A stretch of 64,000 bases of DNA from Paraflavitalea soli (GTDB taxonomy: Bacteria; Bacteroidota; Bacteroidia; Chitinophagales; Chitinophagaceae). Positions 1-64,000 of this stretch are shown piece after piece (the first letter of the stretch is position 1; each line of letters opens with the position of its first letter). The stretch spans positions 3,662,546 to 3,726,545 of the forward strand of contig NZ_CP032157.1 in NCBI RefSeq assembly GCF_003555545.1, read 5' to 3'. Both the position numbers and the translations under genes were made by a program. The notes beneath the pieces were generated by a model that saw only the letters and a program-made list of their open reading frames with translations, searched no databases and was not told the DNA's origin.

Positions 1-923
1 TAACTATTCGTGCTGTTGAAATAGTTGGAGGAGTCTTTGTAAATATTCTCGCGGTTGGAATAACCATAACCATTTACCCGGTTGGCTCCTGCATTCAGGT
101 TGAGGTTGATGGCCAGTCCCTTCTTGCGGTAATTGAGGTTGCCACTCACATTCCTTTCTCCATTGGTGCCGGCAGTAACGGTTACCCGGGCGCTGGCGCC
201 AACCTTGCCTTTGCGGGTAATGATATTGATCACCCCACCCTGCTCATTGGCATATTGGGGCGGCGGGTTCGTCATTACTTCAATACGTTCGATCATACTG
301 CCTGGCATCGATTCCAGGAAGTCCTGCAACTGCTGCGCATTCAGGTCTACCGGTTTATCATCGATCAGTATCTTAGGCTCCTTTCCACGCACCACCACTT
401 TTCCATCGGGATCATTGGCCACCAGTGGCACACTTTTCAACAACTCACTGGCCGTGGCGCCGGCACTGAGGGCCGACTCCCCCGCATTGAAAGTGATATT
501 CCCATCCTTACTCTGGATCAATGGCTTCTCTGCATAGATCACCACTTCATCCAATTGGTCCTTGCCCCCCTGTTTCATCAGCAGGTCGTTCATGTTGAAG
601 TCGAACCTTTCCGTGCGGAAATGAAGACTATCAATGATCAGCGGCTGCAGGCCCACATAGGTGACCCGGAGCCGGTACCAGCCAAAAGCAATATTGGAGA
701 GCGTAAAATTGCCGTTCTTATCGGAGATCGTGGTCTTTTTGGTGAGCGTATCTGCGAGGAACTGCAGTTCCACCGTGGCATCACCTACCGCCTTCTGTTT
801 TTCATCGAGGATATTACCGGTGATAATACCCGGCGCACTGGCCGCCCCATTTTCCTGCGCTTGCAAGGAAAACGCCATTATAATGAAAAATATCAATAAG
901 AAGGATCGGTATAGAAGGGTCAT
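1..923 (-). CDS. Outer-membrane beta-barrel protein with carboxypeptidase-like domain, 5' part (partial)
   Basis: The gene is read leftward from ATG at 921-923 and stays open to the window edge, giving about 307 residues. It starts with a clear signal peptide (MTLLYRSFLLIFFIIMAFS, then LQAQ). Next comes a carboxypeptidase-regulatory-like fold (residues about 30-110, with GIITGNILDEKQKAVGDATV). A TonB-plug-like segment follows (about 125-230, with LLKSVPLV, ILIDDKPVD and NPPPQYANEQGGVINI). The start of a barrel domain is last. This order is typical of the Bacteroidota TonB-receptor-like family. The substrate cannot be told from the sequence. The 3' end lies outside the window. Confidence 0.85.
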   Translation of the reverse strand, partial: MTLLYRSFLLIFFIIMAFSLQAQENGAASAPGIITGNILDEKQKAVGDATVELQFLADTLTKKTTISDKNGNFTLSNIAFGWYRLRVTYVGLQPLIIDSLHFRTERFDFNMNDLLMKQGGKDQLDEVVIYAEKPLIQSKDGNITFNAGESALSAGATASELLKSVPLVANDPDGKVVVRGKEPKILIDDKPVDLNAQQLQDFLESMPGSMIERIEVMTNPPPQYANEQGGVINIITRKGKVGASARVTVTAGTNGERNVSGNLNYRKKGLAINLNLNAGANRVNGYGYSNRENIYKDSSNYFNSTNS

Positions 924-1141
924 GTAAGGGTAAAGTTAACTTTTCGTAAAAATTATCTAACAGCTTAGTGGGTAAAACAGTCGTTTTCTGGTATGAACGG
1001 CCTGGGACCGTTCCCATAAAGGCCCCAATACCTCCTTTTCACCGTCCCTTCTCCCCGGCAAAGCTTAAGACGCTTTTTCCGGATACATTCCTTCGGGGGT
1101 ATTACCCTGCCATCCTGTCATCATTTATCCCTCATTTTAGC

Positions 1142-1149
1142 TATCTTTG
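1142..1149 (+). promoter_or_regulatory. Bacteroidota -7 promoter element for miaB
   Basis: TATCTTTG matches the TAnnTTTG -7 consensus of Bacteroidota housekeeping promoters. It lies 24 bp before the chosen miaB ATG, so a short leader is expected. No clear -33 TTTG box is visible at the ideal distance. Confidence 0.55.
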
Positions 1150-1173
1150 CCACTTCCAAATTTTGAACAACTG

Positions 1174-2598
1174 ATGCCGGATCTGATTACCCATACCAAA
1201 CAGGACGAAAGTCGCCAGGGAGAGGCCTACAGCCCATTTGTGCATGAACCTGTTACCTATGGCAAGAAGTTTTACATAGAGAGTTATGGCTGCGCCATGA
1301 ATTTCTCCGATAGTGAGATCGTCGCTTCCATATTGAATGAGAATGGTTTCGGCGCCACTAAGAACTTCGAAGAAGCCGACCTCATACTGATCAATACCTG
1401 CTCCATCAGGGAAAAAGCCGAACAAACCGTGCGCCACCGCCTGCAATACCTGCGGGGAGCCAAGGAAGTAAATCCCGGCGCCCTCATCGGCGTATTGGGA
1501 TGCATGGCAGAACGCCTGAAATCCAAGCTGTTGGAAGAGGAAAAGCTGGTAGATATGGTGGTAGGCCCCGATGCCTACCGTACCCTGCCCGGCCTCATTG
1601 AAGAAGCCACGGATGGCCAAAAAGCAGTGAATGTGCTGCTGAGCCGTGAAGAGACCTATGCCGATATTGCCCCCATCAGGCTCAATAGCAATGGCATCAA
1701 TGCCTTTGTGAGCATTACCCGGGGCTGCAACAATATGTGCTCTTTCTGCGTAGTGCCCTTTACCCGCGGACGGGAAAGAAGCCGGGATACCGATTCCATC
1801 ATCCGCGAGTGCCAGGACCTCTTTGACAAGGGCTACCGCGAAGTAACCCTCCTGGGACAGAATGTGGATAGCTATTACTGGAACAATGGCCAGCAGGGAG
1901 CCGAGTCAGTAACTTTTGCCCAACTGCTGGAAAGAGTAGCCCTCATCAGCCCTTTGCTGCGGGTGCGCTTTTCCACTTCCCATCCCAAAGACATTACCGA
2001 CGAGGTGCTGCACACCATTGCCAAATACGAGAACATCTGCAAATACATACACCTGCCGGTTCAAAGCGGATCCACCAGGATCCTGCAACTCATGAACCGC
2101 ACCTATACCAGGGAGTGGTATATGGCCAAGGTAGACCGCATCAAATCCATTATCCCCGACTGCAGCATCAGCTCCGACATCATTGCCGGCTTTTGCACCG
2201 AGACCGAAGAAGACCACCAGGATACCCTCAGCATTATGGAATACAGTGGCTACGATTACAGCTACATGTTCTTTTACAGTGAACGCCCCGGCACCCTGGC
2301 AGCACGCCGCTATGCAGACGATATTCCGGAAAATGTGAAGAAAAGAAGGCTCGATGAGATCATCAATATGCAACGGAAACTGAGCCACGAGAGTAACCTG
2401 AAAGATATTGGCAACACCGTGAAAGTATTGATAGAAGGTAATTCCAAAAAAAGTGATGATGATTGGATGGGCCGCACCAGCCAATACAAAGTAGTAGTTT
2501 TTCCAAAAGCCGGGCATGCACTGAACAAAGGTGATTATGCAATGGTTACAGTAGACGATTGTACCGGAGGTACCCTGCTGGGCAGGATCGTTGGGTAA
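1174..2598 (+). CDS. miaB: tRNA-2-methylthio-N6-dimethylallyladenosine synthase MiaB
   Basis: Radical-SAM methylthiotransferase that adds the 2-methylthio group to isopentenyladenosine-37 of tRNAs reading UNN codons. The 474 residues fit the family. The N-terminal domain has the three expected cysteines (YGCAMN Cys40, NTCSIR Cys76, LGCMAE Cys110) for the auxiliary cluster. The radical-SAM motif CNNMCSFC (Cys185, 189, 192) binds the second [4Fe-4S] cluster. A C-terminal TRAM domain is present at about 405-474. The ATG at 1174 was chosen because the upstream TTG at 1147 overlaps the -7 promoter box. It heads a block with a sigma-54 activator, lptE and secG, an order common in Bacteroidota. Confidence 0.95.
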
Positions 2599-2673
2599 CT
2601 ACCGGCTACGATATAAACAGGATGATGGCAGGAATTGAGAAACCAGATTAATTGAGTTAAAAGAATTGTGACT

Positions 2674-3912
2674 ATGGATATCCAATCAATTAAAAACCGC
2701 TTTGGCATCATTGGTAATTCACCGGCATTGAATTTTGCCCTGCAGGTGGCTGGCCAGGTTGCTAACACTGATCTTACCGTTTTGATCTCCGGTGAAAGCG
2801 GCGCCGGAAAAGAAGCCTTCTCACAGATCATTCACGCTTTATCAAACCGTAAGCATAACCCCTTTATTGCGGTAAACTGCGGGGCCATTCCGGAAGGCAC
2901 CATTGATTCCGAATTATTCGGCCACGAAAAAGGTTCTTTCACCGGTGCAGTAGATTCCCGCAAAGGATACTTTGAAACTGTCAACGGAGGTACTATCTTT
3001 CTCGATGAAATTGGTGAAATGCCCCTGGGCACCCAGGCGCGCTTGCTGCGGGTGCTGGAAACAGGTGAGTTCATCCGCGTGGGTTCTTCCAAAGTGCAGA
3101 AAACTGATGTACGCGTAATCGCCGCCACCAATAAAGACCTGCTGGAGTTTACCCAGAATGGCAAATTCAGGGAAGATCTTTATTACCGCTTAAGTACCGT
3201 ACCCATCAGGGTACCTGCCCTGCGTGATCGTAAAGAGGACATTCCCCTTCTGTTCAGGCGCTTTGCAGTTGACTTTTCGGAGAAGTACAAGGCCACGCCT
3301 ATCCAGCTGGATGAGGAGGCGAAAGATGTGTTAATTAACTATGGCTGGCCCGGAAATATTCGTGAATTGAAGAATATTGCAGAGCAAATGTCCGTTCTTG
3401 CCAGCGATAAACTGGTGTCGGCCCAGGAGATGAGGCGTTTCTTACCAGACCGCGATGTCTCCAACCGGTTACCGGTGTTGGTAAACAGTGGCGGAAGCTC
3501 CAATGGACACGAGTTTAACAACGAACGCGAGATACTGTACAAACTTTTCTTCGATATGAAGAAAGATGTGACCGAGCTGAAGAAGATGTTTGTGGAGATA
3601 TTGCAGAATCCCGGCATGGCCCAAAACCAGGCGATGATCAATGAGCTCAAGAACAATAAAGAGATCATGTCGCCGGCCATCATGCCCCAACCTGCAGGAA
3701 GCAATGCACAACCCGTAATGCTTCACCATGAAGATGCCATTCACCACCATGAAGAAGTGGAAGATTCACTCAACATCATGGACATGGAGAAAGACCTCAT
3801 CATGAAAGCCCTGAAGAAACACAAAGGAAAACGTAAAGATGCCGCCACCGATCTGGGCATCAGCGAAAGAACCTTATATCGTAAGCTTAAAGAATATGAC
3901 ATTAAGGAGTAA
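2674..3912 (+). CDS. Sigma-54-dependent Fis-family transcriptional regulator without receiver domain
   Basis: A 412-residue AAA+ activator of sigma-54 RNA polymerase. It has Walker A GESGAGKE (40-47), a GAFTGA-loop variant GSFTGA (87-92) that contacts sigma-54, Walker B with GGTIFLDEI (105-113) and the FREDLYYRL region (165-173). A Fis-type helix-turn-helix is at the C terminus (about 375-412, LGISERTLYRKL). The AAA+ core begins almost at residue 1, so there is no response-regulator or GAF domain, and control must act by another route. A linker rich in His, Met and Asn (about 265-370) separates core and HTH. ATG at 2674 is preferred over the in-frame GTG at 2668. It lies 75 bp after miaB and is probably co-transcribed. 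Confidence 0.9.
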   Translation: MDIQSIKNRFGIIGNSPALNFALQVAGQVANTDLTVLISGESGAGKEAFSQIIHALSNRKHNPFIAVNCGAIPEGTIDSELFGHEKGSFTGAVDSRKGYFETVNGGTIFLDEIGEMPLGTQARLLRVLETGEFIRVGSSKVQKTDVRVIAATNKDLLEFTQNGKFREDLYYRLSTVPIRVPALRDRKEDIPLLFRRFAVDFSEKYKATPIQLDEEAKDVLINYGWPGNIRELKNIAEQMSVLASDKLVSAQEMRRFLPDRDVSNRLPVLVNSGGSSNGHEFNNEREILYKLFFDMKKDVTELKKMFVEILQNPGMAQNQAMINELKNNKEIMSPAIMPQPAGSNAQPVMLHHEDAIHHHEEVEDSLNIMDMEKDLIMKALKKHKGKRKDAATDLGISERTLYRKLKEYDIKE

Positions 3913-3913
3913 T

Positions 3914-3950
3914 AGAATAGAGAATACAGAATATAGAATACAGAATACAG
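3914..3950 (+). repeat. Heptanucleotide tandem repeat, AGAATAC type
   Basis: Five consecutive 7-bp units read agaatag, agaatac, agaatat, agaatac, agaatac. The tract starts just after the stop codon of the sigma-54 activator and lies ahead of, or inside, the 5' end of lptE. The same unit recurs at 6029-6060 and, inverted, at 6141-6174 and 14135-14201. Confidence 0.85.
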
Positions 3951-3981
3951 TAGCTCTTAGCGAAGCAACCAGCAACGGAAG

Positions 3982-4055
3982 GCTCGCAGCTCGTGGCTTA
4001 CAGCTCGTAACTGTATTGAAGCTCGCAGCTCGCAGCTCGTGGCTCGTAGCTGTAT
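3982..4055 (+). repeat. Heptanucleotide tandem repeat, GCTCGCA type, inside lptE 5' end
   Basis: Two blocks of 7-bp units (gctcgca, gctcgtg, gcttaca, gctcgta, then gctcgca, gctcgca, gctcgtg, gctcgta) separated by about 10 bp. The second block is read as part of the lptE signal peptide. A related tract, on the other strand, lies at 33209-33240. Confidence 0.8.
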
Positions 4056-4537
4056 TTGCGCTCTTCACCGGCTGCTATTCATTCAAGGATGTAAGTATTC
4101 CGCCTGCTGTTAAAACATTCCAGGTGGACCTGATCACCAATACAGCCCGCTATGTAAACCCCCAGCTGAGCCCGCAGATCACCGATAAGCTCCGGCAAAA
4201 GATCGTAGGCCAGACAAGGCTTTCGCCCGTGCGGGAGGGCGCCCACTATGAAATATCAGGTGTCATTACCGATTACAGCGTGAGCACCTCGGGTATCTCT
4301 CCCAATAACCAGGGACAGCAACAAGCCTCTATCAACCGGTTGACGGTAGGTATTAAAGTCGTATTAAAAAATACCCTGGATCCGAATGATCCCAAGACGA
4401 ATTTTGAAGCCAGTGTTTCCCGTAACTTCGACTACGACGCGAATTTATCGCTCACCCAGGCCGAACCACAATTGAATGAAACCATCATCAAGAATATGGT
4501 GGATGAAATGTTCAATCGTATTTTTTCAAACTGGTAA
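4016..4537 (+). CDS. lptE: LPS-assembly lipoprotein LptE
   Basis: Outer-membrane lipoprotein that plugs and helps LptD insert lipopolysaccharide. The mature part starts at the lipobox cysteine in LFTGCYSF and continues with the SIPPAVKTFQVDLITNTA and Q(I/L)TDKLRQKI segments usual for Bacteroidota LptE. The start is unclear. TTG at 4016 gives 173 residues and a near-ideal lipoprotein signal peptide (MKLAARSSWLVAVFALFTGC). The only nearby in-frame ATG (3896) overlaps the previous gene and would add about 40 residues coded by 7-bp repeats. An AAGGAG at 3904-3909 sits 7 bp before an in-frame ATA, which suggests the original start was altered. Its place between the sigma-54 gene and secG matches the conserved cluster. 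Confidence 0.8.
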   Translation: MKLAARSSWLVAVFALFTGCYSFKDVSIPPAVKTFQVDLITNTARYVNPQLSPQITDKLRQKIVGQTRLSPVREGAHYEISGVITDYSVSTSGISPNNQGQQQASINRLTVGIKVVLKNTLDPNDPKTNFEASVSRNFDYDANLSLTQAEPQLNETIIKNMVDEMFNRIFSNW

Positions 4538-4545
4538 TCCTTTTG

Positions 4546-5625
4546 ATGCAACAACATATTCACACGATTGTCAAGCACTTTTTCCAGAAAGACTCCCTGC
4601 AGGAGGTGCCCGAACAGGTACTGCAGCAGTTTACAGAAGACCATCCCTACTCTTCCGTAGGTCACTGGCTGCTGGCCAAAAAGGTACACGATACCGCACC
4701 GGATCGCGCTTCCGCGCAATCGGCCAATGCCGTAGCCTGGTTCACCAATCCCCTGTGGCTTCATTGGGCCCTGCAGGAGCATGAATTGGTGACAGAAACC
4801 CTGCTGATCCCTGCTACCCACAAAGAAGAACCCGTTGTAGCACGTGTTGCGGAGATCACAGAACCCGCCCCCCCTGCACCAGCAGAACCGGAAGTAGTTG
4901 AAAGGATGCAGGAAACTATGGCGCCCGAAGCCATTATAGATACTCTCGCGCCCCAGGTGGCGGTGGAAGAGGACGACCTCCTCGAAACAGAGATCATGAT
5001 ACCCGGCGTGTCGGAACCGGTGAGCCTTATTGAAGTAGCTCCTGCTCCTGTGCCCGAACCCGAGATAGAGACAGCGCCTGAGGCGAACCTTGAACCAGCA
5101 CCTGAGCCTGAAGCGATTGAAGCGTCGGCGCCTCCTGAACCTATAGAAGCACAGGCAACAGAAGCGCCTGCTGTTCCTGAACCATCCCCTGTTTCCCCCG
5201 TGGCATCCCTGACAGGCACTTTCAAACCCGTCATCAGCGAAACCGAAGAGCCCATTTTTGAGCCTTATCATACCATTGATTATTTTGCTTCCCAGGGCAT
5301 TAAACTGCGCCAGGAAGACTTTAAGGATAAACTGGGCTTACAGCTGAAAAGCTTTACCGAATGGCTGCGCAGCATGAAGCGGATAGCGCCCATAGCGATT
5401 GACCCGGTTGCCAACCCGTTTGATGAAAGCCTGCAGCAATCCATCCAGGAAAGTGCCGGGCATTCCGTAGAAGGTAAAGAAGTACTTACAGAAGCCATGG
5501 CCGAAGTGTGGCTCAAGCAGGGAAGCAAGCAAAAAGCAATTGCGATCTATGAGAAATTAAGTTTGCTCAATCCCGCCAAAAGCCCTTATTTTGTAGCCCG
5601 AATTGACCAAATAAAAGCATTGTGA
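4546..5625 (+). CDS. Conserved hypothetical protein with Pro/Glu-rich linker and TPR-like C terminus
   Basis: A 359-residue protein with no signal peptide or membrane segment. Residues about 1-85 form a helical N-terminal region (HIHTIVKHFFQKDSL, SSVGHWLLAKKVHD). Residues about 95-235 are a low-complexity linker rich in Pro, Glu and Ala. The C-terminal about 110 residues include a single TPR-like hairpin (AEVWLKQGSKQKAIAIYEKL, then NPAKS). Genes of this kind commonly sit between lptE and secG in Bacteroidota, but I know no assigned function. ATG at 4546 is 8 bp after the lptE stop; the TTG at 4543 is an unlikely alternative. The stop lies one base before the secG start, so the two are translationally close. 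Confidence 0.8.
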   Translation: MQQHIHTIVKHFFQKDSLQEVPEQVLQQFTEDHPYSSVGHWLLAKKVHDTAPDRASAQSANAVAWFTNPLWLHWALQEHELVTETLLIPATHKEEPVVARVAEITEPAPPAPAEPEVVERMQETMAPEAIIDTLAPQVAVEEDDLLETEIMIPGVSEPVSLIEVAPAPVPEPEIETAPEANLEPAPEPEAIEASAPPEPIEAQATEAPAVPEPSPVSPVASLTGTFKPVISETEEPIFEPYHTIDYFASQGIKLRQEDFKDKLGLQLKSFTEWLRSMKRIAPIAIDPVANPFDESLQQSIQESAGHSVEGKEVLTEAMAEVWLKQGSKQKAIAIYEKLSLLNPAKSPYFVARIDQIKAL

Positions 5626-5626
5626 T

Positions 5627-5962
5627 ATGATTTTGTTCCTGATCCTGATCATTGTAGCGAGTATAGCGATGGGCCTGTTCATCCTCATCCAGAATCCCAA
5701 GGGCGGTGGCCTGGCTGGTAATATTGCCGGTTTCAATTCCCAGTTCATGGGCGTAAAGCAAACCACGGATGTACTGGAAAAAGGCACCTGGATCATGGCA
5801 GTAGCCATTGCCGTGCTGAGTTTGTGTTCAGCTTTTTTCATTTCCGGTAGTTCTTCTGCCGGCGATGTGAAAGATTCCAACATCAGGCCTTCTACACAAC
5901 AAACAGCACCTGCAGCTACCCCACCCGCACCCGGCGGCACAACGGTACCTGCAACCAAATAA
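5627..5962 (+). CDS. secG: Preprotein translocase subunit SecG
   Basis: Small accessory subunit of the SecYEG channel in the inner membrane. The 111 residues contain two membrane helices (about 1-20 and 55-78) joined by the conserved cytoplasmic loop LIQNPKGGGLAGNIAG. The C-terminal tail is rich in Thr, Pro and Ala, as in related phyla. It follows the upstream gene with no real gap and ends the miaB-lptE-secG block, followed by a strong terminator. Confidence 0.93.
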   Translation: MILFLILIIVASIAMGLFILIQNPKGGGLAGNIAGFNSQFMGVKQTTDVLEKGTWIMAVAIAVLSLCSAFFISGSSSAGDVKDSNIRPSTQQTAPAATPPAPGGTTVPATK

Positions 5963-5985
5963 GCAGTTCCTTACTCAACATATTT

Positions 5986-6016
5986 AACCCTGTCAATAAT
6001 ATGGCAGGGTTTTTTG
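5986..6016 (+). terminator. Rho-independent terminator after secG
   Basis: The stem AACCCTG/CAGGGTT, extended by tCA/TGg, is followed by TTTTTT. It lies 24 bp after the secG stop. Confidence 0.85.
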
Positions 6017-6028
6017 TTATGTGAAAAC

Positions 6029-6174
6029 CAGAATATAGAAGACAGAATCCAGAATACAGAAGCGTTTGCTTCGACTGGTACTACCCTTTGCGCCAGACAG
6101 TGAGTCGCCGATAGCCAAAGGTTGCCCAAAGCGCGGCAGCCATTCTGTATTCTGTATTCTAAATTCTGTATTCT
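6029..6174. repeat. Inverted pair of AGAATAC heptad-repeat tracts
   Basis: The left arm (6029-6060) has units agaatat, agaagac, agaatcc and agaatac. The right arm (6141-6174) has the same family in the opposite orientation (attctgt, attctgt, attctaa, attctgt). About 80 bp separate them, including a small hairpin gaagc-gttt-gcttc at 6060-6074. The arms could pair, so the whole could fold as a long imperfect hairpin. It fills most of the secG-mltG gap. Confidence 0.75.
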
Positions 6175-6208
6175 TTCCCTATTTTACAGTGTCAATCTTA
6201 TATAACCT

Positions 6209-7258
6209 ATGTGGAAGAAGCTGATACTCATAATCCTAATTATCCTTTTGGCAGGCGCTGCTTTTATTGGCTGGAGGTTCTTTCTATCCAACACCAATTT
6301 CAGTGAAAAAAGCAAATACCTCTATATCCGCACCGCCCATGCTACCTATGAGGATGCCTTTAAAACCATCCAGGACAGCAATTTCATCAAAAACCCCGGT
6401 TCCTTCGACTTCCTGGCTCACCGGATGGACCTGCCGGAAAAGATCAAAGCAGGCCGCTATGAGATCAAAAATGGCATGAGCCTTTCTGATATTGTACGCA
6501 TGCTCCGCAATGGCAAACAGGCGCCTGTCAACCTCGTGATCACCAAGCTGCGCACCAAAGAAAACCTCGCCGCCCTGATAGGCCGCAAATTTGAGTGCGA
6601 CTCAGCCGCCGTGATGGAGTACATGCTCAATGCAGATACCCTGCGCACCTATGGGTTTGATACCAATACCATCATCGCCACGGTATACCCCAATACCTAT
6701 ACCTATTTCTGGAATACCACGCCCCCGGCCATCTTCCAGAAACTCTATGCCGAATACAGATCTGTGTGGACACCCGAACGCAAAGAACTGGCCACCCAGT
6801 TGGGCCTCACCCCGGTGAAAGCCTATACCCTTGCTTCCATCGTGGAGGAAGAAACCCGCGCCTTAGAGGAAAAAGGTACCATGGCCAGCGTATACCTCAA
6901 CCGGTACAATACGGGCATGCGCCTCCAGGCCGACCCCACCGTAAAGTTTGCACTGCATGATTTTACCCTACGGCGTATTTACGAAAAGCACCTGATGGTG
7001 GAATCGCCCTATAATACCTATCGCGTTACCGGGCTGCCCCCCGGCCCTATCTGCACCCCTTCCCTGGAAACACTGGATGCAGTATTACGCGCACCTAAAA
7101 CAAAATACCTGTACTTTGTGGCCAGTCCCGACTTTTCAGGCCGGCACGTGTTCAGTGAGACCTACCAGCAGCACCTGTTGAATGCCAAAGCCTTTCAGCA
7201 AGCGTTGGATACACAACAGGCGATCAGGAAGGCGAAAGAAGAAAGCGGAATAAAATAA
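6209..7258 (+). CDS. mltG: Endolytic transglycosylase MltG (YceG-like)
   Basis: Inner-membrane lytic transglycosylase that cuts nascent glycan strands and limits their length. It has 349 residues with one N-terminal membrane anchor (about 4-24). The YceG domain carries the motif ASIVEEET (about 208-215; the first Glu of the EEE run is the expected catalytic residue). It is followed by VYLNRYNTGMRLQADPTV (about 225-243) and the substrate-cleft signature SPYNTYRVTGLPPGPI. All core motifs are intact and the length is normal. It lies in the plus-strand block before the YihY gene. Confidence 0.93.
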   Translation: MWKKLILIILIILLAGAAFIGWRFFLSNTNFSEKSKYLYIRTAHATYEDAFKTIQDSNFIKNPGSFDFLAHRMDLPEKIKAGRYEIKNGMSLSDIVRMLRNGKQAPVNLVITKLRTKENLAALIGRKFECDSAAVMEYMLNADTLRTYGFDTNTIIATVYPNTYTYFWNTTPPAIFQKLYAEYRSVWTPERKELATQLGLTPVKAYTLASIVEEETRALEEKGTMASVYLNRYNTGMRLQADPTVKFALHDFTLRRIYEKHLMVESPYNTYRVTGLPPGPICTPSLETLDAVLRAPKTKYLYFVASPDFSGRHVFSETYQQHLLNAKAFQQALDTQQAIRKAKEESGIK

Positions 7259-7262
7259 CTTA

Positions 7263-7318
7263 AAGGTGGGCCGCCCCGCAGCCCTGCTTTCCGGCGCGGC
7301 AAGGGCAACTCACCTTAT
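7263..7318. repeat. GGTGGGCCG-type hairpin element
   Basis: The element starts with AAGGTGGGCCGCC and ends with CTCACCTT. The ends pair over 6 bp (AAGGTG/CACCTT) and an inner GCCGC/GCGGC stem is possible. Similar words recur at 8977-9016 and 9024-9060, which suggests a small dispersed hairpin family or degenerate terminators. Confidence 0.4.
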
Positions 7319-7345
7319 ACCAATAAAACTTTTTCCAGGTTTACT

Positions 7346-8308
7346 ATGACCAAACTGGAGCGCATACTGTTGAATTTACCACCCGTTCGATTCGTAACGG
7401 AAAAATGTAAACACATTGTGTTGCCAGGTTTTGATGGGGTGCCCTTGTACGATGTGGGCGTCTTCTTTTTCCAGCAAATGCATAAAGTGGGGTTGACAGA
7501 AAGGGCATCGGCCGTTTCCTACAACTTTATCATGGCCATTCCCCCCACCTGCCTGTTCCTGTTCACCCTCATACCACAGCTTCCGTTTATCCGGCAGAAA
7601 TCCATCCGCTGGCAGCTTAGGTCCCTTATCCGGGAAATGATCCCGGCGCCCCAATACAATGAGGGTATTATAGAGTTTGTCGACAGCTTTTTTGATAATA
7701 CCAAGATCGGGTTACTGTCCTTTGGTTTTGTATTACTCATCTTCTTTGCTTCCAATGGCATGATGGGATTGATGCGTTCCTTCAACAAGAACTATATCGG
7801 TTTTCAACGCAGGACCGGCCTGCAAACCCGCTGGACAGCCATCAAGCTCACCTTGCTCATGATGGGACTTATCTTCGCCTGTCTGGTCCTGCTGTCTTTA
7901 CAAGGCATTGTATTACATTGGCTGGGCATCAACAGCGATTTCGTTAAAACGGTGATCCGCACCCTGCGCTGGGGATTCTTAATTGCCCTAGTCTTTTACG
8001 CATATGGATTTATCTACAAATATGCGCCGGCCATCAAGAAGCGTTGGCGGATCATATCGCCGGGCGCCATCATTGCTACCTTTCTCAGCATTTGTTCTAC
8101 CGTTGGTTTTTCCCTCTTCGTGAGCATGTTTGGCAAATACAACGCCCTCTACGGCTCCATTGGCACCATCATTGTGCTGATGATCGTGATATACATCAAT
8201 TCACTGGTATTACTGATCGGCTATGAGCTCAATGTAAGTATACACTCCCTCAAGGCCCTGGCTGACGAAAGGGTCAAACACGAGACAGGCGGTGAACTGG
8301 TGAAGTGA
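7346..8308 (+). CDS. YihY/BrkB family inner-membrane protein
   Basis: Polytopic membrane protein of 320 residues with about six helices. The family signature LTERASAVSYNFIMAIPP at about 51-68 and the later GAIIATFLSICSTVGFSLFV and YGSIGTIIVLMIVIY helices mark it as YihY/BrkB. The older label ribonuclease BN for this family is wrong, and its real role is unsettled. It follows mltG after an 87-bp gap with a hairpin element. Confidence 0.88.
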   Translation: MTKLERILLNLPPVRFVTEKCKHIVLPGFDGVPLYDVGVFFFQQMHKVGLTERASAVSYNFIMAIPPTCLFLFTLIPQLPFIRQKSIRWQLRSLIREMIPAPQYNEGIIEFVDSFFDNTKIGLLSFGFVLLIFFASNGMMGLMRSFNKNYIGFQRRTGLQTRWTAIKLTLLMMGLIFACLVLLSLQGIVLHWLGINSDFVKTVIRTLRWGFLIALVFYAYGFIYKYAPAIKKRWRIISPGAIIATFLSICSTVGFSLFVSMFGKYNALYGSIGTIIVLMIVIYINSLVLLIGYELNVSIHSLKALADERVKHETGGELVK

Positions 8309-8345
8309 TTTTTTCGCTAACTTGTAAGTATAAAAACACATTCAC

Positions 8346-8954
8346 ATGAAAAAGCTTGCGGCAAGCCTGTTGCTACCGGTCATAGCATTGCTGGCTTTCT
8401 CAGTTTACAATGACCCGCTTCCTATTGGCGCTCCACTCCCCAAGGCAGAAAATAAACTGAAAGATATATCCGGAAAAGAGATCACCTTAAAAAGTGCAGC
8501 TAAGGAGAATGGATTATTGGTCATGTTTAGTTGTAATACCTGCCCCGTGGTGATCAACAATCAATCCCGTACCAATGAAATATGTAAGTACGCACAGGAC
8601 AAAAATGTAGGCGTGGTATTGCTCAATTCAAATGAAGGTAACCGTAATAGTTCAGAGTCTGTAGAGGCCATGAAATCGTATGCTGAAGGCCAGGGTTTTC
8701 AATGGTATTATGCGGAAGACAAGAACAATGAACTGGCCGACGCCTTTGGCGCTACCCGTACACCTGAGTGTTTCCTGTTTGACAAAACAGGCAAACTCGT
8801 GTACCATGGCGCCATTGACGACAATCCCAATGATGCAGATGCTGTAAGCCGCAAACACCTGAAAGAAGCCATCAATGAAGCAAGTGCCGGTAAAGAAGTG
8901 AGTGTAAAGCAATCCCGTTCGGTCGGATGTGCTATTAAAAGACTTAGATCATAA
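8346..8954 (+). CDS. Thioredoxin-fold periplasmic protein (AhpC/TSA-redoxin type)
   Basis: A 202-residue exported protein with signal peptide MKKLAASLLLPVIALLAFSV. The thioredoxin fold has the redox motif CNTCP (about 60-64), then the cis-Pro region RTPECFLFD and the edge strand KLVYHGAIDDN. These features match peroxiredoxin-like redoxins of Bacteroidota often annotated as thioredoxin family. A CxxC is present, so it may act as a thiol oxidoreductase. The last 20 residues are basic and add another Cys (VGCAIKRLRS). It is 37 bp from the YihY stop. Confidence 0.82.
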   Translation: MKKLAASLLLPVIALLAFSVYNDPLPIGAPLPKAENKLKDISGKEITLKSAAKENGLLVMFSCNTCPVVINNQSRTNEICKYAQDKNVGVVLLNSNEGNRNSSESVEAMKSYAEGQGFQWYYAEDKNNELADAFGATRTPECFLFDKTGKLVYHGAIDDNPNDADAVSRKHLKEAINEASAGKEVSVKQSRSVGCAIKRLRS

Positions 8955-8979
8955 GCACCCCGTTTTTAAAATCTTAAAG

Positions 8980-9016
8980 GGTGGGCCGTCTACTAAACAG
9001 TGGCCCACCTTTTTTA
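8980..9016 (+). terminator. Rho-independent terminator after thioredoxin-fold gene
   Basis: The stem GGTGGGCC/GGCCCACC has a 13-nt loop and is followed by TTTTTTATTTT. A second imperfect hairpin of the same family follows at 9024-9060. Together they separate the convergent genes ending at 8954 and 9064. Confidence 0.85.
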
Positions 9017-9063
9017 TTTTTCTTAAGGGTGGGTCGCCTTCCAAAGGCGGCTCACCCTTCTCC

Positions 9064-9846
9064 TTAAAACGGAGAATCTCCCTTACATCGATAACTGATA
9101 CCATCGAGCTTACCAAAGTAAAGCCCTGCAAATTGACCACCCTGGTCGCTCAAATTCATACTGGCAGGTAGCCCATTATCATGCCAGGTAGTAGCATAAC
9201 CATTATTCTCGCTATAATTCCGGTCGATGAACATCCATACCTTATTGGTGCGATGGATACACACTTTATCGTCATAGACAACGCCCGGAACAACCAGGTT
9301 GCCCTTGCTGTCATAAGAATAATAGGTATCCAGGGGCATGCCCGGCGTACTGAACCAATCCTGTGAAGTGTGCACTATACGGCCTTTCTGGTCATATTCA
9401 TACTTTACGATAGCCGCGTCCATATACCATTCAGGCTCATCATTTGTCATACCGCCAAAAAAGAAGCTGGTATCGTGGATCACTCGATCCTTTTTATCAT
9501 ATACATAGCGGTGCCAGAACTCAAATCCACCATCCTCATAGATCCCAATATAATCGGTAAGGCGACGCTTCTTATCATACCGGAAGATCGCATTGGGATG
9601 CCCTGTACCTGGCTTGGTTTGTACCATGCTAATAGGATCGCCTTTGGAATTGTAGTATATGTTCACCCCAATGGGTTCGGAAGAAAACGAATAGGTCATG
9701 GAACTTACCTGGCATTCGTTTTTAATCGCCAGTGCATCTTTGCGCAAGTTGACTTCTTCGTCAGCTTCCTGTTTATTACATCCGGTAAAAGCAATCACTG
9801 CATACCCCAGCCCGAGGAGCAGGCAACCATCGTATAATTTTTTCAT
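9064..9846 (-). CDS. YD-repeat-like lipoprotein, paralogue 1
   Basis: A 260-residue lipoprotein: signal peptide ending in the lipobox FTGCNK (Cys about 23). The rest holds spaced Tyr-Asp-rich strands resembling YD/RHS repeats (IFRYDKKRRLTDYIG, YVYDKKDRVIHD, KYEYDQKGRIVH, SYDSKGNLV). It is not an RHS toxin: it is short and has no core cage or toxin tip. It is clearly paralogous to the gene at 9955-10728 (same VSSMTYSF opening and same YRCKGDSPF-like end). Function unknown; probably periplasm- or surface-facing. Confidence 0.75.
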   Translation of the reverse strand: MKKLYDGCLLLGLGYAVIAFTGCNKQEADEEVNLRKDALAIKNECQVSSMTYSFSSEPIGVNIYYNSKGDPISMVQTKPGTGHPNAIFRYDKKRRLTDYIGIYEDGGFEFWHRYVYDKKDRVIHDTSFFFGGMTNDEPEWYMDAAIVKYEYDQKGRIVHTSQDWFSTPGMPLDTYYSYDSKGNLVVPGVVYDDKVCIHRTNKVWMFIDRNYSENNGYATTWHDNGLPASMNLSDQGGQFAGLYFGKLDGISYRCKGDSPF

Positions 9847-9954
9847 GCAATTTTAATACATCCCGAAATCAAATGTCAGGCCACGGTCAACCAAATAATT
9901 TTGCGTATCAAAATCCTCACAGCAGGGCTATCGGGGACTAAGCAGTGCAAATTA

Positions 9955-10728
9955 TTAGAAAGGTGAATCGCCTTTACATTGGTAAGCGATGTTGTCGAGG
10001 TTGCCATAATAAAATCCTGCAAAGTTGCCCCCCTCACTGTTGAGCGTCATAGCCGTGGGCAGCTTGTCATCGTTCCAGGCAGTGGCCCAGGCATTGTTGA
10101 GGCTGTAATTGCGGGTGATAAACATCCATATCCTGTGCGTACGGTTAATGCTGATCTTATTGTCGTAGACAAGGCCGGGTTTCGCCAGGTTGCCTTTGGC
10201 ATCATACGTATAAATTGTTTCGTAGGGAAATTCAGGCGTGTCTAACCATACGTGTTTCGTATAACTTACCCGGCCATATTTATCATACTCGTAGGTAGTT
10301 ACTGATTGACCATAATAATCAGCCGGGGCATCATTTACAATATTACCCAGCGTATACGTAGTATCGCGAACGATGCGCCCCTTGTTATCATAATAATACT
10401 TGTGCCAAAATTCAAAGCTACCGCCACCGGCATACACACCAATATAATCCTTCAGCCGGCGCTTATTGTCGTACCGGAATATACCATCCGGATGACCGGT
10501 TCCCGACTGTGTTTGTACAATACTTACAGGATCGCCATAGGCATTGTAATTAATCGTAACACCGATAACATTAGAGAGAAACGAATAGGTCATGGAGCTT
10601 ACACGGCATCGGTCATAAGTGGACAGCGGGTTATTTTCGATGTAATCCTCCAGTTTATTACAACCGGCAAAAGCAATCGTGGCAAAGCCGATGCACAGCA
10701 TCAGGCAATAGCGATACATTTTCTGCAT
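9955..10728 (-). CDS. YD-repeat-like lipoprotein, paralogue 2
   Basis: A 257-residue lipoprotein with lipobox FAGCNK (Cys about 22). The body aligns along its whole length with the neighbour at 9064-9846: CRVSSMTYSF, GTGHPDGIFRYDNKRRLKDY, KYYYDNKGRIVRD, YEYDKYGRVSYT and the C-terminal YQCKGDSPF. The pair looks like a tandem duplication with substantial divergence. The 108-bp gap between them shows no clear terminator. Function unknown. Confidence 0.75.
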   Translation of the reverse strand: MQKMYRYCLMLCIGFATIAFAGCNKLEDYIENNPLSTYDRCRVSSMTYSFLSNVIGVTINYNAYGDPVSIVQTQSGTGHPDGIFRYDNKRRLKDYIGVYAGGGSFEFWHKYYYDNKGRIVRDTTYTLGNIVNDAPADYYGQSVTTYEYDKYGRVSYTKHVWLDTPEFPYETIYTYDAKGNLAKPGLVYDNKISINRTHRIWMFITRNYSLNNAWATAWNDDKLPTAMTLNSEGGNFAGFYYGNLDNIAYQCKGDSPF

Positions 10729-10931
10729 AACGGAAAGTTTGGGGTTTATGAATAAAAGGTCCTTGCCATCCGGTCAGGATAGCCATAGCTTTAATGGATG
10801 CGAATGCAGGATGTTGGAAATCGGATACCAGATAGTAGCAGCGCCGTATACGGAGTAGAAATGTAAAGCTACGCCAGTAGATTGAACTCCTCTATTACAC
10901 TTTCGTGGTATTTGTGCACGTAAATATAAAA

Positions 10932-10954
10932 CCCTGATAAATAAATTATCAGGG
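10932..10954 (-). terminator. Rho-independent terminator after TlpA-like gene
   Basis: A perfect 9-bp stem CCCTGATAA/TTATCAGGG has a 5-nt loop. On the minus strand it is followed by TTTTATATTTA. It is placed 34 bp after the stop of the minus-strand gene ending at 10988. Confidence 0.85.
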
Positions 10955-10987
10955 CCAGTATTATAATAATGCGAAATGGAGTATGGA

Positions 10988-11491
10988 TTACCGGCCGTTG
11001 ACCTTCACTTCCTTCAACATGGTTTTGATCTCCGGTTCTACCTGGCGATCCGTCAAAGCGCGGTCAAAGAAGCGGCGGTAGCCCGTTTTGTTATTTACAA
11101 ATAAGGTGGCAGGGATACCACCCTCCCACTTGGGATGTATACGCGGACAGAAATAGTCCGCATTCGTTTCATCCAGCCAGTAGAAACTGGCCTGCCAGTT
11201 CTTCTTTTTAATAAAGGTTTCCAGTTTATAGGGGTAGTCTCTGGCAAAATCAAGGCTTACCAGTATCAATTCTACTTTCTGATCGGCAAACTTCGCTACC
11301 CCTTCCTGAAACCAGGGTATCTCTTCTACACAAGGTACACACCAGGTAGCCCAGAAACTGATCATCAGCGGATGATCGCTCTTCTGTATGTAAGTTTCCA
11401 GGTCGGTGATCTTCACCTTCTTCACTTGTGCAAACAGCAATGAAGTCAGCAATACGAAGCTCAAAGTCAGCAAAATTCGTTTCATAGACAT
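10988..11491 (-). CDS. TlpA-like thiol-disulfide oxidoreductase
   Basis: Exported thioredoxin-fold protein of about 167 residues. The signal peptide is MKRILLTLSFVLLTSLLFAQ, the active site is WATWCVPC, and the cis-Pro region is GGIPATLFV. Such proteins reduce or isomerise disulfides in the periplasm. Met codons at 11491 and 11485 both fit; the longer reading starting at 11521 would place extra residues before the signal peptide and is less likely. A heptad-repeat gap separates it from the ankyrin gene. A terminator follows. Confidence 0.85.
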   Translation of the reverse strand: MSMKRILLTLSFVLLTSLLFAQVKKVKITDLETYIQKSDHPLMISFWATWCVPCVEEIPWFQEGVAKFADQKVELILVSLDFARDYPYKLETFIKKKNWQASFYWLDETNADYFCPRIHPKWEGGIPATLFVNNKTGYRRFFDRALTDRQVEPEIKTMLKEVKVNGR

Positions 11492-11529
11492 ATTCAAAAG
11501 TAAGATCAAACTATAATTCAAAAGACCGC

Positions 11530-11565
11530 TATTCTAAATGCTGGATTCTATATGCTGGATTCTCT
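11530..11565 (-). repeat. Heptad-period repeat, ATTCTNN/ATGCTGG type
   Basis: Alternating 7-bp units attctaa, atgctgg, attctat, atgctgg, attctct. It occupies most of the gap between the ankyrin gene and the TlpA-like gene. Confidence 0.65.
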
Positions 11566-11567
11566 TC

Positions 11568-12905
11568 TTATCCATTTAATATTTTAGTCTTTTCCTGGTC
11601 AAACTCAGCTTGTGTGAGTACCCCTGCATCCAGCAATTCTTTCAGATCAAGCAAGGCCCGCTTTTTATCAACAACAGGCGGGGGTGGTGCATCCTGTTTC
11701 TTTTCAGCAACAGGCTGCACCGTGGTGCCCCTGGGGCTCATTTGCAAAATGAACTGGGTGATCTCATTAAAACCCCTGATATTGGAATAATCGACAGCCT
11801 TCTGCTCTTTTACGTTTACCAGCGTGGGATCTGCTCCTTGTTCCAACAGGTATTTCACCGCATCCTTTTTACCATTTGCTGCCGCATAATGCAAGGGCGT
11901 ATTTCCCGATTCATCCTGTATATTTACCCGGGCGCCGCGTTCTACCAACAATTTCATCATACTCAGATTGCCTTTCTTCGCAGCTATGTGCAATAAACTT
12001 TCGCCACCGTACGAATAACTGCTGTTTAAACTGAAACTGCTTTCTATGGCAATATTGTTGGCAGTTTCCACCCAGTTCATATAGGCGTTCATGGATTCAT
12101 CGTTACCACTCACCGGTTTGCTGTAATTCGCATCCAGTCCGTTGTCCAGGAACAGGGTGACAATTTCCTTTTGATTATGACCGCAGGCATACCATATCGG
12201 AGAAACACCTTCACGCGAAGCAACAGTAACATCTGCCCCCTTGCCTACCAATAATTTTACCAGGGCATTATTGTTGTCATAGCAAGCCAGTAACAGTGCG
12301 TTCTCTCCCTGTTGGTTAAAGTGGTTGATCGAGGCTCCATTATTCAGCAATAGTTCCACCATGGGCAACTGCTTATTGCGAACGGCCGATAGCAAGGCTG
12401 TATTGCCCAGCTTATCATTGGCATTAACATTCGCCTGTTTATCCAACAGCAATTGCACTATATCCATATTCCTGTGAGCCACGGCTATCTGCAAGGGAGT
12501 TGCCGCTTCGTTGTTAGCGGCGTCTGCAGGCTCCCCCCTATCCAACAACTTCCGGGCAATCTCCAATTGACCATTCTGCGCAACCACGTGCAGCAGGCTA
12601 TTCCCCTTGAAGTCATTGATATTTGTACGTGCACCTTGTTCCAGCAGGTATAAAGCCGTTTGTTTCTGCTTTTGCAAACAGGCAAAATACAAGGGCGTTT
12701 CCCCTTCGTGATCTTCGTAATCCAGTTCAGCTCCATCAGCCACCAACAACTTCACAATGTCCAGGTACCCACGATGGGCTGCGTAGTGCAAAGCAGTACG
12801 GCCTTTCTCATCCGTATATTTTACATCTACTTCCTTATTCGCAATTAATATCTCTGCAATTTTCCGTTTGCCGCTTTCGCAGGCGATGATGAATGACATC
12901 GACAT
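11568..12905 (-). CDS. Ankyrin-repeat protein with C-terminal SHOCT-like domain
   Basis: A 445-residue protein without signal peptide. Residues about 1-260 and 305-385 contain ten or so ankyrin repeats (for example GRTALHYAAHRGYLDIVKLL, NTPLHYAAANGKKDAVKYLL). A less regular segment lies between them (about 265-300). A Pro/Lys linker (about 395-410) leads to a C-terminal motif KRALLDLKELLDAGVLTQAE that resembles SHOCT domains. Ankyrin repeats bind proteins, and SHOCT-like ends are usually found in membrane- or DNA-associated proteins. The 10-bp gap to the second ankyrin gene (12916) suggests one transcript. Confidence 0.82.
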   Translation of the reverse strand: MSMSFIIACESGKRKIAEILIANKEVDVKYTDEKGRTALHYAAHRGYLDIVKLLVADGAELDYEDHEGETPLYFACLQKQKQTALYLLEQGARTNINDFKGNSLLHVVAQNGQLEIARKLLDRGEPADAANNEAATPLQIAVAHRNMDIVQLLLDKQANVNANDKLGNTALLSAVRNKQLPMVELLLNNGASINHFNQQGENALLLACYDNNNALVKLLVGKGADVTVASREGVSPIWYACGHNQKEIVTLFLDNGLDANYSKPVSGNDESMNAYMNWVETANNIAIESSFSLNSSYSYGGESLLHIAAKKGNLSMMKLLVERGARVNIQDESGNTPLHYAAANGKKDAVKYLLEQGADPTLVNVKEQKAVDYSNIRGFNEITQFILQMSPRGTTVQPVAEKKQDAPPPPVVDKKRALLDLKELLDAGVLTQAEFDQEKTKILNG

Positions 12906-12915
12906 ATTGAGCTGT

Positions 12916-14106
12916 TTATTGCTTTTTGGCGGACAATAAGAGTTCCACGATCTTTCCTTTCAGGTTATCGGTTGAAGCAAGCATCATGGCTGTTTGTTCA
13001 TTGTTGTTGGTGATCGAAACATCAGCGCCTGCTTCCAGTAATAGCTTTACTTTCCTGTACATTTCCTTTGCTGCCTCATGCGAGTAATTACAGTCAATGC
13101 GGCAGATCATGTGCAATAAGGTATTGCCTTCATTGTCCTGTGTATTTACATCGCGCCCGGTCTTGTTCAACACCGCTTGCAACACCGCCACAGGTTTCTC
13201 CGCCATCCAGGCCCATCCCGTCTTGGGCTTACTGTAATAATCAGCCGCTTCGTCCAGGTTGGCCCCTTCATCGATCATCCGTGCCAGCATAGCGATTTGC
13301 TTTTCGCTGCTTTGCATGCAACTTAGGAAGGCGCTTAAAAGCGTTTCCCGCGCATTATTCACCAGGGAGAAATTGGGCGGCTCTATCGCAGCCATCTTGT
13401 TGTAAAACTCTTCTCCCCCACCCGTATGACTAATAGCATAGTAATAGGGCGTATTGCCTTTCCAATCCTGTTCATTGGGCCTGGCGCCTGCATCGAGCAA
13501 TAGCTGTACCAATTCGATCTTATGGCGTTCCACCGCCAGGTGCAAGGCATTTTTCTTCTCCACATTCACTTCTGCCGGATCAACTCCTGCCGAGAGAAAA
13601 ATATGGAGGTAGGCCAACTGGTCTTCCTGGGGCATCATCGTGAGGTTGACCGTTTGTGCAACCAGGTTATTCTCGGCCAGGTTTTTCCATTGGGCATCAC
13701 AGCCTGCATTGATCAGGGCTTGTATGATACCCGGCTTCACTTTCTCGTTGACCGCATAACCCAATAAAGTTTGACCCGTCACCTCCTCGTTGATATTGGT
13801 GAACCTGCCCACCAGCTTTTCCAATTCCTTCAAAGAATCTTCCGCAACCGGTATCCTTTTGATCACCGTTTCCAATACACTGTCCTTGAATGTATCGTAT
13901 TCATACAGGTCCGTAGGTATTTCTTTCCGGTCGATCAGCAAATGTAACAGGTCAAAGCGCTTTTGTTCCACCATCTTTTCGTAGAGTGCCCGAACTGCAT
14001 AGTAGTTGGCAGATTCTGGTATCTTTTCGCCGTTGGCGATCATTTGAAAAACATCTGCAAACTGGTACTTGGCAATTGCTTGTACAATATCTTTTTCCTG
14101 TTCCAT
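12916..14106 (-). CDS. Ankyrin-repeat protein
   Basis: A 396-residue cytoplasmic protein (no signal peptide). Ankyrin units are visible at about 105-140 (GQTLLGYAVNEKVKPGIIQAL), 185-235 (KNALHLAVERHKIELVQLLL, then GNTPYYYAISHT) and 325-395 (GNTLLHMI, NEQTAMMLASTDNLKGKIVELLL). The N-terminal 100 residues look like diverged units. It precedes the ankyrin-SHOCT gene on the same strand with a 10-bp gap. A joint role is likely but the target is unknown. Confidence 0.8.
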   Translation of the reverse strand: MEQEKDIVQAIAKYQFADVFQMIANGEKIPESANYYAVRALYEKMVEQKRFDLLHLLIDRKEIPTDLYEYDTFKDSVLETVIKRIPVAEDSLKELEKLVGRFTNINEEVTGQTLLGYAVNEKVKPGIIQALINAGCDAQWKNLAENNLVAQTVNLTMMPQEDQLAYLHIFLSAGVDPAEVNVEKKNALHLAVERHKIELVQLLLDAGARPNEQDWKGNTPYYYAISHTGGGEEFYNKMAAIEPPNFSLVNNARETLLSAFLSCMQSSEKQIAMLARMIDEGANLDEAADYYSKPKTGWAWMAEKPVAVLQAVLNKTGRDVNTQDNEGNTLLHMICRIDCNYSHEAAKEMYRKVKLLLEAGADVSITNNNEQTAMMLASTDNLKGKIVELLLSAKKQ

Positions 14107-14134
14107 ATATCCGTTTTCTTCAAATATTTTATTT

Positions 14135-14201
14135 GCTGTATTCCGGCTCCTGTATTCTATATTCTGTATTCTATATTCTGTATTCTGTATTCTGTATTCT
14201 T
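14135..14201 (-). repeat. Heptanucleotide tandem repeat, GTATTCT (AGAATAC) type
   Basis: About eight 7-bp units alternating attctgt and attctat. The tract fills the gap between the ankyrin gene start (14106) and the trmH stop (14200), just touching the trmH end. It is the longest tract of this type in the window. Confidence 0.85.
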
Positions 14202-14799
14202 AAATCTCCTTCTCCTCTCCGTAGAAGCCCCACTCATCCAATAGTGTGCCTAATTGCTCTCCCGCCAACTTCCGCTGTTCATAGTGCCCGGCATTCTTTT
14301 TCTGCCGGTAAGCTTCGTACAAGGTTACCGCACAAGCTACCGATATATTTAACGATTGAATAATACCCTGCTGCGGGATAATAAAATTGCCATCCGCCAT
14401 GGCCCTGATCTCATCCGTTACCCCCGAATGTTCGTTGCCAAATACCAGGGCAATAGAACCGGTAAAATCGATGCTGTACAGATCAACCGCATCACTGCTG
14501 AGGTGGGTCGTCAAAATACGGCTATAGGAAGCCCGGATCTTTTGAAAGCATTCTTCTGCATCCGTATACTGGTGGATGGTGAGCCATTTGGCGGCACTGC
14601 TGCTGCTCCTGGCCCCCCATTTCTTGTGTTTGGGTATCCGGGTATTGAGGACAAAGATCTCTTGTATGCCAATGGCATCGCAGGTACGCATCACGGCTGA
14701 GATATTATGCGGATCAAATACATTTTCTAGGACAATCGTAAGGTCATTTTGGCGTTTATTGAGTACAGATAACAACTTTTCCCGTCTTTCTGGCGTCAT
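14200..14799 (-). CDS. trmH: TrmH-family tRNA/rRNA 2'-O-methyltransferase
   Basis: SPOUT-class methyltransferase, probably for 2'-O-methylation of G18 in tRNA. It has 199 residues. The three family motifs are visible: VLENVFDPHNISAVMRTCDA (about 18-38), IALVFGNEHSGV (about 120-131) and IPQQGIIQSLNISVACAVTL (about 142-161). The start at 14799 (MTPERREKLLSVLNKR) matches the family; the longer open frame upstream is antisense to the AsmA gene and was dropped. The exact modified nucleoside is inferred from similarity. Confidence 0.88.
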   Translation of the reverse strand: MTPERREKLLSVLNKRQNDLTIVLENVFDPHNISAVMRTCDAIGIQEIFVLNTRIPKHKKWGARSSSSAAKWLTIHQYTDAEECFQKIRASYSRILTTHLSSDAVDLYSIDFTGSIALVFGNEHSGVTDEIRAMADGNFIIPQQGIIQSLNISVACAVTLYEAYRQKKNAGHYEQRKLAGEQLGTLLDEWGFYGEEKEI

Positions 14800-14834
14800 A
14801 TTTGTAAAGTATTGAATGCTAAAGTACAATAAAC

Positions 14835-14842
14835 TATTTTTG
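14835..14842 (+). promoter_or_regulatory. -7 promoter element for the AsmA gene
   Basis: TATTTTTG fits TAnnTTTG and lies 33 bp before the AsmA ATG, in the 76-bp divergent gap shared with trmH. Confidence 0.5.
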
Positions 14843-14875
14843 CAACCTGTAAACCACCGCAAACCCTGATTACCT

Positions 14876-17800
14876 ATGCTTAAGAAAATTTTGAAGGTCA
14901 CCGGTATTACCCTCCTTGTACTGATCGTAATACTCTTTACCGCCCCTTTCATCTTCAAAGGCAAGATCCTGAAGATCGCTAAAGAACAAATCAATAAAAA
15001 TATCAATGCGAAGGCCGAGTTCAAAGACCTGAGCCTGTCTTTCTTCCGCCGGTTCCCCCGGGTATCCGTGGCACTGGAAGAGCTGCAGGTGACCGGCCTG
15101 GGCGAATTTGCCAAAGACACCCTCATCAGCGCCAAAGAAATTGATGTGGCCGTAAACCTTTTCAGCGTTTTGAGCGCCAAAGACATGAAGGTCTATTCCA
15201 TCACTGTCGACGAGCCGCGCATTCATGCCCTGGTGACCAAGGAAGGCAAGGCCAATTGGGATATCGCCAAACCCGATACCTCTACTGCGGCTACGCCCGA
15301 AGAGGCAGCCAGTCCTTTCAAATTGAACCTGCAAAAATATGCCATTAAGAACGGCTATATCTACTACGATGATGCCAGTGCCGGTATGAGCAGTGAGATC
15401 GTGAACCTCAACCACGAAGGCAGCGGCGACTTTACCGCCGACCTGTTTACCCTGCAAACAAATACCACCGCCGATGCCATCACGTTCAGCTATGGCGGCA
15501 TCCCCTACCTGTCCAAAACAAAGACATCCATTGATGCCGATTTCGAGATCGACAACAAGGCCAGCAAGTATAGTTTCAAGACCGATGAGATAGCCGTCAA
15601 CGACCTCAAGATCAGCACAGCGGGTTTCTTCCAGTTGGTGAACGACAGCACCTACAACATGGATATTACTTTCAAAGCGCCCTCTACGGACTTTAAAAGC
15701 ATCCTGTCGCTGGTGCCGGCCGTATACGCACAGGATTTCTCAAAGATCAAGACCAGTGGAAAGACCCTGTTCGACGGATTTGTGAAAGGCACTTTCAGCC
15801 CCACACAGATGCCTGCCTACAAGATCAACCTGGGCATACAGGATGGCTTTTTCCAGTACCCCGATCTTCCCCAGCCGGTTAAGAACATCAATCTCGATCT
15901 GAAGGTGGACAATCCCGATGGTGTAACCGACAATACCGTGGTCAACATTCCCAAGGCGCATATTGAATTTGGCAATGATCCATTTGATTTCCACCTGTTG
16001 CTCAAAAAGCCCATGACCGATCAGTATATCGATGCAGCTGCCAAAGGCAAGCTCAACCTGGCCAGCATTACCCAGTTTGTCAAATTGCCCGATACCAAAC
16101 TGAGCGGCCAGGTAAGTGCCGATGTACAGGCCAAGGGCAATGTGGCCGTGATCAGTCAGCAAAAACCCGGCGAGTTCAGCGCCAAAGGTTTTGTAGAGAT
16201 CGCCAACCTGTTCTATTCTTCCAAAGACTTCCCACAACCTATTCAGAATACCAGCGCCCGCATCAATATCGACAATCCCGATGGCGTGCCAGACCATACT
16301 ACCGTCCAAATTCCGGCCGCACACGTGGAAGTAGGCAAGGACGCAGCCGACATTACGTTGCTGCTTAAAACACCCGCTTCTGACCCTTATTTCGATGGTA
16401 CCGTGAAAGGTTCCCTCAACCTGGCCAATATTGCCCAGTTCTATACTTTTGAGCCCGGCACTTCCCTGGCAGGATTGCTCAATGCCGATGTAGCATTCAA
16501 AGGCAAGAAATCCTATATTGACAAGAGCCAGTACGAAGCCTTCCAGACAAGCGGTGTGATCAAGGCTTCCAATGTATCGTATAAATCCAAAGACTATCCC
16601 GATGGTGTTAACATCAGCAATACCGGCCTGACCTTTACACCAAAGAATGTGACACTGAATAACCTGGCGGGTAAGTTTATGGAAACGAACTTCAATGCCA
16701 ATGGCAGTTTCGACAACCTCATAGGTTATGCTATGAAGGATGAGCCACTTACGGGCACCCTCAATGTGTCGGCCGATAAGGTAGACCTCAACAAACTGAT
16801 GGGCGCTACCAGCGACGCTCCTGATACTGCTACAGCAGCTGCCACTACAGCCCCATTTGCTGTTCCCAAAAATATTCAGCTTACCCTCAATACCAAGGTA
16901 GACCAGGTAAAGTATGACAAAGTAGATTACAACAATATCAATGGTACCCTGGTACTGAAAGATGAGACCGTAGCCCTGAAGGATGTGAAGATGAATGCAC
17001 TCGATGGCACCATTGGGCTTAATGGCTCCTACTCTACCAAAGTAAGTAAAACCAAACCCGATATTACCCTGGCCTATGATGTGCAGAACCTGGATGTACA
17101 GAAAACATTCAATGCTTTCAATACCGTACAGAAGCTGATGCCCATTGGTAAATTCATTGCCGGCAAGCTCACTTCCAAAATGACGATGAAGGGTAAACTG
17201 GGTGAAGACATGATGCCTGATTTGACCACCCTTACCGGTGATGGCACCCTGTTTTTGCTGGAAGGTTTCCTGGCCAAGTTCCAGCCGTTGGAAAAGCTGG
17301 CCTCTACCCTCAACATCAGCGAACTCCAGTCATTCTCTGTGAAAGACATCAAGAACTATTTTGAATTTGCGAATGGCAAAGTGCTTGTCAAACCATTTAC
17401 CGTAAAGGTGAAGGATATGGATATGGAAGTGGGCGGTATGCACGGGCTGGACCAATCCCTGGATTATGTGTTGAACCTGAAAGTACCCCGCGCCAAGCTG
17501 GGTGAAAAAGCCAACTCCTTTGTCAACAACCTCGCAGCCCAGGCCAATAGCAAGGGCGTGCCTGTGAAGTTGAGTGACGTCGTAAACCTGAAAGTGAATC
17601 TGGGCGGCAGCATCACCAGCCCAACCATCAAAACCGACCTGAAGGATGCCGGCAGCAGTCTGGCCCAGGATATGAAGGCCCAGGCCAACCAGTTTGTAGA
17701 AGCCAAGAAAGCCGCAGCCGACAGTGCCGTAGCCGCTGCCAAGCAGGCTACCAAGGACTCTATCGCTTCTGCGAAGAACCAGGTGGTAAAGGGCCTTAAA

Positions 17801-17953
17801 GAAGAACTGGGCAAGCAACTCTCCGGCCAGAAAGATACCACCGGCACGGGCGGCACCAAAGATGTGAAGAAGGGCCTGGAAGAGACCGGCAAGGGCCTGC
17901 TCAATAACCTGCTCAAGAAAAAGAAGAAGGATACCGATACCGTGAAGCAGTAG
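14876..17953 (+). CDS. AsmA-family membrane-anchored protein
   Basis: A 1025-residue protein with one N-terminal membrane helix (about 8-30). The AsmA N-terminal region follows (AKEQINKNINAKAEFKDLSLSF). A long periplasmic beta-rich stretch contains recurring VDNPDG-T(T/V)V-IPKAH-type units (at about 340-375 and 460-495). The AsmA-like C-terminal part is at about 750-930 (GDGTLFLLEGFLAKFQPLEKLASTLNI). The end is a Lys/Ala-rich coiled tail. Proteins of this group form bridge-like structures linked to phospholipid transport and outer-membrane assembly. Length is typical for Bacteroidota members. It is the only plus-strand gene between two minus-strand blocks. Confidence 0.88.
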   Translation: MLKKILKVTGITLLVLIVILFTAPFIFKGKILKIAKEQINKNINAKAEFKDLSLSFFRRFPRVSVALEELQVTGLGEFAKDTLISAKEIDVAVNLFSVLSAKDMKVYSITVDEPRIHALVTKEGKANWDIAKPDTSTAATPEEAASPFKLNLQKYAIKNGYIYYDDASAGMSSEIVNLNHEGSGDFTADLFTLQTNTTADAITFSYGGIPYLSKTKTSIDADFEIDNKASKYSFKTDEIAVNDLKISTAGFFQLVNDSTYNMDITFKAPSTDFKSILSLVPAVYAQDFSKIKTSGKTLFDGFVKGTFSPTQMPAYKINLGIQDGFFQYPDLPQPVKNINLDLKVDNPDGVTDNTVVNIPKAHIEFGNDPFDFHLLLKKPMTDQYIDAAAKGKLNLASITQFVKLPDTKLSGQVSADVQAKGNVAVISQQKPGEFSAKGFVEIANLFYSSKDFPQPIQNTSARINIDNPDGVPDHTTVQIPAAHVEVGKDAADITLLLKTPASDPYFDGTVKGSLNLANIAQFYTFEPGTSLAGLLNADVAFKGKKSYIDKSQYEAFQTSGVIKASNVSYKSKDYPDGVNISNTGLTFTPKNVTLNNLAGKFMETNFNANGSFDNLIGYAMKDEPLTGTLNVSADKVDLNKLMGATSDAPDTATAAATTAPFAVPKNIQLTLNTKVDQVKYDKVDYNNINGTLVLKDETVALKDVKMNALDGTIGLNGSYSTKVSKTKPDITLAYDVQNLDVQKTFNAFNTVQKLMPIGKFIAGKLTSKMTMKGKLGEDMMPDLTTLTGDGTLFLLEGFLAKFQPLEKLASTLNISELQSFSVKDIKNYFEFANGKVLVKPFTVKVKDMDMEVGGMHGLDQSLDYVLNLKVPRAKLGEKANSFVNNLAAQANSKGVPVKLSDVVNLKVNLGGSITSPTIKTDLKDAGSSLAQDMKAQANQFVEAKKAAADSAVAAAKQATKDSIASAKNQVVKGLKEELGKQLSGQKDTTGTGGTKDVKKGLEETGKGLLNNLLKKKKKDTDTVKQ

Positions 17954-17959
17954 AGACGG

Positions 17960-18001
17960 GAATCGGCAGTCGGCAGTAACGGCAGTCGACAGTCGGCAAT
18001 G
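17960..18001 (+). repeat. Heptad repeat, TCGGCAG type
   Basis: Units tcggcag, tcggcag, (taa)cggcag, tcgacag, tcggcaa lie directly after the AsmA stop. The family recurs at 59534-59648 and as a short copy at 45578-45592. Confidence 0.75.
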
Positions 18002-18061
18002 AGTGGTTGATTAAATGCTTTGTGGATTTACAGCTTACGTCTTTAGAACCTTCCAATATTT

Positions 18062-18098
18062 AATCCCTGACCAACCCGGTCGGGGATTTTTATTGCTG
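18062..18098 (+). terminator. Rho-independent terminator after AsmA gene
   Basis: AATCCC-t-GACC pairs with GGTC-g-GGGATT and is followed by TTTTATT. The T run overlaps the end of the convergent reg_prop gene. Confidence 0.75.
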
Positions 18099-19130
18099 AC
18101 CCTCTTTATTTTTAAAGTCCGTGATGGTCTTTCCATCATACCGATACACGCCACCACCAGAGCCCACCCAAATACTTCCATCATTGGCTTCCAATATCGC
18201 CAAACAATCCATTCTTCCTCCTGACTTAATTTCAGTTACAGCAGGCTTTTTATTGTATAAGGACTTTTGATCATAACGGGAAAGAGCCCAAACATCCCCA
18301 TTAGGAGGATTTACGTCACCAGTAGTCCAGATGTTTCCTTTTTTATCTTCGATGATAGCATAAGCGCCCCTCTGCGATACATTAGTAAAGGTACTGCCGT
18401 CGTAGCGCCAAAGACCATTAATGTCACCGAACCAAATGCTTCCTTTTTTATCTTCGATTATTGACCAAACGTTGTTAAATGCTTTACCATCTTTGTTTTT
18501 TAAAACCGTAAATGTTTTTCCATCATAAAAACAAACCTCACCCCTTGTGCCAAACCATAATTTCCCGGTTTTGTCTTCTATGATAGTAGTAAGGTCATTA
18601 TTGGAAAGTCCGTCTTTCGTTGTAAAATTTCGAAAAGATTTTCCATCGTAACGGCTTACCCCACCTCCGGTGCCGAACCAAATAATGCCGGCTCTATCTT
18701 CATAAATAGCCATAACCCGATTATTGGCAAGCCCTTCCCTGGTAGTGAAATGTTGAATGATTTTTCCATTGTAATGATAAACTCCGGAATCAGAAGTGGC
18801 AAACCAAAGGTTTCCGCGCCGATCTTCCAGAACATCCCAGTACCTGTGCAAACCTATTTTACTAGTTGTGAGATTAGTAAACGATTTTCCATCGTAGCGA
18901 AAAACACCACCCCATGCTGCAGCAATCAAAATGTTTCCGTTTCTATCTTGCTTTACATGCCGAACCATACTCATGGGCACCCTGGAGGTAGATAACTCTT
19001 TAATTTGAGACTCGGAGTAGCCATTGTGTTCTTTACTGAAATTATCTTGCGGCGTGTTTGTTTGGTTTTGTCCACAACAGGTGTGAAAAACGGACATTAA
19101 GAACAAAGTACAGATGAGTGCGTATTTCAT
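18090..19130 (-). CDS. reg_prop (two-component-regulator propeller) repeat protein, paralogue 1
   Basis: A 346-residue exported protein: signal peptide MKYALICTLFLMSVFHTCCGQ, possibly lipid-modified at Cys18 or Cys19. The body holds about seven beta-propeller blades of the reg_prop type (RRGNLWFATSDSGVYHYNGK, AGIIWFGTGGGVSRYDGKSF, DGSIWVGSGGGVYRYDGKTI), enough for one seven-bladed propeller. Hybrid two-component sensors carry two such propellers plus kinase parts. Here there is only the propeller, so it may be a free surface or periplasmic ligand-binding module. It is a close paralogue of the next gene. Confidence 0.82.
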   Translation of the reverse strand: MKYALICTLFLMSVFHTCCGQNQTNTPQDNFSKEHNGYSESQIKELSTSRVPMSMVRHVKQDRNGNILIAAAWGGVFRYDGKSFTNLTTSKIGLHRYWDVLEDRRGNLWFATSDSGVYHYNGKIIQHFTTREGLANNRVMAIYEDRAGIIWFGTGGGVSRYDGKSFRNFTTKDGLSNNDLTTIIEDKTGKLWFGTRGEVCFYDGKTFTVLKNKDGKAFNNVWSIIEDKKGSIWFGDINGLWRYDGSTFTNVSQRGAYAIIEDKKGNIWTTGDVNPPNGDVWALSRYDQKSLYNKKPAVTEIKSGGRMDCLAILEANDGSIWVGSGGGVYRYDGKTITDFKNKEGQQ

Positions 19131-19211
19131 GATTTTCTTCTATTTAATGATTGGGAACAAACACAGCCAACCTACATTAATCCTTTCAGCTTGAAGGGTC
19201 AGGATATTACT

Positions 19212-20237
19212 TTATTGCTGATTCTCTTTATTTTTAAAGTCTGTGATAGTCTTTCCATCATAACGATACACGCCACCACCAGCGCCAAACCAAATATTTC
19301 CTTTCGCATCTTCTAAAATCCCCAAAAGCATTGCTGATTGTGACTTTATTTCGGTTACAGCTGGCTTTTTACTGTACAGGGAATTTGCATCATAACGGGA
19401 AAGCGCCCAGCCTGGCCCACCAAGAGGATCCATGCTACCTGTAGTCCAGAGATTTCCTTTTTTATCTTCGATTATTGTATAAGCCACCCTCTGCGATACC
19501 TTGGTAAAGGTACTGCCGTCGTAGCGCCAAAGACCATCAACGTCACTGAACCAGATACTTCCTTTTTTATCTTCGATTATTGACCAAACGTTTTTAAACG
19601 TTTTGCCATCTTTGTTTTTTAAAACGGTAAATGTTTTTCCATCATAAACGAACATATTTTCTCCTTGTGCACAAAACCAAAGCTTGCCGGTTTTGTCTTC
19701 AAGGAGTAAACGAATACTATTACTGGGAAATCCATCTTTTGTAGTAAAATTTCGAAAAGATCTCCCATCGTAACGGCTTGATCCAAACCAGATATTACCG
19801 GCTTTATCTTCATAAAGATGAAGAACCATATTACTGGCAAGCCCATCCTTTGTTGTAAAATGCTGAAAGGATCTCCCATTGTAATAATAAACACCTGAAT
19901 CTTTGGAAGCGAACCAAAGATTTCCTTTCCGATCTTCCAGGACATCCCAGAAGCTGGAGATGCGGGGCGAACTTATTTTACTTGTCAGATTGGTAAACGA
20001 TTTTCCATCGTATCGATATACGCCTAGGTAAGAAGCAATCAAAATGTCCCCGTTCCTGGCTTGCTTCACATGCCGAACCATACTCATGGGCACCTGGAAG
20101 GCGGCCTCCTCTTTAAGTTGAGACTCGGAGTAAAGTCCTTTACTGATATTATCTTGTGGTACGGTTGTTTGGTTTTGTCCACAGCAGGGGTGAAAAACGG
20201 ACATTAAGAACAAAGTATAGAGGAGTGCGTATCTCAT
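19212..20237 (-). CDS. reg_prop propeller repeat protein, paralogue 2
   Basis: A 341-residue exported protein with signal peptide MRYALLYTLFLMSVFHPCCGQ. Blades such as KGNLWFASKDSGVYYYNGRS, KLWFCAQGENMFVYDGKT and AKGNIWFGAGGGVYRYDGKT match paralogue 1 almost blade for blade. One blade (AGNIWFGSSRYDGRSF) is shortened compared with the copy at 18090. The 5' flanks of both genes are alike as well (ACCTACATTAATCCTTTCAG at about 19170 and 20279), so the duplication included the promoter region. Confidence 0.82.
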   Translation of the reverse strand: MRYALLYTLFLMSVFHPCCGQNQTTVPQDNISKGLYSESQLKEEAAFQVPMSMVRHVKQARNGDILIASYLGVYRYDGKSFTNLTSKISSPRISSFWDVLEDRKGNLWFASKDSGVYYYNGRSFQHFTTKDGLASNMVLHLYEDKAGNIWFGSSRYDGRSFRNFTTKDGFPSNSIRLLLEDKTGKLWFCAQGENMFVYDGKTFTVLKNKDGKTFKNVWSIIEDKKGSIWFSDVDGLWRYDGSTFTKVSQRVAYTIIEDKKGNLWTTGSMDPLGGPGWALSRYDANSLYSKKPAVTEIKSQSAMLLGILEDAKGNIWFGAGGGVYRYDGKTITDFKNKENQQ

Positions 20238-20351
20238 GGTTTTTTTCTATTTAATTATCGGGAAGAGATACGGCGAACCTACATTAATCCTTTCAGCCTG
20301 AAGGGATAGGATTGTAAATTAATATGTAAACTTTGTAAATTATTTCAATTA

Positions 20352-20565
20352 CCATTAAACAACACTGTTGGAGCGAAGTACAATCTCCGCCATATCAATT
20401 CCCTGGCCGATTACTTTGGCATGTCGCCCAAAGATTTCCTGCCGCGGGATCCCTTTCCGGTTGATGCCCCCGGTAGAAAAAGTAGTAAAGAAGAAAGCAC
20501 CGGCAAAGAAGGCCCCGGTTAAAAAAGTGCCTGTAAAGAAAGTGGCTACAAAGGGTAAAAAATAA
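20352..20565 (+). pseudogene. Remnant of an XRE-type regulator with Lys/Ala/Pro tail (5' truncated, frameshifted)
   Basis: In one frame (20373 onward) the text AKYNLRHINSLADYFGMSP and then KDFLPRDPFPV looks like the last helices of a Bacteroidota XRE/Cro helix-turn-helix protein. That frame ends soon after. In another frame the DNA continues as VEKVVKKKAPAKKAP and VKKVPVKKVATKGKK before a stop, a basic tail with a clear coding bias. The switch falls near a CCCCC run at about 20466-20470, so a one-base indel is the simplest reading. No HTH start is visible upstream; the sequence there is the duplicated promoter flank of the reg_prop gene. I see it as a decayed gene end. Confidence 0.5.
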
Positions 20566-20670
20566 AGACGCACCAGCCATTCATACCTTCTTGCCATACA
20601 ATTTGTGAAGTGCATATGCCAAAGCCCAGGCATCCTGCAGCCCGCAACTTCAAAAACAGCCTGAACATGC

Positions 20671-20786
20671 CTGGATACCGCCTACGCATTGCCTACGCCC
20701 CTTAGAAAACTGGCCCTTATCATTGAGCGGCCAGGCAATACGTAGACAATCTGTAGGTAATGCGTAGGCGATACGCAGGCGACCTG
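20671..20786. repeat. 11-bp-period repeat with inverted arms
   Basis: The right arm has four units of 11 bp: gcaatacgtag, acaatctgtag, gtaatgcgtag, gcgatacgcag (20735-20778). The left arm (20681-20699) carries the same unit inverted (cctacgcattg, cctacgc). CTACGCATTGCCTAC at 20682-20696 pairs with 20753-20767 with a single G-T mismatch, so a 15-bp stem is possible. Confidence 0.8.
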
Positions 20787-20910
20787 AAACCAGCCCCGCC
20801 CGCCTTGACGAATGTCATTCCCCCCAATTTCGGCCTCCCACTTATTTCGTGTAATTCGTACTCATCCCCAAAAAAACACTCTCCCACATTGATTTAGAGG
20901 GCTTTTGCCC

Positions 20911-20918
20911 TATATTTG
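20911..20918 (+). promoter_or_regulatory. -7 promoter element for hppA
   Basis: TATATTTG is an exact match to TAnnTTTG and lies 40 bp before the hppA ATG. Confidence 0.6.
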
Positions 20919-20958
20919 CCATCCTTAAAAATTCAACTCGAATAAGAATCAACTACTT

Positions 20959-23169
20959 ATGGACAAATTGTTCTATCTCGTCCCTGTGATGGGAGTCATA
21001 GGTCTGCTGTACACCCTCGCTAAGTTTAAGTGGGTATCCAAGCAAGATGCCGGTACCGACCGCATGAAGGAGATCAGCACCTACATCGCAGATGGTGCTA
21101 TGGCCTTCCTGAAAGCGGAGTGGAAAGTGCTCGGTTATTTTGTGGTGATCGTGGGTATCCTGCTCGGTGTGATGGCACAAGCCAACCCCCATTCACACTG
21201 GTCCATTGCGATTGCCTTTGCCATTGGCGCTGTATTTAGCGCTACTGCCGGTTACATCGGTATGAAGGTTGCCACCAAAGCCAACGTGCGTACTGCACAA
21301 GCTGCCAGAACCAGCTTAAGCAAAGCCCTCAATGTATCCTTTACCGGCGGTGCCGTAATGGGATTAGGCGTTGCCGGTCTCGCTGTAATGGGACTGGGTG
21401 GCTTATTTATCTTATTAAAAGCATACTTCGGCGCCACAGAAGTTTCTTCTGCCGAAATGCTCAAAACAATAGAAGTACTCACGGGCTTCTCCCTGGGTGC
21501 TGAATCCATTGCCCTGTTTGCCCGCGTAGGTGGTGGCATCTACACCAAGGCTGCCGACGTAGGTGCCGACCTGGTAGGTAAAGTAGAAGCCGGCATCCCC
21601 GAAGATGATCCCCGCAACCCCGCCACCATTGCCGACAACGTAGGTGATAACGTAGGCGATGTAGCTGGTATGGGCGCCGACCTCTTTGGCTCTTATGTAG
21701 CCACTGTACTGGCCACCATGGTACTGGGACAGGAAACGATCTCCGTAGATCAGTTTGGCGGCTTTGCCCCCATCCTGCTGCCGATGCTCATTGCCGGCGT
21801 AGGTATCCTCTTCTCCATCGTAGCTACCCTGTTTGTTCGCATCAGCGATACAGCAGGCATCAGCACCGGTGTGGTACAGAAAGCCCTCAACATGGGTAAC
21901 TGGGGTTCTATCATCTTAACCGCTGCTGCTTCAGTAGGCCTGGTTTATTATATCCTTCCCGAAACAATGGAATTACGCGGTACTGAATTTACCAAATGGG
22001 GTGTACTGGGCGCTATTGGCGTAGGCCTGGCTGTAGGTACCCTCATGAGCATCATCACCGAGTATTACACTGCCATGGGTAAAGGCCCTGTAATGAGCAT
22101 CATCCGCCAGTCTTCTACCGGTCATGCTACCAACGTAATTGGTGGTCTGGCGGTAGGTATGGAATCTACCTTCCTGCCCATCATCGTATTGGCAGCTGGT
22201 ATCTACGGTTCTTATTACTGTGCAGGATTATACGGTGTGGCCATTGCGGCTGCCGGTATGATGGCTACCACTGCGATGCAGCTGGCCATTGACGCCTTCG
22301 GTCCTATTGCCGATAACGCCGGTGGTATTGCTGAAATGAGCGAACTGCCCAAAGAAGTGCGTGAGAAAACGGATGTACTGGATGCAGTAGGTAATACCAC
22401 CGCTGCTACCGGTAAAGGTTTTGCCATCGCTTCTGCTGCCCTTACTGCATTAGCCCTGTTTGCCGCCTTCGTAGGTGTAGCCGGCATTACAGGTATCGAT
22501 ATTTACAAGGCAGATGTATTGGCCTGTCTCTTTGTAGGCGGCATGATCCCCTTCATCTTCTCCTCCCTGGCTATCCGCGCTGTAGGACAGGCGGCCATGG
22601 CGATGGTGGAAGAAGTTCGTCGGCAGTTCCGTACCATTCCCGGCATTATGGAAGGTACCGGTAAACCTGAATACGACAAATGTGTGGCCATCTCTACCGG
22701 CGCCTCTATCAAGAAAATGATGTTGCCCGGCGCTATTGCCATCGTCTCTCCCCTGGTGATCGGTTTCCTGTTTGGACCCGAAGCACTCGGTGGTTTCCTG
22801 GCAGGTGCTACAGTAAGTGGTGTACTGATGGGTATGTTCCAGAACAACGCCGGCGGCGCCTGGGACAATGCCAAGAAATCTTTTGAGAAAGGCGTTGAGA
22901 TCAACGGACAGATGTATTATAAGAAATCAGATCCGCATAAGGCGTCTGTGACAGGTGATACGGTAGGTGATCCTTTCAAAGACACTTCCGGACCATCTAT
23001 GAACATCCTGATCAAACTGATGTCTATCGTATCGCTGGTAATAGCTCCTACCCTGAAAGAATTGCACAATCCGGCTCCTGAAGTATTTAAGCCGGTGCTG
23101 AAGAAAACCGAGCAAGTGGTGGTCACCAATGACAATACCGGCAGCATTCAGGCGACTGGAAAATACTAA
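20959..23169 (+). CDS. hppA: Membrane-bound ion-pumping pyrophosphatase, K+-dependent type
   Basis: Integral membrane pump of 736 residues and about 16 helices that couples PPi hydrolysis to Na+ (or H+) export. The pyrophosphate-binding core is present: [19 protein letters not shown] (about 227-245), the preceding [13 protein letters not shown] and the later GGAWDNAKK. In [11 protein letters not shown] the Ala after GNTTA, where K+-independent enzymes carry Lys, marks the K+-dependent class. Many members of that class pump Na+, which is likely but not proven here. It stands alone with its own promoter and terminator. Confidence 0.93.
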
Positions 23170-23262
23170 GGAAATATTTTAAAGGAAAACCCTTATTATT
23201 TCCACTGCAGCACATATATTTGCAGTCATAACTAAAGGCACTATATCATACCAAATACCAAA

Positions 23263-23297
23263 GTCCCCATGTTTCCACATGGGGTCTTTCATTTTTA
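23263..23297 (+). terminator. Rho-independent terminator after hppA
   Basis: An 8-bp stem CCCCATGT/ACATGGGG with a TTCC loop is followed by TCTTTCATTTTTATT. Confidence 0.8.
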
Positions 23298-23332
23298 TTA
23301 CTACCCAGTTATTTAAGTAAGTATTCTTTCTA

Positions 23333-25279
23333 TTATATCTCAACGCTGCCGGGCAGACTGAAAAAGAATTCTGTCCCCTCGCCCGGATTGCTTCTCACCT
23401 GTAGTACGCCGCCATTGCTCGCTACAAACTCGCGGCACAGTTGCAAACCCAGTCCGGTACCTTTTTCAGGTACTATGGTACCTGCTGAATGAAAGCTGTT
23501 CTTTTGTAATAACTTGTTCGCCTCCTCCTGCAACATCCCCGCACCTGTATCAGCTACATAGATCACCACCTGTTCTGCCCGTGGCCTGCAGCCAATAGTG
23601 ACTACTCCCCCCTCGGGTGTAAACTTGATCGCATTGTCGAGCAGGTTGCGCAATATGAGTTCCAGCTGATGGCTATCTGCCTGTACGAATAATTCCTCCG
23701 GCATATTCTTTTTGAGGTGAACGCCCTTATGCTCGGCCGAAAACCGATAAGTATCCAAAATCTGGCGGGTCATGGGAGAAAGAGGTACCTTGGCAATATT
23801 GGTCTCGATATGGTTCTTCTGGGTAAGGGACCAGTTGAGCAGGTTGTTCATCGACCGGGAAATATGGCTGATGTTTCGCCGGAGTACCTGGATGAACTGC
23901 TGTATCTGCCCGGCAGCCACCACCTTCTTTTCTGCCAGTTCGAGATAACCGGACAGGTTATTCAACGGGCTTCTGATATCATGGGCAATAATGTTGAGCA
24001 GTTTGTCTTTGGCCTGGTTGCTTTCCTTCAACTGCCCCAGGGCATCCTGCAACTCCTTGGTACGTTCATTCACAGTCTTTTCCAGCAATGCTTTCTGCTC
24101 GTTCTTCATGGATGAGTACCCATAACCCAATGCCAGGGATAGCAGGATCACCTCCATGGCCGAGCCGATGGGCAAAATATCGAAGGTCCATCCGCCATAA
24201 GGCAGGAAGCCCATATTGGTAATGGCAAACAACACGATCGACGACAGCAGCAAAGCCCAGGCGATGATAAAATAAATAGCGGGCTTGTAGTGGCGCCGGT
24301 AGGCGGTAATAGCCATCCATATAAATGCCACGGGTACAGCCAGGCTCACCAGTTCCTGCTGGCGGATAAGGGCGTGACGCCAGCCGAGCGCACAACAGAT
24401 CAGGGGAATCCAAAGCAGCCAGCCCAGGATGCGCAACGCCTTGGTAAGCCGCGGGGCATATTGTTCGCCCTTCAAAAAACTAATGGCAAACCGGATCATG
24501 AATATATATCCCACGGACACGGAACCTATACCGGCATACTGGTTGATAAAGGTGGAAAGGGTTTGCCCCAGGTACACATGAAACCCACAGCAGTACAGGA
24601 ATATAAACACTGCCAGGAAGAAGAGATAACCCAGGTAATACAAATAGCTGGGGTCCCTGATCCAGCCATACAGGGAAAGATTATAGAAAAACAACGCCAA
24701 TACCACGCCCGCATACAGCAGGGCGATGATATACATGCCGGCCATGGATTGTGGCAAACCGCCCGAGGTGGCCAGGGTAAGGGGAACGATGAGGGCGTTG
24801 CCGGTCCGGATGCGCAGCCAAAAAGTCTGTGGTTCGGCCGCGGCAACCGGTATCTCAAAGAGAAAGCCGGGGATATTGATGGGCTTGGCGGCCAGGGGGG
24901 TAAGGCTGCCAGACTGTACGGTTTTCAACACCTCCTTATCATAGTAATAGAGGGTGATGCTGTCTATATTGGCAAATTCGATGAGCAGGTATACTTTATC
25001 TGTACCGGTGTACCGGATACTGCCCTGTACCCACACGGCTGCATCGGTAAGGCCGTAGGCGCCCATTTCGTGCCTGGCAGGCCGGAAACGGCCCTGAAAA
25101 GACGGATTGGCTACATCGGACAGGGTGAGGCGGGCGCTGGTGTCGACATACCAGCCTGTTTGTGTGGCAATTCGCTGATAAGGGGCATCGTCGGTAAGTT
25201 GAATGGCTGGCAGCGACTGGGCAGCAACCCGCATAGCTCCAAGGAGGACCAGGAAGGTGTAAAGCAAGCCTCTTTTCAC
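23333..25279 (-). CDS. 7TMR-DISM sensor histidine kinase
   Basis: A 648-residue membrane kinase. Signal peptide 1-20; extracellular 7TMR-DISM beta domain about 25-175 (WVQGSIRYTGTDKVYLLIEF); seven-helix 7TMR-DISM region about 178-390; coiled linker; HisKA with phospho-acceptor His in LLNIIAHDIRSPLNNLSGY (about 420-440); HATPase with N box LRNLLDNAIKFTPEGG, G1 DTGAGM and G2 KGTGLGLQLCREF. No response regulator gene lies next to it, so the partner is elsewhere. It probably senses carbohydrate-like or cell-envelope ligands, by analogy with the DISM fold. Confidence 0.9.
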   Translation of the reverse strand: MKRGLLYTFLVLLGAMRVAAQSLPAIQLTDDAPYQRIATQTGWYVDTSARLTLSDVANPSFQGRFRPARHEMGAYGLTDAAVWVQGSIRYTGTDKVYLLIEFANIDSITLYYYDKEVLKTVQSGSLTPLAAKPINIPGFLFEIPVAAAEPQTFWLRIRTGNALIVPLTLATSGGLPQSMAGMYIIALLYAGVVLALFFYNLSLYGWIRDPSYLYYLGYLFFLAVFIFLYCCGFHVYLGQTLSTFINQYAGIGSVSVGYIFMIRFAISFLKGEQYAPRLTKALRILGWLLWIPLICCALGWRHALIRQQELVSLAVPVAFIWMAITAYRRHYKPAIYFIIAWALLLSSIVLFAITNMGFLPYGGWTFDILPIGSAMEVILLSLALGYGYSSMKNEQKALLEKTVNERTKELQDALGQLKESNQAKDKLLNIIAHDIRSPLNNLSGYLELAEKKVVAAGQIQQFIQVLRRNISHISRSMNNLLNWSLTQKNHIETNIAKVPLSPMTRQILDTYRFSAEHKGVHLKKNMPEELFVQADSHQLELILRNLLDNAIKFTPEGGVVTIGCRPRAEQVVIYVADTGAGMLQEEANKLLQKNSFHSAGTIVPEKGTGLGLQLCREFVASNGGVLQVRSNPGEGTEFFFSLPGSVEI

Positions 25280-25442
25280 AGTAGGTGGTGTTGTAAGTGA
25301 GATAAATATAACTCATTAATGTACGAAAAGAATGAAATCTTAGGTTTAAGCAGCGGCTCACCGCCTGGCCTTTTTTATCCCCACTCATTGATTAAGGCGT
25401 GATTAAAAAGGGGAACTTCTTTACCTTCCTTTAACAGTTCAT

Positions 25443-25464
25443 TACGAAATATGTCGTATTTTTA
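25443..25464 (+). promoter_or_regulatory. Candidate BlaI operator overlapping the promoter
   Basis: TACGA-aatatg-TCGTA is a perfect 5-bp dyad spaced by 6 bp (25443-25458). Its right half overlaps TATTTTTA (25457-25464), a near match to the -7 box. BlaI/MecI proteins bind dyads of TACA/TGTA kind near their own promoter, so this is the best autoregulatory site in the gap. Confidence 0.5.
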
Positions 25465-25483
25465 AGGCAAATGTTGTTCCACT

Positions 25484-25867
25484 ATGTCCACAACCAAGAG
25501 CATAAAACCCACTGAGAGTGAGCTGGAGATCCTGCAGGTATTATGGATCAAGGGGACTGCCAGCGTTCGCGAAGTACATGAAGAGCTGCTGAAGATCAAG
25601 GATGCTGGTTATACCACTACCCTGAAGCTGATGCAGATCATGTTTGAAAAAGGATTGGTAAGGCGTGATGATTCAAGCAAAACGCATTTCTACCAGGCCG
25701 CTGTAAGCAGGGAAAAGACGCAAAAACATTTGCTGGGTAAAATGATCGATTCCTTATTCGGAGGTTCCCCTACTGAACTGGTCATTCAGGCATTGGGTAA
25801 TCATAAAGCATCCGCTGATGAACTGGAAGCTATACAGAAAATGTTAGACAACTTAAAAAAACAGTAG
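25484..25867 (+). CDS. BlaI/MecI/CopY-family transcriptional repressor
   Basis: A 127-residue winged-helix repressor. The DNA-binding half (about 8-80) has the family pattern PTESELEILQVLWIKGTASV, then TTTLKLMQIMFEKGLVRRD. The C-terminal half forms the dimer domain (TQKHLLGKMIDSLFGGSPTE). It is normally inactivated by cleavage triggered by the M56 partner encoded 3 bp downstream. A dyad upstream suggests autoregulation. Confidence 0.9.
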   Translation: MSTTKSIKPTESELEILQVLWIKGTASVREVHEELLKIKDAGYTTTLKLMQIMFEKGLVRRDDSSKTHFYQAAVSREKTQKHLLGKMIDSLFGGSPTELVIQALGNHKASADELEAIQKMLDNLKKQ

Positions 25868-25870
25868 CCG

Positions 25871-27736
25871 ATGAACCTGGTGAACCAATCTGCTTTCCTG
25901 AAGGCATTGGGATGGTCACTATTAGACAGCTTGTGGCAAATGGGTGTTTTATGGCTGATCTATGTTTTACTGACTGCCAATGGAAAAAAGTTCAACGCAC
26001 GTCAACGCCATACACTGGCCTTGCTATCATTGGCGGGAGGTTCCTGCTGGTTCCTCATTACGCTGGTGATCAACTTTTATAAAGCAGCCGCCACGCCTCA
26101 ATTCGTTACCCTGCTGGTCAATGCCGGTGAAGCGATCAACACGCCCGCTTCCTTCAAAAGCAATATCGCTGGCTGGCTGGAACTGGTTCTCCCCTTCCTC
26201 TCGGTAGCTTACCTGCTGATGACTGCCTGGCTCTTCTTTCGTTTCTACCGTCAATACCGTTATACACGTCAATTGTTTCACCAGGGGCTTCAAAAGATCA
26301 ATCCCGAATGGCGGGTATTCCTGCAGCAGTCGGTCCAGCATATGAGCATCCATAAGAAAGTAACCATCTGGTTATCTTCCATGGTCGATACACCGCTGAC
26401 GATCGGTTTCTGGAAACCCATTATCTTATTGCCCATAGCTGCAGTGAATAACCTCTCCATTGAACAAACAGAAGCTATTATACTACACGAACTGAATCAT
26501 ATCAGGCGCAATGATTACCTGGTCAACCTGCTCATTGCCTGTTCTGATATCGTTTTATTCTTCAATCCTTTTGCACAATTGTTTTCCGGCATCATCCGCC
26601 GGGAACGGGAACATAGCTGCGATGACCTGGTATTACAGTTCCGGTACGACGCCTCCCAATATGCCCGGGCATTGCTCCTGCTGGAACAAAGCCGTTCCTG
26701 CACCGCTCCTGCCCTGGCAGTAGCTGCTACCGGCAGAGGCAATACCCTCCTGCTCAACCGGGTAAAACGGATGCTCACCAATGAGCCTGTCACGGCCCCG
26801 CTGAACCAGAAACTGATGGCATGGCTGTTATCAGCCATCCTGATAGGTTTTATTGGCCTGTACAATCCGGGGAGGGCCATCGTCACCACCATGCGGGAAG
26901 TGGCTGTAAATGCACCGGAAAGCCCTGTAAATGAATTTTCCGCCGATATCAGCACCCCGGCGCCGCAACCGGCAGCCAACCCCGGGGAACAGCCATTTGA
27001 AACAGTGGTTCCTCATACAGAAAAGCTGATCAGACAAGCAGTAGCTATTGTATTGCCTGATGCCGACGATAGGAATGACGAAGAGAAAGACGAAGATGAC
27101 AATGCAGCTGCCGGGCAGAACCTGTACTCTTCTTTAAAGTTCACCACGGAGATGGCATCGTATGTGAGTGCACCGGTGATACGCGATTTCTCCATGCAAG
27201 CTGCTGAAGCAGCGGTGGCCTCCGCAGGATCAGTCACTACCCACCCTTATGTGCCGGGCAACAGTTTCCTGATCCAGGCGCTGGAAGATACGCTGCTCCC
27301 CAAAAAGTACACCATGAGTGTATCTGAAAAGCAGGCTAAAGAGGCCATGGACAAAGCCATGATCGCCCTGCAGGCAATCGACTGGAAAAAAGTAGAAAAA
27401 GAACTCAATGCAGCCGCCGGTACGGTGGATATACAACAACTGCAAAACGAGATCAAAAAAGCTTTCAAAGAAGTAGACTGGAAAAAGATCAACACAGAAA
27501 CAGAAAAAGCGCTCCAGGAAACAAGAAAAGAACTGGTGGAAGAACAGGCGCTGATGAGGGTACAACTGGAACGCTATAACCAGGTACGCCAGGAAAAACA
27601 GGACAAGATCAATGAAGTGCAATACCGGATATTGATGGACAGGCTGGGTGAAAACGACAAGAACAGCACCTGCGATCAGGAAAAGCCGGCTAATCAGCAA
27701 AAGAACGTGAAGAAGAAAAAGATCGTGATCATTTAA
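25871..27736 (+). CDS. BlaR1-like M56 family membrane metallopeptidase
   Basis: A 621-residue membrane protease that presumably cleaves or inactivates the BlaI-type repressor. Four or more N-terminal helices (about 10-30, 40-60, 95-120, 315-330) flank the zinc site HELNH (about 205-209), followed by the third-ligand region EREHSCDDLVL. After the last helix (about 316-333) the extracytoplasmic part is not a penicillin-binding domain. Instead it is a low-complexity region rich in Pro, Ala, Glu and Asp and then a charged helical segment with two copies of (I/V)DWKK(V/I) (about 510-560). What it senses is unknown; beta-lactam sensing is not supported. Confidence 0.87.
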   Translation: MNLVNQSAFLKALGWSLLDSLWQMGVLWLIYVLLTANGKKFNARQRHTLALLSLAGGSCWFLITLVINFYKAAATPQFVTLLVNAGEAINTPASFKSNIAGWLELVLPFLSVAYLLMTAWLFFRFYRQYRYTRQLFHQGLQKINPEWRVFLQQSVQHMSIHKKVTIWLSSMVDTPLTIGFWKPIILLPIAAVNNLSIEQTEAIILHELNHIRRNDYLVNLLIACSDIVLFFNPFAQLFSGIIRREREHSCDDLVLQFRYDASQYARALLLLEQSRSCTAPALAVAATGRGNTLLLNRVKRMLTNEPVTAPLNQKLMAWLLSAILIGFIGLYNPGRAIVTTMREVAVNAPESPVNEFSADISTPAPQPAANPGEQPFETVVPHTEKLIRQAVAIVLPDADDRNDEEKDEDDNAAAGQNLYSSLKFTTEMASYVSAPVIRDFSMQAAEAAVASAGSVTTHPYVPGNSFLIQALEDTLLPKKYTMSVSEKQAKEAMDKAMIALQAIDWKKVEKELNAAAGTVDIQQLQNEIKKAFKEVDWKKINTETEKALQETRKELVEEQALMRVQLERYNQVRQEKQDKINEVQYRILMDRLGENDKNSTCDQEKPANQQKNVKKKKIVII

Positions 27737-27741
27737 GAAGG

Positions 27742-27796
27742 CGTTAGCTTTTAGGTATTAGCTTTTAGCTGTTAGGAATCAGGTGTTAGCCATTAA
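27742..27796 (+). repeat. Heptad repeat, TTAGCTT type
   Basis: Seven-bp units gttagct, tttaggt, attagct, tttagct, gttagga, atcaggt, gttagcc follow the M56 stop codon. This is the only tract of this sequence type in the window. Confidence 0.7.
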
Positions 27797-27821
27797 CTCC
27801 CTTAAAACTGCTTAGAACAAC

Positions 27822-27866
27822 TTATAACAAAAATGTCGCTCCATAAGGGCGACATTTTTGTTATAA
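27822..27866. terminator. Bidirectional terminator with 18-bp perfect stem
   Basis: The arms at 27822-27839 and 27849-27866 are exact complements (core AAAAATGTCGC/GCGACATTTTT) around a 9-nt loop. Both strands give T-rich ends. It sits between the convergent M56 and FKBP genes. Confidence 0.88.
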
Positions 27867-27930
27867 AGCGCAGGCCAGGGAGTTCCCTGGCCTGCGCTGG
27901 TTATTTGTAATCGAACCTTGCGGTTGCCGC

Positions 27931-28410
27931 TTATTTCACATCCAGTAATTCTACATCAAATACCAATACGGAGTTGCCGGGCAGCACTACTGTATTGCCA
28001 TCTTTAATGTCATCACAGCCATAGGCCAATGAGGGGGGGATGATGAGTTTGATCTTACCGCCTTTCTTGATCTTGGGAATTCCGATCTGCCAGCCAAGGA
28101 TCAAGCGGTTGAGGGGGTATTCAAGGCTATTGTTGCTGTCGAAAACGGTATTGTTGGTGAGTTTACCGGCATACTTCACCACTACCACAGAACTAACTGT
28201 AGGCGCAGTACCTGTACCGGGGTCGATGATCTGGTAATACATGCCACTGGCATCTTTGGTAGCTGTAACCCCATTGGCAGTGATATAAGCCTGCATTTTG
28301 GCATCATCTTCGGTTGCCGAGGTAGGCGTACATCCACCCTTATCTTTCTTACTACACCCCGTCAAAGCCAGGGCCATTACCACACTAAAAACAATACTGA
28401 ATAAACGCAT
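27931..28410 (-). CDS. FKBP-type peptidyl-prolyl isomerase, lipoprotein
   Basis: A 159-residue lipoprotein with lipobox LALTGCSKK (Cys about 19). A single FKBP domain (about 65-159) shows VVVKYAGKLTNNTVFDSN, the hydrophobic pocket LILGWQIGIPKIKKGGKIKL, and IPPSLAYG. It catalyses cis-trans isomerisation of prolyl bonds and may assist folding of exported proteins. A TATATTTG box lies at 28428-28435 on the minus strand. Confidence 0.9.
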   Translation of the reverse strand: MRLFSIVFSVVMALALTGCSKKDKGGCTPTSATEDDAKMQAYITANGVTATKDASGMYYQIIDPGTGTAPTVSSVVVVKYAGKLTNNTVFDSNNSLEYPLNRLILGWQIGIPKIKKGGKIKLIIPPSLAYGCDDIKDGNTVVLPGNSVLVFDVELLDVK

Positions 28411-28427
28411 GTAAAAAAGTTTAGCCG

Positions 28428-28435
28428 CAAATATA
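28428..28435 (-). promoter_or_regulatory. -7 promoter element for the FKBP gene
   Basis: On the minus strand the sequence reads TATATTTG, 17 bp before the ATG at 28410. Confidence 0.55.
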
Positions 28436-28452
28436 ATATTCGAAGCGGTATT

Positions 28453-29202
28453 TTAATATATTAGATAATCTGATATATCTGCCGCTACTTTCTCCAGTGT
28501 AACATCCTTCCACCACCCTGCTTCCTTGTATTTTTTGAGCAGCACCTCAGCCAGTTCATGCCTGGTGTATTGTTTGCCCTTTTTGACGGTGGGCGGCACG
28601 ATCTTCGACTCGTCAATATTGGCTATTTCGATACGGGTAGCAAACCAGGTAGTATAGAAACGGGGAATGGCCAGGCCCAATATCATGCCGGGCAATCCTG
28701 CAACCATTTCAGGGCCACCCTGGGGAATGATCTCCGGACAGTAAAAAGCCACCACATACACGCTATCATAGATACGCCCTACTGCTTTACGGCATTGCCA
28801 GCCGGCAATTTTGCGGGTCTCATTTTCAAGCTTCCATTTGATGGCGTGTATACTATCGGCCAGCACATAGTAATCATCCAACATACGCCGTTTGGAAACA
28901 GCTTCTTTTTTCTCCAGGTCCATATACACCTCATTTTCGCTCAAAAAGCGGGAAGGGTTCAATGCCTTCCTGCCGGGCTGATAAACGGAGCGGTCCCAGG
29001 CAAACAACAGCTCCCGGTAACTCACATCATATTCCGGCAGGGAAGCAATATAAGAACTATTGGCACGGTCTTCCTCATCGTACATGCGCTTATTATTGCG
29101 CTTGACCTCATACTCTATTTTGCCACGGGTAACAAAATCCTGTGCATGCGTCATATCCGCCGTCAGGAAAAGCAACACCGCAAAAGCAATCAACTGTTTC
29201 AT
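28453..29202 (-). CDS. GLPGLI family protein
   Basis: A 249-residue exported protein with signal peptide ending THAQ. The family hallmark is seen as GLPGMILGL at about 173-181, preceded by the usual YCPEIIPQGGP and W(Q)CRKA segments. GLPGLI proteins are Bacteroidota-specific, and their role is unknown; they are often encoded next to TonB-receptor-like barrels, as here. It starts 36 bp after the barrel gene's stop and is probably in the same transcript. Confidence 0.88.
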   Translation of the reverse strand: MKQLIAFAVLLFLTADMTHAQDFVTRGKIEYEVKRNNKRMYDEEDRANSSYIASLPEYDVSYRELLFAWDRSVYQPGRKALNPSRFLSENEVYMDLEKKEAVSKRRMLDDYYVLADSIHAIKWKLENETRKIAGWQCRKAVGRIYDSVYVVAFYCPEIIPQGGPEMVAGLPGMILGLAIPRFYTTWFATRIEIANIDESKIVPPTVKKGKQYTRHELAEVLLKKYKEAGWWKDVTLEKVAADISDYLIY

Positions 29203-29238
29203 ATAATTTCAATCTTAAGCTATTTATGGAATCCGCGT

Positions 29239-32013
29239 TTATATCGGCCTGGTAAAATTCCAGGTAAGGGTTAGCAACCAATACCGCTTTAATACAAACC
29301 GGTTGCTTTCATAGGTATTGTTGCCCGAAACGCCCCGGGTATAGCCCGTATTCCTGTTCAGGATATCGTTCACTGAAAACTGCACAACGCCCGCATCATT
29401 TTTAAGGAACTTTTTCTTCAGCAATGCATTCCATTGTATGATGTTTATGCTCGAATTAAAAGAACTGTTCTTAGGCTGAAAAGTAAACGAGCAATCTGAT
29501 CCCAGTTCCATCTTAAAGGGTAAGTAAAAATTGTTGTTGAGGGTATGGGTATGTGAAAAGGTACGGTTGGAGTTGTTGCCGGCCACATTGGAACGCCCGT
29601 GGTTGTAATTGATGGAAGCAGCATACGTCGTTGTCATTACATCCTTCCAGTCATGGGCCAATGATGCACGTGTGCCCAGGTTCAGGGATTCGTTCTTTAT
29701 TTTACTGCCATTCTGGATAGAGTAATTTCCACTCCTGCCCAGGTTGGTACTGATGGATGGACGCAGGTGCCATTTTTTGTATTGCCAGTTATACCCCATG
29801 TATCCATAGATCCCAACAATACCATCCAGGTTGATAAACTGGCTTACAATGCGGTTCTGCGCATCGGTAGCCCTCGAGCTGGTAATGGCATTGCCTGTAT
29901 AATTAACAGAAACATACACATTATACGAGCTTTGTTTGATCATGTTGTACTTATTAAAATTCAGGCTTCCTGTATGCCTGAACCCCGGCTGAAGATCGGG
30001 ATTACCCACCTGCACATACAACCTGTTGCTGGTTCTTCGCAGTGGCTGTAATTGCTCGATGGTAGGTTGTTCGGTTTGTCCTGAATAATTCACGGTCAGG
30101 CTGGTATTTTTGGGAAGCCTTAAGGATACTACCACCTGTGGCGCCACGTTGATAAAACGCCGCGTATCGCCTTCCTTTTTATCATTATTCATTTGCTCCA
30201 GGCTGGTAAGAAATAGTTTACTGCCGGCATTGATGCTGATGCCTTTCCTGGCCCAGTTGAGCGTAGCCCCTGTAATATGGGTATTGACCGTGAAATCGTA
30301 ATTGTTGCTAAGGCTGTCAATCCGGTCTATGTATTTTCCGTTGGCATTATTAAATGTGTTGAATACATTGGACGATTGGACGGTTTTCCAACCGTACTCC
30401 ACAGAGAAACCAAAATCCTTTGTAAACTTATCGGTGTAAACACCCTTCGCTGCATAGGATTGAAGCGGGGTGCTTGTTTGCTGAAGCTGATCGAGGGTAT
30501 CGGCATTTTTGTAATTGCCCGAATTGGGATCATAATAATTGGTGGCTGCAAAATTATACCTGTCTGAATTGCTTTTCGCATAGTCCTGTTGAAAGGTCAA
30601 AGACAATGTCCTGCCTTCTTTCCTGAATTTGCGCTGGTAATTGATATTGCTGCCAAATTTCCTGTTGGTATTGACATTGCTGCCACGCTGGTCATTGGCA
30701 TTGACGCGGAAGCCTTTTTCATTGGTTGATCCGGAAGTGGAATAGTTATTAGCGCTTTGCTCTCCAATGGCTCCATTGAGCGAGACCTTGATGAGGGTAA
30801 AAGAATCGAGCCCGAAGGTAACGCTGCCACTCCCCTTTTGCATAAAGCTGTGCGACCTGTCGCGGCTTTCCCCGATACTGGTAAAACTGGTACCATCGGG
30901 CAGTACATTGGTACTGGTATTGTTGCCCCATCCATTGGCGTTCACCTCTTTTGCCCGGTAATTGGCAAATACCTTACCCCTGTCGCCATTCCACTTATCA
31001 GAAAAATGGGCGCCTCCATACAAGACGGATGGCAACCCATTTCCATAATAGTTATCGATATCGTTATTATTATTACTGTAATAATACACCGTACCCGCGC
31101 CATCACTGATCATCTCATAATCCTCTGTTACATATTTGCTCATGTCGCTATAACCCAGTCCCTGCTTGCCTGTTTTGGCCGACACACCAAATACGGATAT
31201 TTTTTGTGCGCCGCTGAATAACGCGCCCATGGCCTCATGCTGGTAATAATCTTTGCCATCGGCCCCGGCAGACAGTTTACCGAAATAACCATTCTTTTTA
31301 TCCTTCTTCAGTTTGAGGTTAATGGTCTTGTTGCGGGTGCCATCGTCCATGCCGGTGAATTTCGACTGTTCGCTTCTATCGTCATACACCTGTACCTTAT
31401 CCACGGCGCCAGCCTGCAGGTATTTCAGGGCCAGGCCCGGATCGTCGGAGAAAAACTCATCGCCATCCACCAATACTTTCTGTACATCCTGTCCCTGGGC
31501 TTTTATTTTACCATCTTTATCTACTTCAATGCCCGGCAGGCGTTTTAATAGTTCTTCTACATTGGAACCCGGCCTTACGGCAAAACTATCGGCATTGTAT
31601 TCCAGGGTATCGCCCCGCATGCGGATGGCAAACCCGGCCTTCACCACTACCTCTTCCAGTAGCTGGGCTTCGGTGATCATGGGTATTTTACCCAGGTCGA
31701 TCTTTGAAGTATCCGTCACGGTAATATCATGGAGATAATCGGCCATTTTGGGGTAAGCGATCATTACGGTATACTTGCCAGGTGGAATCTTTGTGAGTTC
31801 AAAATCGCCTTCTTCATTGGTGCGGATGGCCCGGTACAAGGTGCTGTCTGTTTTACTGATCAGGGCAACGATGGAATGGTTGAGTTTCTTCTTTTCGGCG
31901 GTATCGAGTACGGTTCCTTTGAGTACGTTTTTTTGAGCCAGGGCAGGTAAGGTAACGATCATCAATATCAGGAAGCCAATACAGGTCTTGAAAAGGCGGT
32001 GTGCTGCCGGCAT
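29239..32013 (-). CDS. Outer-membrane TonB-receptor-like beta-barrel protein
   Basis: A 924-residue protein with signal peptide ending PALAQ. A carboxypeptidase-regulatory-like domain is at about 28-120 (LKGTVLDTAEKKKLNHSIVA, GDFELTKIPPGKYTVMIAYP). A plug-like region is at about 125-215 (VRPGSNVEELLKRLPGIEVD, VLVDGDEFFSDDPGLALKYL). The rest is an outer-membrane barrel of the Omp_b-brl_3 kind, ending with an aromatic-rich strand (LLTLTWNFTRPI). It pairs with the GLPGLI gene downstream. No SusD homologue is nearby, so it is not a classical Sus-type polysaccharide locus. Confidence 0.88.
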   Translation of the reverse strand: MPAAHRLFKTCIGFLILMIVTLPALAQKNVLKGTVLDTAEKKKLNHSIVALISKTDSTLYRAIRTNEEGDFELTKIPPGKYTVMIAYPKMADYLHDITVTDTSKIDLGKIPMITEAQLLEEVVVKAGFAIRMRGDTLEYNADSFAVRPGSNVEELLKRLPGIEVDKDGKIKAQGQDVQKVLVDGDEFFSDDPGLALKYLQAGAVDKVQVYDDRSEQSKFTGMDDGTRNKTINLKLKKDKKNGYFGKLSAGADGKDYYQHEAMGALFSGAQKISVFGVSAKTGKQGLGYSDMSKYVTEDYEMISDGAGTVYYYSNNNNDIDNYYGNGLPSVLYGGAHFSDKWNGDRGKVFANYRAKEVNANGWGNNTSTNVLPDGTSFTSIGESRDRSHSFMQKGSGSVTFGLDSFTLIKVSLNGAIGEQSANNYSTSGSTNEKGFRVNANDQRGSNVNTNRKFGSNINYQRKFRKEGRTLSLTFQQDYAKSNSDRYNFAATNYYDPNSGNYKNADTLDQLQQTSTPLQSYAAKGVYTDKFTKDFGFSVEYGWKTVQSSNVFNTFNNANGKYIDRIDSLSNNYDFTVNTHITGATLNWARKGISINAGSKLFLTSLEQMNNDKKEGDTRRFINVAPQVVVSLRLPKNTSLTVNYSGQTEQPTIEQLQPLRRTSNRLYVQVGNPDLQPGFRHTGSLNFNKYNMIKQSSYNVYVSVNYTGNAITSSRATDAQNRIVSQFINLDGIVGIYGYMGYNWQYKKWHLRPSISTNLGRSGNYSIQNGSKIKNESLNLGTRASLAHDWKDVMTTTYAASINYNHGRSNVAGNNSNRTFSHTHTLNNNFYLPFKMELGSDCSFTFQPKNSSFNSSINIIQWNALLKKKFLKNDAGVVQFSVNDILNRNTGYTRGVSGNNTYESNRFVLKRYWLLTLTWNFTRPI

Positions 32014-32043
32014 GCAGTTATCTGGTTTGGGTTAGGGGTTGTT

Positions 32044-32051
32044 CAAATATA
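32044..32051 (-). promoter_or_regulatory. -7 promoter element for the barrel-GLPGLI operon
   Basis: TATATTTG on the minus strand, 30 bp before the ATG at 32013. Confidence 0.5.
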
Positions 32052-32155
32052 GGAATTGCCCCGCGCCTTTTCTGAGCCTGCACCTGCCGCGCAACCGATT
32101 AATGAATTATTTAACAAATGGTGGAAAACAATCAAGTTTGTAGACTATATCTTTT

Positions 32156-33178
32156 TTACCACACATTCTTCGGGCACCAGTCGCCGTATTTATTACCGAT
32201 GAGGAAACCGATCATGATCTCATGGGTGCCTTTACTGACGGTGTTGAGGTTGGAAGTAGTATAGTCGTAGGCATAACCTACGTTGAGGGTGTTGGAAATA
32301 TTCATACCGATCATACCGGCAAAACCTTCGCCGCTACGGTAGGAAGCGCCTATCCATGCCAGGTCCTGGTATTGCAGTTTGAGGTTGAGATCGGCCTGCA
32401 CGGGTAAGGGTTTGATGTATTTTACCAATATAGAAGGGATGAGGTTAAAATCATCATCCAGCAGAAATCGGTAACCGGCAGTACCAAACAAGTGAGGCAC
32501 AAACTTACCATCGCGTGCCACCACGCTGCTATTGGCAAAATTGACCTTTTGCGGAATAAGTTGCTGGGCAGATATGCCTACAAAGTAATCGGCAGAATAG
32601 AGATATAAGCCGGCATTAAAGTCGGGCTTAAAATTATTGATCTCTCCGCTGGTATACACAGCGGGATCAACAGGGGCCTGTATACCCAGGAATACCTTAT
32701 TGGTATTAAGGCTAAGATTGGTAAACCCTGCTCCAAAACCCGCCGCCAGGCTGGTGCGTGCACTGATGCCGATGTGATAGGCATAGGTAGCATACATAGA
32801 AAAGTTATTGAGGGGCCCGGTACGGTCGTTGATCATCTGTAATCCAATACCATGGTGAGGGGCTGCAGCTTCATAATTTTCCCAATAGCTTTTTCCCCGT
32901 GGATTTTCACCGGGCACCCGGTAAGAAGTAGCAGACGTGCGGTAATCTTTTTTGCCAATAGGCCCGTGAATGGTGACATAGGTGGTAACAGGGGCTCCAT
33001 CAAAACCCACCCACTGGTGGCGGTGACTGGCCTTTATATCAATATAATTTTCAATACCGGTGAGGGCAGGATTGAGTATATACTGGTTCAGTATATACTG
33101 GGTGTAATGCGGCTTTTGCTGCGCCTGCGCACCCACACAAAGCATTACGCCACAAAAGCAGGCAATTATGTTCTTCAT
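32156..33178 (-). CDS. PorP/SprF family type IX secretion membrane protein
   Basis: A 340-residue outer-membrane protein with signal peptide ending GAQAQ. The family start QKPHYTQYILNQYILNPALT, the ENYIDIKASHRHQWVGFDGAP segment and regular amphipathic strands identify PorP/SprF. These proteins help export and anchor partner proteins through the type IX secretion system. It lies 110 bp downstream of the large type B CTD protein, the usual partner arrangement. Confidence 0.92.
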   Translation of the reverse strand: MKNIIACFCGVMLCVGAQAQQKPHYTQYILNQYILNPALTGIENYIDIKASHRHQWVGFDGAPVTTYVTIHGPIGKKDYRTSATSYRVPGENPRGKSYWENYEAAAPHHGIGLQMINDRTGPLNNFSMYATYAYHIGISARTSLAAGFGAGFTNLSLNTNKVFLGIQAPVDPAVYTSGEINNFKPDFNAGLYLYSADYFVGISAQQLIPQKVNFANSSVVARDGKFVPHLFGTAGYRFLLDDDFNLIPSILVKYIKPLPVQADLNLKLQYQDLAWIGASYRSGEGFAGMIGMNISNTLNVGYAYDYTTSNLNTVSKGTHEIMIGFLIGNKYGDWCPKNVW

Positions 33179-33208
33179 GTCACAGGTTTACGTTGGTTTC
33201 AAAATTAC

Positions 33209-33240
33209 AGCTGCAAGCTACGAGCGGTGAGCTGCGAGCC
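33209..33240 (-). repeat. Heptad repeat, GCTCGCA type (reverse orientation)
   Basis: Units agctgca, agctacg, agcggtg, agctgcg, agccatt lie between the PorP/SprF gene and the PKD surface protein. They match the tract in the lptE 5' region on the opposite strand. Confidence 0.65.
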
Positions 33241-33288
33241 ATTGTTGCAAACACACTTACAGTATTACACCCTGGCTTATTTTCCTCA

Positions 33289-36200
33289 TCATCTTATGAT
33301 CGTCACAGATCCATTCATTTGCGCCCGGCCATTCTTTGGATTAATGATCCAGTAATAAGTACCTATTGGCAACGGATTGCCATTGACGGTACCATCCCAC
33401 TCGCGGCCATAGCCAATGGAATTGAATACGCGCTGACCATAGCGGTTGTAAACATCCACGGTACAGCCCGGATAAGATTCCAGGTACAATATTTTCCAGG
33501 TATCATTGATCTTATCGCCATTCGGTGTAAATGTATTGGGCACAATGAGGTTCTTCAACACCTGTACAAACACTGCATCGCTATCCGAGCAGCCATCACC
33601 GGTTACCACGGTGAGTGTGTAGGTCATATCCTGCACAGGGCTAACCCTGGGGGTAGCTTTGGTATTGTCGTCCAGCCCCAGGTTGGGTGTCCACAGGTAT
33701 TGCAGCCTGGTGCCTGTTGACTGTCCATTCAAGACTGCAAAACCACCTTCCAGCACCCCTTTATCGGGACCGGCATTTACTATCGGTGTAGGATTCACGC
33801 GTATGGTTTGTTCAGTGGAGGCGGAGCAGCCATTATTGGCCATAAAATCGTACTGCAGGGTATGGAGACCGGGCTTTGCCGCTGTGGGACTAAATGTAAT
33901 TCCATCGGCAGCCATACCCGGGCCGCTGATGCTGCCTGAGCCGCTGAATCCAAATATTTCGCGGGCAGTTTGAATGGCGAACGGCTTCACCTCCTCACAA
34001 ACGGGCTGCAAGGCATTAAATTCCACCACCGGGCTTGCCTTGAGGGTAAGCACCTGCACGTCTGTTTTGAAGCAAATTTCGCCTGAATACGCTATGTAAC
34101 GCACCTGGTGGTTGCGGGTAGCAGGTGAACCAAAATCAGGATACTTATGTGTATAGGATTTTCCTTGCACGGGATCATCATCCACGGTCTTGATGGTGGG
34201 ATCATTGGCATAATCCCAATAGATCTCCACTTTCACCAGTTTGCCGGATACCACATCTGAATTATCCTGGATGAGCACTTCTTTATTGGCACAAAGGGCG
34301 GCGGCATTATCCACCCTGAAAGCTCCTCTCCGCACATCGCCATTGACGGTAAGGGGATGGGAGATGCTTTTGGTACAGCCATCTTTTGAAGTAATGGCCA
34401 AGCTGACGGAATAATCACCGGCAGCTCCATAATTGTATTGGGGACTGGCCTGGGTAGAAGTATTGCCATTCCCAAAGCTCCAGAGATAATTGAACTGGGC
34501 CTGGCTATTGTCGGCGATGGTGGCGGTACTGGTAAACTGTACAGCATCCAGCAGGCACACTTCGGGTGCAGTAAAATCGGGCACGGGCATGGGGTGTATA
34601 GCTACCTGCTGCGACACCAGGGAGCTCACACAACCCTTGCTGTTTTCCACGCTCAGGCTGGCAGTATAGGTATTGGCAGTTGCGTAGGTGGTGACGGGAT
34701 CAGGTACTGTGGCTGTATTACCATTTCCAAAGGACCATTGCCACCGGGCCAATGTACCCACGCCGGGAGCAGAAGCGTCTGTAAAACGTACGGGAGCGCC
34801 TTCACAGGTGGGAGCAGCAACGGTAAATGCAGCCATCGGCAATGGATGAACAATGGCCTGCCGGGTGGCGGTATCGGATCTACAACCTTTATCTGTGACC
34901 ACGGACAGCTTTACCTCAAAAGTATCGGCTGCCGCATAGGTGATGGTATTGTTCTGCTGGAGGGAGGCCTGCGTATTACCAAAATCCCAATGCCATTCGT
35001 TGACAGCACTTCCCTTACCATCGCTTTTATCGGTGAATTGGATGGGGGCGGCCAGGCACACTTCGCTACTCACGGTAAAGTCGGCCTTAGGCTGCGGGTA
35101 AATGGTATTGACGGGTTTTACTTTACTGGCTACGCATTGGTTATTGGAAGTAACGGTGAGTTTAATATCGTACGGACCTACCCCGGTAAACTGGTGCACA
35201 GGATTGCTTCCCGTAGCGGTGACGCCATCCCCAAAATCCCATAGGTAAGTAAAGAGGTTTTGGGTACCATCTGCGATGGTTGAGAGGCTGCCAAAAGTGG
35301 CCGTACCTGCGGGCAGGCAAATGGCGCCCGGAAGACTGAAATCAACCACCGGTTTTGGGTGGATGGTGAGGGGCAATTCAAAGATCGTGCTTTTACATCC
35401 AAAAGTAGTTTCGGCCACCAGGCCAACGGTATAATTTCCGGGGGCAGCATAAGCATGGGTAATGGGGTTGCCATTGGCTGCCACCACGGACGAATTATCG
35501 CCAAAGGACCAGGTCCATTTTGACAGGGTACCTCCTACCACCGTTGACTGGTTGGTGAAGGTGATGAGGGAGTCCTGGCAGTGGATGGGCGAGATGGTAA
35601 AACCGGCATTGGGCAATGCGGCGATCTCTACCATTTTTTTAACGGTATCGGACAGGCATCCAACGTCTGTGATTCCCCAATGGGCCACGTCGTATATGCC
35701 GGCTGCTGCATAGGTATGGGTAACATCTTTGAGGGGGCTGGTATTGCCATCTTTAAAATCCCAGAACCATTTAAAAACTTCGCGGCCCTGACCATCTATC
35801 TTGTCGGTAAAACTGACCGGGTCGCCCAGGCATTTTGCGGTGAAGGTAAAATCGGCTTTGGGCCGCTCGAAGATCTCGAGGTCGTAATCGATCTGCTGCT
35901 CACCGTTGCACCCATCGGCGGTCGGATTATTCGCCTTGATGATGATGGGGTATGTGCCCGGGGTAGCAATGGTAAATTGCTGGGGCAGTTTGTAACGATA
36001 CAGGGTGCGGCCATCTACCACCCAGGAAGAATCGGCTACGGGGCCCGGGATGTTGACATCTGTAAAACCCAACGCATTGAGGGCGGGTCCAAAGATCCAT
36101 TTGATCTCGATGGGCTGGTAGGGAAAAGTCATCGCTAACCGGAAGGGAGTGTTTTTGCAACCCGCCGGGAAATGGACAACGCCATATGGGTTTTGAACAG

Positions 36201-37557
36201 AGACAAATTGGTACAGGTCCTTCAGGTTGCTGCCGGCGGAGTAACCGTACGACTCTGTGCGGCCAAAACCATAAGCGATCGCATTGAAGGCGGTATCACA
36301 GGTAATGGTATGGGTGGAAGGTCCGTTGACCTGGATCTGGGCATAGGCGTAGGCAGGGTCAGTCGGATGCTGTATAAAACTGGTGGCATAGGAAACGCCG
36401 TCAATTTTAAAGGTGTTGATAGCGGCAGGGCTGTTCTTCACCACGGCGTTGATGAAATGCGAATTGTCGAGGTTATTGATCAGGCGCATGGATGCCAGGG
36501 TAACCTTGTTGATGGTTTGTTCTACGGGGCTGAGGTAGATCATTTCTGGATCGCCATTGTTGGTAGCTTCCCCGCAATTCTGGGTAGTAAAATACTGGGC
36601 CACCAGGATGGGCTTGTCGGATTCAATGACATGGGGTAAGCCATCGGAAAACTGGTAGTAGAAATTATTGGTAAAACTGGCGGCAGGAATTACGATACCA
36701 TCCCTCCTGACGACGGCTGCAGGGTCGGGCCTGATGATGCGGTAAAAATTGAGCGGCCGGGTCATGCTCGGCACGGTCAGGTATTTTTTACCCCAGGTAC
36801 TGGAAGGGTACATTTGCTGAAAGAGATTGTCGGATGAATTGACTCCCCCGGGTACACATCCAATTCCAATACGACCACTGCCACAGAACACGGCAATCTT
36901 TTTACACCCTGCTCCATTATCCACAGACTTGATGACGGAACCAGTAAGGTCTGTCCGGGCGAGCACATTGTACACCTGTCCTTTTTGTAAAGTGCGGGTA
37001 TAGGTTTGTCCGGCGGTCATGGTACGTGTATCGGCAGAGGGGGTCACTTCAATATCGGTGTTGTCTTCTGTAGCCACTACAAAAAACCAGGAGTAGGAAT
37101 TGGCGTTCACATCGGCCTGGGCTTCCTGCCTGAAATTGACGGAGTAGTATTCCCTGCCCAGGGTAGATACGGGCAAACAGAGCGAGGCGCCGGAAACAGA
37201 AGAGTAATAAATGTGGGCATACACCACCACGGGCTTGAGGGAGGTAAGGTGGATGCCTTTATCAAAAGTGCCTTCATTGTCGAGGAAGGCCTGGGAAGGA
37301 ATGGTGATCCTGGTAAGCTGGTTGGCATTGATTGTATAAGTCTGGGAGGTGCCCAATCCCGGAAGTTCGAGGGTGGCCTCGGTATTGACATCGGAAGTAA
37401 CGTAGACATCCATGCCGGGGTAAGCGGACCGGTCGGCATACATCTGCTGGTGGTTACCATAGCCCAACCAAAACTCTTTCCCTTTATTCGTAAAGTCTTG
37501 CGACCAGGATAAGGAGGTTAAAAATACCAGGCAAATAAGCAGTGTAATTTTTCTCAT
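33289..37557 (-). CDS. Type IX-secreted surface protein with IgGFc-binding-like N terminus, PKD repeats and type B sorting domain
   Basis: A 1422-residue secreted protein. Signal peptide about 1-19. The N-terminal about 450 residues resemble the IgGFc-binding region of Bacteroidota surface proteins (FTNKGKEFWLGYGNHQQM). Then come about seven PKD-type domains (about 560-1200; WFWDFKDGNTSPLKDVTHTY, WSFGNGNTSTQASPQYNYG). The C-terminal about 90 residues (NTFTPNGDKINDTW, VDVYNRYGQRVF, WDGTVNGNPLPIGTYYWII) form a gliding-motility-associated type B sorting domain. It is exported by the type IX system and attached or released at the cell surface. The binding target is unknown. Confidence 0.92.
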   Translation of the reverse strand: MRKITLLICLVFLTSLSWSQDFTNKGKEFWLGYGNHQQMYADRSAYPGMDVYVTSDVNTEATLELPGLGTSQTYTINANQLTRITIPSQAFLDNEGTFDKGIHLTSLKPVVVYAHIYYSSVSGASLCLPVSTLGREYYSVNFRQEAQADVNANSYSWFFVVATEDNTDIEVTPSADTRTMTAGQTYTRTLQKGQVYNVLARTDLTGSVIKSVDNGAGCKKIAVFCGSGRIGIGCVPGGVNSSDNLFQQMYPSSTWGKKYLTVPSMTRPLNFYRIIRPDPAAVVRRDGIVIPAASFTNNFYYQFSDGLPHVIESDKPILVAQYFTTQNCGEATNNGDPEMIYLSPVEQTINKVTLASMRLINNLDNSHFINAVVKNSPAAINTFKIDGVSYATSFIQHPTDPAYAYAQIQVNGPSTHTITCDTAFNAIAYGFGRTESYGYSAGSNLKDLYQFVSVQNPYGVVHFPAGCKNTPFRLAMTFPYQPIEIKWIFGPALNALGFTDVNIPGPVADSSWVVDGRTLYRYKLPQQFTIATPGTYPIIIKANNPTADGCNGEQQIDYDLEIFERPKADFTFTAKCLGDPVSFTDKIDGQGREVFKWFWDFKDGNTSPLKDVTHTYAAAGIYDVAHWGITDVGCLSDTVKKMVEIAALPNAGFTISPIHCQDSLITFTNQSTVVGGTLSKWTWSFGDNSSVVAANGNPITHAYAAPGNYTVGLVAETTFGCKSTIFELPLTIHPKPVVDFSLPGAICLPAGTATFGSLSTIADGTQNLFTYLWDFGDGVTATGSNPVHQFTGVGPYDIKLTVTSNNQCVASKVKPVNTIYPQPKADFTVSSEVCLAAPIQFTDKSDGKGSAVNEWHWDFGNTQASLQQNNTITYAAADTFEVKLSVVTDKGCRSDTATRQAIVHPLPMAAFTVAAPTCEGAPVRFTDASAPGVGTLARWQWSFGNGNTATVPDPVTTYATANTYTASLSVENSKGCVSSLVSQQVAIHPMPVPDFTAPEVCLLDAVQFTSTATIADNSQAQFNYLWSFGNGNTSTQASPQYNYGAAGDYSVSLAITSKDGCTKSISHPLTVNGDVRRGAFRVDNAAALCANKEVLIQDNSDVVSGKLVKVEIYWDYANDPTIKTVDDDPVQGKSYTHKYPDFGSPATRNHQVRYIAYSGEICFKTDVQVLTLKASPVVEFNALQPVCEEVKPFAIQTAREIFGFSGSGSISGPGMAADGITFSPTAAKPGLHTLQYDFMANNGCSASTEQTIRVNPTPIVNAGPDKGVLEGGFAVLNGQSTGTRLQYLWTPNLGLDDNTKATPRVSPVQDMTYTLTVVTGDGCSDSDAVFVQVLKNLIVPNTFTPNGDKINDTWKILYLESYPGCTVDVYNRYGQRVFNSIGYGREWDGTVNGNPLPIGTYYWIINPKNGRAQMNGSVTIIR

Positions 37558-37759
37558 GAAGTCCCCCCGTTTTAGGAGGAAGGGTGTTATTGCAATATAA
37601 GAAAATAACGGGTGGCCTTAGTTGATTTAACTGGGTATTTTGGGATATCCAGCATGCATGATAAATAATCCTACTTTAAGTAAAATAATTGGATCGGCAG
37701 AAATATACCTCTCTATCTGTCCGGAAAAAGTTGCCAGCTAGTTTAGGGTACTCATCATC

Positions 37760-38389
37760 CTAGCTTCCTTCCTTCGCCAGGATCACCCGGGCATTTTTGC
37801 CCTCACAAAAAAGCAGGTCCAAAATGGAACAGTGAGGAACGAACCCGGTGCGGTCCTCAAAAACCTGCCGATAAACCACCGGTTCGGGGAAATTTTGCAT
37901 AATAGATTTGGGTAATATCTTACTTCTGAGATCAAGCCATTTTGTCATATCATAATGCACTATATACTCCGTGGTGGTTTCCGTGGAAATCTCCCAGCCC
38001 AATTTTTTGAGGGTCCATTCCCAACATGCCAGGTTCCAGTCGACCAGGAAATTGACCTGCTTTTGGAAAAGGACTTCGAGCTCATCGCGGTAAAATTCGA
38101 ACCAGGGCGACCGGTTGTAACAGGACATGATCGTTTTCCAATGTTGGGATTGCCAGGGGTACCGGTTGGCGATCCGGACATCCTTCATTAACCTCCGCTG
38201 ACTTCTGCCTTCTTCGAGCGGGATGCTCAAAGTAACCGGCCCGCCGGCGCCCATGATGGTGCATCTGTTCCGAAAACTCATTTTTTGCCATGTCTCATAT
38301 ACGTCAAACTCAACATGTGAAATTTTATTTACATTTTTATAGAAGATACAAGGTGCAAAATACTGACTTTCAACTACAATAGTATTCAT
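37760..38389 (-). CDS. WbqC family protein
   Basis: A 209-residue cytoplasmic protein. The start at 38389 gives MNTIVVESQYFAPCIFY, the conserved WbqC opening, followed by FRNRCTIMGAGGPVTLSIPL and the HWKTIMSCYNRSPWFEFYRD block. WbqC proteins are linked to polysaccharide (O-antigen) synthesis loci, but the reaction is not established. The longer open frame upstream starts in non-conserved AT-rich DNA and was not used. Confidence 0.85.
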   Translation of the reverse strand: MNTIVVESQYFAPCIFYKNVNKISHVEFDVYETWQKMSFRNRCTIMGAGGPVTLSIPLEEGRSQRRLMKDVRIANRYPWQSQHWKTIMSCYNRSPWFEFYRDELEVLFQKQVNFLVDWNLACWEWTLKKLGWEISTETTTEYIVHYDMTKWLDLRSKILPKSIMQNFPEPVVYRQVFEDRTGFVPHCSILDLLFCEGKNARVILAKEGS

Positions 38390-38681
38390 AAACAAATGAT
38401 GATAGAGCCCGTTTATCAAGATTTTATTTTTGTTGTAAAACAACTGTTTGATGTGCAATTTTAGTCCAACAAAAATTTTACATAACCGTGCATAAAATGT
38501 TTTAGACTAGTTCAATAAAGAATAAATTGTAAGCTAAACAAATTAGGTATTGATATTGAATGCTTTCACCTAAATAGTCGCACAAAATCTCTAAACTTTT
38601 TAGCAAAGATTTTCATAAATGTACAACCCCGTTTTTGGCAGGAAAAATTTATCCCCTACTTTGTGTCCACAAAAAATAGAC
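38390..38681. other. Divergent AT-rich intergenic region
   Basis: About 290 bp of AT-rich DNA between the divergent WbqC and LEA-lipoprotein genes. TACTTTG at 38658-38664 may serve as a -7 element for the lipoprotein. Nothing else is evident. Confidence 0.4.
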
Positions 38682-39131
38682 ATGAAAAAAACGCTTCTAA
38701 TAGCCTTCTTCCCCATCCTGCTGATCGCCTGTGCCAAGCCAACCGGGTTCGATTACCTGGGTATCCGGAACATTAAAGTGGTCAAATTGGGGTTTAAGGA
38801 ATCGACCGTAGCGGCAGAAGTTGGCTACTATAATCCCAACAAATACCCGGTTACGATGAAGCGGGCGGAGGTGGATGTCTATGTCAACAACAGCTATTTT
38901 GGGCATAGTTTGCTGGACTCAACGATCAAGATCCCGCGGAAGGATACCTTCTATTTGCCGGTCACTTTGACTGTCAATATGTCAACAACGGCGATGAGTT
39001 TGCTGCAAAGTTTTGGTGGCGGCCAGGATGAGGTGCTCATCAAATTGGATGGAAAAGCCAGAATTGGGCGAGGTGGAATTTTCATTAATTACCCGATAAA
39101 GTATGAAGGGAAGCAAAAATTGCAGTTTTAA
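38682..39131 (+). CDS. LEA-type-2 (WHy-like) lipoprotein
   Basis: A 149-residue lipoprotein with lipobox LLIACAKP (Cys about 14). The body follows the LEA14/WHy pattern of alternating strands: NIKVVKLGFKESTVAAEVGY, YNPNKYPVTMKRAEVDVYVN, then a regularly spaced C-terminal beta part. The fold is found in stress-related proteins from plants to bacteria; its bacterial role is uncertain. ATG at 38682 gives the lipoprotein signal directly; the upstream ATG at 38619 would add 21 residues and is unlikely. It is the last gene before the 3-kb array. Confidence 0.82.
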   Translation: MKKTLLIAFFPILLIACAKPTGFDYLGIRNIKVVKLGFKESTVAAEVGYYNPNKYPVTMKRAEVDVYVNNSYFGHSLLDSTIKIPRKDTFYLPVTLTVNMSTTAMSLLQSFGGGQDEVLIKLDGKARIGRGGIFINYPIKYEGKQKLQF

Positions 39132-39478
39132 ATTTCTCGACCAAAGGTCTAAAAAGACCTAATCAAGTTGATAAAAAGGGCGCACCAATCAGGTCACAAA
39201 AGACGTACACAATACGAAAAGCAGGTCATATTAATTTCTGTTCAATTGTTTTCAGGAAGTTCAAACTACCCATTTTTGCTCCTACCTGACTGCCGGAAAA
39301 AGATATTCTTCAAAATTGAAATGCCCCATTTTTTATAAAATGGGGCATTCTTATGGATGGCCCTTTGGCCGGTTTTCAGCAAAAAGGGGTTGCAGAAAGG
39401 AGCTGGTTAAACCGTTCAATTTTCATTTCGGGTGAAAAATCCAGGTCTAAATAGCCCCAGATAAGCAGGTTGAGGTGT
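39132..39478. other. Gene-free spacer before the array
   Basis: About 350 bp with no credible gene. It contains the long hairpin at 39321-39348. No other motif stands out. Confidence 0.55.
39321..39348 (+). terminator. Perfect 12-bp hairpin, probable terminator
   Basis: ATGCCCCATTTT and AAAATGGGGCAT form an exact inverted repeat around TTAT. The position, 190 bp after the LEA-lipoprotein stop, is far for a terminator and the downstream T tract is weak. It could equally mark the left border of the array region. Confidence 0.55.
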
Positions 39479-41900
39479 GGTCATTTTTGACTCATCTCAA
39501 AAATGAGCCTGGTCGAAAAAACATCCTCTTTGGAGATGCATTATTCAAATTCTGGCCCTCAAAAGGCTGTAGAATGGCGGTCATTTTTGACGCTCCGATT
39601 TGACCAGGAATCGGCAGATTGTAAAATTATAGCTGATCTAAAAGAGGCAGTAGGGAGGTCAATTTTGCCTTAAAGATGATGGAGTATTGGAAGGCCGGGA
39701 GGGGTCATTTTTGACTTTCCGGATCACCGGTTGGAAGGTCCATTTCGTTCATGGTGGGGTGCTATGCCAATGTCATATTTGACATCATTTTGGGGCTTGC
39801 GTAAAGCAGATCTCTCCCTTATTTTTTTGTTATACGCGAGGGATAAGGGCTTCAAAAGGGCTACTGAGCAGGGCAATTTTGACCTTTGGCGGAGCGACAA
39901 AAAAAGGTCATTTTCGACAGCTACCCCAAGGTCTCCCGATCGCCCGGCGGGGATATTTTTCTCATTGTCCGATATTTAGCAGCTTTTGAAAGCGGCACCT
40001 CTGAAGGGCAACTTTGACTTTATCTGTCTTAGCTGACGACGGTCTATTTTGCCCCGGTCCAGGAGAACAGAATCTTCTTAAAAACCAGCGGCCTAAGGCA
40101 ATTATGACTTCCCGGATTTAAGCTTGAAAGGTCGTTTTTGACATTCTCATACGTCTTATTCAGAACAATTTTTCACTCATTTTTTCTGGTATACGGCAAG
40201 GATAAGGGCTTTAATGGGCCTGGTGAAGAGGACAACTTTGACCTATAGATAAGCTCGCAGAGGCGGGCAACGGAGGTCTACTTTGACGTTTTGGAGAGAG
40301 GGAAAATCTGCCTGAAAACCTCCCAGCCTATCCCTTTTTTGACTCTGGAGAGCAGCTCCTAAACGTCATCTTTGACTTTTGGCCAATGGTCCTGAAAGGT
40401 CGTTTTTGACAGTCATATACGTCTCGTTCAGAACAATTTTTCACTCATTTTTTCTGGTATACGGCAAGGATAAGGGCTTTAATGGGCCTGGTGAAGAGGA
40501 CAACTTTGACCTATAGATAGGCTAGCAGAGACGCGCAACGGAGGTCTACTTTGACGTTTTGGAGAGAGGGGAAATCTGCCTGAAAACCTTCTGACCTTGG
40601 CCCTTTTTTGACTCTTGGAGAGCAGCTCCTAAAGGTCATCTTTGACTTTTGGAAAAGGGACCTGAAGGGTCGTTTTTGACAGTGGCAAACGGCTCGTCCT
40701 GCGCAAATTCTCTTTCATTTTTGCCGGGACTAGAGCTTTGAAGGGCCTGGTGAGCGGGACAATTTTGACCTGCAGATGGGCGAGCAGAGAAGGGCGACGG
40801 AGGTCTATTTTGACGTTTTGGAGAGAGGGGAAATCTGCCTGAAAACCTCCCGGCCTACCCTTTTTTTGTCTCCTGAAAGCGTCACCCGACAGGTCATTTT
40901 AGACTCTTGGGGAAAAGACTTGGAAGGTCGTTTTTGACATCAAGCAAACAGGTAGCTTACATCAAATCCTGCCTCATTTTTCCCGGTAACGGTAAGGATA
41001 AGGGCTTCAGGCACCCATTTAGAATGGCAATTTTGACCTGCCTAAGAGCCGTCTTATCAGGTCATGTTTGACCAATATTGACAAGGTAAAATCTAGCTGG
41101 AAACCTTCCAGATTAAGGCTATTTTGACTCTTTACTGAAAGGAGAAATCTGCCTGTAAACCTCCCAGTCTACCCTTTTTAGCTCCCGGAAAATACCCTTT
41201 AAGAGGGCATTTTAGACAGCCGTAATAGTCCGCTCAGAACAAATTTTGTCGTTTTATTTCCGGTATAAACCAAGGATAAAGGCTTCATTGTCGCCATTGG
41301 GAGGGTTAATCCGGGCTATGGGTAGTAGAGTCATTTATGCCCTTTTTCAGCGCCAGGAAACCTTCCTGGCAACCGCTGGCCCCCCGGCCAATTATGACTT
41401 TCTGGGGAGCCCATCCCAAAGGGCATATTTGACCAGGCTGGCAAGGACAGTTGGGGCAGCAACTTACCCTATTTTGAAAGGATTTATTACCATGCAGGAG
41501 GCATAAACGGCTACTCGCTGAAGGACATCTTTGCCTTAGTCAACGGCACATTACAGTAAGTCAATTACGCCCTGTTTTAGAAAGAGGAAATTTACCTGGC
41601 AGGCTTCCCGCCTCCGGGCAATTATGACTGTCCGGGAAGCGGAATTCGGAGGGCATTTTTGACCAGTAAAGACGGTGCAATTAAAGAAGCCAGCACTACC
41701 CTATCTTAACAGGATTGCTGCCGTACGGGGACTCAAGACGGCACCCTCAGCGAAGGGCATTTTTGCCTCAGTCAGCAACTCTTCAAAATAAGTCAATTAC
41801 GTCCTGATGTAGCAGATGGAATTTTACCTGGCGGGCTCACCTTCTACGGGCAAATATGACTAGCTGCAGAGGCCTTTAACATGTGCAGTTTTGAGGTAGA
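39479..41900 (+). repeat. Satellite-like array of GGTCATTTTTGAC words in 270-bp and 230-bp tandem units
   Basis: About 38 copies of a degenerate word (RGGNCAWTTTTGAC) lie in 2.4 kb, all in the same orientation. Word spacings repeat as 100, 45, 56, 34, 34 bp within units beginning at about 40130, 40398, 40668 and 40926 (the first two match at roughly nine positions in ten; the third is 11 bp shorter in its first spacer). Older, more diverged material lies to the left (39479-40129). Two units of about 230 bp, with spacings of about 102, 36, 57 and 35, lie to the right (41431 and 41661). Distances cluster near 11n+1. No open frame is convincing. Flanking genes point towards the region from both sides. 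Confidence 0.85.
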
Positions 41901-42093
41901 AAAATGGAACGGAGCTGCAATCATTTTCCGCTTATTCAGCCATAATAACAGTAAATTTATAGAGGCTTTAGCGGCCTCCAGATCATCCCCAAAAGCGACC
42001 CAGATGATGACGATGCAGGTCTTTCTTTACTCCCTTTCGCGGCAGGTCTATTCACCTGTTTGCTCTCCTTCGGGCTCCGTTTAGCCCTTTCAC

Positions 42094-42191
42094 TTTACTT
42101 TCGGTTTACTTTAAGTTTACTTCAGGTTTACGTTCGGTTTACTCCCGGGTAGGCTAGTCCACGGCTGATATACGGCTGATGGTAGGCTGAT
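42094..42191 (+). repeat. 11-bp tandem repeats at the right flank of the array
   Basis: Units tttactttcgg, tttactttaag, tttacttcagg, tttacgttcgg and tttactcccgg are followed by acggctgatat, acggctgatgg and taggctgatct. Both blocks keep an 11-bp period, and the region lies about 190 bp to the right of the last array word. Confidence 0.8.
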
Positions 42192-42304
42192 CTATGGGGT
42201 TGCTACTATTACCAGACAGGCGTCGATCCTTTTATTGATTCCCGGCAGGATCCTCCAAAATCTGCCAAACTGCCAGCCTTCCAGGGGCATTCCAGGACAT
42301 AAAA

Positions 42305-42337
42305 AAACGACCATTTTCCAGCAGAAAATGGTCGTTT
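42305..42337 (-). terminator. Rho-independent terminator after HMA gene
   Basis: A 13-bp perfect stem AAACGACCATTTT/AAAATGGTCGTTT with a 7-nt loop is followed by a T run on the minus strand. Confidence 0.88.
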
Positions 42338-42372
42338 CAAACCTATTGTATCCAGGTCTTTTAATACTAATA

Positions 42373-42735
42373 TCAGTGCTCCCCGCCGCCGCCATCTTCC
42401 GGCTTTTTACAGCATTTGGGCAGCTTTTTGTACGCTTCTGCGTCGGCAGTTACATCATCCGCATCATACCCTGCATTGGCAATACCTGCTTTAATATTCT
42501 CCACATTGGTGCGCTCAGCGACAAAAGTAACCTTGGTCACTTTCTTTTTATAATCCACATTCACTTTTTGCACACCGTCTTCGCGCTTCAGGAATTCTTC
42601 AATGCGCTTTTTGCAGCTTTCGCACTGAACGGTAGGGGTTTTAATGGCGACTGTCTGGACTCCTTTCTTAACTTGTCCAAATCCTGTGGTCAGGATGCCG
42701 GTGATGGCTACAGCCAATAGAAATAGCTTCTTCAT
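42373..42735 (-). CDS. Exported heavy-metal-associated (HMA) domain protein
   Basis: A 120-residue protein with signal peptide ending GFGQ. The HMA ferredoxin-like domain spans about 27-95 with the metal-binding pair Cys38-x-x-Cys41 (QCESCKKRI). The C-terminal tail has a CC pair (KCCKKPEDGGGGEH) and a terminal His that could also bind metal. It is probably a periplasmic copper or zinc chaperone, but the metal is not certain. No transporter gene is adjacent. A TATATTTG box is at 42752-42759 on the minus strand. Confidence 0.85.
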   Translation of the reverse strand: MKKLFLLAVAITGILTTGFGQVKKGVQTVAIKTPTVQCESCKKRIEEFLKREDGVQKVNVDYKKKVTKVTFVAERTNVENIKAGIANAGYDADDVTADAEAYKKLPKCCKKPEDGGGGEH

Positions 42736-42751
42736 ACAGACATAGTTTTCT

Positions 42752-42759
42752 CAAATATA
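42752..42759 (-). promoter_or_regulatory. -7 promoter element for the HMA gene
   Basis: TATATTTG on the minus strand, 16 bp before the ATG at 42735. The promoter touches the pyrE 3' end (stop at 42761), so the HMA gene can be transcribed separately from pyrE. Confidence 0.5.
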
Positions 42760-42760
42760 G

Positions 42761-43396
42761 CTATTTCCCTGTCCAGTTGCCAGGGTCCTGGCTCCACTTT
42801 AACAAAACCTCCTGCTGATCAAGGGTTACAAGCGCTTTTTCAATGGCCAGATCAATGAGAACGGGATAATTGGTGAGGGAGCGATAAGGAATACCGGCTT
42901 TTTCAAAAGCAGCCGCAGCCACCGGGAAACCGTAGGTAAAGATAGACACCATACCGATCACTTCCAGCCCGGCTGCCTTCAATACATCCACTACCTGGAG
43001 GCTGCTTTTACCGGTAGAAATCAGGTCTTCAATTACCACCACTTTCTGGGCAGGTGTATAAGCTCCTTCAATCTGGTTGCCCATGCCGTGTTCCTTAGGC
43101 TTGGGGCGCACATATATATAGGGTAGTTTCAGCTGATCGGCTGCCATGGCGCCCCATGCAATACCTGCAGTAGCTACTCCGGCCAGTAAATCGGCTTCGG
43201 GAAACTGTTCAAAGATCACATTACACATCTCTGATTTAATGAAATCACGGATATAGGGGAAAGACAATACTTTGCGGTTGTCGCAATAAATAGGGCTTTT
43301 CCAACCGGAAGCCCAGGTAAAAGGTTCTCCGGGATTTAATTTAATAGCATTAATTTGTAATAGCTTTTCGGCTACTGCTTTTTCGTTCTGGGACAT
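42761..43396 (-). CDS. pyrE: Orotate phosphoribosyltransferase
   Basis: Makes orotidine 5'-phosphate from orotate and PRPP in pyrimidine synthesis. The 211 residues carry the PRPP-binding loop VVVIEDLISTGKSSLQV (about 118-134). The N-terminal SGWKSPIYCDNRKVLS and YVRPKPKEHGMGNQIEG (substrate and catalytic loop, with the usual KxHG pattern) are also present. It is divergent from the NUDIX gene with only 61 bp between the starts, and is not linked to pyrB and pyrR at 46.2-47.7 kb. Confidence 0.95.
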   Translation of the reverse strand: MSQNEKAVAEKLLQINAIKLNPGEPFTWASGWKSPIYCDNRKVLSFPYIRDFIKSEMCNVIFEQFPEADLLAGVATAGIAWGAMAADQLKLPYIYVRPKPKEHGMGNQIEGAYTPAQKVVVIEDLISTGKSSLQVVDVLKAAGLEVIGMVSIFTYGFPVAAAAFEKAGIPYRSLTNYPVLIDLAIEKALVTLDQQEVLLKWSQDPGNWTGK

Positions 43397-43457
43397 AGAG
43401 TGATTTTATTCAGTCCGGCGAAATTGGCGGATGAGCCGGGAAAATGGAAAATTATTT

Positions 43458-44084
43458 ATGCACATCAAGATCTACTTCAACGACAAACCTTTATTCCTGA
43501 CGGATGAGATCACTCCGGAAATAGAGCCGTATGCGCATCATGATGATGCCATATTGATCGATGAATTCTCTACTCCGGGCGTTAATTCGATGATCCATGA
43601 AATGCGCCTGGCCAAAATACATGCCGGCATTTTCCTCCATTCGAACCTGGCTGAACTGGAAAAGACGTTTCGGAAGAAGTTTACGCTGGTGCAGGCAGCC
43701 GGTGGGCTGGTATTGAATGACGCGGGGGAGATATTAATGATGTTGCGTCGTGGTAAATGGGATCTTCCCAAGGGGAAGCTGGACCCCGGAGAATCGCTGG
43801 AAACCTGTGCTGTGCGTGAGGTAGAAGAAGAAACAGGATTGCATACCGTGCTCCTTGAAAAACCGCTGATCGTTACTTACCATACTTATGATGAAAGCGG
43901 CAAGCATATATTGAAGGAGTCACACTGGTATTTACTGAAAGCACCAGGTCAGCAGGCATTGGTACCTCAGTCGGAAGAACAGATCACTGAATTGAAATGG
44001 GTGCCTGCAGCAAATGTGAAGCAGTATACGAATAATACTTTCCCCTCGATCATAGATGTGCTACAGGCAGGCGGCTATTTGTAA
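43458..44084 (+). CDS. NUDIX hydrolase
   Basis: A 208-residue protein. The NUDIX box [20 protein letters not shown] plus TGL lies at about 111-133 and keeps the GX5EX7REUXEEXGU pattern. The N-terminal about 75 residues form a separate domain that is not part of the NUDIX fold. The substrate (a nucleoside diphosphate derivative) cannot be told from the sequence. ATG at 43458 was chosen since the frame upstream lies in the short divergent gap with pyrE. Confidence 0.88.
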
Positions 44085-44086
44085 AC

Positions 44087-45121
44087 TCATTGCCCCAGCC
44101 ACTTCAGCAGGTCTTCAATCATCTCGTGTTTATGGCTAATCACTTCTTCCTTTCCAGCCGATGGCTTTACCTCATTGAAAAAATGATCGGTGGGGTATAC
44201 TTTGTAGGTTAGGTTTTGCTTTCCCAGCCGCAGGAATTCCAGGGGCACGTAATCAAGTCCATAGATGGGTGAATTGGTATCATTGCTGCCCACAGCCATA
44301 AATATGGGAATGGTAAGTTTGGTAAGGGACTCCAGGGGAATATCCTTGCAATAGCTACCCCAGCGCTGATAAGCGTGGCCCTCCCACTCTTTGTCTGTAG
44401 CCGTTGGATGTTTGTAAATATCAGCAAACACCAACATCAGGGAATCAATTCGCCGTTGTGCTTCTTGTAGGGAAATCTCTCCTTTAGCAGCGGCCACACG
44501 CTCTTTGGTGATCCAATCATAAAACTGGTTCAAGCCCGCTCCTACGATGCTGGCGCAATGGGTAATTTTCTTATTAATAGCAGCCAGCCTGGGCACCACC
44601 TGCCCGCCTTCAGAATACCCATACACGATTACCTTCTGTTTATTGACAGGTATCTTTTTGTACAGGTAATTGATCACTGCAGAAGCGGCCTCTGAACGCC
44701 AATACAAGCTTGCGCGCTTTACATATTCTGCCGGCGGCTTCATGTGCTCAGCCACCTCACCAGCCTTTACACTGTCTGCATCTATCACTACGGTATCACA
44801 AAACTGAACGCCTGGTTTGCTGATCAGTACAATATGGAACTTATCGGCCAGCTGTAGTATATCATTGTCAAATGAATTGTATACCAGCATATGCTTTTTC
44901 AACTGTACAAGGGTGGTCAGGGGAAAATGGCCGGAGCCATCGAGTGCTATTAATAATGGTTTAACGGAGTCAATTCCTGTGGCAGATACATAGAAATTGA
45001 TAGTGCCCAATTTTTTATGCTGGATAGAAAATGCTTTCAATCCATAATCAGCCGGTCTTGTAGGTTGGGCCAGACAAGTTCCTATGGTGCTGAATAACAG
45101 GAAAAGGATAAGAAGTCTCAT
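44087..45121 (-). CDS. Exported alpha/beta-hydrolase
   Basis: A 344-residue protein with signal peptide MRLLILFLLFSTIGTCLAQ. The nucleophile elbow is GYSEGG (about 168-173). Candidate acid and base are Asp in VGSNDTN and His in YPTDHFFNE near the C terminus. Family pattern is close to prolyl-oligopeptidase/dienelactone-type hydrolases, with no clear substrate. It converges with the NUDIX gene with 2 bp between stops. Confidence 0.8.
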   Translation of the reverse strand: MRLLILFLLFSTIGTCLAQPTRPADYGLKAFSIQHKKLGTINFYVSATGIDSVKPLLIALDGSGHFPLTTLVQLKKHMLVYNSFDNDILQLADKFHIVLISKPGVQFCDTVVIDADSVKAGEVAEHMKPPAEYVKRASLYWRSEAASAVINYLYKKIPVNKQKVIVYGYSEGGQVVPRLAAINKKITHCASIVGAGLNQFYDWITKERVAAAKGEISLQEAQRRIDSLMLVFADIYKHPTATDKEWEGHAYQRWGSYCKDIPLESLTKLTIPIFMAVGSNDTNSPIYGLDYVPLEFLRLGKQNLTYKVYPTDHFFNEVKPSAGKEEVISHKHEMIEDLLKWLGQ

Positions 45122-45130
45122 GGAGGGGTA

Positions 45131-45556
45131 TTATTTCTTGGGCAAAATAGCTACTGTAAGACGACTGATGCATACGAGCTTGTCTCTTTCGTCCTGTATC
45201 CTGATATCCCATACATGGGTAGAAGCGCCAATATGGATGGGCGTGGCGGTACCGGTTACAAATCCTTCCCGTACGCCGCGTATATGGTTGGCATTAATTT
45301 CCAGTCCTACACAAATGAACTTCGATTGATCGATCACCAATGCAGAAGCTACGCTGCCCAATGTTTCGGCCAATACGCAGGAGGCACCTCCATGCAACAG
45401 GCCATAAGGCTGATGTGTACGATGATCAACAGGCATACGTCCTTTCAGAAAGTCAGGGCCTATTTCGGTGAATTCGAGACCAATCAGTTCACCAATGGTA
45501 TTCTTGCCTAAAGGTTGAATATCGTTTACCTGTACAGACTTGTGGAACCAGATCAT
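45131..45556 (-). CDS. PaaI-like hotdog thioesterase
   Basis: A 141-residue hotdog-fold acyl-CoA thioesterase. HQPYGLLHGGASCVLAETLGS (about 49-69) is the typical HGG...AE core with the catalytic acid, and GLEINANHIRGVREGFVTG the following strand region. The start at 45556 (MIWFHKSVQV) is preferred; the longer frame would be coded by a short TCGGCAG repeat at 45578-45592. It is 9 bp from the hydrolase gene, so the two are likely co-transcribed. Confidence 0.87.
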   Translation of the reverse strand: MIWFHKSVQVNDIQPLGKNTIGELIGLEFTEIGPDFLKGRMPVDHRTHQPYGLLHGGASCVLAETLGSVASALVIDQSKFICVGLEINANHIRGVREGFVTGTATPIHIGASTHVWDIRIQDERDKLVCISRLTVAILPKK

Positions 45557-45667
45557 GTAGTGATTTTTGAAGGTATATCGGCAGTCGACAATAGGACGTA
45601 AGGCACTCAATTACTGCATTATCGAACCTTGTTTATTACGCTCATTACAAACTGCTGGCTTCCTGCA

Positions 45668-46156
45668 TCAGACCTCGTATTTCTTCCGTTGTTCGAGTGA
45701 CCTGGCTACTACATCGGGCAGGAATTTCATGACATCGCCTCCATTCCTTAATACATCGCGTACCAGGGTGGATGCTACAGACGTGAATTGGGGAAGGCAG
45801 GTCAGGAAAACGGTTTCGATATTGTTATCCAGGCTACGGTTCATGTCGGCGATCGCCTTTTCGTACTCAAAATCGTTTACGTAGCGGATGCCGCGTACGA
45901 TGAAGTTGGCGCCTACTTTCTGACAGCAATCAACGGTCAGTCCTTCATATAATACTGCACTTACTTTGGGGTTGTCCTTGTAGATCTCTTCTATCCAGGA
46001 GATACGCTGATCATCGGAAAACATGGGTGTTTTGTTGATGTTGCGTCCTATACCAATCACCAGTTTATCAAATAAAGGCAAGGCCCGGTTGATGATATCA
46101 AGGTGACCGATGGTGATAGGATCAAACGTCCCGGGAAATAAGGCAATTCGTTGCAT
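45668..46156 (-). CDS. coaD: Pantetheine-phosphate adenylyltransferase
   Basis: Penultimate step of CoA synthesis, joining ATP and 4'-phosphopantetheine. The 162 residues are of normal length. FPGTFDPITIGHLDII (about 7-22) contains the nucleotidyltransferase (T/H)xGH motif. The later VRGIRYVNDFEYEKAIADMN and SVASTLVRDVLRNGGDV blocks complete the active site. It sits between the thioesterase and pyrB, with gaps of about 110 and 60 bp. Confidence 0.95.
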   Translation of the reverse strand: MQRIALFPGTFDPITIGHLDIINRALPLFDKLVIGIGRNINKTPMFSDDQRISWIEEIYKDNPKVSAVLYEGLTVDCCQKVGANFIVRGIRYVNDFEYEKAIADMNRSLDNNIETVFLTCLPQFTSVASTLVRDVLRNGGDVMKFLPDVVARSLEQRKKYEV

Positions 46157-46215
46157 AAGAGGATTTTAAGGAACAAGGCTTAATGCGCAATATGCAGGAA
46201 TAAGACGTAATATAC

Positions 46216-47151
46216 TTAATTCATGGTTCCCCGTCCGCCTGAAAGCAGGTAAAGGGCTGCCATACGTACTGCTACTCCATTTTCCACCTGTTGCAGAATG
46301 ATGGCCTGTTTGCTATCTGCCGCATCGCTGTCCAGTTCCACGCCCCGATTAATGGGCCCGGGGTGCATGATCACCACCTCTTTATTCAGGCTATCCAACA
46401 GGCGCTTATTAATACCATAGGCCAGGCTGTACTCGCGCAGGGAAGAAAAAAGCACCTGGTTCTGGCGCTCCAGCTGGATACGCAATACATTGGCCACATC
46501 ACACCACTCCAATGCTTTTTTGAGGTTGTATTCCACGCGTACATCGAAGGCTTCTTTGATATACTTTGGTATCAGTGTAGGCGGGCCTGCCACCATTATT
46601 TCGGCGCCCATTTTCTTAAGGAGGTAGATATTGCTCATGGCCACGCGGGAGTGCATGATATCGCCAATGATGGCCACTTTCAAGCCTTCCAGCTTGCCCA
46701 GCTTTTCGCGCATGGAAAAAGCATCCAACAGGCCTTGTGTGGGATGTTCATTGATCCCATCGCCGGCATTGATGATGGCAGCGGGGATATGCTTTGCCAG
46801 GAAGTGAGGGGCGCCGCTGGCGCTATGCCGCATCACCACCATATCCACTTTCATGGACAAGATATTATTAACAGTATCCAGCAAGGTTTCTCCTTTAGAA
46901 ACAGAAGAACCGCTGGCGGTAAAATTAATGGTATCGGCGCTGAGCCTTTTCTCCGCCAATTCGAAGGAAATACGGGTACGGGTAGAATTCTCGTAAAACA
47001 AATTGACGATGGTCACATCCCTCAGGGAAGGAACTTTTTTGATGGGTCTTTGCAATACTTCTTTGAATTCCGTAGCAGTATCTAAGATAAGCTGGATGTC
47101 TTGCCGGGTAAGATCCCTGATGCCGAGCAGATGTTTAACTGAAAGTTGCAT
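46216..47151 (-). CDS. pyrB: Aspartate carbamoyltransferase catalytic subunit
   Basis: Makes carbamoyl-aspartate. The 311 residues from ATG at 47151 carry the carbamoyl-phosphate motif STRTR (56-60), the SKGETLLD loop (about 84-91), the HPTQGLLDAFSM block (about 135-146) and the C-terminal MHPGPINRGVEL. No pyrI regulatory subunit is present. TAATTTTG at 47161-47168 on the minus strand is a possible promoter very close to the start. It lies downstream of pyrR. Confidence 0.95.
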   Translation of the reverse strand: MQLSVKHLLGIRDLTRQDIQLILDTATEFKEVLQRPIKKVPSLRDVTIVNLFYENSTRTRISFELAEKRLSADTINFTASGSSVSKGETLLDTVNNILSMKVDMVVMRHSASGAPHFLAKHIPAAIINAGDGINEHPTQGLLDAFSMREKLGKLEGLKVAIIGDIMHSRVAMSNIYLLKKMGAEIMVAGPPTLIPKYIKEAFDVRVEYNLKKALEWCDVANVLRIQLERQNQVLFSSLREYSLAYGINKRLLDSLNKEVVIMHPGPINRGVELDSDAADSKQAIILQQVENGVAVRMAALYLLSGGRGTMN

Positions 47152-47220
47152 GTCGGGCAGCAAAATTATAGCAAAATACAATAAGGTACAAAATAAGGTA
47201 TCGCACAGGATACTAACATC

Positions 47221-47742
47221 TTACAATAACACAACTTCTTCTTTTCCATCCCTTTCCTTCCAAAATACTTTTACTTTCTGGGAGATGATGGAATCGATGG
47301 ATTTGCCTACATAGTCGGCCTGAATAGGGAGCTGCCGGCTAAAACGGCGGTCGATGAGGATACACAACTCCACTTTTGCAGGGCGGCCAAAGCCCATCAA
47401 GGCATCGAGAGCGGCCCGGATGGTACGCCCGGTATACAGTACATCATCGATGATGACCACATTTTTGTTCTCTATGCTAAAGGGGATATCTGTATGGTTG
47501 GGTGACTGCAGGGAATTGCGGATATCATCCCGGTAGAAGGTGATGTCCAGTTTTCCGTATTTAACCAGGTTGGCGGGCACTAATTCACGTATCTCGCGTA
47601 CGATCTGGTCGGAGACGAAGATGCCCCGGGGTTGTATGCCAATCAGTACTGTATTTTCGAGGTTGACGTGATTTTCCAGTATCTGGTGGCCCAGGCGTTT
47701 GATAGTTATAGCCAGTTGCTGTTCGTTCAATACCGTTTTCAT
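47221..47742 (-). CDS. pyrR: Bifunctional pyrimidine operon regulator / uracil phosphoribosyltransferase PyrR
   Basis: A 173-residue type I phosphoribosyltransferase. The PRPP loop is NVVIIDDVLYTGRTIRAALD (about 93-112), with LVDRR-like LCILIDRRFSRQLPIQADYVG after it. In Firmicutes PyrR binds pyr mRNA to cause attenuation. Here pyrB starts about 70 bp downstream and I see no clear antiterminator fold in that gap, so only the enzyme role is supported by this window. Confidence 0.9.
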   Translation of the reverse strand: MKTVLNEQQLAITIKRLGHQILENHVNLENTVLIGIQPRGIFVSDQIVREIRELVPANLVKYGKLDITFYRDDIRNSLQSPNHTDIPFSIENKNVVIIDDVLYTGRTIRAALDALMGFGRPAKVELCILIDRRFSRQLPIQADYVGKSIDSIISQKVKVFWKERDGKEEVVLL

Positions 47743-47814
47743 GCAAATAATATTAGTCTCTTCAAGGCCACCTGGATCTTTAACAGGATCCTCTACAAAG
47801 AAAAATTTCCATAA

Positions 47815-47852
47815 AAATAAGAAACCACTGCCAATGACAGTGGTTTTCTCCT
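47815..47852 (-). terminator. Rho-independent terminator after the 48-kb barrel gene
   Basis: On the minus strand, AAACCACTG pairs with CAGTGGTTT around a short loop and is followed by CTTATTTTTAT. The hairpin separates the barrel gene (47886-48452) from pyrR. Confidence 0.8.
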
Positions 47853-47885
47853 AAAGAATATGTTTAGGCCATCGGGGCCTGTTTA

Positions 47886-48452
47886 TTAGAATGTTCCGAG
47901 GGTATAAGCAACGCCTATCTGTAATACGCTGTTGCGTATTTTGCCTGCATAGTCTGAAACATCGGTTAAGCCCAGGTTCCAGCGAAGGCCTATGCTTGCT
48001 TCGTTGGTGACCCTGTAACCAGCACCAAATGCCCAGGATATATCCAGGGATTTATAAGCACTGCTGACGCCGTGTACCCTACCATCTTCCTTTACCTTGG
48101 CATTGATCAGGAAACCAAACTGAGGGCCTGTCTCGGCATAAAAACCTGAAGGATCATTATACTGGCCCAGCACAGGTACGTTGAGGTAATTCAGTCGCAG
48201 CTTGGTATCATCGCCTTCATCGTCAAACTTAGCGCCCTGCCTGGAGAATACGAATTCAGGCTGCAAACTAAAACGATCTACCAGGGGGATATTTGCGAAA
48301 CCACCAACATGAAAACTAAGCTTCATGTCGTTATTACTTACATCGCCGGAAATATTAGCCAAATTAAATCCACTTTTTACGCCGAGCTTAACCTGCGCCT
48401 GCCCTGCGAGGAAGGAAGCAGCACATAGGACCATTAAGAAAATCTTTTTCAT
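47886..48452 (-). CDS. Small outer-membrane beta-barrel protein (PorT-like)
   Basis: A 188-residue protein with signal peptide ending AGQAQ. The mature part begins VKLGVKSGFNLANISGD, typical of the PorT/Omp_b-brl_2 small-barrel family, and shows alternating strands such as FSLQPEFVFSRQGAKF and GLRWNLGLTDVSDY. It ends in a hydrophobic strand VLQIGVAYTLGTF, as expected for barrel insertion. Role unknown. Confidence 0.85.
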   Translation of the reverse strand: MKKIFLMVLCAASFLAGQAQVKLGVKSGFNLANISGDVSNNDMKLSFHVGGFANIPLVDRFSLQPEFVFSRQGAKFDDEGDDTKLRLNYLNVPVLGQYNDPSGFYAETGPQFGFLINAKVKEDGRVHGVSSAYKSLDISWAFGAGYRVTNEASIGLRWNLGLTDVSDYAGKIRNSVLQIGVAYTLGTF

Positions 48453-48859
48453 GACTTTTAGTTTTTCCTTTGTTACAACAATAACGTGATCTTATCAACG
48501 GTATTGATTTAAGTCTACCATAACGCAGCAATAAGCCATTTATTATTGTACCGGGTCAGTTAATTTCTATACATACAGATACCTGTTAGCATTCAATAAT
48601 CAGCAATAGGCTGCCTGTTAAATACTGGTTAATAAGCATACGTGTATTGTATAACCAATAAGATGAAGATGCCTGATTCATTAATACCACCCGGATACAA
48701 TGTATAACATGTTTCACGTACACTAACTACCCAGTACAGTTGCCAATAAAAAAAATTGTAAATACATACACAATAAAAATGTCATTTATACCTTTTTTAT
48801 AGTCGAATTGCTACTAGTAGTTTTTACATTCATTTCTAATTAACCTAAAAAACCGCAAA
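48453..48859. other. AT-rich divergent intergenic region
   Basis: About 400 bp between two divergent barrel genes. It is AT-rich, with short A/T runs and stop codons in all frames. It probably holds two promoters. I see no RNA or repeat. Confidence 0.5.
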
Positions 48860-49396
48860 ATGAAAAAGGTTTTATTCGCAGCATTAATGACAATTGCAGT
48901 ACAAGGAGTTTTCGCACAGGTAAACAAAGGCCAATGGTTAGTTGGTGGTAGTGCTGGCTTTGAATCACACAAAAGAGGGGAAGTTAAAGCTACACAATTT
49001 ACATTCAGCCCTAATGCTGGATATTTCTTCATCGATAAACTGGCGGGTGGTCTTCGTGTAGACCTGACCAGTTTAAAGTACAAAGGCGAAGACGCTTCCA
49101 GTGAGTTCTTAATTTCACCATTCGTTCGTTATTACTTCCTCGAAGCAGCACAAAAAGTCAACGTTTTTGCTGATGCCAGTTATGGTTTTGGTTCTGTGAA
49201 GGATGGAGGTGAAAGCGCAAGCCAGAATGGATTCGCTATTTCTGCCGGTCCTGCTATCTTCCTGACACCTAACACAGCGCTCGAATTAGCAGTTCAGTAC
49301 CGTTCAATGGGCGGAGATGCATATGCTGATGACAACCTGAACACTTTCGGCTTTAAAGTGGGCTTCCAGATCCACCTGGGTGGCGGAAAGAAGTAA
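48860..49396 (+). CDS. Small outer-membrane beta-barrel protein
   Basis: A 178-residue protein with signal peptide MKKVLFAALMTIAVQGVFAQ. Strands such as QWLVGGSAGFESHKRGE, PFVRYYFLEAAQKVNVFADA and ELAVQYRSMGGD fit an eight-stranded OmpA/OmpW-like barrel (Omp_b-brl family), ending FGFKVGFQIHLGGGKK. It is divergent from another small barrel and followed by a strong terminator. Confidence 0.85.
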   Translation: MKKVLFAALMTIAVQGVFAQVNKGQWLVGGSAGFESHKRGEVKATQFTFSPNAGYFFIDKLAGGLRVDLTSLKYKGEDASSEFLISPFVRYYFLEAAQKVNVFADASYGFGSVKDGGESASQNGFAISAGPAIFLTPNTALELAVQYRSMGGDAYADDNLNTFGFKVGFQIHLGGGKK

Positions 49397-49414
49397 AGTA
49401 TAAGAATCTCTTAA

Positions 49415-49455
49415 TAAAAAAGCAGGCTATCGGTTTCGATGGCCTGCTTTTTTTA
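49415..49455. terminator. Bidirectional terminator
   Basis: AAAAAAGCAGGC and GCCTGCTTTTTT form a 12-bp stem with T runs on both strands. It separates the barrel gene (+) from the DUF2752 gene (-). Confidence 0.88.
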
Positions 49456-49474
49456 TTGTTGATCCCGCTAATTC

Positions 49475-49813
49475 CTATGCCTGGGGCTGGGGCTGTGCCT
49501 GCCGCAACGCCGCCCGCATCTTTAAGAACACTTTCCGCTCTTTTAAGAACCAGAAGACCCAAAATCCAGCCAATACAGGGAAAATGACGAAGGATAGCAT
49601 GTGGTATGCATAGGCTTCTTCAAATTCAAAGTGAATGAGGTGCATACAGGCCCTGGTGAGCCCACAGGCATAACATTCTACATTGAAAAGTACCCTGGAT
49701 AAGCAGACGGCTTCTCCTTTATCAAAAAAATCGGCCGGCAGTATTAATAATACGATGGGGGTTGCAACAATAAAGACCAGCTTGGCAATAGTATATAAAT
49801 AACGGAATTGCAT
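49475..49813 (-). CDS. DUF2752 domain membrane protein
   Basis: A 112-residue protein with two or three membrane helices (about 8-28 and 75-95). The DUF2752 signature CYACGLTRACMHLIHF at about 48-63 is clear; the usual CPxCGxTRA is here CYACGLTRA. Function of the family is unknown. It lies 57 bp after a TM2-domain gene, an association common in Bacteroidota. The last 12 residues are a Gln/Pro/Ala tail. Confidence 0.85.
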   Translation of the reverse strand: MQFRYLYTIAKLVFIVATPIVLLILPADFFDKGEAVCLSRVLFNVECYACGLTRACMHLIHFEFEEAYAYHMLSFVIFPVLAGFWVFWFLKERKVFLKMRAALRQAQPQPQA

Positions 49814-49829
49814 TGTTCAGTAAATAAAA

Positions 49830-49858
49830 GAAAAGGCTCCAGGCAAAGCCGGAACCTT
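49830..49858 (-). terminator. Terminator between TM2 and DUF2752 genes
   Basis: AAAGGTTCC and GGAGCCTTT pair around a 10-nt loop (one mismatch) on the minus strand and are followed by TTCTTTTATTT. Read-through into the DUF2752 gene may be partial. Confidence 0.7.
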
Positions 49859-49869
49859 TCCATCAAAAA

Positions 49870-50364
49870 TTATAAAGTGGTGGTATAAGTGCCATTTTTA
49901 GGCTGCAGGTCGCCAGTGATGATACGGATCAGGTCGATCAGTGTCCAGATACCGCAAACACCCAAAGTCAACAGTTGAACAATACCTTGCCAGGTGTAAC
50001 CCAGGTAGAACCTGTGAATACCAAGACCACCTACAACGATACAAAGGATGAGGGCAATTACCTGTGATTTGTCGCCATCACGGGGTACTGCATTCATCTT
50101 GGAAGTGATCTTCTTACCAAAAAGTTTCAGGCCAACCTTTTCTTTCAGGGTCAGCTTGCTACCTTTCAATTCGGTAACAATACCTTTCAATTCTTTGGTT
50201 GAAACATTGCCATCGGCTGCAGCTTTTTCCCAGGCCAGGGTAGCTTTCTGTACGTTAACAGGCGTTTTGTCGGCAGGTTTCTCGCTGTAAGGCACAGCAG
50301 AAGTCAGCATAACTACGGAAGCAGCAGCAATCGCAAGCAATGCAAAGGGTTTAAACAATTTCAT
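49870..50364 (-). CDS. TM2 domain-containing protein
   Basis: A 164-residue protein. An N-terminal helix (about 5-25) acts as signal or anchor. A middle segment (about 30-100) is Lys-rich. The TM2 domain is at about 100-155 (ALILCIVVGGLGIHRFYLGY, then LTLGVCGIWTLIDLIRIITG), two helices with the typical short turn. TM2 proteins are small membrane proteins of unknown role. Confidence 0.88.
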   Translation of the reverse strand: MKLFKPFALLAIAAASVVMLTSAVPYSEKPADKTPVNVQKATLAWEKAAADGNVSTKELKGIVTELKGSKLTLKEKVGLKLFGKKITSKMNAVPRDGDKSQVIALILCIVVGGLGIHRFYLGYTWQGIVQLLTLGVCGIWTLIDLIRIITGDLQPKNGTYTTTL

Positions 50365-50456
50365 AAAAAGAGATGATTAGGTTTGCGCTTACTCTTAGGA
50401 TTTTCAGCATCCTCCGCCTGACTTTTCTAGGATTTCGGCGTTCTCCTTAAGAAATG

Positions 50457-50500
50457 ATCTATCTGATAGATTGTCTTAACGATATTGTATACTATACAAT
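50457..50500. promoter_or_regulatory. Two adjacent perfect palindromes upstream of the TM2 gene
   Basis: ATCTATC-t-GATAGAT (50457-50471) and ATTGTATA-c-TATACAAT (50484-50500) are exact dyads with centres about 28 bp apart. They lie about 95-135 bp before the TM2 start and may be regulator-binding sites. Confidence 0.45.
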
Positions 50501-50856
50501 GGCTTCCTGAACAATATTATTGTCCAAAGACCAAAATAACGAGGGTGTGTTAAGTAGAAAATAGCAATCAGTATGAATTGTACCTTTTCAGGAACAAACC
50601 GATACGAATAAACTAATGGAGTGGTAATTGACCGCTATCAAACAAGCTGCTTAGGTGTGCTATAAATGTTATTTCCATGGTAGAGTTGCTGGTTAGGGTT
50701 AAACAAAATTGCTATTGATAATGACAATATTATAATAAAAATAAACAAGTTTGTATAACCGCAAAAAAAATATCACATAGCTAAAATGAAATATGTTTTA
50801 TTTCAATAACGCGTGCAGTTGACTTCTACCGGTTTTCAGGGAGGCCACAAAAGAAA

Positions 50857-50881
50857 AAGCTGCACTTCATCAGTACAGCTT
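50857..50881 (-). terminator. Probable terminator after pruA
   Basis: AAGCTG/CAGCTT stem with a partly paired 13-nt interior; on the minus strand it is followed by TTTTCTTTTG. It lies about 40 bp after the pruA stop. Confidence 0.65.
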
Positions 50882-50918
50882 ATTTAATATTTATCAAATG
50901 TGTATCAAAACCGGACAG

Positions 50919-52550
50919 TTATGCTTCTGCCAGGAAGGGATAATGATAATCTGTTGGAGGATTAAAAGTTTCTTTAATGGTCCTGGCGCTTAACCAACGA
51001 TAGAGGTTCAGAATGGAACCTGCCTTATCATTGGTACCGGACGCACGGGCTCCACCGAAAGGTTGCTGACCAACCACTGCACCGGTGGGCTTGTCATTGA
51101 TATAAAAGTTACCCGCCGCATTGCGTAGTTGATTGGTGGCTTGCTCTACTGCTGCCCTGTCTTGCGCAATGATAGAACCGGTAAGGGCATAGGGAGAAGT
51201 ATTGTTAACCAGGTCGAGGGTCTCCGTATACTTCTCTGCATCGTATACATATACCGTCAATACAGGTCCGAAGATCTCTTCGCACATGGTCACGTATTGG
51301 GGATCTTTGGCCTCTATCACAGTAGGCTGAATAAAGTAACCTTTTGATTTATCGCAATCACCTCCTACCCATATTTCAGCTTTCTTATCAGCCTTTGCGT
51401 TGTCGATATAGGACTTGATCTTATCAAAGCTCTTTTCATCGATCACCGCATTTACAAAATTGGTAAAGTTTTCTACGGTACCTACCTTAAAACTCTTTAC
51501 ACCATCGATCAGCTTTTGCTTTACCTCGGCAGCTATATTGGAAGGAATATAAGCACGTGAAGCGGCTGAACACTTCTGGCCCTGGAACTCAAAAGCACCA
51601 CGGAGCAGGGCAGTAACTACGGCATCGGGAAGGGCGCTTTTGTGGGCAACAACAAAGTCCTTACCCCCGGTCTCTCCTACAATTCTTGGGTAAGACCGGT
51701 AAGAAGCCATGTTCTTTCCAATGGTCTCCCACATGTTGTTGAATACGCCTGTAGAACCGGTAAAGTGTACGCCTGCAAAGTCGCGGTGACCAAAACATAC
51801 TTTTCCGAGTGTAGGACCGTCGACGTATATCAGGTTGATAACACCATCGGGCAAACCTGCTTCCTGCATGATACGCATAAACATCTGTGCAGAGTATACC
51901 TGGGTATTAGCGGGTTTCCATACTACCACATTGCCGCACATGGCTGCAGAGGTAGGAAGGTTGCCACCAATGGCGGTGAAGTTGAAAGGTGTTATGGCAA
52001 GTACAAACCCTTCCAGGGGGCGAAATTCGAGCCTGTTGTGAATACCAGGACCACTGATGGGCTGTTGTTTATAAATCTCACTTAAAAAGTGAACGTTGAA
52101 CCGCAGGAAGTCTATGATCTCGCAGGCGCTGTCGATCTCTGCCTGGTAAGCATTTTTACTTTGGCCCAACATGGTAGTACCGTTCATATACGGACGGTAT
52201 TTGGTAGCTATCAGGTCGGCTGCTTTCAGGAATATATTAGCACGGTTTTCCCAGCTCATGGCTGCCCAGCTTTCTTTGGCAGCGAGGGCTGCATCGATAG
52301 CCTGTTTGATATGCTGTTCTTCACCCTGGTGAAAATACCCGAGGGTATGGGCTATTTCATGGGGGGGATGGATGGCTGCTTTATTGCCGGTACGTATTTC
52401 TTTTCCACCTATATACATGGGTATGTCTGCCTCCTGGCCTTTCAATTCGGCCAACACTTCTTTCAATCTTTTCTTTTCAGCCGAACCGGGTGCATAATTA
52501 AGCACTGGTTCATTGACAGGCATCGGATAGGAAAAATAACCTAAGCTCAT
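50919..52550 (-). CDS. pruA: L-glutamate gamma-semialdehyde dehydrogenase
   Basis: Oxidises glutamate semialdehyde (from proline breakdown) to glutamate with NAD+. It has 543 residues. The aldehyde-dehydrogenase core is clear: ITPFNFTAIGGNLPT (about 187-201), the catalytic Glu in VGETGGKD, and the nucleophile Cys in GQKCSAASRAYIPS. The C-terminal YINDKPTGAVVGQQPFGGAR is the usual signature. It is a stand-alone enzyme without a fused proline dehydrogenase, as in most Bacteroidota. Confidence 0.95.
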   Translation of the reverse strand: MSLGYFSYPMPVNEPVLNYAPGSAEKKRLKEVLAELKGQEADIPMYIGGKEIRTGNKAAIHPPHEIAHTLGYFHQGEEQHIKQAIDAALAAKESWAAMSWENRANIFLKAADLIATKYRPYMNGTTMLGQSKNAYQAEIDSACEIIDFLRFNVHFLSEIYKQQPISGPGIHNRLEFRPLEGFVLAITPFNFTAIGGNLPTSAAMCGNVVVWKPANTQVYSAQMFMRIMQEAGLPDGVINLIYVDGPTLGKVCFGHRDFAGVHFTGSTGVFNNMWETIGKNMASYRSYPRIVGETGGKDFVVAHKSALPDAVVTALLRGAFEFQGQKCSAASRAYIPSNIAAEVKQKLIDGVKSFKVGTVENFTNFVNAVIDEKSFDKIKSYIDNAKADKKAEIWVGGDCDKSKGYFIQPTVIEAKDPQYVTMCEEIFGPVLTVYVYDAEKYTETLDLVNNTSPYALTGSIIAQDRAAVEQATNQLRNAAGNFYINDKPTGAVVGQQPFGGARASGTNDKAGSILNLYRWLSARTIKETFNPPTDYHYPFLAEA

Positions 52551-52585
52551 AGTTCACGTAGTTTATTATAGTAGATTATCATGAA

Positions 52586-53678
52586 TTAACTCTGTGTTTC
52601 TTTCTCCATCATAAGGTATGCCTTGATGAATCCGTCGAGCTCTCCATCCATCACAGGCTGTACATTACCGACCTCAAAATCGGTCCGGTGATCCTTGATC
52701 ATCTTATAGGGATGGAATACATAACTTCTGATCTGGCTCCCCCACTCGATCTTCTTTTTGTTGGCATTAGCGGCATTCTTCAGGGCTTCCCGTTTGCGCA
52801 TTTCCTCTTCATACAGGCGGCTCTTCAACATCTGCAAAGCCATTTCACGGTTCTCGCCCTGGGTACGGGCTTTCTGGCATTCAACGATGATGCCGCTGGG
52901 AATATGCTTCAGCCTTACAGCGGTTTCAACCTTGTTTACGTTCTGACCACCCTTACCACCACTCCGGTAAAACTCCCATTCGAGGTCGGCAGGGTTAACG
53001 GCCACCTCGATGCTGTCATCTACCAGGGGATACACATACACGGAGGCAAAGGAAGTATGCCGGCGGGCATTGCTGTCGAAAGGTGAGATACGCACGAGCC
53101 GGTGTACCCCGCTTTCGGCTTTCAGGAAGCCGTAGGCAAAAGGCCCGTCAAACTGCAGGGTAGCGCTCTTAACGCCTGCCCCATCCCCATCCTGCCAGTC
53201 AAGCTCGGTCACAGACCAGCCCTGTTTTTCCCCATACATCCGGTACATCCGGGCGAGCATTTCTGCCCAGTCCTGGCTTTCTGTACCGCCGGCGCCGCTG
53301 TTGATCTGCAATACGCCGGGCAGTTCATCTTCGGGTTGATTGAGGGTGCTCTTGAACTCTGCCTCTTCCAGCTGTTGCAGGGATTTCTGATAAGCTTCCC
53401 GGGTCTCTTCCTCAGAGGCTTCTGCGGCTTTCCAAAAGTCGAAAAGCACGGCAAAATCCTCTACAGAAGCTTCCGATTGCTCATACAGTTTTACCCAGTA
53501 TTCATTCAGCTTGATGTTCTTGAGAATCTCGGTAGCACGCTTGTTATCGTCCCAGAAACCGGGAGATAAAGACAATTGTTTATCCTGGTTTATCTTATCA
53601 CGTCTGTTATCGACGTCAAAGAAACCTCCTCAGGACCACTACACGGTCCCTCATAGCCTTGATTGATTCTTGTGTCAT
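52586..53678 (-). CDS. prfB: Peptide chain release factor 2 (programmed +1 frameshift)
   Basis: Recognises UGA and UAA stop codons. Translation starts at ATG 53678 ([20 protein letters not shown], 20 codons), meets an in-frame TGA at 53618-53616 and resumes in the +1 frame ([14 protein letters not shown], then [11 protein letters not shown]). The slip site is CTT-TGA-C and it is preceded at the standard distance by an internal Shine-Dalgarno AGGAGG. The joined protein has about 363 residues, with RF2 tripeptide SPF (in [13 protein letters not shown]) and the GGQ motif ([15 protein letters not shown]). The -7 box TATCTTTG lies at 53686-53693. Confidence 0.95.
53616..53632 (-). promoter_or_regulatory. 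prfB autoregulatory frameshift site
   Basis: On the minus strand the order is AGGAGG, TTT, CTT, TGA, then C. The SD-like run sits 3 nt before CTT, as in known RF2 frameshift sites. Low RF2 makes the ribosome pause at TGA and slip +1. Confidence 0.93.
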
Positions 53679-53685
53679 AAGGGCG

Positions 53686-53693
53686 CAAAGATA
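53686..53693 (-). promoter_or_regulatory. -7 promoter element for prfB
   Basis: TATCTTTG on the minus strand ends only 7 bp before the ATG at 53678, so the leader would be near zero. Confidence 0.5.
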
Positions 53694-53843
53694 AGGATAG
53701 TTTATTTGGCCCGCAACGGGAAAGCAGGCATAATAATTATGGTTAAGTATTGACTAATCCGGGATAAATTAACGGGGATATTTAACTTTTGCACGAACTT
53801 GGAGCCGCAAAAAGTGGATTTAACCATCAAAATCGTTTCAACT

Positions 53844-54677
53844 ATGAAATATGTCTCTTTATTCGTTGTAATGCTGGCAATCAATGGTTTTATGACTGGC
53901 TGTAGTGACCAGCCGGCCGCTGGTACGAACACACCCAAGGCTGATTCGGTGGTGCTGAAAGAAGAAAATGTGAACTATACGGCCGATACGGCTAAGCTGG
54001 TAGGGTTCGTGGCCTATAACCAGGCCAATAGCCAGCCCAGGCCTGCGGTGCTGGTGATACCGGAATGGTGGGGAATGACTGATTATCCCAAAATGAGGGC
54101 CCGGGAACTGGCCAAACTAGGGTATATCGCGCTAGTGGCGGACATATATGGCAATGGTATGGTAGCGGATAGTCCTTCTCTCGCCGGAAAACTGGCCACC
54201 CCATTTTATACGAACCCCGGGCTGGCTGCTTCCCGCTTCATGGCTGCCCTGAATATTTTGAAGAGCTATCCGCAGGCGGATACGACCAAGATAGCTGCCA
54301 TTGGTTATTGCTTTGGCGGATCGATCGTATTGAATGCCGCCAAGATGGGGGCACCGCTCAATGGTGTGGTAAGCTTTCATGGCGACCTGCGTGGCGTGCC
54401 TGCTGATAAGAAGTTACTGAAGGCCAAAATACTCGTGTGCCATGGCTTAGCGGATAGTTTTGTTCCGCAGGAACAGGTAGATGGCTTCAAGAAGCAAATG
54501 GATTCTATTGGCGCGGATTATACTTTTAAAGCATACGCCGATGCTACGCATGCCTTTACCAACCCGGGAGCTACTGCAACGGGACAACGCTTTAATATGC
54601 CTATTAAATACAACCCGGCGGCAGATACTGCCTCCTGGAAAGACATGCAGGATTTCTTTGGCAGGATATTCAAATAA
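53844..54677 (+). CDS. Dienelactone-hydrolase family lipoprotein
   Basis: A 277-residue alpha/beta-hydrolase exported as a lipoprotein (lipobox GFMTGCSDQ, Cys about 18). The DLH pattern is clear: VLVIPEWWGMTDYPK, the nucleophile elbow GYCFGGS with Cys (about 155), the acid Asp in CHGLADSFVP and the His in ADATHAFTNPGA. Dienelactone hydrolases use Cys as nucleophile, as here. The natural substrate is unknown. ATG at 53844 gives the lipoprotein signal directly. Confidence 0.88.
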   Translation: MKYVSLFVVMLAINGFMTGCSDQPAAGTNTPKADSVVLKEENVNYTADTAKLVGFVAYNQANSQPRPAVLVIPEWWGMTDYPKMRARELAKLGYIALVADIYGNGMVADSPSLAGKLATPFYTNPGLAASRFMAALNILKSYPQADTTKIAAIGYCFGGSIVLNAAKMGAPLNGVVSFHGDLRGVPADKKLLKAKILVCHGLADSFVPQEQVDGFKKQMDSIGADYTFKAYADATHAFTNPGATATGQRFNMPIKYNPAADTASWKDMQDFFGRIFK

Positions 54678-54700
54678 TACTTTCTGCTATTATAATAGCG

Positions 54701-54750
54701 CAAAGGCTATGGTAACAGTTTAACATACTGTGATCATAGCCTTTGTCATT
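54701..54750 (+). terminator. Terminator after the dienelactone-hydrolase gene
   Basis: CAAAGGCTATG and CATAGCCTTTG form an 11-bp perfect stem with a long loop, followed by TCATTTAT. The T run is weak. Confidence 0.6.
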
Positions 54751-54829
54751 TATACGCCTAATTTTAACATTCCCGGCTTTGTGTAGCTGCCAGATTCTAC
54801 TATCTTTCTACCCTAAACGCTACCCAAGC

Positions 54830-56881
54830 ATGCATTATACGCCCAAACCCTTACTAACGATTGCTATAGCAATCTGTATTTCCTTCAGCAGCTTCTCGCA
54901 AACCGATACCTCTGTTACTGATCTTAACCTGGGAAGAATAAAGCTCAAAAAAGATTTTACGCAATCCATTACGATCAAAGGTGAACAGCTGGAGAAGATG
55001 CCATTTACCAGTTTGTATGAGGCGATCAATGCCTGGTCATATGGCTATTATACCAACAGGACCAGTGTGGTTTATGTCATAGATGGCATTGTGGTCAATG
55101 ATGTAAACGCATACAGTGTTTATGATATCGAGGAAGTGACGCTGGTACAAAATGCGCTGATACAGGCAAGCGGAGCCACCCGTCAGCAACAAATGGCATT
55201 AATAACTACCCGGAAAGGAGGAAAGGATAAGCAAGGTATGATGGTTGCCGGTCAAAGCTTCCTCGTAAGAGGGGATAATGTGCCAATTTCAGGTGGGACT
55301 AATCCTAAATCGGAAACGAACTTTTTCCATCAATATCAAATCGCTGCCTACCAGAAAGGAGAAAAGATTCAATATGGTGTATCGGCCAATTATCTCCGGG
55401 ATGTAATTCCTGTCACCAAAAACCCGGGTAACAAGACGAACATTCCTACTAATTCGGACCGCTTCCGTATCAATGGCTGGTTTGCTGCCAAACTGGGAAG
55501 TGCGCATGACCTCACGATCCGCGTAAATGCCACGCCTCAGGTCTCCGATTACGACAGGAGTTATGGCATCAATTTACCTCCGAATAATTTGACCAGTCGT
55601 AGCAAAGAACATATTAAACAAACGCTGTTTAACCCTACCATTGGTCTGCGGTCGAGGTTGGGAGGCGGTTTTACCAATGAATTTACGGCCAGCTATGGCT
55701 CTTCCAGGGTAAAAGGCAAGAACGAATCAGAAACAATCTATAGCCCGACCAACAAGTATGCGCAGGAACAGCAATCTACTCTCACCCTCAAACAAGTATT
55801 GCTGATGGACCAGTTGAGTTATCATGGTTCCCTGGGCAATAACTGGTCGGTGGAGCCATCTGTGAATATGATGTTCCGTTACCTGAAGAATAACAATGAC
55901 TATTACCAGGCATCTACTACTAATGGCAATGTTACATCTATCAATACCTCTTCTTTCAACCAGGAAGGAAGGATCTATTTACTCACGCCTTCTCTCAACC
56001 TGTATTATAAAAACAGTTTCAATATACAGGGCGGCCTGGTAGCCAATCTATCCAAAACATATGGACAAAAAATAAGGAAAGCACTACCCTTTGTCACCAC
56101 CAGTGTTGATGTGTTGAGACTGGCCAATGCTGCCAATCCGACCAGCCTGAAATTCTTTGGTTCTATAGCGCAGGCAGACAATTTGGGTGATCTATCGCCA
56201 AGCCTGGAGAATGCTGCTGCGGTCACCTCCTTTGCCTTCTTCGGACCAACACCGGGCCTTCCCGTTTATGCAGGTTTTCCTCCCGACAACTCCTTCTGGA
56301 TATGGCAAACGGGCACCCGGCTGGGTATACTCAATAATTTACTGACTGTGAATTACTTTTTTGAGCGGCGGAATTTTACGGCCGAAGTATACCAACAGAT
56401 CGCCACCAGCTACCGGATCATCTATCCTGATATCATTTCAAGCACCCACCACTTAGCTATCAATGCTACGCTAATCAATAAGCATTCGATCTACTGGCTT
56501 ACGGGCATCAATGCTACCAGCATAAAAAGCAAGACTGATAAAGACCTGGGATTTTATACGAACCATAATGTAGTGGGCGATCTTAATAGTGATAAAGCCT
56601 CCTGGACAGGGGGATGGGTGAACCGATTTTCCTGGGATAGGTTTACAGCAGGCTTAGACCTACTTTATTATTTCAATCCCGATCAGTTGCCTACCATTCC
56701 CGGAGATAGCAAGGTAGATGCGCTGTCGCTGCAAAATGTGTATGTAGGTTATCAGCTCAACCTGAAGGGCACCAAGGGATTGGAACTTTATGCGGATTGC
56801 AGGAATCCCAAACAGGACAAAGACTTTAAGATCAGCGGCAACAGAAAATATTATGGATTGGGGGTGAAGGCTATTCTTTAA
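54830..56881 (+). CDS. TonB-receptor-like outer-membrane protein
   Basis: A 683-residue protein with signal peptide ending SSFSQ. A plug-like domain at about 35-145 includes the TonB-plug trait (YVIDGIVVNDVNAYSVYDIE), followed by a large beta-barrel with strand pairs of about 8-12 residues. The last strand ends YYGLGVKAIL. It lacks the N-terminal carboxypeptidase-like domain seen in the barrels at 1-923 and 29239-32013. No SusD partner is present, so the ligand is unknown. ATG at 54830 is preferred to the upstream frame start at 54743, which overlaps the terminator. Confidence 0.8.
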   Translation: MHYTPKPLLTIAIAICISFSSFSQTDTSVTDLNLGRIKLKKDFTQSITIKGEQLEKMPFTSLYEAINAWSYGYYTNRTSVVYVIDGIVVNDVNAYSVYDIEEVTLVQNALIQASGATRQQQMALITTRKGGKDKQGMMVAGQSFLVRGDNVPISGGTNPKSETNFFHQYQIAAYQKGEKIQYGVSANYLRDVIPVTKNPGNKTNIPTNSDRFRINGWFAAKLGSAHDLTIRVNATPQVSDYDRSYGINLPPNNLTSRSKEHIKQTLFNPTIGLRSRLGGGFTNEFTASYGSSRVKGKNESETIYSPTNKYAQEQQSTLTLKQVLLMDQLSYHGSLGNNWSVEPSVNMMFRYLKNNNDYYQASTTNGNVTSINTSSFNQEGRIYLLTPSLNLYYKNSFNIQGGLVANLSKTYGQKIRKALPFVTTSVDVLRLANAANPTSLKFFGSIAQADNLGDLSPSLENAAAVTSFAFFGPTPGLPVYAGFPPDNSFWIWQTGTRLGILNNLLTVNYFFERRNFTAEVYQQIATSYRIIYPDIISSTHHLAINATLINKHSIYWLTGINATSIKSKTDKDLGFYTNHNVVGDLNSDKASWTGGWVNRFSWDRFTAGLDLLYYFNPDQLPTIPGDSKVDALSLQNVYVGYQLNLKGTKGLELYADCRNPKQDKDFKISGNRKYYGLGVKAIL

Positions 56882-56898
56882 CATCAGGTGTCATCCGC

Positions 56899-58302
56899 CT
56901 AGGCTACCTGGTTATCATACCGTGGCAGGGTAAAAGAGAAGGTACTTCCCTTGCCAGGCTCGCTCTGCACGGTAATGTCGCCACCATTTTTTTCCAGGAA
57001 TTCCTTGCATAATTTGAGACCCAGGCCGGTGCCGGTCTCGTGGTTGGTACCTTTGGTAGTAAAGTAGTTGTCTCCAAAGATACGTTGCATGTTCTCGTGG
57101 CTCATACCAATACCGGTATCCTGTACAAAGATCTCTATTTGCCGGGATCTTTCAGTGGCACCAACGTATACGGTTCCATGTTTAGGTGTGAATTTAATGG
57201 CGTTGGACAACAGATTGCGCAGCACCAGGTTCACCATTTCCCTGTCTGCATAGCAATATATTGGTTCATCCAACTGCGACTCCAGGTATACCTGTTTATT
57301 CTCTGCCTGTAATTGCAACAGCTGCAAGACCTCTATTACCATCCTTTGCACATCCAGTACTTCGGGGTTCACGGTGGCATGTTTCATCTGTGTTTTGGCC
57401 CATTGCAACAGGTTTTCCATCAGGCTGGTGGTATAGTTCATTTCAGTAGCAATACCTGGCACCATTTCCAATATCTCCTGCGATGATAATTTATACCGTT
57501 GCATATTGTAAAACAGGTTGCGCAAGGCATACATGGGGGTTTTGAGGTCGTGGGCGATGACAGAGAACAGTTTGTTCTTTACCTGGTTCAGTTCTGTCAA
57601 CTCCCGCGTTTGCTGCTCCAGCAAGGTTGCTTTTTCAGCAATCTCCTGTTTCTGCTTTCCTATTTCCAGGTTGCGCCGGTGCAATTCCCTGCTTTTACCC
57701 ATGAGGCTGAATTGATAATCGGCATTTTCCTTTTTGATCAGGAATAATGTATAGAAGATAAAGCCCAATGCTGTGATATGATGGAATACATATAGCCAGT
57801 AATTGACGGAAGCCAGCCTGAAGTAATAATCATGCGGTACAACGGTGGCCAGTATATAACAGGCGGCGGACCAGCAGAAGGCAAATATGATACTGGTAAA
57901 TTTCTGTAAAAAGAACACGGCCATTACTCCATAAAGGATGAAGAACAGGGATACGCCTGCATCTACCTTGCCCAGGTATACCAGGCAGGTGACAATGGGA
58001 TATACGCTGAAATAAACCAGGCGGGAAGCCTCGTAATATTGTTCATGGGTAAGCCACAAGATAATGATGCCAATAGCCAGGGGGGAACACACAACATACC
58101 ATACGAGGGGTGGTAAATGGTCTTTACTAAAAAGTCCGGCCAGGGTCAGTACCAGGCCAGCCACCATGCTGAAGATGTTTAACTGATTAAAAATACTCAA
58201 CCTGCGCTTTTCATACTCCTCCATGGAACTGGTAATGCCCACGGATTTGATGAAATCCCAATAGTGCAGCAAAGCCTGGCCCAATGGTTGGACGGCGGAC
58301 AA
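56899..58302 (-). CDS. Multi-helix membrane sensor histidine kinase
   Basis: A 467-residue kinase. About six helices span 40-190, without a large periplasmic domain. A coiled linker (about 195-240) precedes HisKA with LFSVIAHDLKTPMYALRNLF (His about 253). The HATPase domain has LRNLLSNAIKFTPKHGTVY, DTGIGM and ETGTGLGLKLCKEF. No response regulator gene is next to it. The start at 58302 is the longest; a Met at about residue 27 (MEEYEKRRLS) also fits. Confidence 0.87.
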   Translation of the reverse strand: MSAVQPLGQALLHYWDFIKSVGITSSMEEYEKRRLSIFNQLNIFSMVAGLVLTLAGLFSKDHLPPLVWYVVCSPLAIGIIILWLTHEQYYEASRLVYFSVYPIVTCLVYLGKVDAGVSLFFILYGVMAVFFLQKFTSIIFAFCWSAACYILATVVPHDYYFRLASVNYWLYVFHHITALGFIFYTLFLIKKENADYQFSLMGKSRELHRRNLEIGKQKQEIAEKATLLEQQTRELTELNQVKNKLFSVIAHDLKTPMYALRNLFYNMQRYKLSSQEILEMVPGIATEMNYTTSLMENLLQWAKTQMKHATVNPEVLDVQRMVIEVLQLLQLQAENKQVYLESQLDEPIYCYADREMVNLVLRNLLSNAIKFTPKHGTVYVGATERSRQIEIFVQDTGIGMSHENMQRIFGDNYFTTKGTNHETGTGLGLKLCKEFLEKNGGDITVQSEPGKGSTFSFTLPRYDNQVA

Positions 58303-58532
58303 TTTCGAAGGATTGAATTTATAGAAGCGTATCAGGGTTGGGTGGTTTTAGAGATATAAGGAAAGATAGTTATAAAAGCTTTGTTCTGCAAGTGTCGCCG
58401 GCGACTTAGTGGAAATATAATCGTTGAAATTGGGAAGTACCCGTTACGCTTTACGGCTCATTAACCAAAATGATGGTTGAAAATCAGAAATATATGTTAA
58501 TTTCACCGCATTAAATGCCAAAATTAATCACT

Positions 58533-58958
58533 ATGAAAAGACTTACTATCCACTTATTTGCATTGTTGATCATGATCAGTACAGTGATTCCTGCCAGCAT
58601 GGCTGCTACCACATCTGAGCCTGTACCGGCTACTGCTCCTGCATCTTCTGAACCCGATCCGGCTGCTGTAAAAGCTGCGATGAAAGATTTCAAGAGTCTT
58701 CCCCGCAGCGAAAGAAGGTCGCGCCTGAAGGAGGCTAAAAAGATGTTTAAGCAGTACAAGGCTGATAAAAAAGCCGGCAGGGAAGCGGAAACAGACCAGG
58801 TATTGCTGGCAATCCTGGCAATTTTGCTGCCCCCACTGGCTGTTTACCTGAAAGAAGGCGCTATCAACAGTAAATTCTGGATCAGCCTTATTCTTACGCT
58901 GATCTTCTGGATCCCTGGTGTTGTGTACGCTTTGCTCGTAGTATTTGACGCAGCTTAA
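58533..58958 (+). CDS. YqaE/Pmp3-family membrane protein with exported N-terminal extension
   Basis: A 141-residue protein. Signal peptide about 1-25 (MKRLTIHLFALLIMISTVIP), a Pro/Ala-rich stretch, then a Lys/Arg-rich helical segment (about 45-90). The C-terminal about 50 residues are a Pmp3/YqaE domain: LLAILAILLPPLAVYLKEGA and two helices ending WIPGVVYALLVVF. Pmp3 proteins act in membrane potential and salt stress in yeast and plants. The N-terminal extension is common in Bacteroidota copies. ATG at 58533 is favoured over 58515. Confidence 0.86.
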   Translation: MKRLTIHLFALLIMISTVIPASMAATTSEPVPATAPASSEPDPAAVKAAMKDFKSLPRSERRSRLKEAKKMFKQYKADKKAGREAETDQVLLAILAILLPPLAVYLKEGAINSKFWISLILTLIFWIPGVVYALLVVFDAA

Positions 58959-58984
58959 TCGCTATTCCAACTAAAATCATCCCC

Positions 58985-59019
58985 AGCTTCTGCCCTACCC
59001 TGAGCAGAAGCTTTTTTTA
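58985..59019 (+). terminator. Rho-independent terminator after the YqaE/Pmp3 gene
   Basis: A 9-bp stem AGCTTCTGC/GCAGAAGCT is followed by TTTTTTT. Confidence 0.88.
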
Positions 59020-59103
59020 TGCCCCTAATAAATTGTTAATCCCTTTGCCGTGGTGTGTACCGGTTGCGGAAGCAGCATCTATTCACCGAACAAAACATAC
59101 ATT

Positions 59104-59535
59104 ATGCAAAAGGCATTATTATTACTGGCTATTATTGGCATGCTGGCAGGTTGTGCGCCTAAAAACAGGCCTTCCAAAGATGGAACAGCCAACAGTACGC
59201 TTACGAATACGCGCTGGAAACTGACAGGGCTCAGCAGCCTGCCCAATGGATTGCCCCGATTATCCAAGGATGTATTCCTGCAACTGGACACAGGCCGTAT
59301 CAAAGGTTTTGCGGGATGTAACAATTATTTTGGAGGTTATAGCACCAGTGGCTCTTCGCTCAGTTTTACGGGCATAGGAAGCACCAAAATGTTTTGCCAG
59401 GAAGGTATGGAAACAGAGAACAAGCTTTTCCAGGCACTCAATACGACCAGTCATTACCGCATTACAGGCACAAAGCTTGAATTGCTGAAAGGGCAGGACC
59501 TGCTGGCCAGCTTTGAAGCGTTGTATCTGCAATGA
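59104..59535 (+). CDS. META-domain lipoprotein (HslJ-like)
   Basis: A 143-residue lipoprotein with lipobox GMLAGCAPK (Cys about 17). The META domain (about 35-140) shows NTRWKLTGL, the core GFAGCNNYFGGY and TKMFCQEGMETENKLFQAL. HslJ-type META proteins are stress-related exported proteins. Two Cys (in AGCNN and MFCQE) are at usual META positions. The start at 59104 gives a perfect lipoprotein signal. Confidence 0.88.
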   Translation: MQKALLLLAIIGMLAGCAPKNRPSKDGTANSTLTNTRWKLTGLSSLPNGLPRLSKDVFLQLDTGRIKGFAGCNNYFGGYSTSGSSLSFTGIGSTKMFCQEGMETENKLFQALNTTSHYRITGTKLELLKGQDLLASFEALYLQ

Positions 59536-59648
59536 CGGCAATCAGCAGTCGGCAGTCGGCAGTCGGCAATCGTGAATCGGCAGTCGGCAGTCGGCAGCTC
59601 CCGCTGTGACGGGACAAGCTGTTACTCAGCAATCGGCAGTCGGCAATG
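59534..59648 (+). repeat. Heptad repeat, TCGGCAG type (large tract)
   Basis: Three or more blocks of the unit (cggcagt, cggcagt, cggcaat) are separated by short unrelated DNA, including a small palindromic cccgctgtgacggg. The tract fills most of the gap between the META and DUF2452 genes. Confidence 0.8.
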
Positions 59649-59677
59649 GTCGTTGATAATTCAAGTTCTCTTGCTGA

Positions 59678-59730
59678 AACCTGACAGATCTTACTCAGCA
59701 CAGTGTCAGGCAAGACCTGTCAGGTTTTTA
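59678..59730 (+). terminator. Hairpin AACCTGACAG/CTGTCAGGTT before DUF2452 gene
   Basis: A 10-bp perfect stem encloses a 29-nt loop and is followed by TTTA. It may terminate the META transcript or be a dispersed palindromic element. Confidence 0.55.
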
Positions 59731-59743
59731 CTGGCAGGTTTTA

Positions 59744-59751
59744 TATTTTTG
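59744..59751 (+). promoter_or_regulatory. -7 promoter element for the DUF2452 gene
   Basis: TATTTTTG ends 5 bp before ATG 59756. A start of transcription at the usual distance would give an mRNA with almost no leader. Confidence 0.45.
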
Positions 59752-59755
59752 GTGC

Positions 59756-60550
59756 ATGGTACAAGCATATAACTTCCTTGCCAGCTGGCAGTTGTTTCCC
59801 GAGAAAGGGGTGTACGAGTTTGGAGAGCGCCCAAGGTCGGGCATCTATAAGATGGAAGCGGTGGAGAATGAGCGGCTATTATCGGTGAGCATGAACTGGG
59901 TAACGATCGAGAACCAGGCTTTTGAGTCCAAATACCAATTGGTGCCGGATGGGCAGGAGCATAGTTTTGAAAACCCGGAGATAGCAGACAGCAGCAAAGC
60001 CACTTTTATTGATGGTATTACGTTTGAAACGCAGTTCTATAAGAATAGTAAACCTGTATTGCAGGTGGTGCATGAGTTGATGCCCAATGGGTACCTCAAG
60101 ATCACCCAGAAGGGATGGACGCCAGCGCAACGGGAGTACACCAATATAGAATACTATCACAAACAGATGAGTGTACTGCCCTACTCTTCTTCTGTATCGG
60201 GTGCGCTCATCAAGCCAACAGAGGAGGGGGTGATCCGTCACAAAGCGCTTACTGCTATGGAAGAGCAAACGAATATGCAGTTGGGGCAAATTCGCAAGCA
60301 AATTGAGTTGCTGGCCTTGCAGGCGCAGGAAATTCAAAAGCGCAAAGAACTATCATTGATCATCTATACAGCCAAGCTCAATTTTGCCCCGGTGATCGGG
60401 CAAACGTATTACCTGTATGAGAAGAGTGATAGCAGTCACCTCTTATCGCTGGTAAGTCCGCGGGAATGGGGCGGCGGGGCTGGTCCTTATAAACGTTTTG
60501 TAGCGGCTGTGAAATTATTGGCAGACCATACCTGGATGGAAGTGGTATAG
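59756..60550 (+). CDS. DUF2452 domain protein
   Basis: A 264-residue cytoplasmic protein. The C-terminal about 110 residues match DUF2452: QLGQIRKQIELLALQAQEIQ, FAPVIGQTYYLYEKSDSSHL and GPYKRFVAAVKLLADHTWME. The N-terminal about 140 residues form a beta-rich domain of lipocalin-like appearance (GIYKMEAVENERLLSVSMNW). No function is known for DUF2452. The protein stands alone, with its own promoter and a strong shared terminator. Confidence 0.8.
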   Translation: MVQAYNFLASWQLFPEKGVYEFGERPRSGIYKMEAVENERLLSVSMNWVTIENQAFESKYQLVPDGQEHSFENPEIADSSKATFIDGITFETQFYKNSKPVLQVVHELMPNGYLKITQKGWTPAQREYTNIEYYHKQMSVLPYSSSVSGALIKPTEEGVIRHKALTAMEEQTNMQLGQIRKQIELLALQAQEIQKRKELSLIIYTAKLNFAPVIGQTYYLYEKSDSSHLLSLVSPREWGGGAGPYKRFVAAVKLLADHTWMEVV

Positions 60551-60586
60551 AACAGAAGTATCCCTTTGAAGATATAATAAAAAGTG

Positions 60587-60635
60587 AAGAGGTGATACCT
60601 TTCGTTTTCGTGGTAAACGAAAGGTATCACCTCTT
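60587..60635. terminator. Bidirectional terminator with 21-bp perfect stem
   Basis: The arms at 60587-60607 and 60615-60635 are exact complements around a 7-nt loop (core GGTGATACC/GGTATCACC). It separates the convergent DUF2452 gene and the small secreted-protein gene. Confidence 0.85.
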
Positions 60636-60662
60636 CTTATTAGAGAGTAGCTGCTTACATTT

Positions 60663-61196
60663 TTAGTTGAGGTTCTTCCGGAGAGCTTGCTTTTTCTTCT
60701 CTGTTGCAGGCGTGCCAGCTGGTACAGGAGCAGGTGCTGTGCCGGCAGGAGCTTGCTTCACTTCCTTTGGCACGGTACCGCCATCCTGGGTAGGCACAGG
60801 AGCTATTTTAACAGGCGCCGGCGGCAGGTTAACAGCTTTTTGATCGCTGGGCAATGTACCGCTGGCAGGCTGTGTTCTGGCCAAACTACGGGCGGCTGAT
60901 GAACTCCTTGCAGAACCGGCTCCGGGGGCAAAACGCATTCCTTTGATGGTTCCTTTTTTCAGTTGCATGCCGCTGCTTTCGCTGTGGTTCTCCTGTTGTT
61001 CCGCAATGGTGGCCCTTTTTTGCGCCTTTGGTTGCTCAGGTGCATATTTTAAGCCGGGTACGCGGTTGTCGCGGTACTGTTTTCCAAGACTTTCGCCGGT
61101 ATTTTTTTTCTCCTCATCCTGGGCATTGGCAATGCAGGCGTGGGCCAGCAACAGCATCATTACGATCAGTACTTTATATTGATGTTTGAATGTCAT
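60663..61196 (-). CDS. Small secreted low-complexity protein
   Basis: A 177-residue exported protein with signal peptide ending ANAQ. It contains two copies of a motif like VPGLKYAPEQ / IKGMRFAPGA (about 45-55 and 82-92), then a Pro/Ala/Thr-rich tail. No family was recognised. It starts 18 bp after the large repeat protein on the same strand and is probably co-expressed with it. Confidence 0.7.
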   Translation of the reverse strand: MTFKHQYKVLIVMMLLLAHACIANAQDEEKKNTGESLGKQYRDNRVPGLKYAPEQPKAQKRATIAEQQENHSESSGMQLKKGTIKGMRFAPGAGSARSSSAARSLARTQPASGTLPSDQKAVNLPPAPVKIAPVPTQDGGTVPKEVKQAPAGTAPAPVPAGTPATEKKKQALRKNLN

Positions 61197-61214
61197 ACTT
61201 GTTGTTTTTAGCGA

Positions 61215-64000
61215 TTATTTAATGCTTACCAATACATTGATCTTACCTATACCCTGGGTGTTGTAATCTTGCAGGGCTTTGCCTATTACCTGGCCGATCT
61301 TTACTTTATCGGGATCGGCTTTCATAGCTACGCCGCTGAGGGAGGAGGTAACGATGAGGTCGCCTCTTTTGATGGCGCCACCCTCCATACATACTTTGGT
61401 AGGAATGACACCTACAACGCCCATGGGCACTTTGCCTACGAGATCGCTGTCGATGTCTTCTTCCGTGAGCAATACGCCGGGTTTGGTAGCATATACACCT
61501 GCCACGAGCGTAGAGTAAGCACCGGCAGATTTTTCAACAGCCCTGTCTTTGTCGGTAGCTATCACCAGTACATCGCCCGGTTCGTATTGAGTAGTAGTGC
61601 CTGTAACATCAAATGCTTCTGCAATATCGGCGCCACTGTTCTGTGTACCGCCGTTGAAGAATCCTCTGCCTGCTTTGTTGATGCGGGCTACGTTGACAGA
61701 TGCGCTCTGAAATACCGCAACACTTCCCGAAGCACCCTGGTGATTAATGAGCAGGGTATTTCCCGTACCAGTGGTGGTAACGTGTACAACAGGCTGAGAG
61801 TTCGCATTGTTGAAGTTGGCGAAGCGGCCAGCTTTACCCGTGCCAAAGTTGGGTATGAACCCAGAGATAGCATTTCCACTACCATCGCAGGAGGCTTCTA
61901 CGCCATCGCCTGTACCACCGGCATTGGCGGTGATGCCATTGCCGGTACCTTCTGTGAGGGCCAGTACGGCCGGGCCGTTGCCAGCAGGATTGGAAGAATA
62001 GAACAGACCTGCATAACCACCTGTACCAGATGACTGGCCGTATATACCTGCCGTACCAAAGTTGGCGAACATGGAATTTACCTCCCCTTTTACTGCCGGA
62101 GAGGTACCTGTAGTACGATCTACCTTGAAATTACCGGCCGTACCATTACCTACTGTTTTCACGGTGATCACCTCGTTGGTATTGTTTTCATTGAAGATTT
62201 CAAAGCGTCCGGCACGGCCGGTAGAGAAGGTGGGAACCCATGCATACAGCGCATTGCCTGCTCCATCAATATTGGTCTCTACACCATTTCCGTCTTTACC
62301 GGCATTGGCGGTGATGGCATTACCGTTGCCATCTGTCAGGGCTATCAGTGAGGCACCATTACCGGCCGGGTTGGATGCATAGAAGAGACCTGCACGACCA
62401 CCAGTTCCGGAAGAAATACCAAATACACCCGCAGCACCGAAGTTGCCGAAGATGGTATTTACCTCCGCTCTTACTGCAGCACCTACGCTGTTGGTATTGT
62501 CGAGGAAGAAGGAGGAAGCATTACCGAGTGTATTGTCTGGGATGTTACCATTGCTGTTGGATGCTACCTCCAGGATATTGGCTTCGGTATTGGTCTGATT
62601 GAAGTTTTCAAACCGGCCGGCACGTCCGGTGCTGTTATTGAGGCCAACCTGTCCGAGTACACCTATACCGGTATTACTGGTATTGGTGGCTATAAAACCT
62701 CGTACACCATAACCGCCGCCATCATTGCGACCTACTACGGCGCCTGCTATATCACTGGTGGTACGGCCCACAACGGCTTCACCACCGCCGTTGTTGTCGC
62801 CCACTACACCTGCCGAAGTTTGTTGACTTGAAATCCCATGCACGGCAAATCCTGCACCAGTGGAGCTTCTTACCCCTGCCCCATTGCCTGTTGTAGTTAC
62901 ATTGATCACGGTACCATTACCCACCGTATTGGCAACCAGTACGCTATTGTTATTGGCATTATTGAAAATAGATATGTTGGCAGGAATGCCATTGTTGGAA
63001 GTAGCATTCAAACCAGTTCCGGTATTACTGTTGGCATATACCCCATAACCATTGGCCGTAGCATTTCCGTAAACACCCAAACCGTTAGGGGTAGTGCCAT
63101 ATACGCCCCAACCCGAACCGGCCTGCGATCCGTATACCCCTACACCCAGTCCACCGGTACCATTATTAATACCGCGTACGGCTGAAGAAAAGCCACCCGG
63201 AGAAGTAGAAGATACGATACCCCGTACAGCACTGATATTACTGGTAGTAGTATTGTTCACACCTTCTACAGATGTGCCGTCGCCATCGTTGGTGATGGAA
63301 AATAATGTAGCTGCACTGTTCTCTGTTGTAACATAGGGCAGGGTGAAGCCACCGCCGCCAATGGCAGCGGGAGCCCAGTTAACACCATCAAACTTTAAGA
63401 CCTGTCCGGCTGCCGGTACCGCAGCTGATACGGCTACATTCTGGAGCTTTGCCACGCCGGGATTGGGGTAATTGCCACTCAGGTCGCCACCCGCAGGACC
63501 ACTGGGCGGCAGGGTCACACCGGGAGCTATCTTAATTTGTGTTATAGAAGCATCTGCCAGTTTTGCTGTTGTAATGTTTGCATCTACTACTTTAGCCGTA
63601 GTCACTGCATCGTCTGCTAGTTTTGCAGTAGTAATATTCGCATCCACTACTTTGGCAGTGGTTACTGCATTGTCGGCGAGCTTCGGTGTAGTAACGGAAC
63701 CATCAGTCAGCTTGGCAGTAGTAATATTAGCATCCATTACCTTGGCAGTTGTTACTGCATTGTCAGCGATCTTAGGAGTCGTAACGGAGCCATCAGCCAG
63801 CTTGGCTGTGGTAATATTGGCATCCATTACCTTGGCAGTAGTCACTGCATTGTCGGCGATCTTTGGAGTTGTAACTGAGCCATCAGCCAGCTTGGCTGTG
63901 GTGATATTGGCGTCAACTACTTTAGCAGTAGTCACTGCATTGTCGGCGAGTTTGGAAGTAGTGACGGAGCCATCAGCCAGCTTGGCTGTAGTAATATTGG
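61215..64000 (-). CDS. Large decapeptide-repeat surface protein, C-terminal part (partial)
   Basis: The open frame runs off the right edge; over 920 residues are visible. The N-terminal visible part is a tandem array of 10-residue units (NITTAKLADG, SVTTPKIADN, AVTTAKVMDA), which repeat as a 90-bp DNA unit. A GGDLSGNYPNPGVA linker comes next, typical of fibre-like proteins. Many GVYG/GRAGRF/NGNAI-type Gly/Asn-rich strands (about 200-720) look like a beta-helix. The C terminus (GADIAEAFDVTGTTTQYEPG, VVGVIPTKV) is a globular head found in Bacteroidota tail-fibre-like proteins. No type IX sorting domain is seen. It is probably a surface fibre or adhesin. Confidence 0.85.
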   Translation of the reverse strand, partial: NITTAKLADGSVTTSKLADNAVTTAKVVDANITTAKLADGSVTTPKIADNAVTTAKVMDANITTAKLADGSVTTPKIADNAVTTAKVMDANITTAKLTDGSVTTPKLADNAVTTAKVVDANITTAKLADDAVTTAKVVDANITTAKLADASITQIKIAPGVTLPPSGPAGGDLSGNYPNPGVAKLQNVAVSAAVPAAGQVLKFDGVNWAPAAIGGGGFTLPYVTTENSAATLFSITNDGDGTSVEGVNNTTTSNISAVRGIVSSTSPGGFSSAVRGINNGTGGLGVGVYGSQAGSGWGVYGTTPNGLGVYGNATANGYGVYANSNTGTGLNATSNNGIPANISIFNNANNNSVLVANTVGNGTVINVTTTGNGAGVRSSTGAGFAVHGISSQQTSAGVVGDNNGGGEAVVGRTTSDIAGAVVGRNDGGGYGVRGFIATNTSNTGIGVLGQVGLNNSTGRAGRFENFNQTNTEANILEVASNSNGNIPDNTLGNASSFFLDNTNSVGAAVRAEVNTIFGNFGAAGVFGISSGTGGRAGLFYASNPAGNGASLIALTDGNGNAITANAGKDGNGVETNIDGAGNALYAWVPTFSTGRAGRFEIFNENNTNEVITVKTVGNGTAGNFKVDRTTGTSPAVKGEVNSMFANFGTAGIYGQSSGTGGYAGLFYSSNPAGNGPAVLALTEGTGNGITANAGGTGDGVEASCDGSGNAISGFIPNFGTGKAGRFANFNNANSQPVVHVTTTGTGNTLLINHQGASGSVAVFQSASVNVARINKAGRGFFNGGTQNSGADIAEAFDVTGTTTQYEPGDVLVIATDKDRAVEKSAGAYSTLVAGVYATKPGVLLTEEDIDSDLVGKVPMGVVGVIPTKVCMEGGAIKRGDLIVTSSLSGVAMKADPDKVKIGQVIGKALQDYNTQGIGKINVLVSIK
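63560..64000 (-). repeat. 90-bp tandem repeats encoding decapeptides
   Basis: Units of 30 codons (three decapeptides of type xTTxKxxDxx) recur along the gene, with some shortened 20-codon units near 63560-63650. Such tracts can change copy number by slippage or recombination. Confidence 0.85.

Follow-up and report, generated by a model that had tools for sequence, protein, structure and literature searches.

The window analysed here is a 64,000-nucleotide stretch at positions 3,662,546-3,726,545 of the Paraflavitalea soli genome, which is a single contig of 8.44 Mb. It contains a gene-free gap with about 40 palindromic sites over about 2.7 kb. This array is real and far above chance. Its word, the spacing of the two arms, the helical phase of the sites, and its place on the chromosome are kept in five species of the genus; the spacers turn over and units have been duplicated. 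There is an even chance that the array is a DNA-level architectural platform for a dimeric protein that builds a large nucleoprotein structure. The features of the locus, in window coordinates, are as follows.

38679..39131, + strand: left flanking gene, LEA_2 (PF03168), directed into the array
39146..41895, + strand: palindromic site array, consensus GGTC-A-W-T-T-T-T-GACC, with the T-rich core mostly on the + strand
39146..39205: sites 1 and 2, at 39146 (GGTCTAAAAAGACC) and 39192, 46 bp apart and directly after the LEA stop
39323..39346, + strand: terminator-like hairpin after the LEA gene, found by eye and absent from the hairpin scan list
40129..40924, + strand: three tandem units, starting at 40129, 40397, and 40667
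41420..41881, + strand: two diverged units of 230 and 232 bp, a non-integer count of 11.2-bp turns
41890..42150: right margin, a dispersed element with an 11-bp tandem block (TTTACTTNNGG-like) at 42094-42143
42304..42338, - strand: terminator-like hairpin after the HMA gene, 16 pairs
42373..42735, - strand: right flanking gene, HMA domain (PF00403), directed into the array

The initial annotation had placed a gene-free array at 39479-41900, between two genes pointing towards it. The array and the convergence of its flanks, LEA_2 (+) and HMA (-), were confirmed; the start was set too late, since the first palindrome lies at 39146, 15 bp past the LEA stop codon. No ORF inside the array (ATG, GTG, or TTG starts) is longer than 86 aa, and two of the longest have no match in Pfam, in keeping with the reported absence of genes. 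Among the five genus genomes (G000-G004), G002 and G003 have an initial site pair 46 bp apart at a near-identical distance from the LEA stop, G004 has only the first site of this pair, and in G001 the initial pair is 22 bp apart and located further on. A hairpin scan of the region returned seven terminator-like sites, against 5.6 expected in shuffles, with that at 42304..42338 having by far the longest stem.

Repeat units of about 258-270 bp, and of about 230 bp in the right part, had also been described, and both were recovered: the former at 268 and 259 bp, and the latter at 230-232 bp. In a 216-nt comparison, the copies of the former have identities of 92 % and 65 % to the first. Measured between corresponding sites, the three tandem units span 268, 270, and 258 bp, about 23-24 turns of 11.2 bp. 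The array sequence itself occurs at a single place in its own genome; a second copy exists for the right margin only, where the dispersed element (window 41890-42150; L002 1320-1570) has a partial copy of 70 bp at 6.079 Mb. Blocks that also look 11-bp periodic were seen at L087 16440-16560, at L148 8600-8680, and towards the right-hand end of the gap in G002.

On the + strand of 39400-42000, RGGNCAWTTTTGAC has 23, 33, and 39 matches at up to one, two, and three mismatches, respectively, compared with means of 0.02, 0.33, and 2.8 and largest values of 1, 3, and 10 in 500 first-order simulations. The count at up to three mismatches agrees with the approximately 38 degenerate same-strand copies of the initial annotation, and the 23 matches at up to one mismatch, for 0.02 expected, dispose of the objection that the repeat structure might not exceed chance. 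For the whole gap of this genome there are 33 sites at up to two mismatches and 43 by matrix score (at least 8 bits, 39000-42400, with a matrix trained on these and the relatives' sites). In the complete genome, the 84 matches of RGGNCAWTTTTGAC at up to one mismatch are not above those of a reversed-pattern control (90), but 23 of them, including all four exact ones, are inside the array, and no second cluster exists among the other 61. Across 884 contiguous kb, the array has 34 sites in two adjacent 2.5-kb bins and every other bin has four or fewer. Likewise, 56 further 20-kb samples (8 of which overlap the 884-kb stretch) contain at most four sites per 2.5 kb. In total, approximately 1.84 Mb (22 %) of the genome was read.

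The right half of the word, TTTTGAC, had been taken for its main constant part; instead, the word is a full 14-bp palindrome, GGTC-W6-GACC. Its arm spacing is rigid, with 80 arm pairs at W6 in the five gaps and none at W3-5 or W7-10. In 144 aligned sites from the five genomes, an A precedes the palindrome in 56 % and a T trails it in 49 %. The half-sites are 10 bp apart centre to centre, which is one helical turn and a distance common in dimeric helix-turn-helix sites. The exact palindrome is found at 37 places in the five genomes, 24 of these inside the gaps, and all seven genome-wide places of GGTCAWTTTTGACC are inside the gaps. Of the 154 sites with no more than two mismatches, 116 have their higher score in the + orientation (G000, 28 of 33; G002, 25 of 31; G004, 28 of 30; G003, 21 of 33; G001, 14 of 27), which gives the array a polarity that is clear in four genomes and weak in G001.

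Adjacent site spacings cluster at 35, 46, 56-57, 78, 89, and 100-101 bp. The repeated units behind the spacing pattern noted in the initial annotation are present, although quantisation at about 11.2 bp had been missed. The 125 pooled adjacent spacings (those above 150 bp and the sites of two duplicated units of the P. soli genome left out) fit best to a period of 11.20 bp, with a mean cosine of 0.67 against a null maximum of 0.27. Taken singly at 11.2 bp, the value observed in each genome was reached by none of 5000 jittered sets. In the all-pairs test with a free period, G000 peaks at 11.2 and G003 at 11.35 (0 of 1000 null sets each), the values of G002 and G001 are reached by 4 and 5 of 1000 null sets, and G004 peaks at 9.15, off the 11.2-bp period. 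Adjacent sites lie at multiples of about 11.2 bp and so share one helical face.

The same period is present in base composition. A+T content in 400-bp windows of the five gaps peaks at 11.10-11.35 bp with a power of 5.4-8.9, compared with 0.9-1.75 at 10.5 bp and with a mean of 2.06 and maximum of 3.37 in 336 control segments from the P. soli genome. When the sites are masked, the 11.2-bp signal falls to 2.8-4.3 in four genomes and vanishes in G001, so the sites themselves carry most of the A+T phasing. No other 2-kb stretch in the 884 contiguous kb is phased as strongly as the array (mean power 11.1; runner-up 4.8). Single 400-bp windows elsewhere in the samples reach a power of 15.2, and one 615-bp non-coding stretch (L087), from a list containing duplicates (8 of 56 pieces overlap the 884-kb stretch), reaches 13.5. 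Since short phased stretches occur elsewhere, it is kilobase length that sets the array apart.

A search of relatives, as the initial annotation had proposed, located the array in all four other genus genomes compared, and thus in five out of five, in the same convergent gap of 2.5-3.3 kb from an LEA-type to an HMA-domain gene. The gene order NUDIX, pyrE, HMA, gap, LEA, WbqC is common to all five. Locus L107 (Paraflavitalea sp. CAU 1676), whose contig equals that of G003 in length, belongs to the genus itself and was excluded as a sixth genome. Allowing two mismatches at most, the gaps contain 33, 31, 30, 33, and 27 sites, where shuffles have means of 0.35-0.54 and a maximum of 3; by matrix score they contain 32-43. 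The flanking LEA, HMA, pyrE, and NUDIX proteins are 75-94 % identical across the genus and WbqC is 69-75 % identical. Comparison of the gaps between species by blastn aligns nothing beyond their terminator-like ends and a small number of segments 20-116 bp long. A PKD protein (about 80 % identity) is encoded near the gap in two of the four relatives.

Other genera were surveyed through the HMA protein, giving at least 58 named loci, among these 40 with LEA nearby, one being L107. Among the matches listed, 30 of the 39 LEA and HMA loci outside the genus have gaps of 28-215 bp and nine have gaps of 0.66-3.1 kb, three from Niastella or Longitalea and six from Chitinophaga; by eye, parts of the long Chitinophaga gaps L123, L142, and L148 look coding. 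None of the 57 other-genus loci among the matches listed has more than three sites per 2.5 kb, and a motif search of Chitinophaga, Niastella, and Flavisolibacter gaps returned no dominant word. There is a mild excess in Chitinophaga pinensis L148, where a stretch with tandem copies has 10 sites scoring 6 bits or more (null maximum 5) and 5 scoring 8 bits or more (null maximum 4). Phasing was found in the same place without the palindrome word in Chitinophaga gaps L148, L142, L140, and L144 (10.95-11.05 bp; power 9.4-14.8), in segments that, as for Niastella, were chosen after viewing the sequence, and with the power of L148 inflated by tandem copies. Niastella L112 and L164 have phasing power of up to 5.0, and the L114 and L137 gaps are unphased at 11 bp. 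Phased DNA near LEA and HMA genes thus has a broader distribution than the palindrome, whose array is known here from this genus only. Kilobase, largely non-coding stretches with strong phasing of about 11 bp and no dense palindrome were also seen in Chitinophaga and Flavisolibacter at L128 7850-9200, L151 8500-9320, and L148 8450-10650; in L128 the phased non-coding stretch is on the other side of LEA, and in L151 it is beyond HMA.

Away from the array, 31 stretches with exact or near-exact sites from the five genomes, a set that omits G001:C6:718500-723700 (L167), G000:871350, G002:C64:2579, and G002:C91:50345, have no shared target; they show weak paralogy (24-44 % identity) and no orthologous gene or neighbourhood. 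With no orthologous gene common to these sites, no autoregulated factor is seen. L167 adjoins the array and has two exact palindromes. Six of the eleven off-array exact palindromes are outside ORFs of at least 90 aa, therefore other targets are possible. In 25 IMG/VR contigs with a site pair there is no array, the maximum being seven sites in 2.5 kb (L266). A family of viral contigs (L244, L245, L247, L250, L251, L255-L258, L260-L262, L264) has two to three GGTCA-W4-TGACC-like palindromes with spacings of 22 and 62 bp. In L245, L261, and L262 these precede a small ORF and a large ORF that reads as terminase-like, and may be an operator or origin. Similar palindromes at L266 5430-5610, L249 6488, and L259 381, reminiscent of iterons, are inside genes that on reading resemble phage replication organisers.

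Several other explanations were weighed against a protein platform. As RNA, the palindrome would be a stem of 4-5 bp, and this and the polarity of the array, clear in four of five genomes, would suit a long RNA with serial small hairpins. Complementary arm pairs among the 154 sites, observed against independence, number 78/82.4, 108/112.4, 89/85.6, 76/73.6, and 31/54.1, so there is no clear covariation excess at any of the five position pairs, as the initial annotation had judged from a left half varying without compensating change. The loop length is invariant, and no Rfam match reaches its gathering score, with five weak hits far below. An RNA is highly improbable, and the earlier preference for a DNA site platform is upheld by rigid arm spacing, helical phasing, lack of covariation, and presence in all five genomes. 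A relic of mobile-element ends had been put forward as well. The array has no blastn match to phage or plasmid DNA, the two tested internal ORFs have no Pfam match, and its syntenic place is fixed, so the mobile-element reading is unsupported. Functionless satellite DNA is another contender, in which slippage and unequal exchange spread units and the word persists because recent copies have yet to decay. The array has the tandem units with lineage-specific duplication expected of a satellite (268, 259, and 230 bp in the P. soli genome, 293 bp in G004, and about 91 bp in G003). The suggestion of a selfish satellite is nevertheless weakened, and a functionless satellite is unlikely to explain the locus, as word, arm spacing, phase, and place are kept across five species with barely alignable spacers, and decay would not leave the palindrome confined to W6.

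An alternative centromere or replication-terminus site is suggested by the distance of the locus from dnaA, 0.42-0.45 of the circle in three complete chromosomes; in the same chromosomes it is 0.28-0.31 of the circle from parS, and because the two distances disagree neither origin nor terminus can be claimed. Each genus genome has one high-scoring ParB (PF17762), with two weaker matches in G003. The parS sequence GTTYCACGTGRAAC, from which GGTC-W6-GACC differs, occurs elsewhere, twice in each of the five genomes (control 0). A replacement centromere was therefore dropped. For a terminus, GC skew, patchy in the 884 kb scanned, and gene orientation have no clear switch, and no convincing dif was found there, the Escherichia coli dif sequence matching at best at 19 of 28 positions. 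Either role is very unlikely. In G059 (Chitinophaga sp. E66), the dnaA match at 108782-109266 is broken into two parts, of which one contains an in-frame TAG; this may reflect a sequencing error. The phased A/T could instead make the locus a loading zone for a topoisomerase (gyrase) or a plectoneme pin, with the palindrome as a local form. E. coli gyrase site flanks have 10.75-bp periodic GC content (PMC6379681), plectonemes are pinned by intrinsic curvature (PMC6301789), and the four Chitinophaga gaps are phased in the same place without the word. However, the gyrase motif is degenerate and 130 bp long and would not lead one to expect a rigid palindrome, most of the 11.2-bp signal is lost once the sites are masked, and the Chitinophaga segments carry the selection and tandem copies described above; a topological element of this kind is improbable. 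Dozens of sites at a single locus might also soak up a regulator or replication initiator, and some phage contigs have like palindromes, either in groups of two or three, where distances of 22 or 62 bp are frequent, or within replication-like genes. Titration does not need helical phase, though, and no second conserved target set was found among the off-array stretches compared, which makes a decoy array quite unlikely.

Known systems resemble the array in part. Iteron arrays of phage and plasmid origins also have repeated sites in phase, and similar words are present in genes of L266, L249, and L259 that read as replication-like; the array differs in having about 40 sites, in being chromosomal and syntenic, and in that no initiator gene is seen alongside. 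Like parS and ParB, it consists of dyad sites clustered at one chromosomal address with a dimeric binder expected, but the sequence is different, and the array has numerous sites in helical phase. For Fis, an E. coli nucleoid protein, phased sites at rRNA promoters act jointly; Fis sites are scattered and are not known to form a 2.7-kb array. Fis bends DNA, and its sites have G/C ends, a pyrimidine-purine step in each half, an A/T-rich centre, and a preference for A/T outside (PMC4784862), site features that the array shares. The Fis core is 15 bp, however, and the array core is 14 bp: the Fis-type core GNTY-W7-RANC has no matches in the five gaps at W7 and 30 at W6. Being one base shorter and without a W7 form, the array was not filed as Fis. 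In DNA gyrase sites (the genome-wide motif and Mu SGS), A/T and G/C follow the turns of the helix, as they do in the array, and serve DNA wrapping (PMC6379681); these sites cover about 130 bp with a period of 10.75 and no palindromic word, compared with kilobases, 11.2 bp, and a rigid palindrome. The genome-wide 11-bp A/T periodicity known as the 'structural code' has the same period as the array and is commonly linked to negative supercoiling, but is described in PMC4132750 as genome-wide and mainly coding, whereas the array is one intense non-coding locus. The titles and abstract openings returned by a literature search contain no description of such an array.

A rigid palindrome on one helical face, in a gene-free convergent gap where the rest turns over, fits a platform for protein. 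Each site would be bound by a putative dimeric protein of helix-turn-helix type, which may narrow or bend the A/T core. Neighbouring dimers on the same face could jointly curve the negatively supercoiled DNA, or wrap it, so that one large complex forms at a single chromosomal address. Such a complex might serve local nucleoid folding, supercoil pinning, or segregation or anchoring independent of parS. A period of 11.2 bp is obtained when 10.5 bp is unwound by about 6 %, which is a typical degree of negative supercoiling, if this is taken up as twist. A more specific form of this proposal is possible but doubtful: a bacterial counterpart of a centromere-like satellite, in which a fast-evolving array at one address per chromosome keeps only its palindrome and phase, the dimeric protein wraps about 3 kb into a single defined particle organising or anchoring the chromosome independently of ParABS, and some related genera keep phased DNA in the same location with another binding code. 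A syntenic array of kilobase scale in which only site and helical phase persist would give bacteria an example of satellite-like evolution under function, and with its 11.2-bp register the contribution of supercoiling in vivo to protein assembly could be tested directly at one locus.

Other repeats in the window include 7-bp tandem repeats (AGAATAC/CTGTATT, CGGCAGT) at 3914-6174, 14125-14200, and 59536-59597. Tandem repeats of 60 and 90 bp occupy 63553-64000, where the window ends, and may belong to a gene for a repetitive protein.
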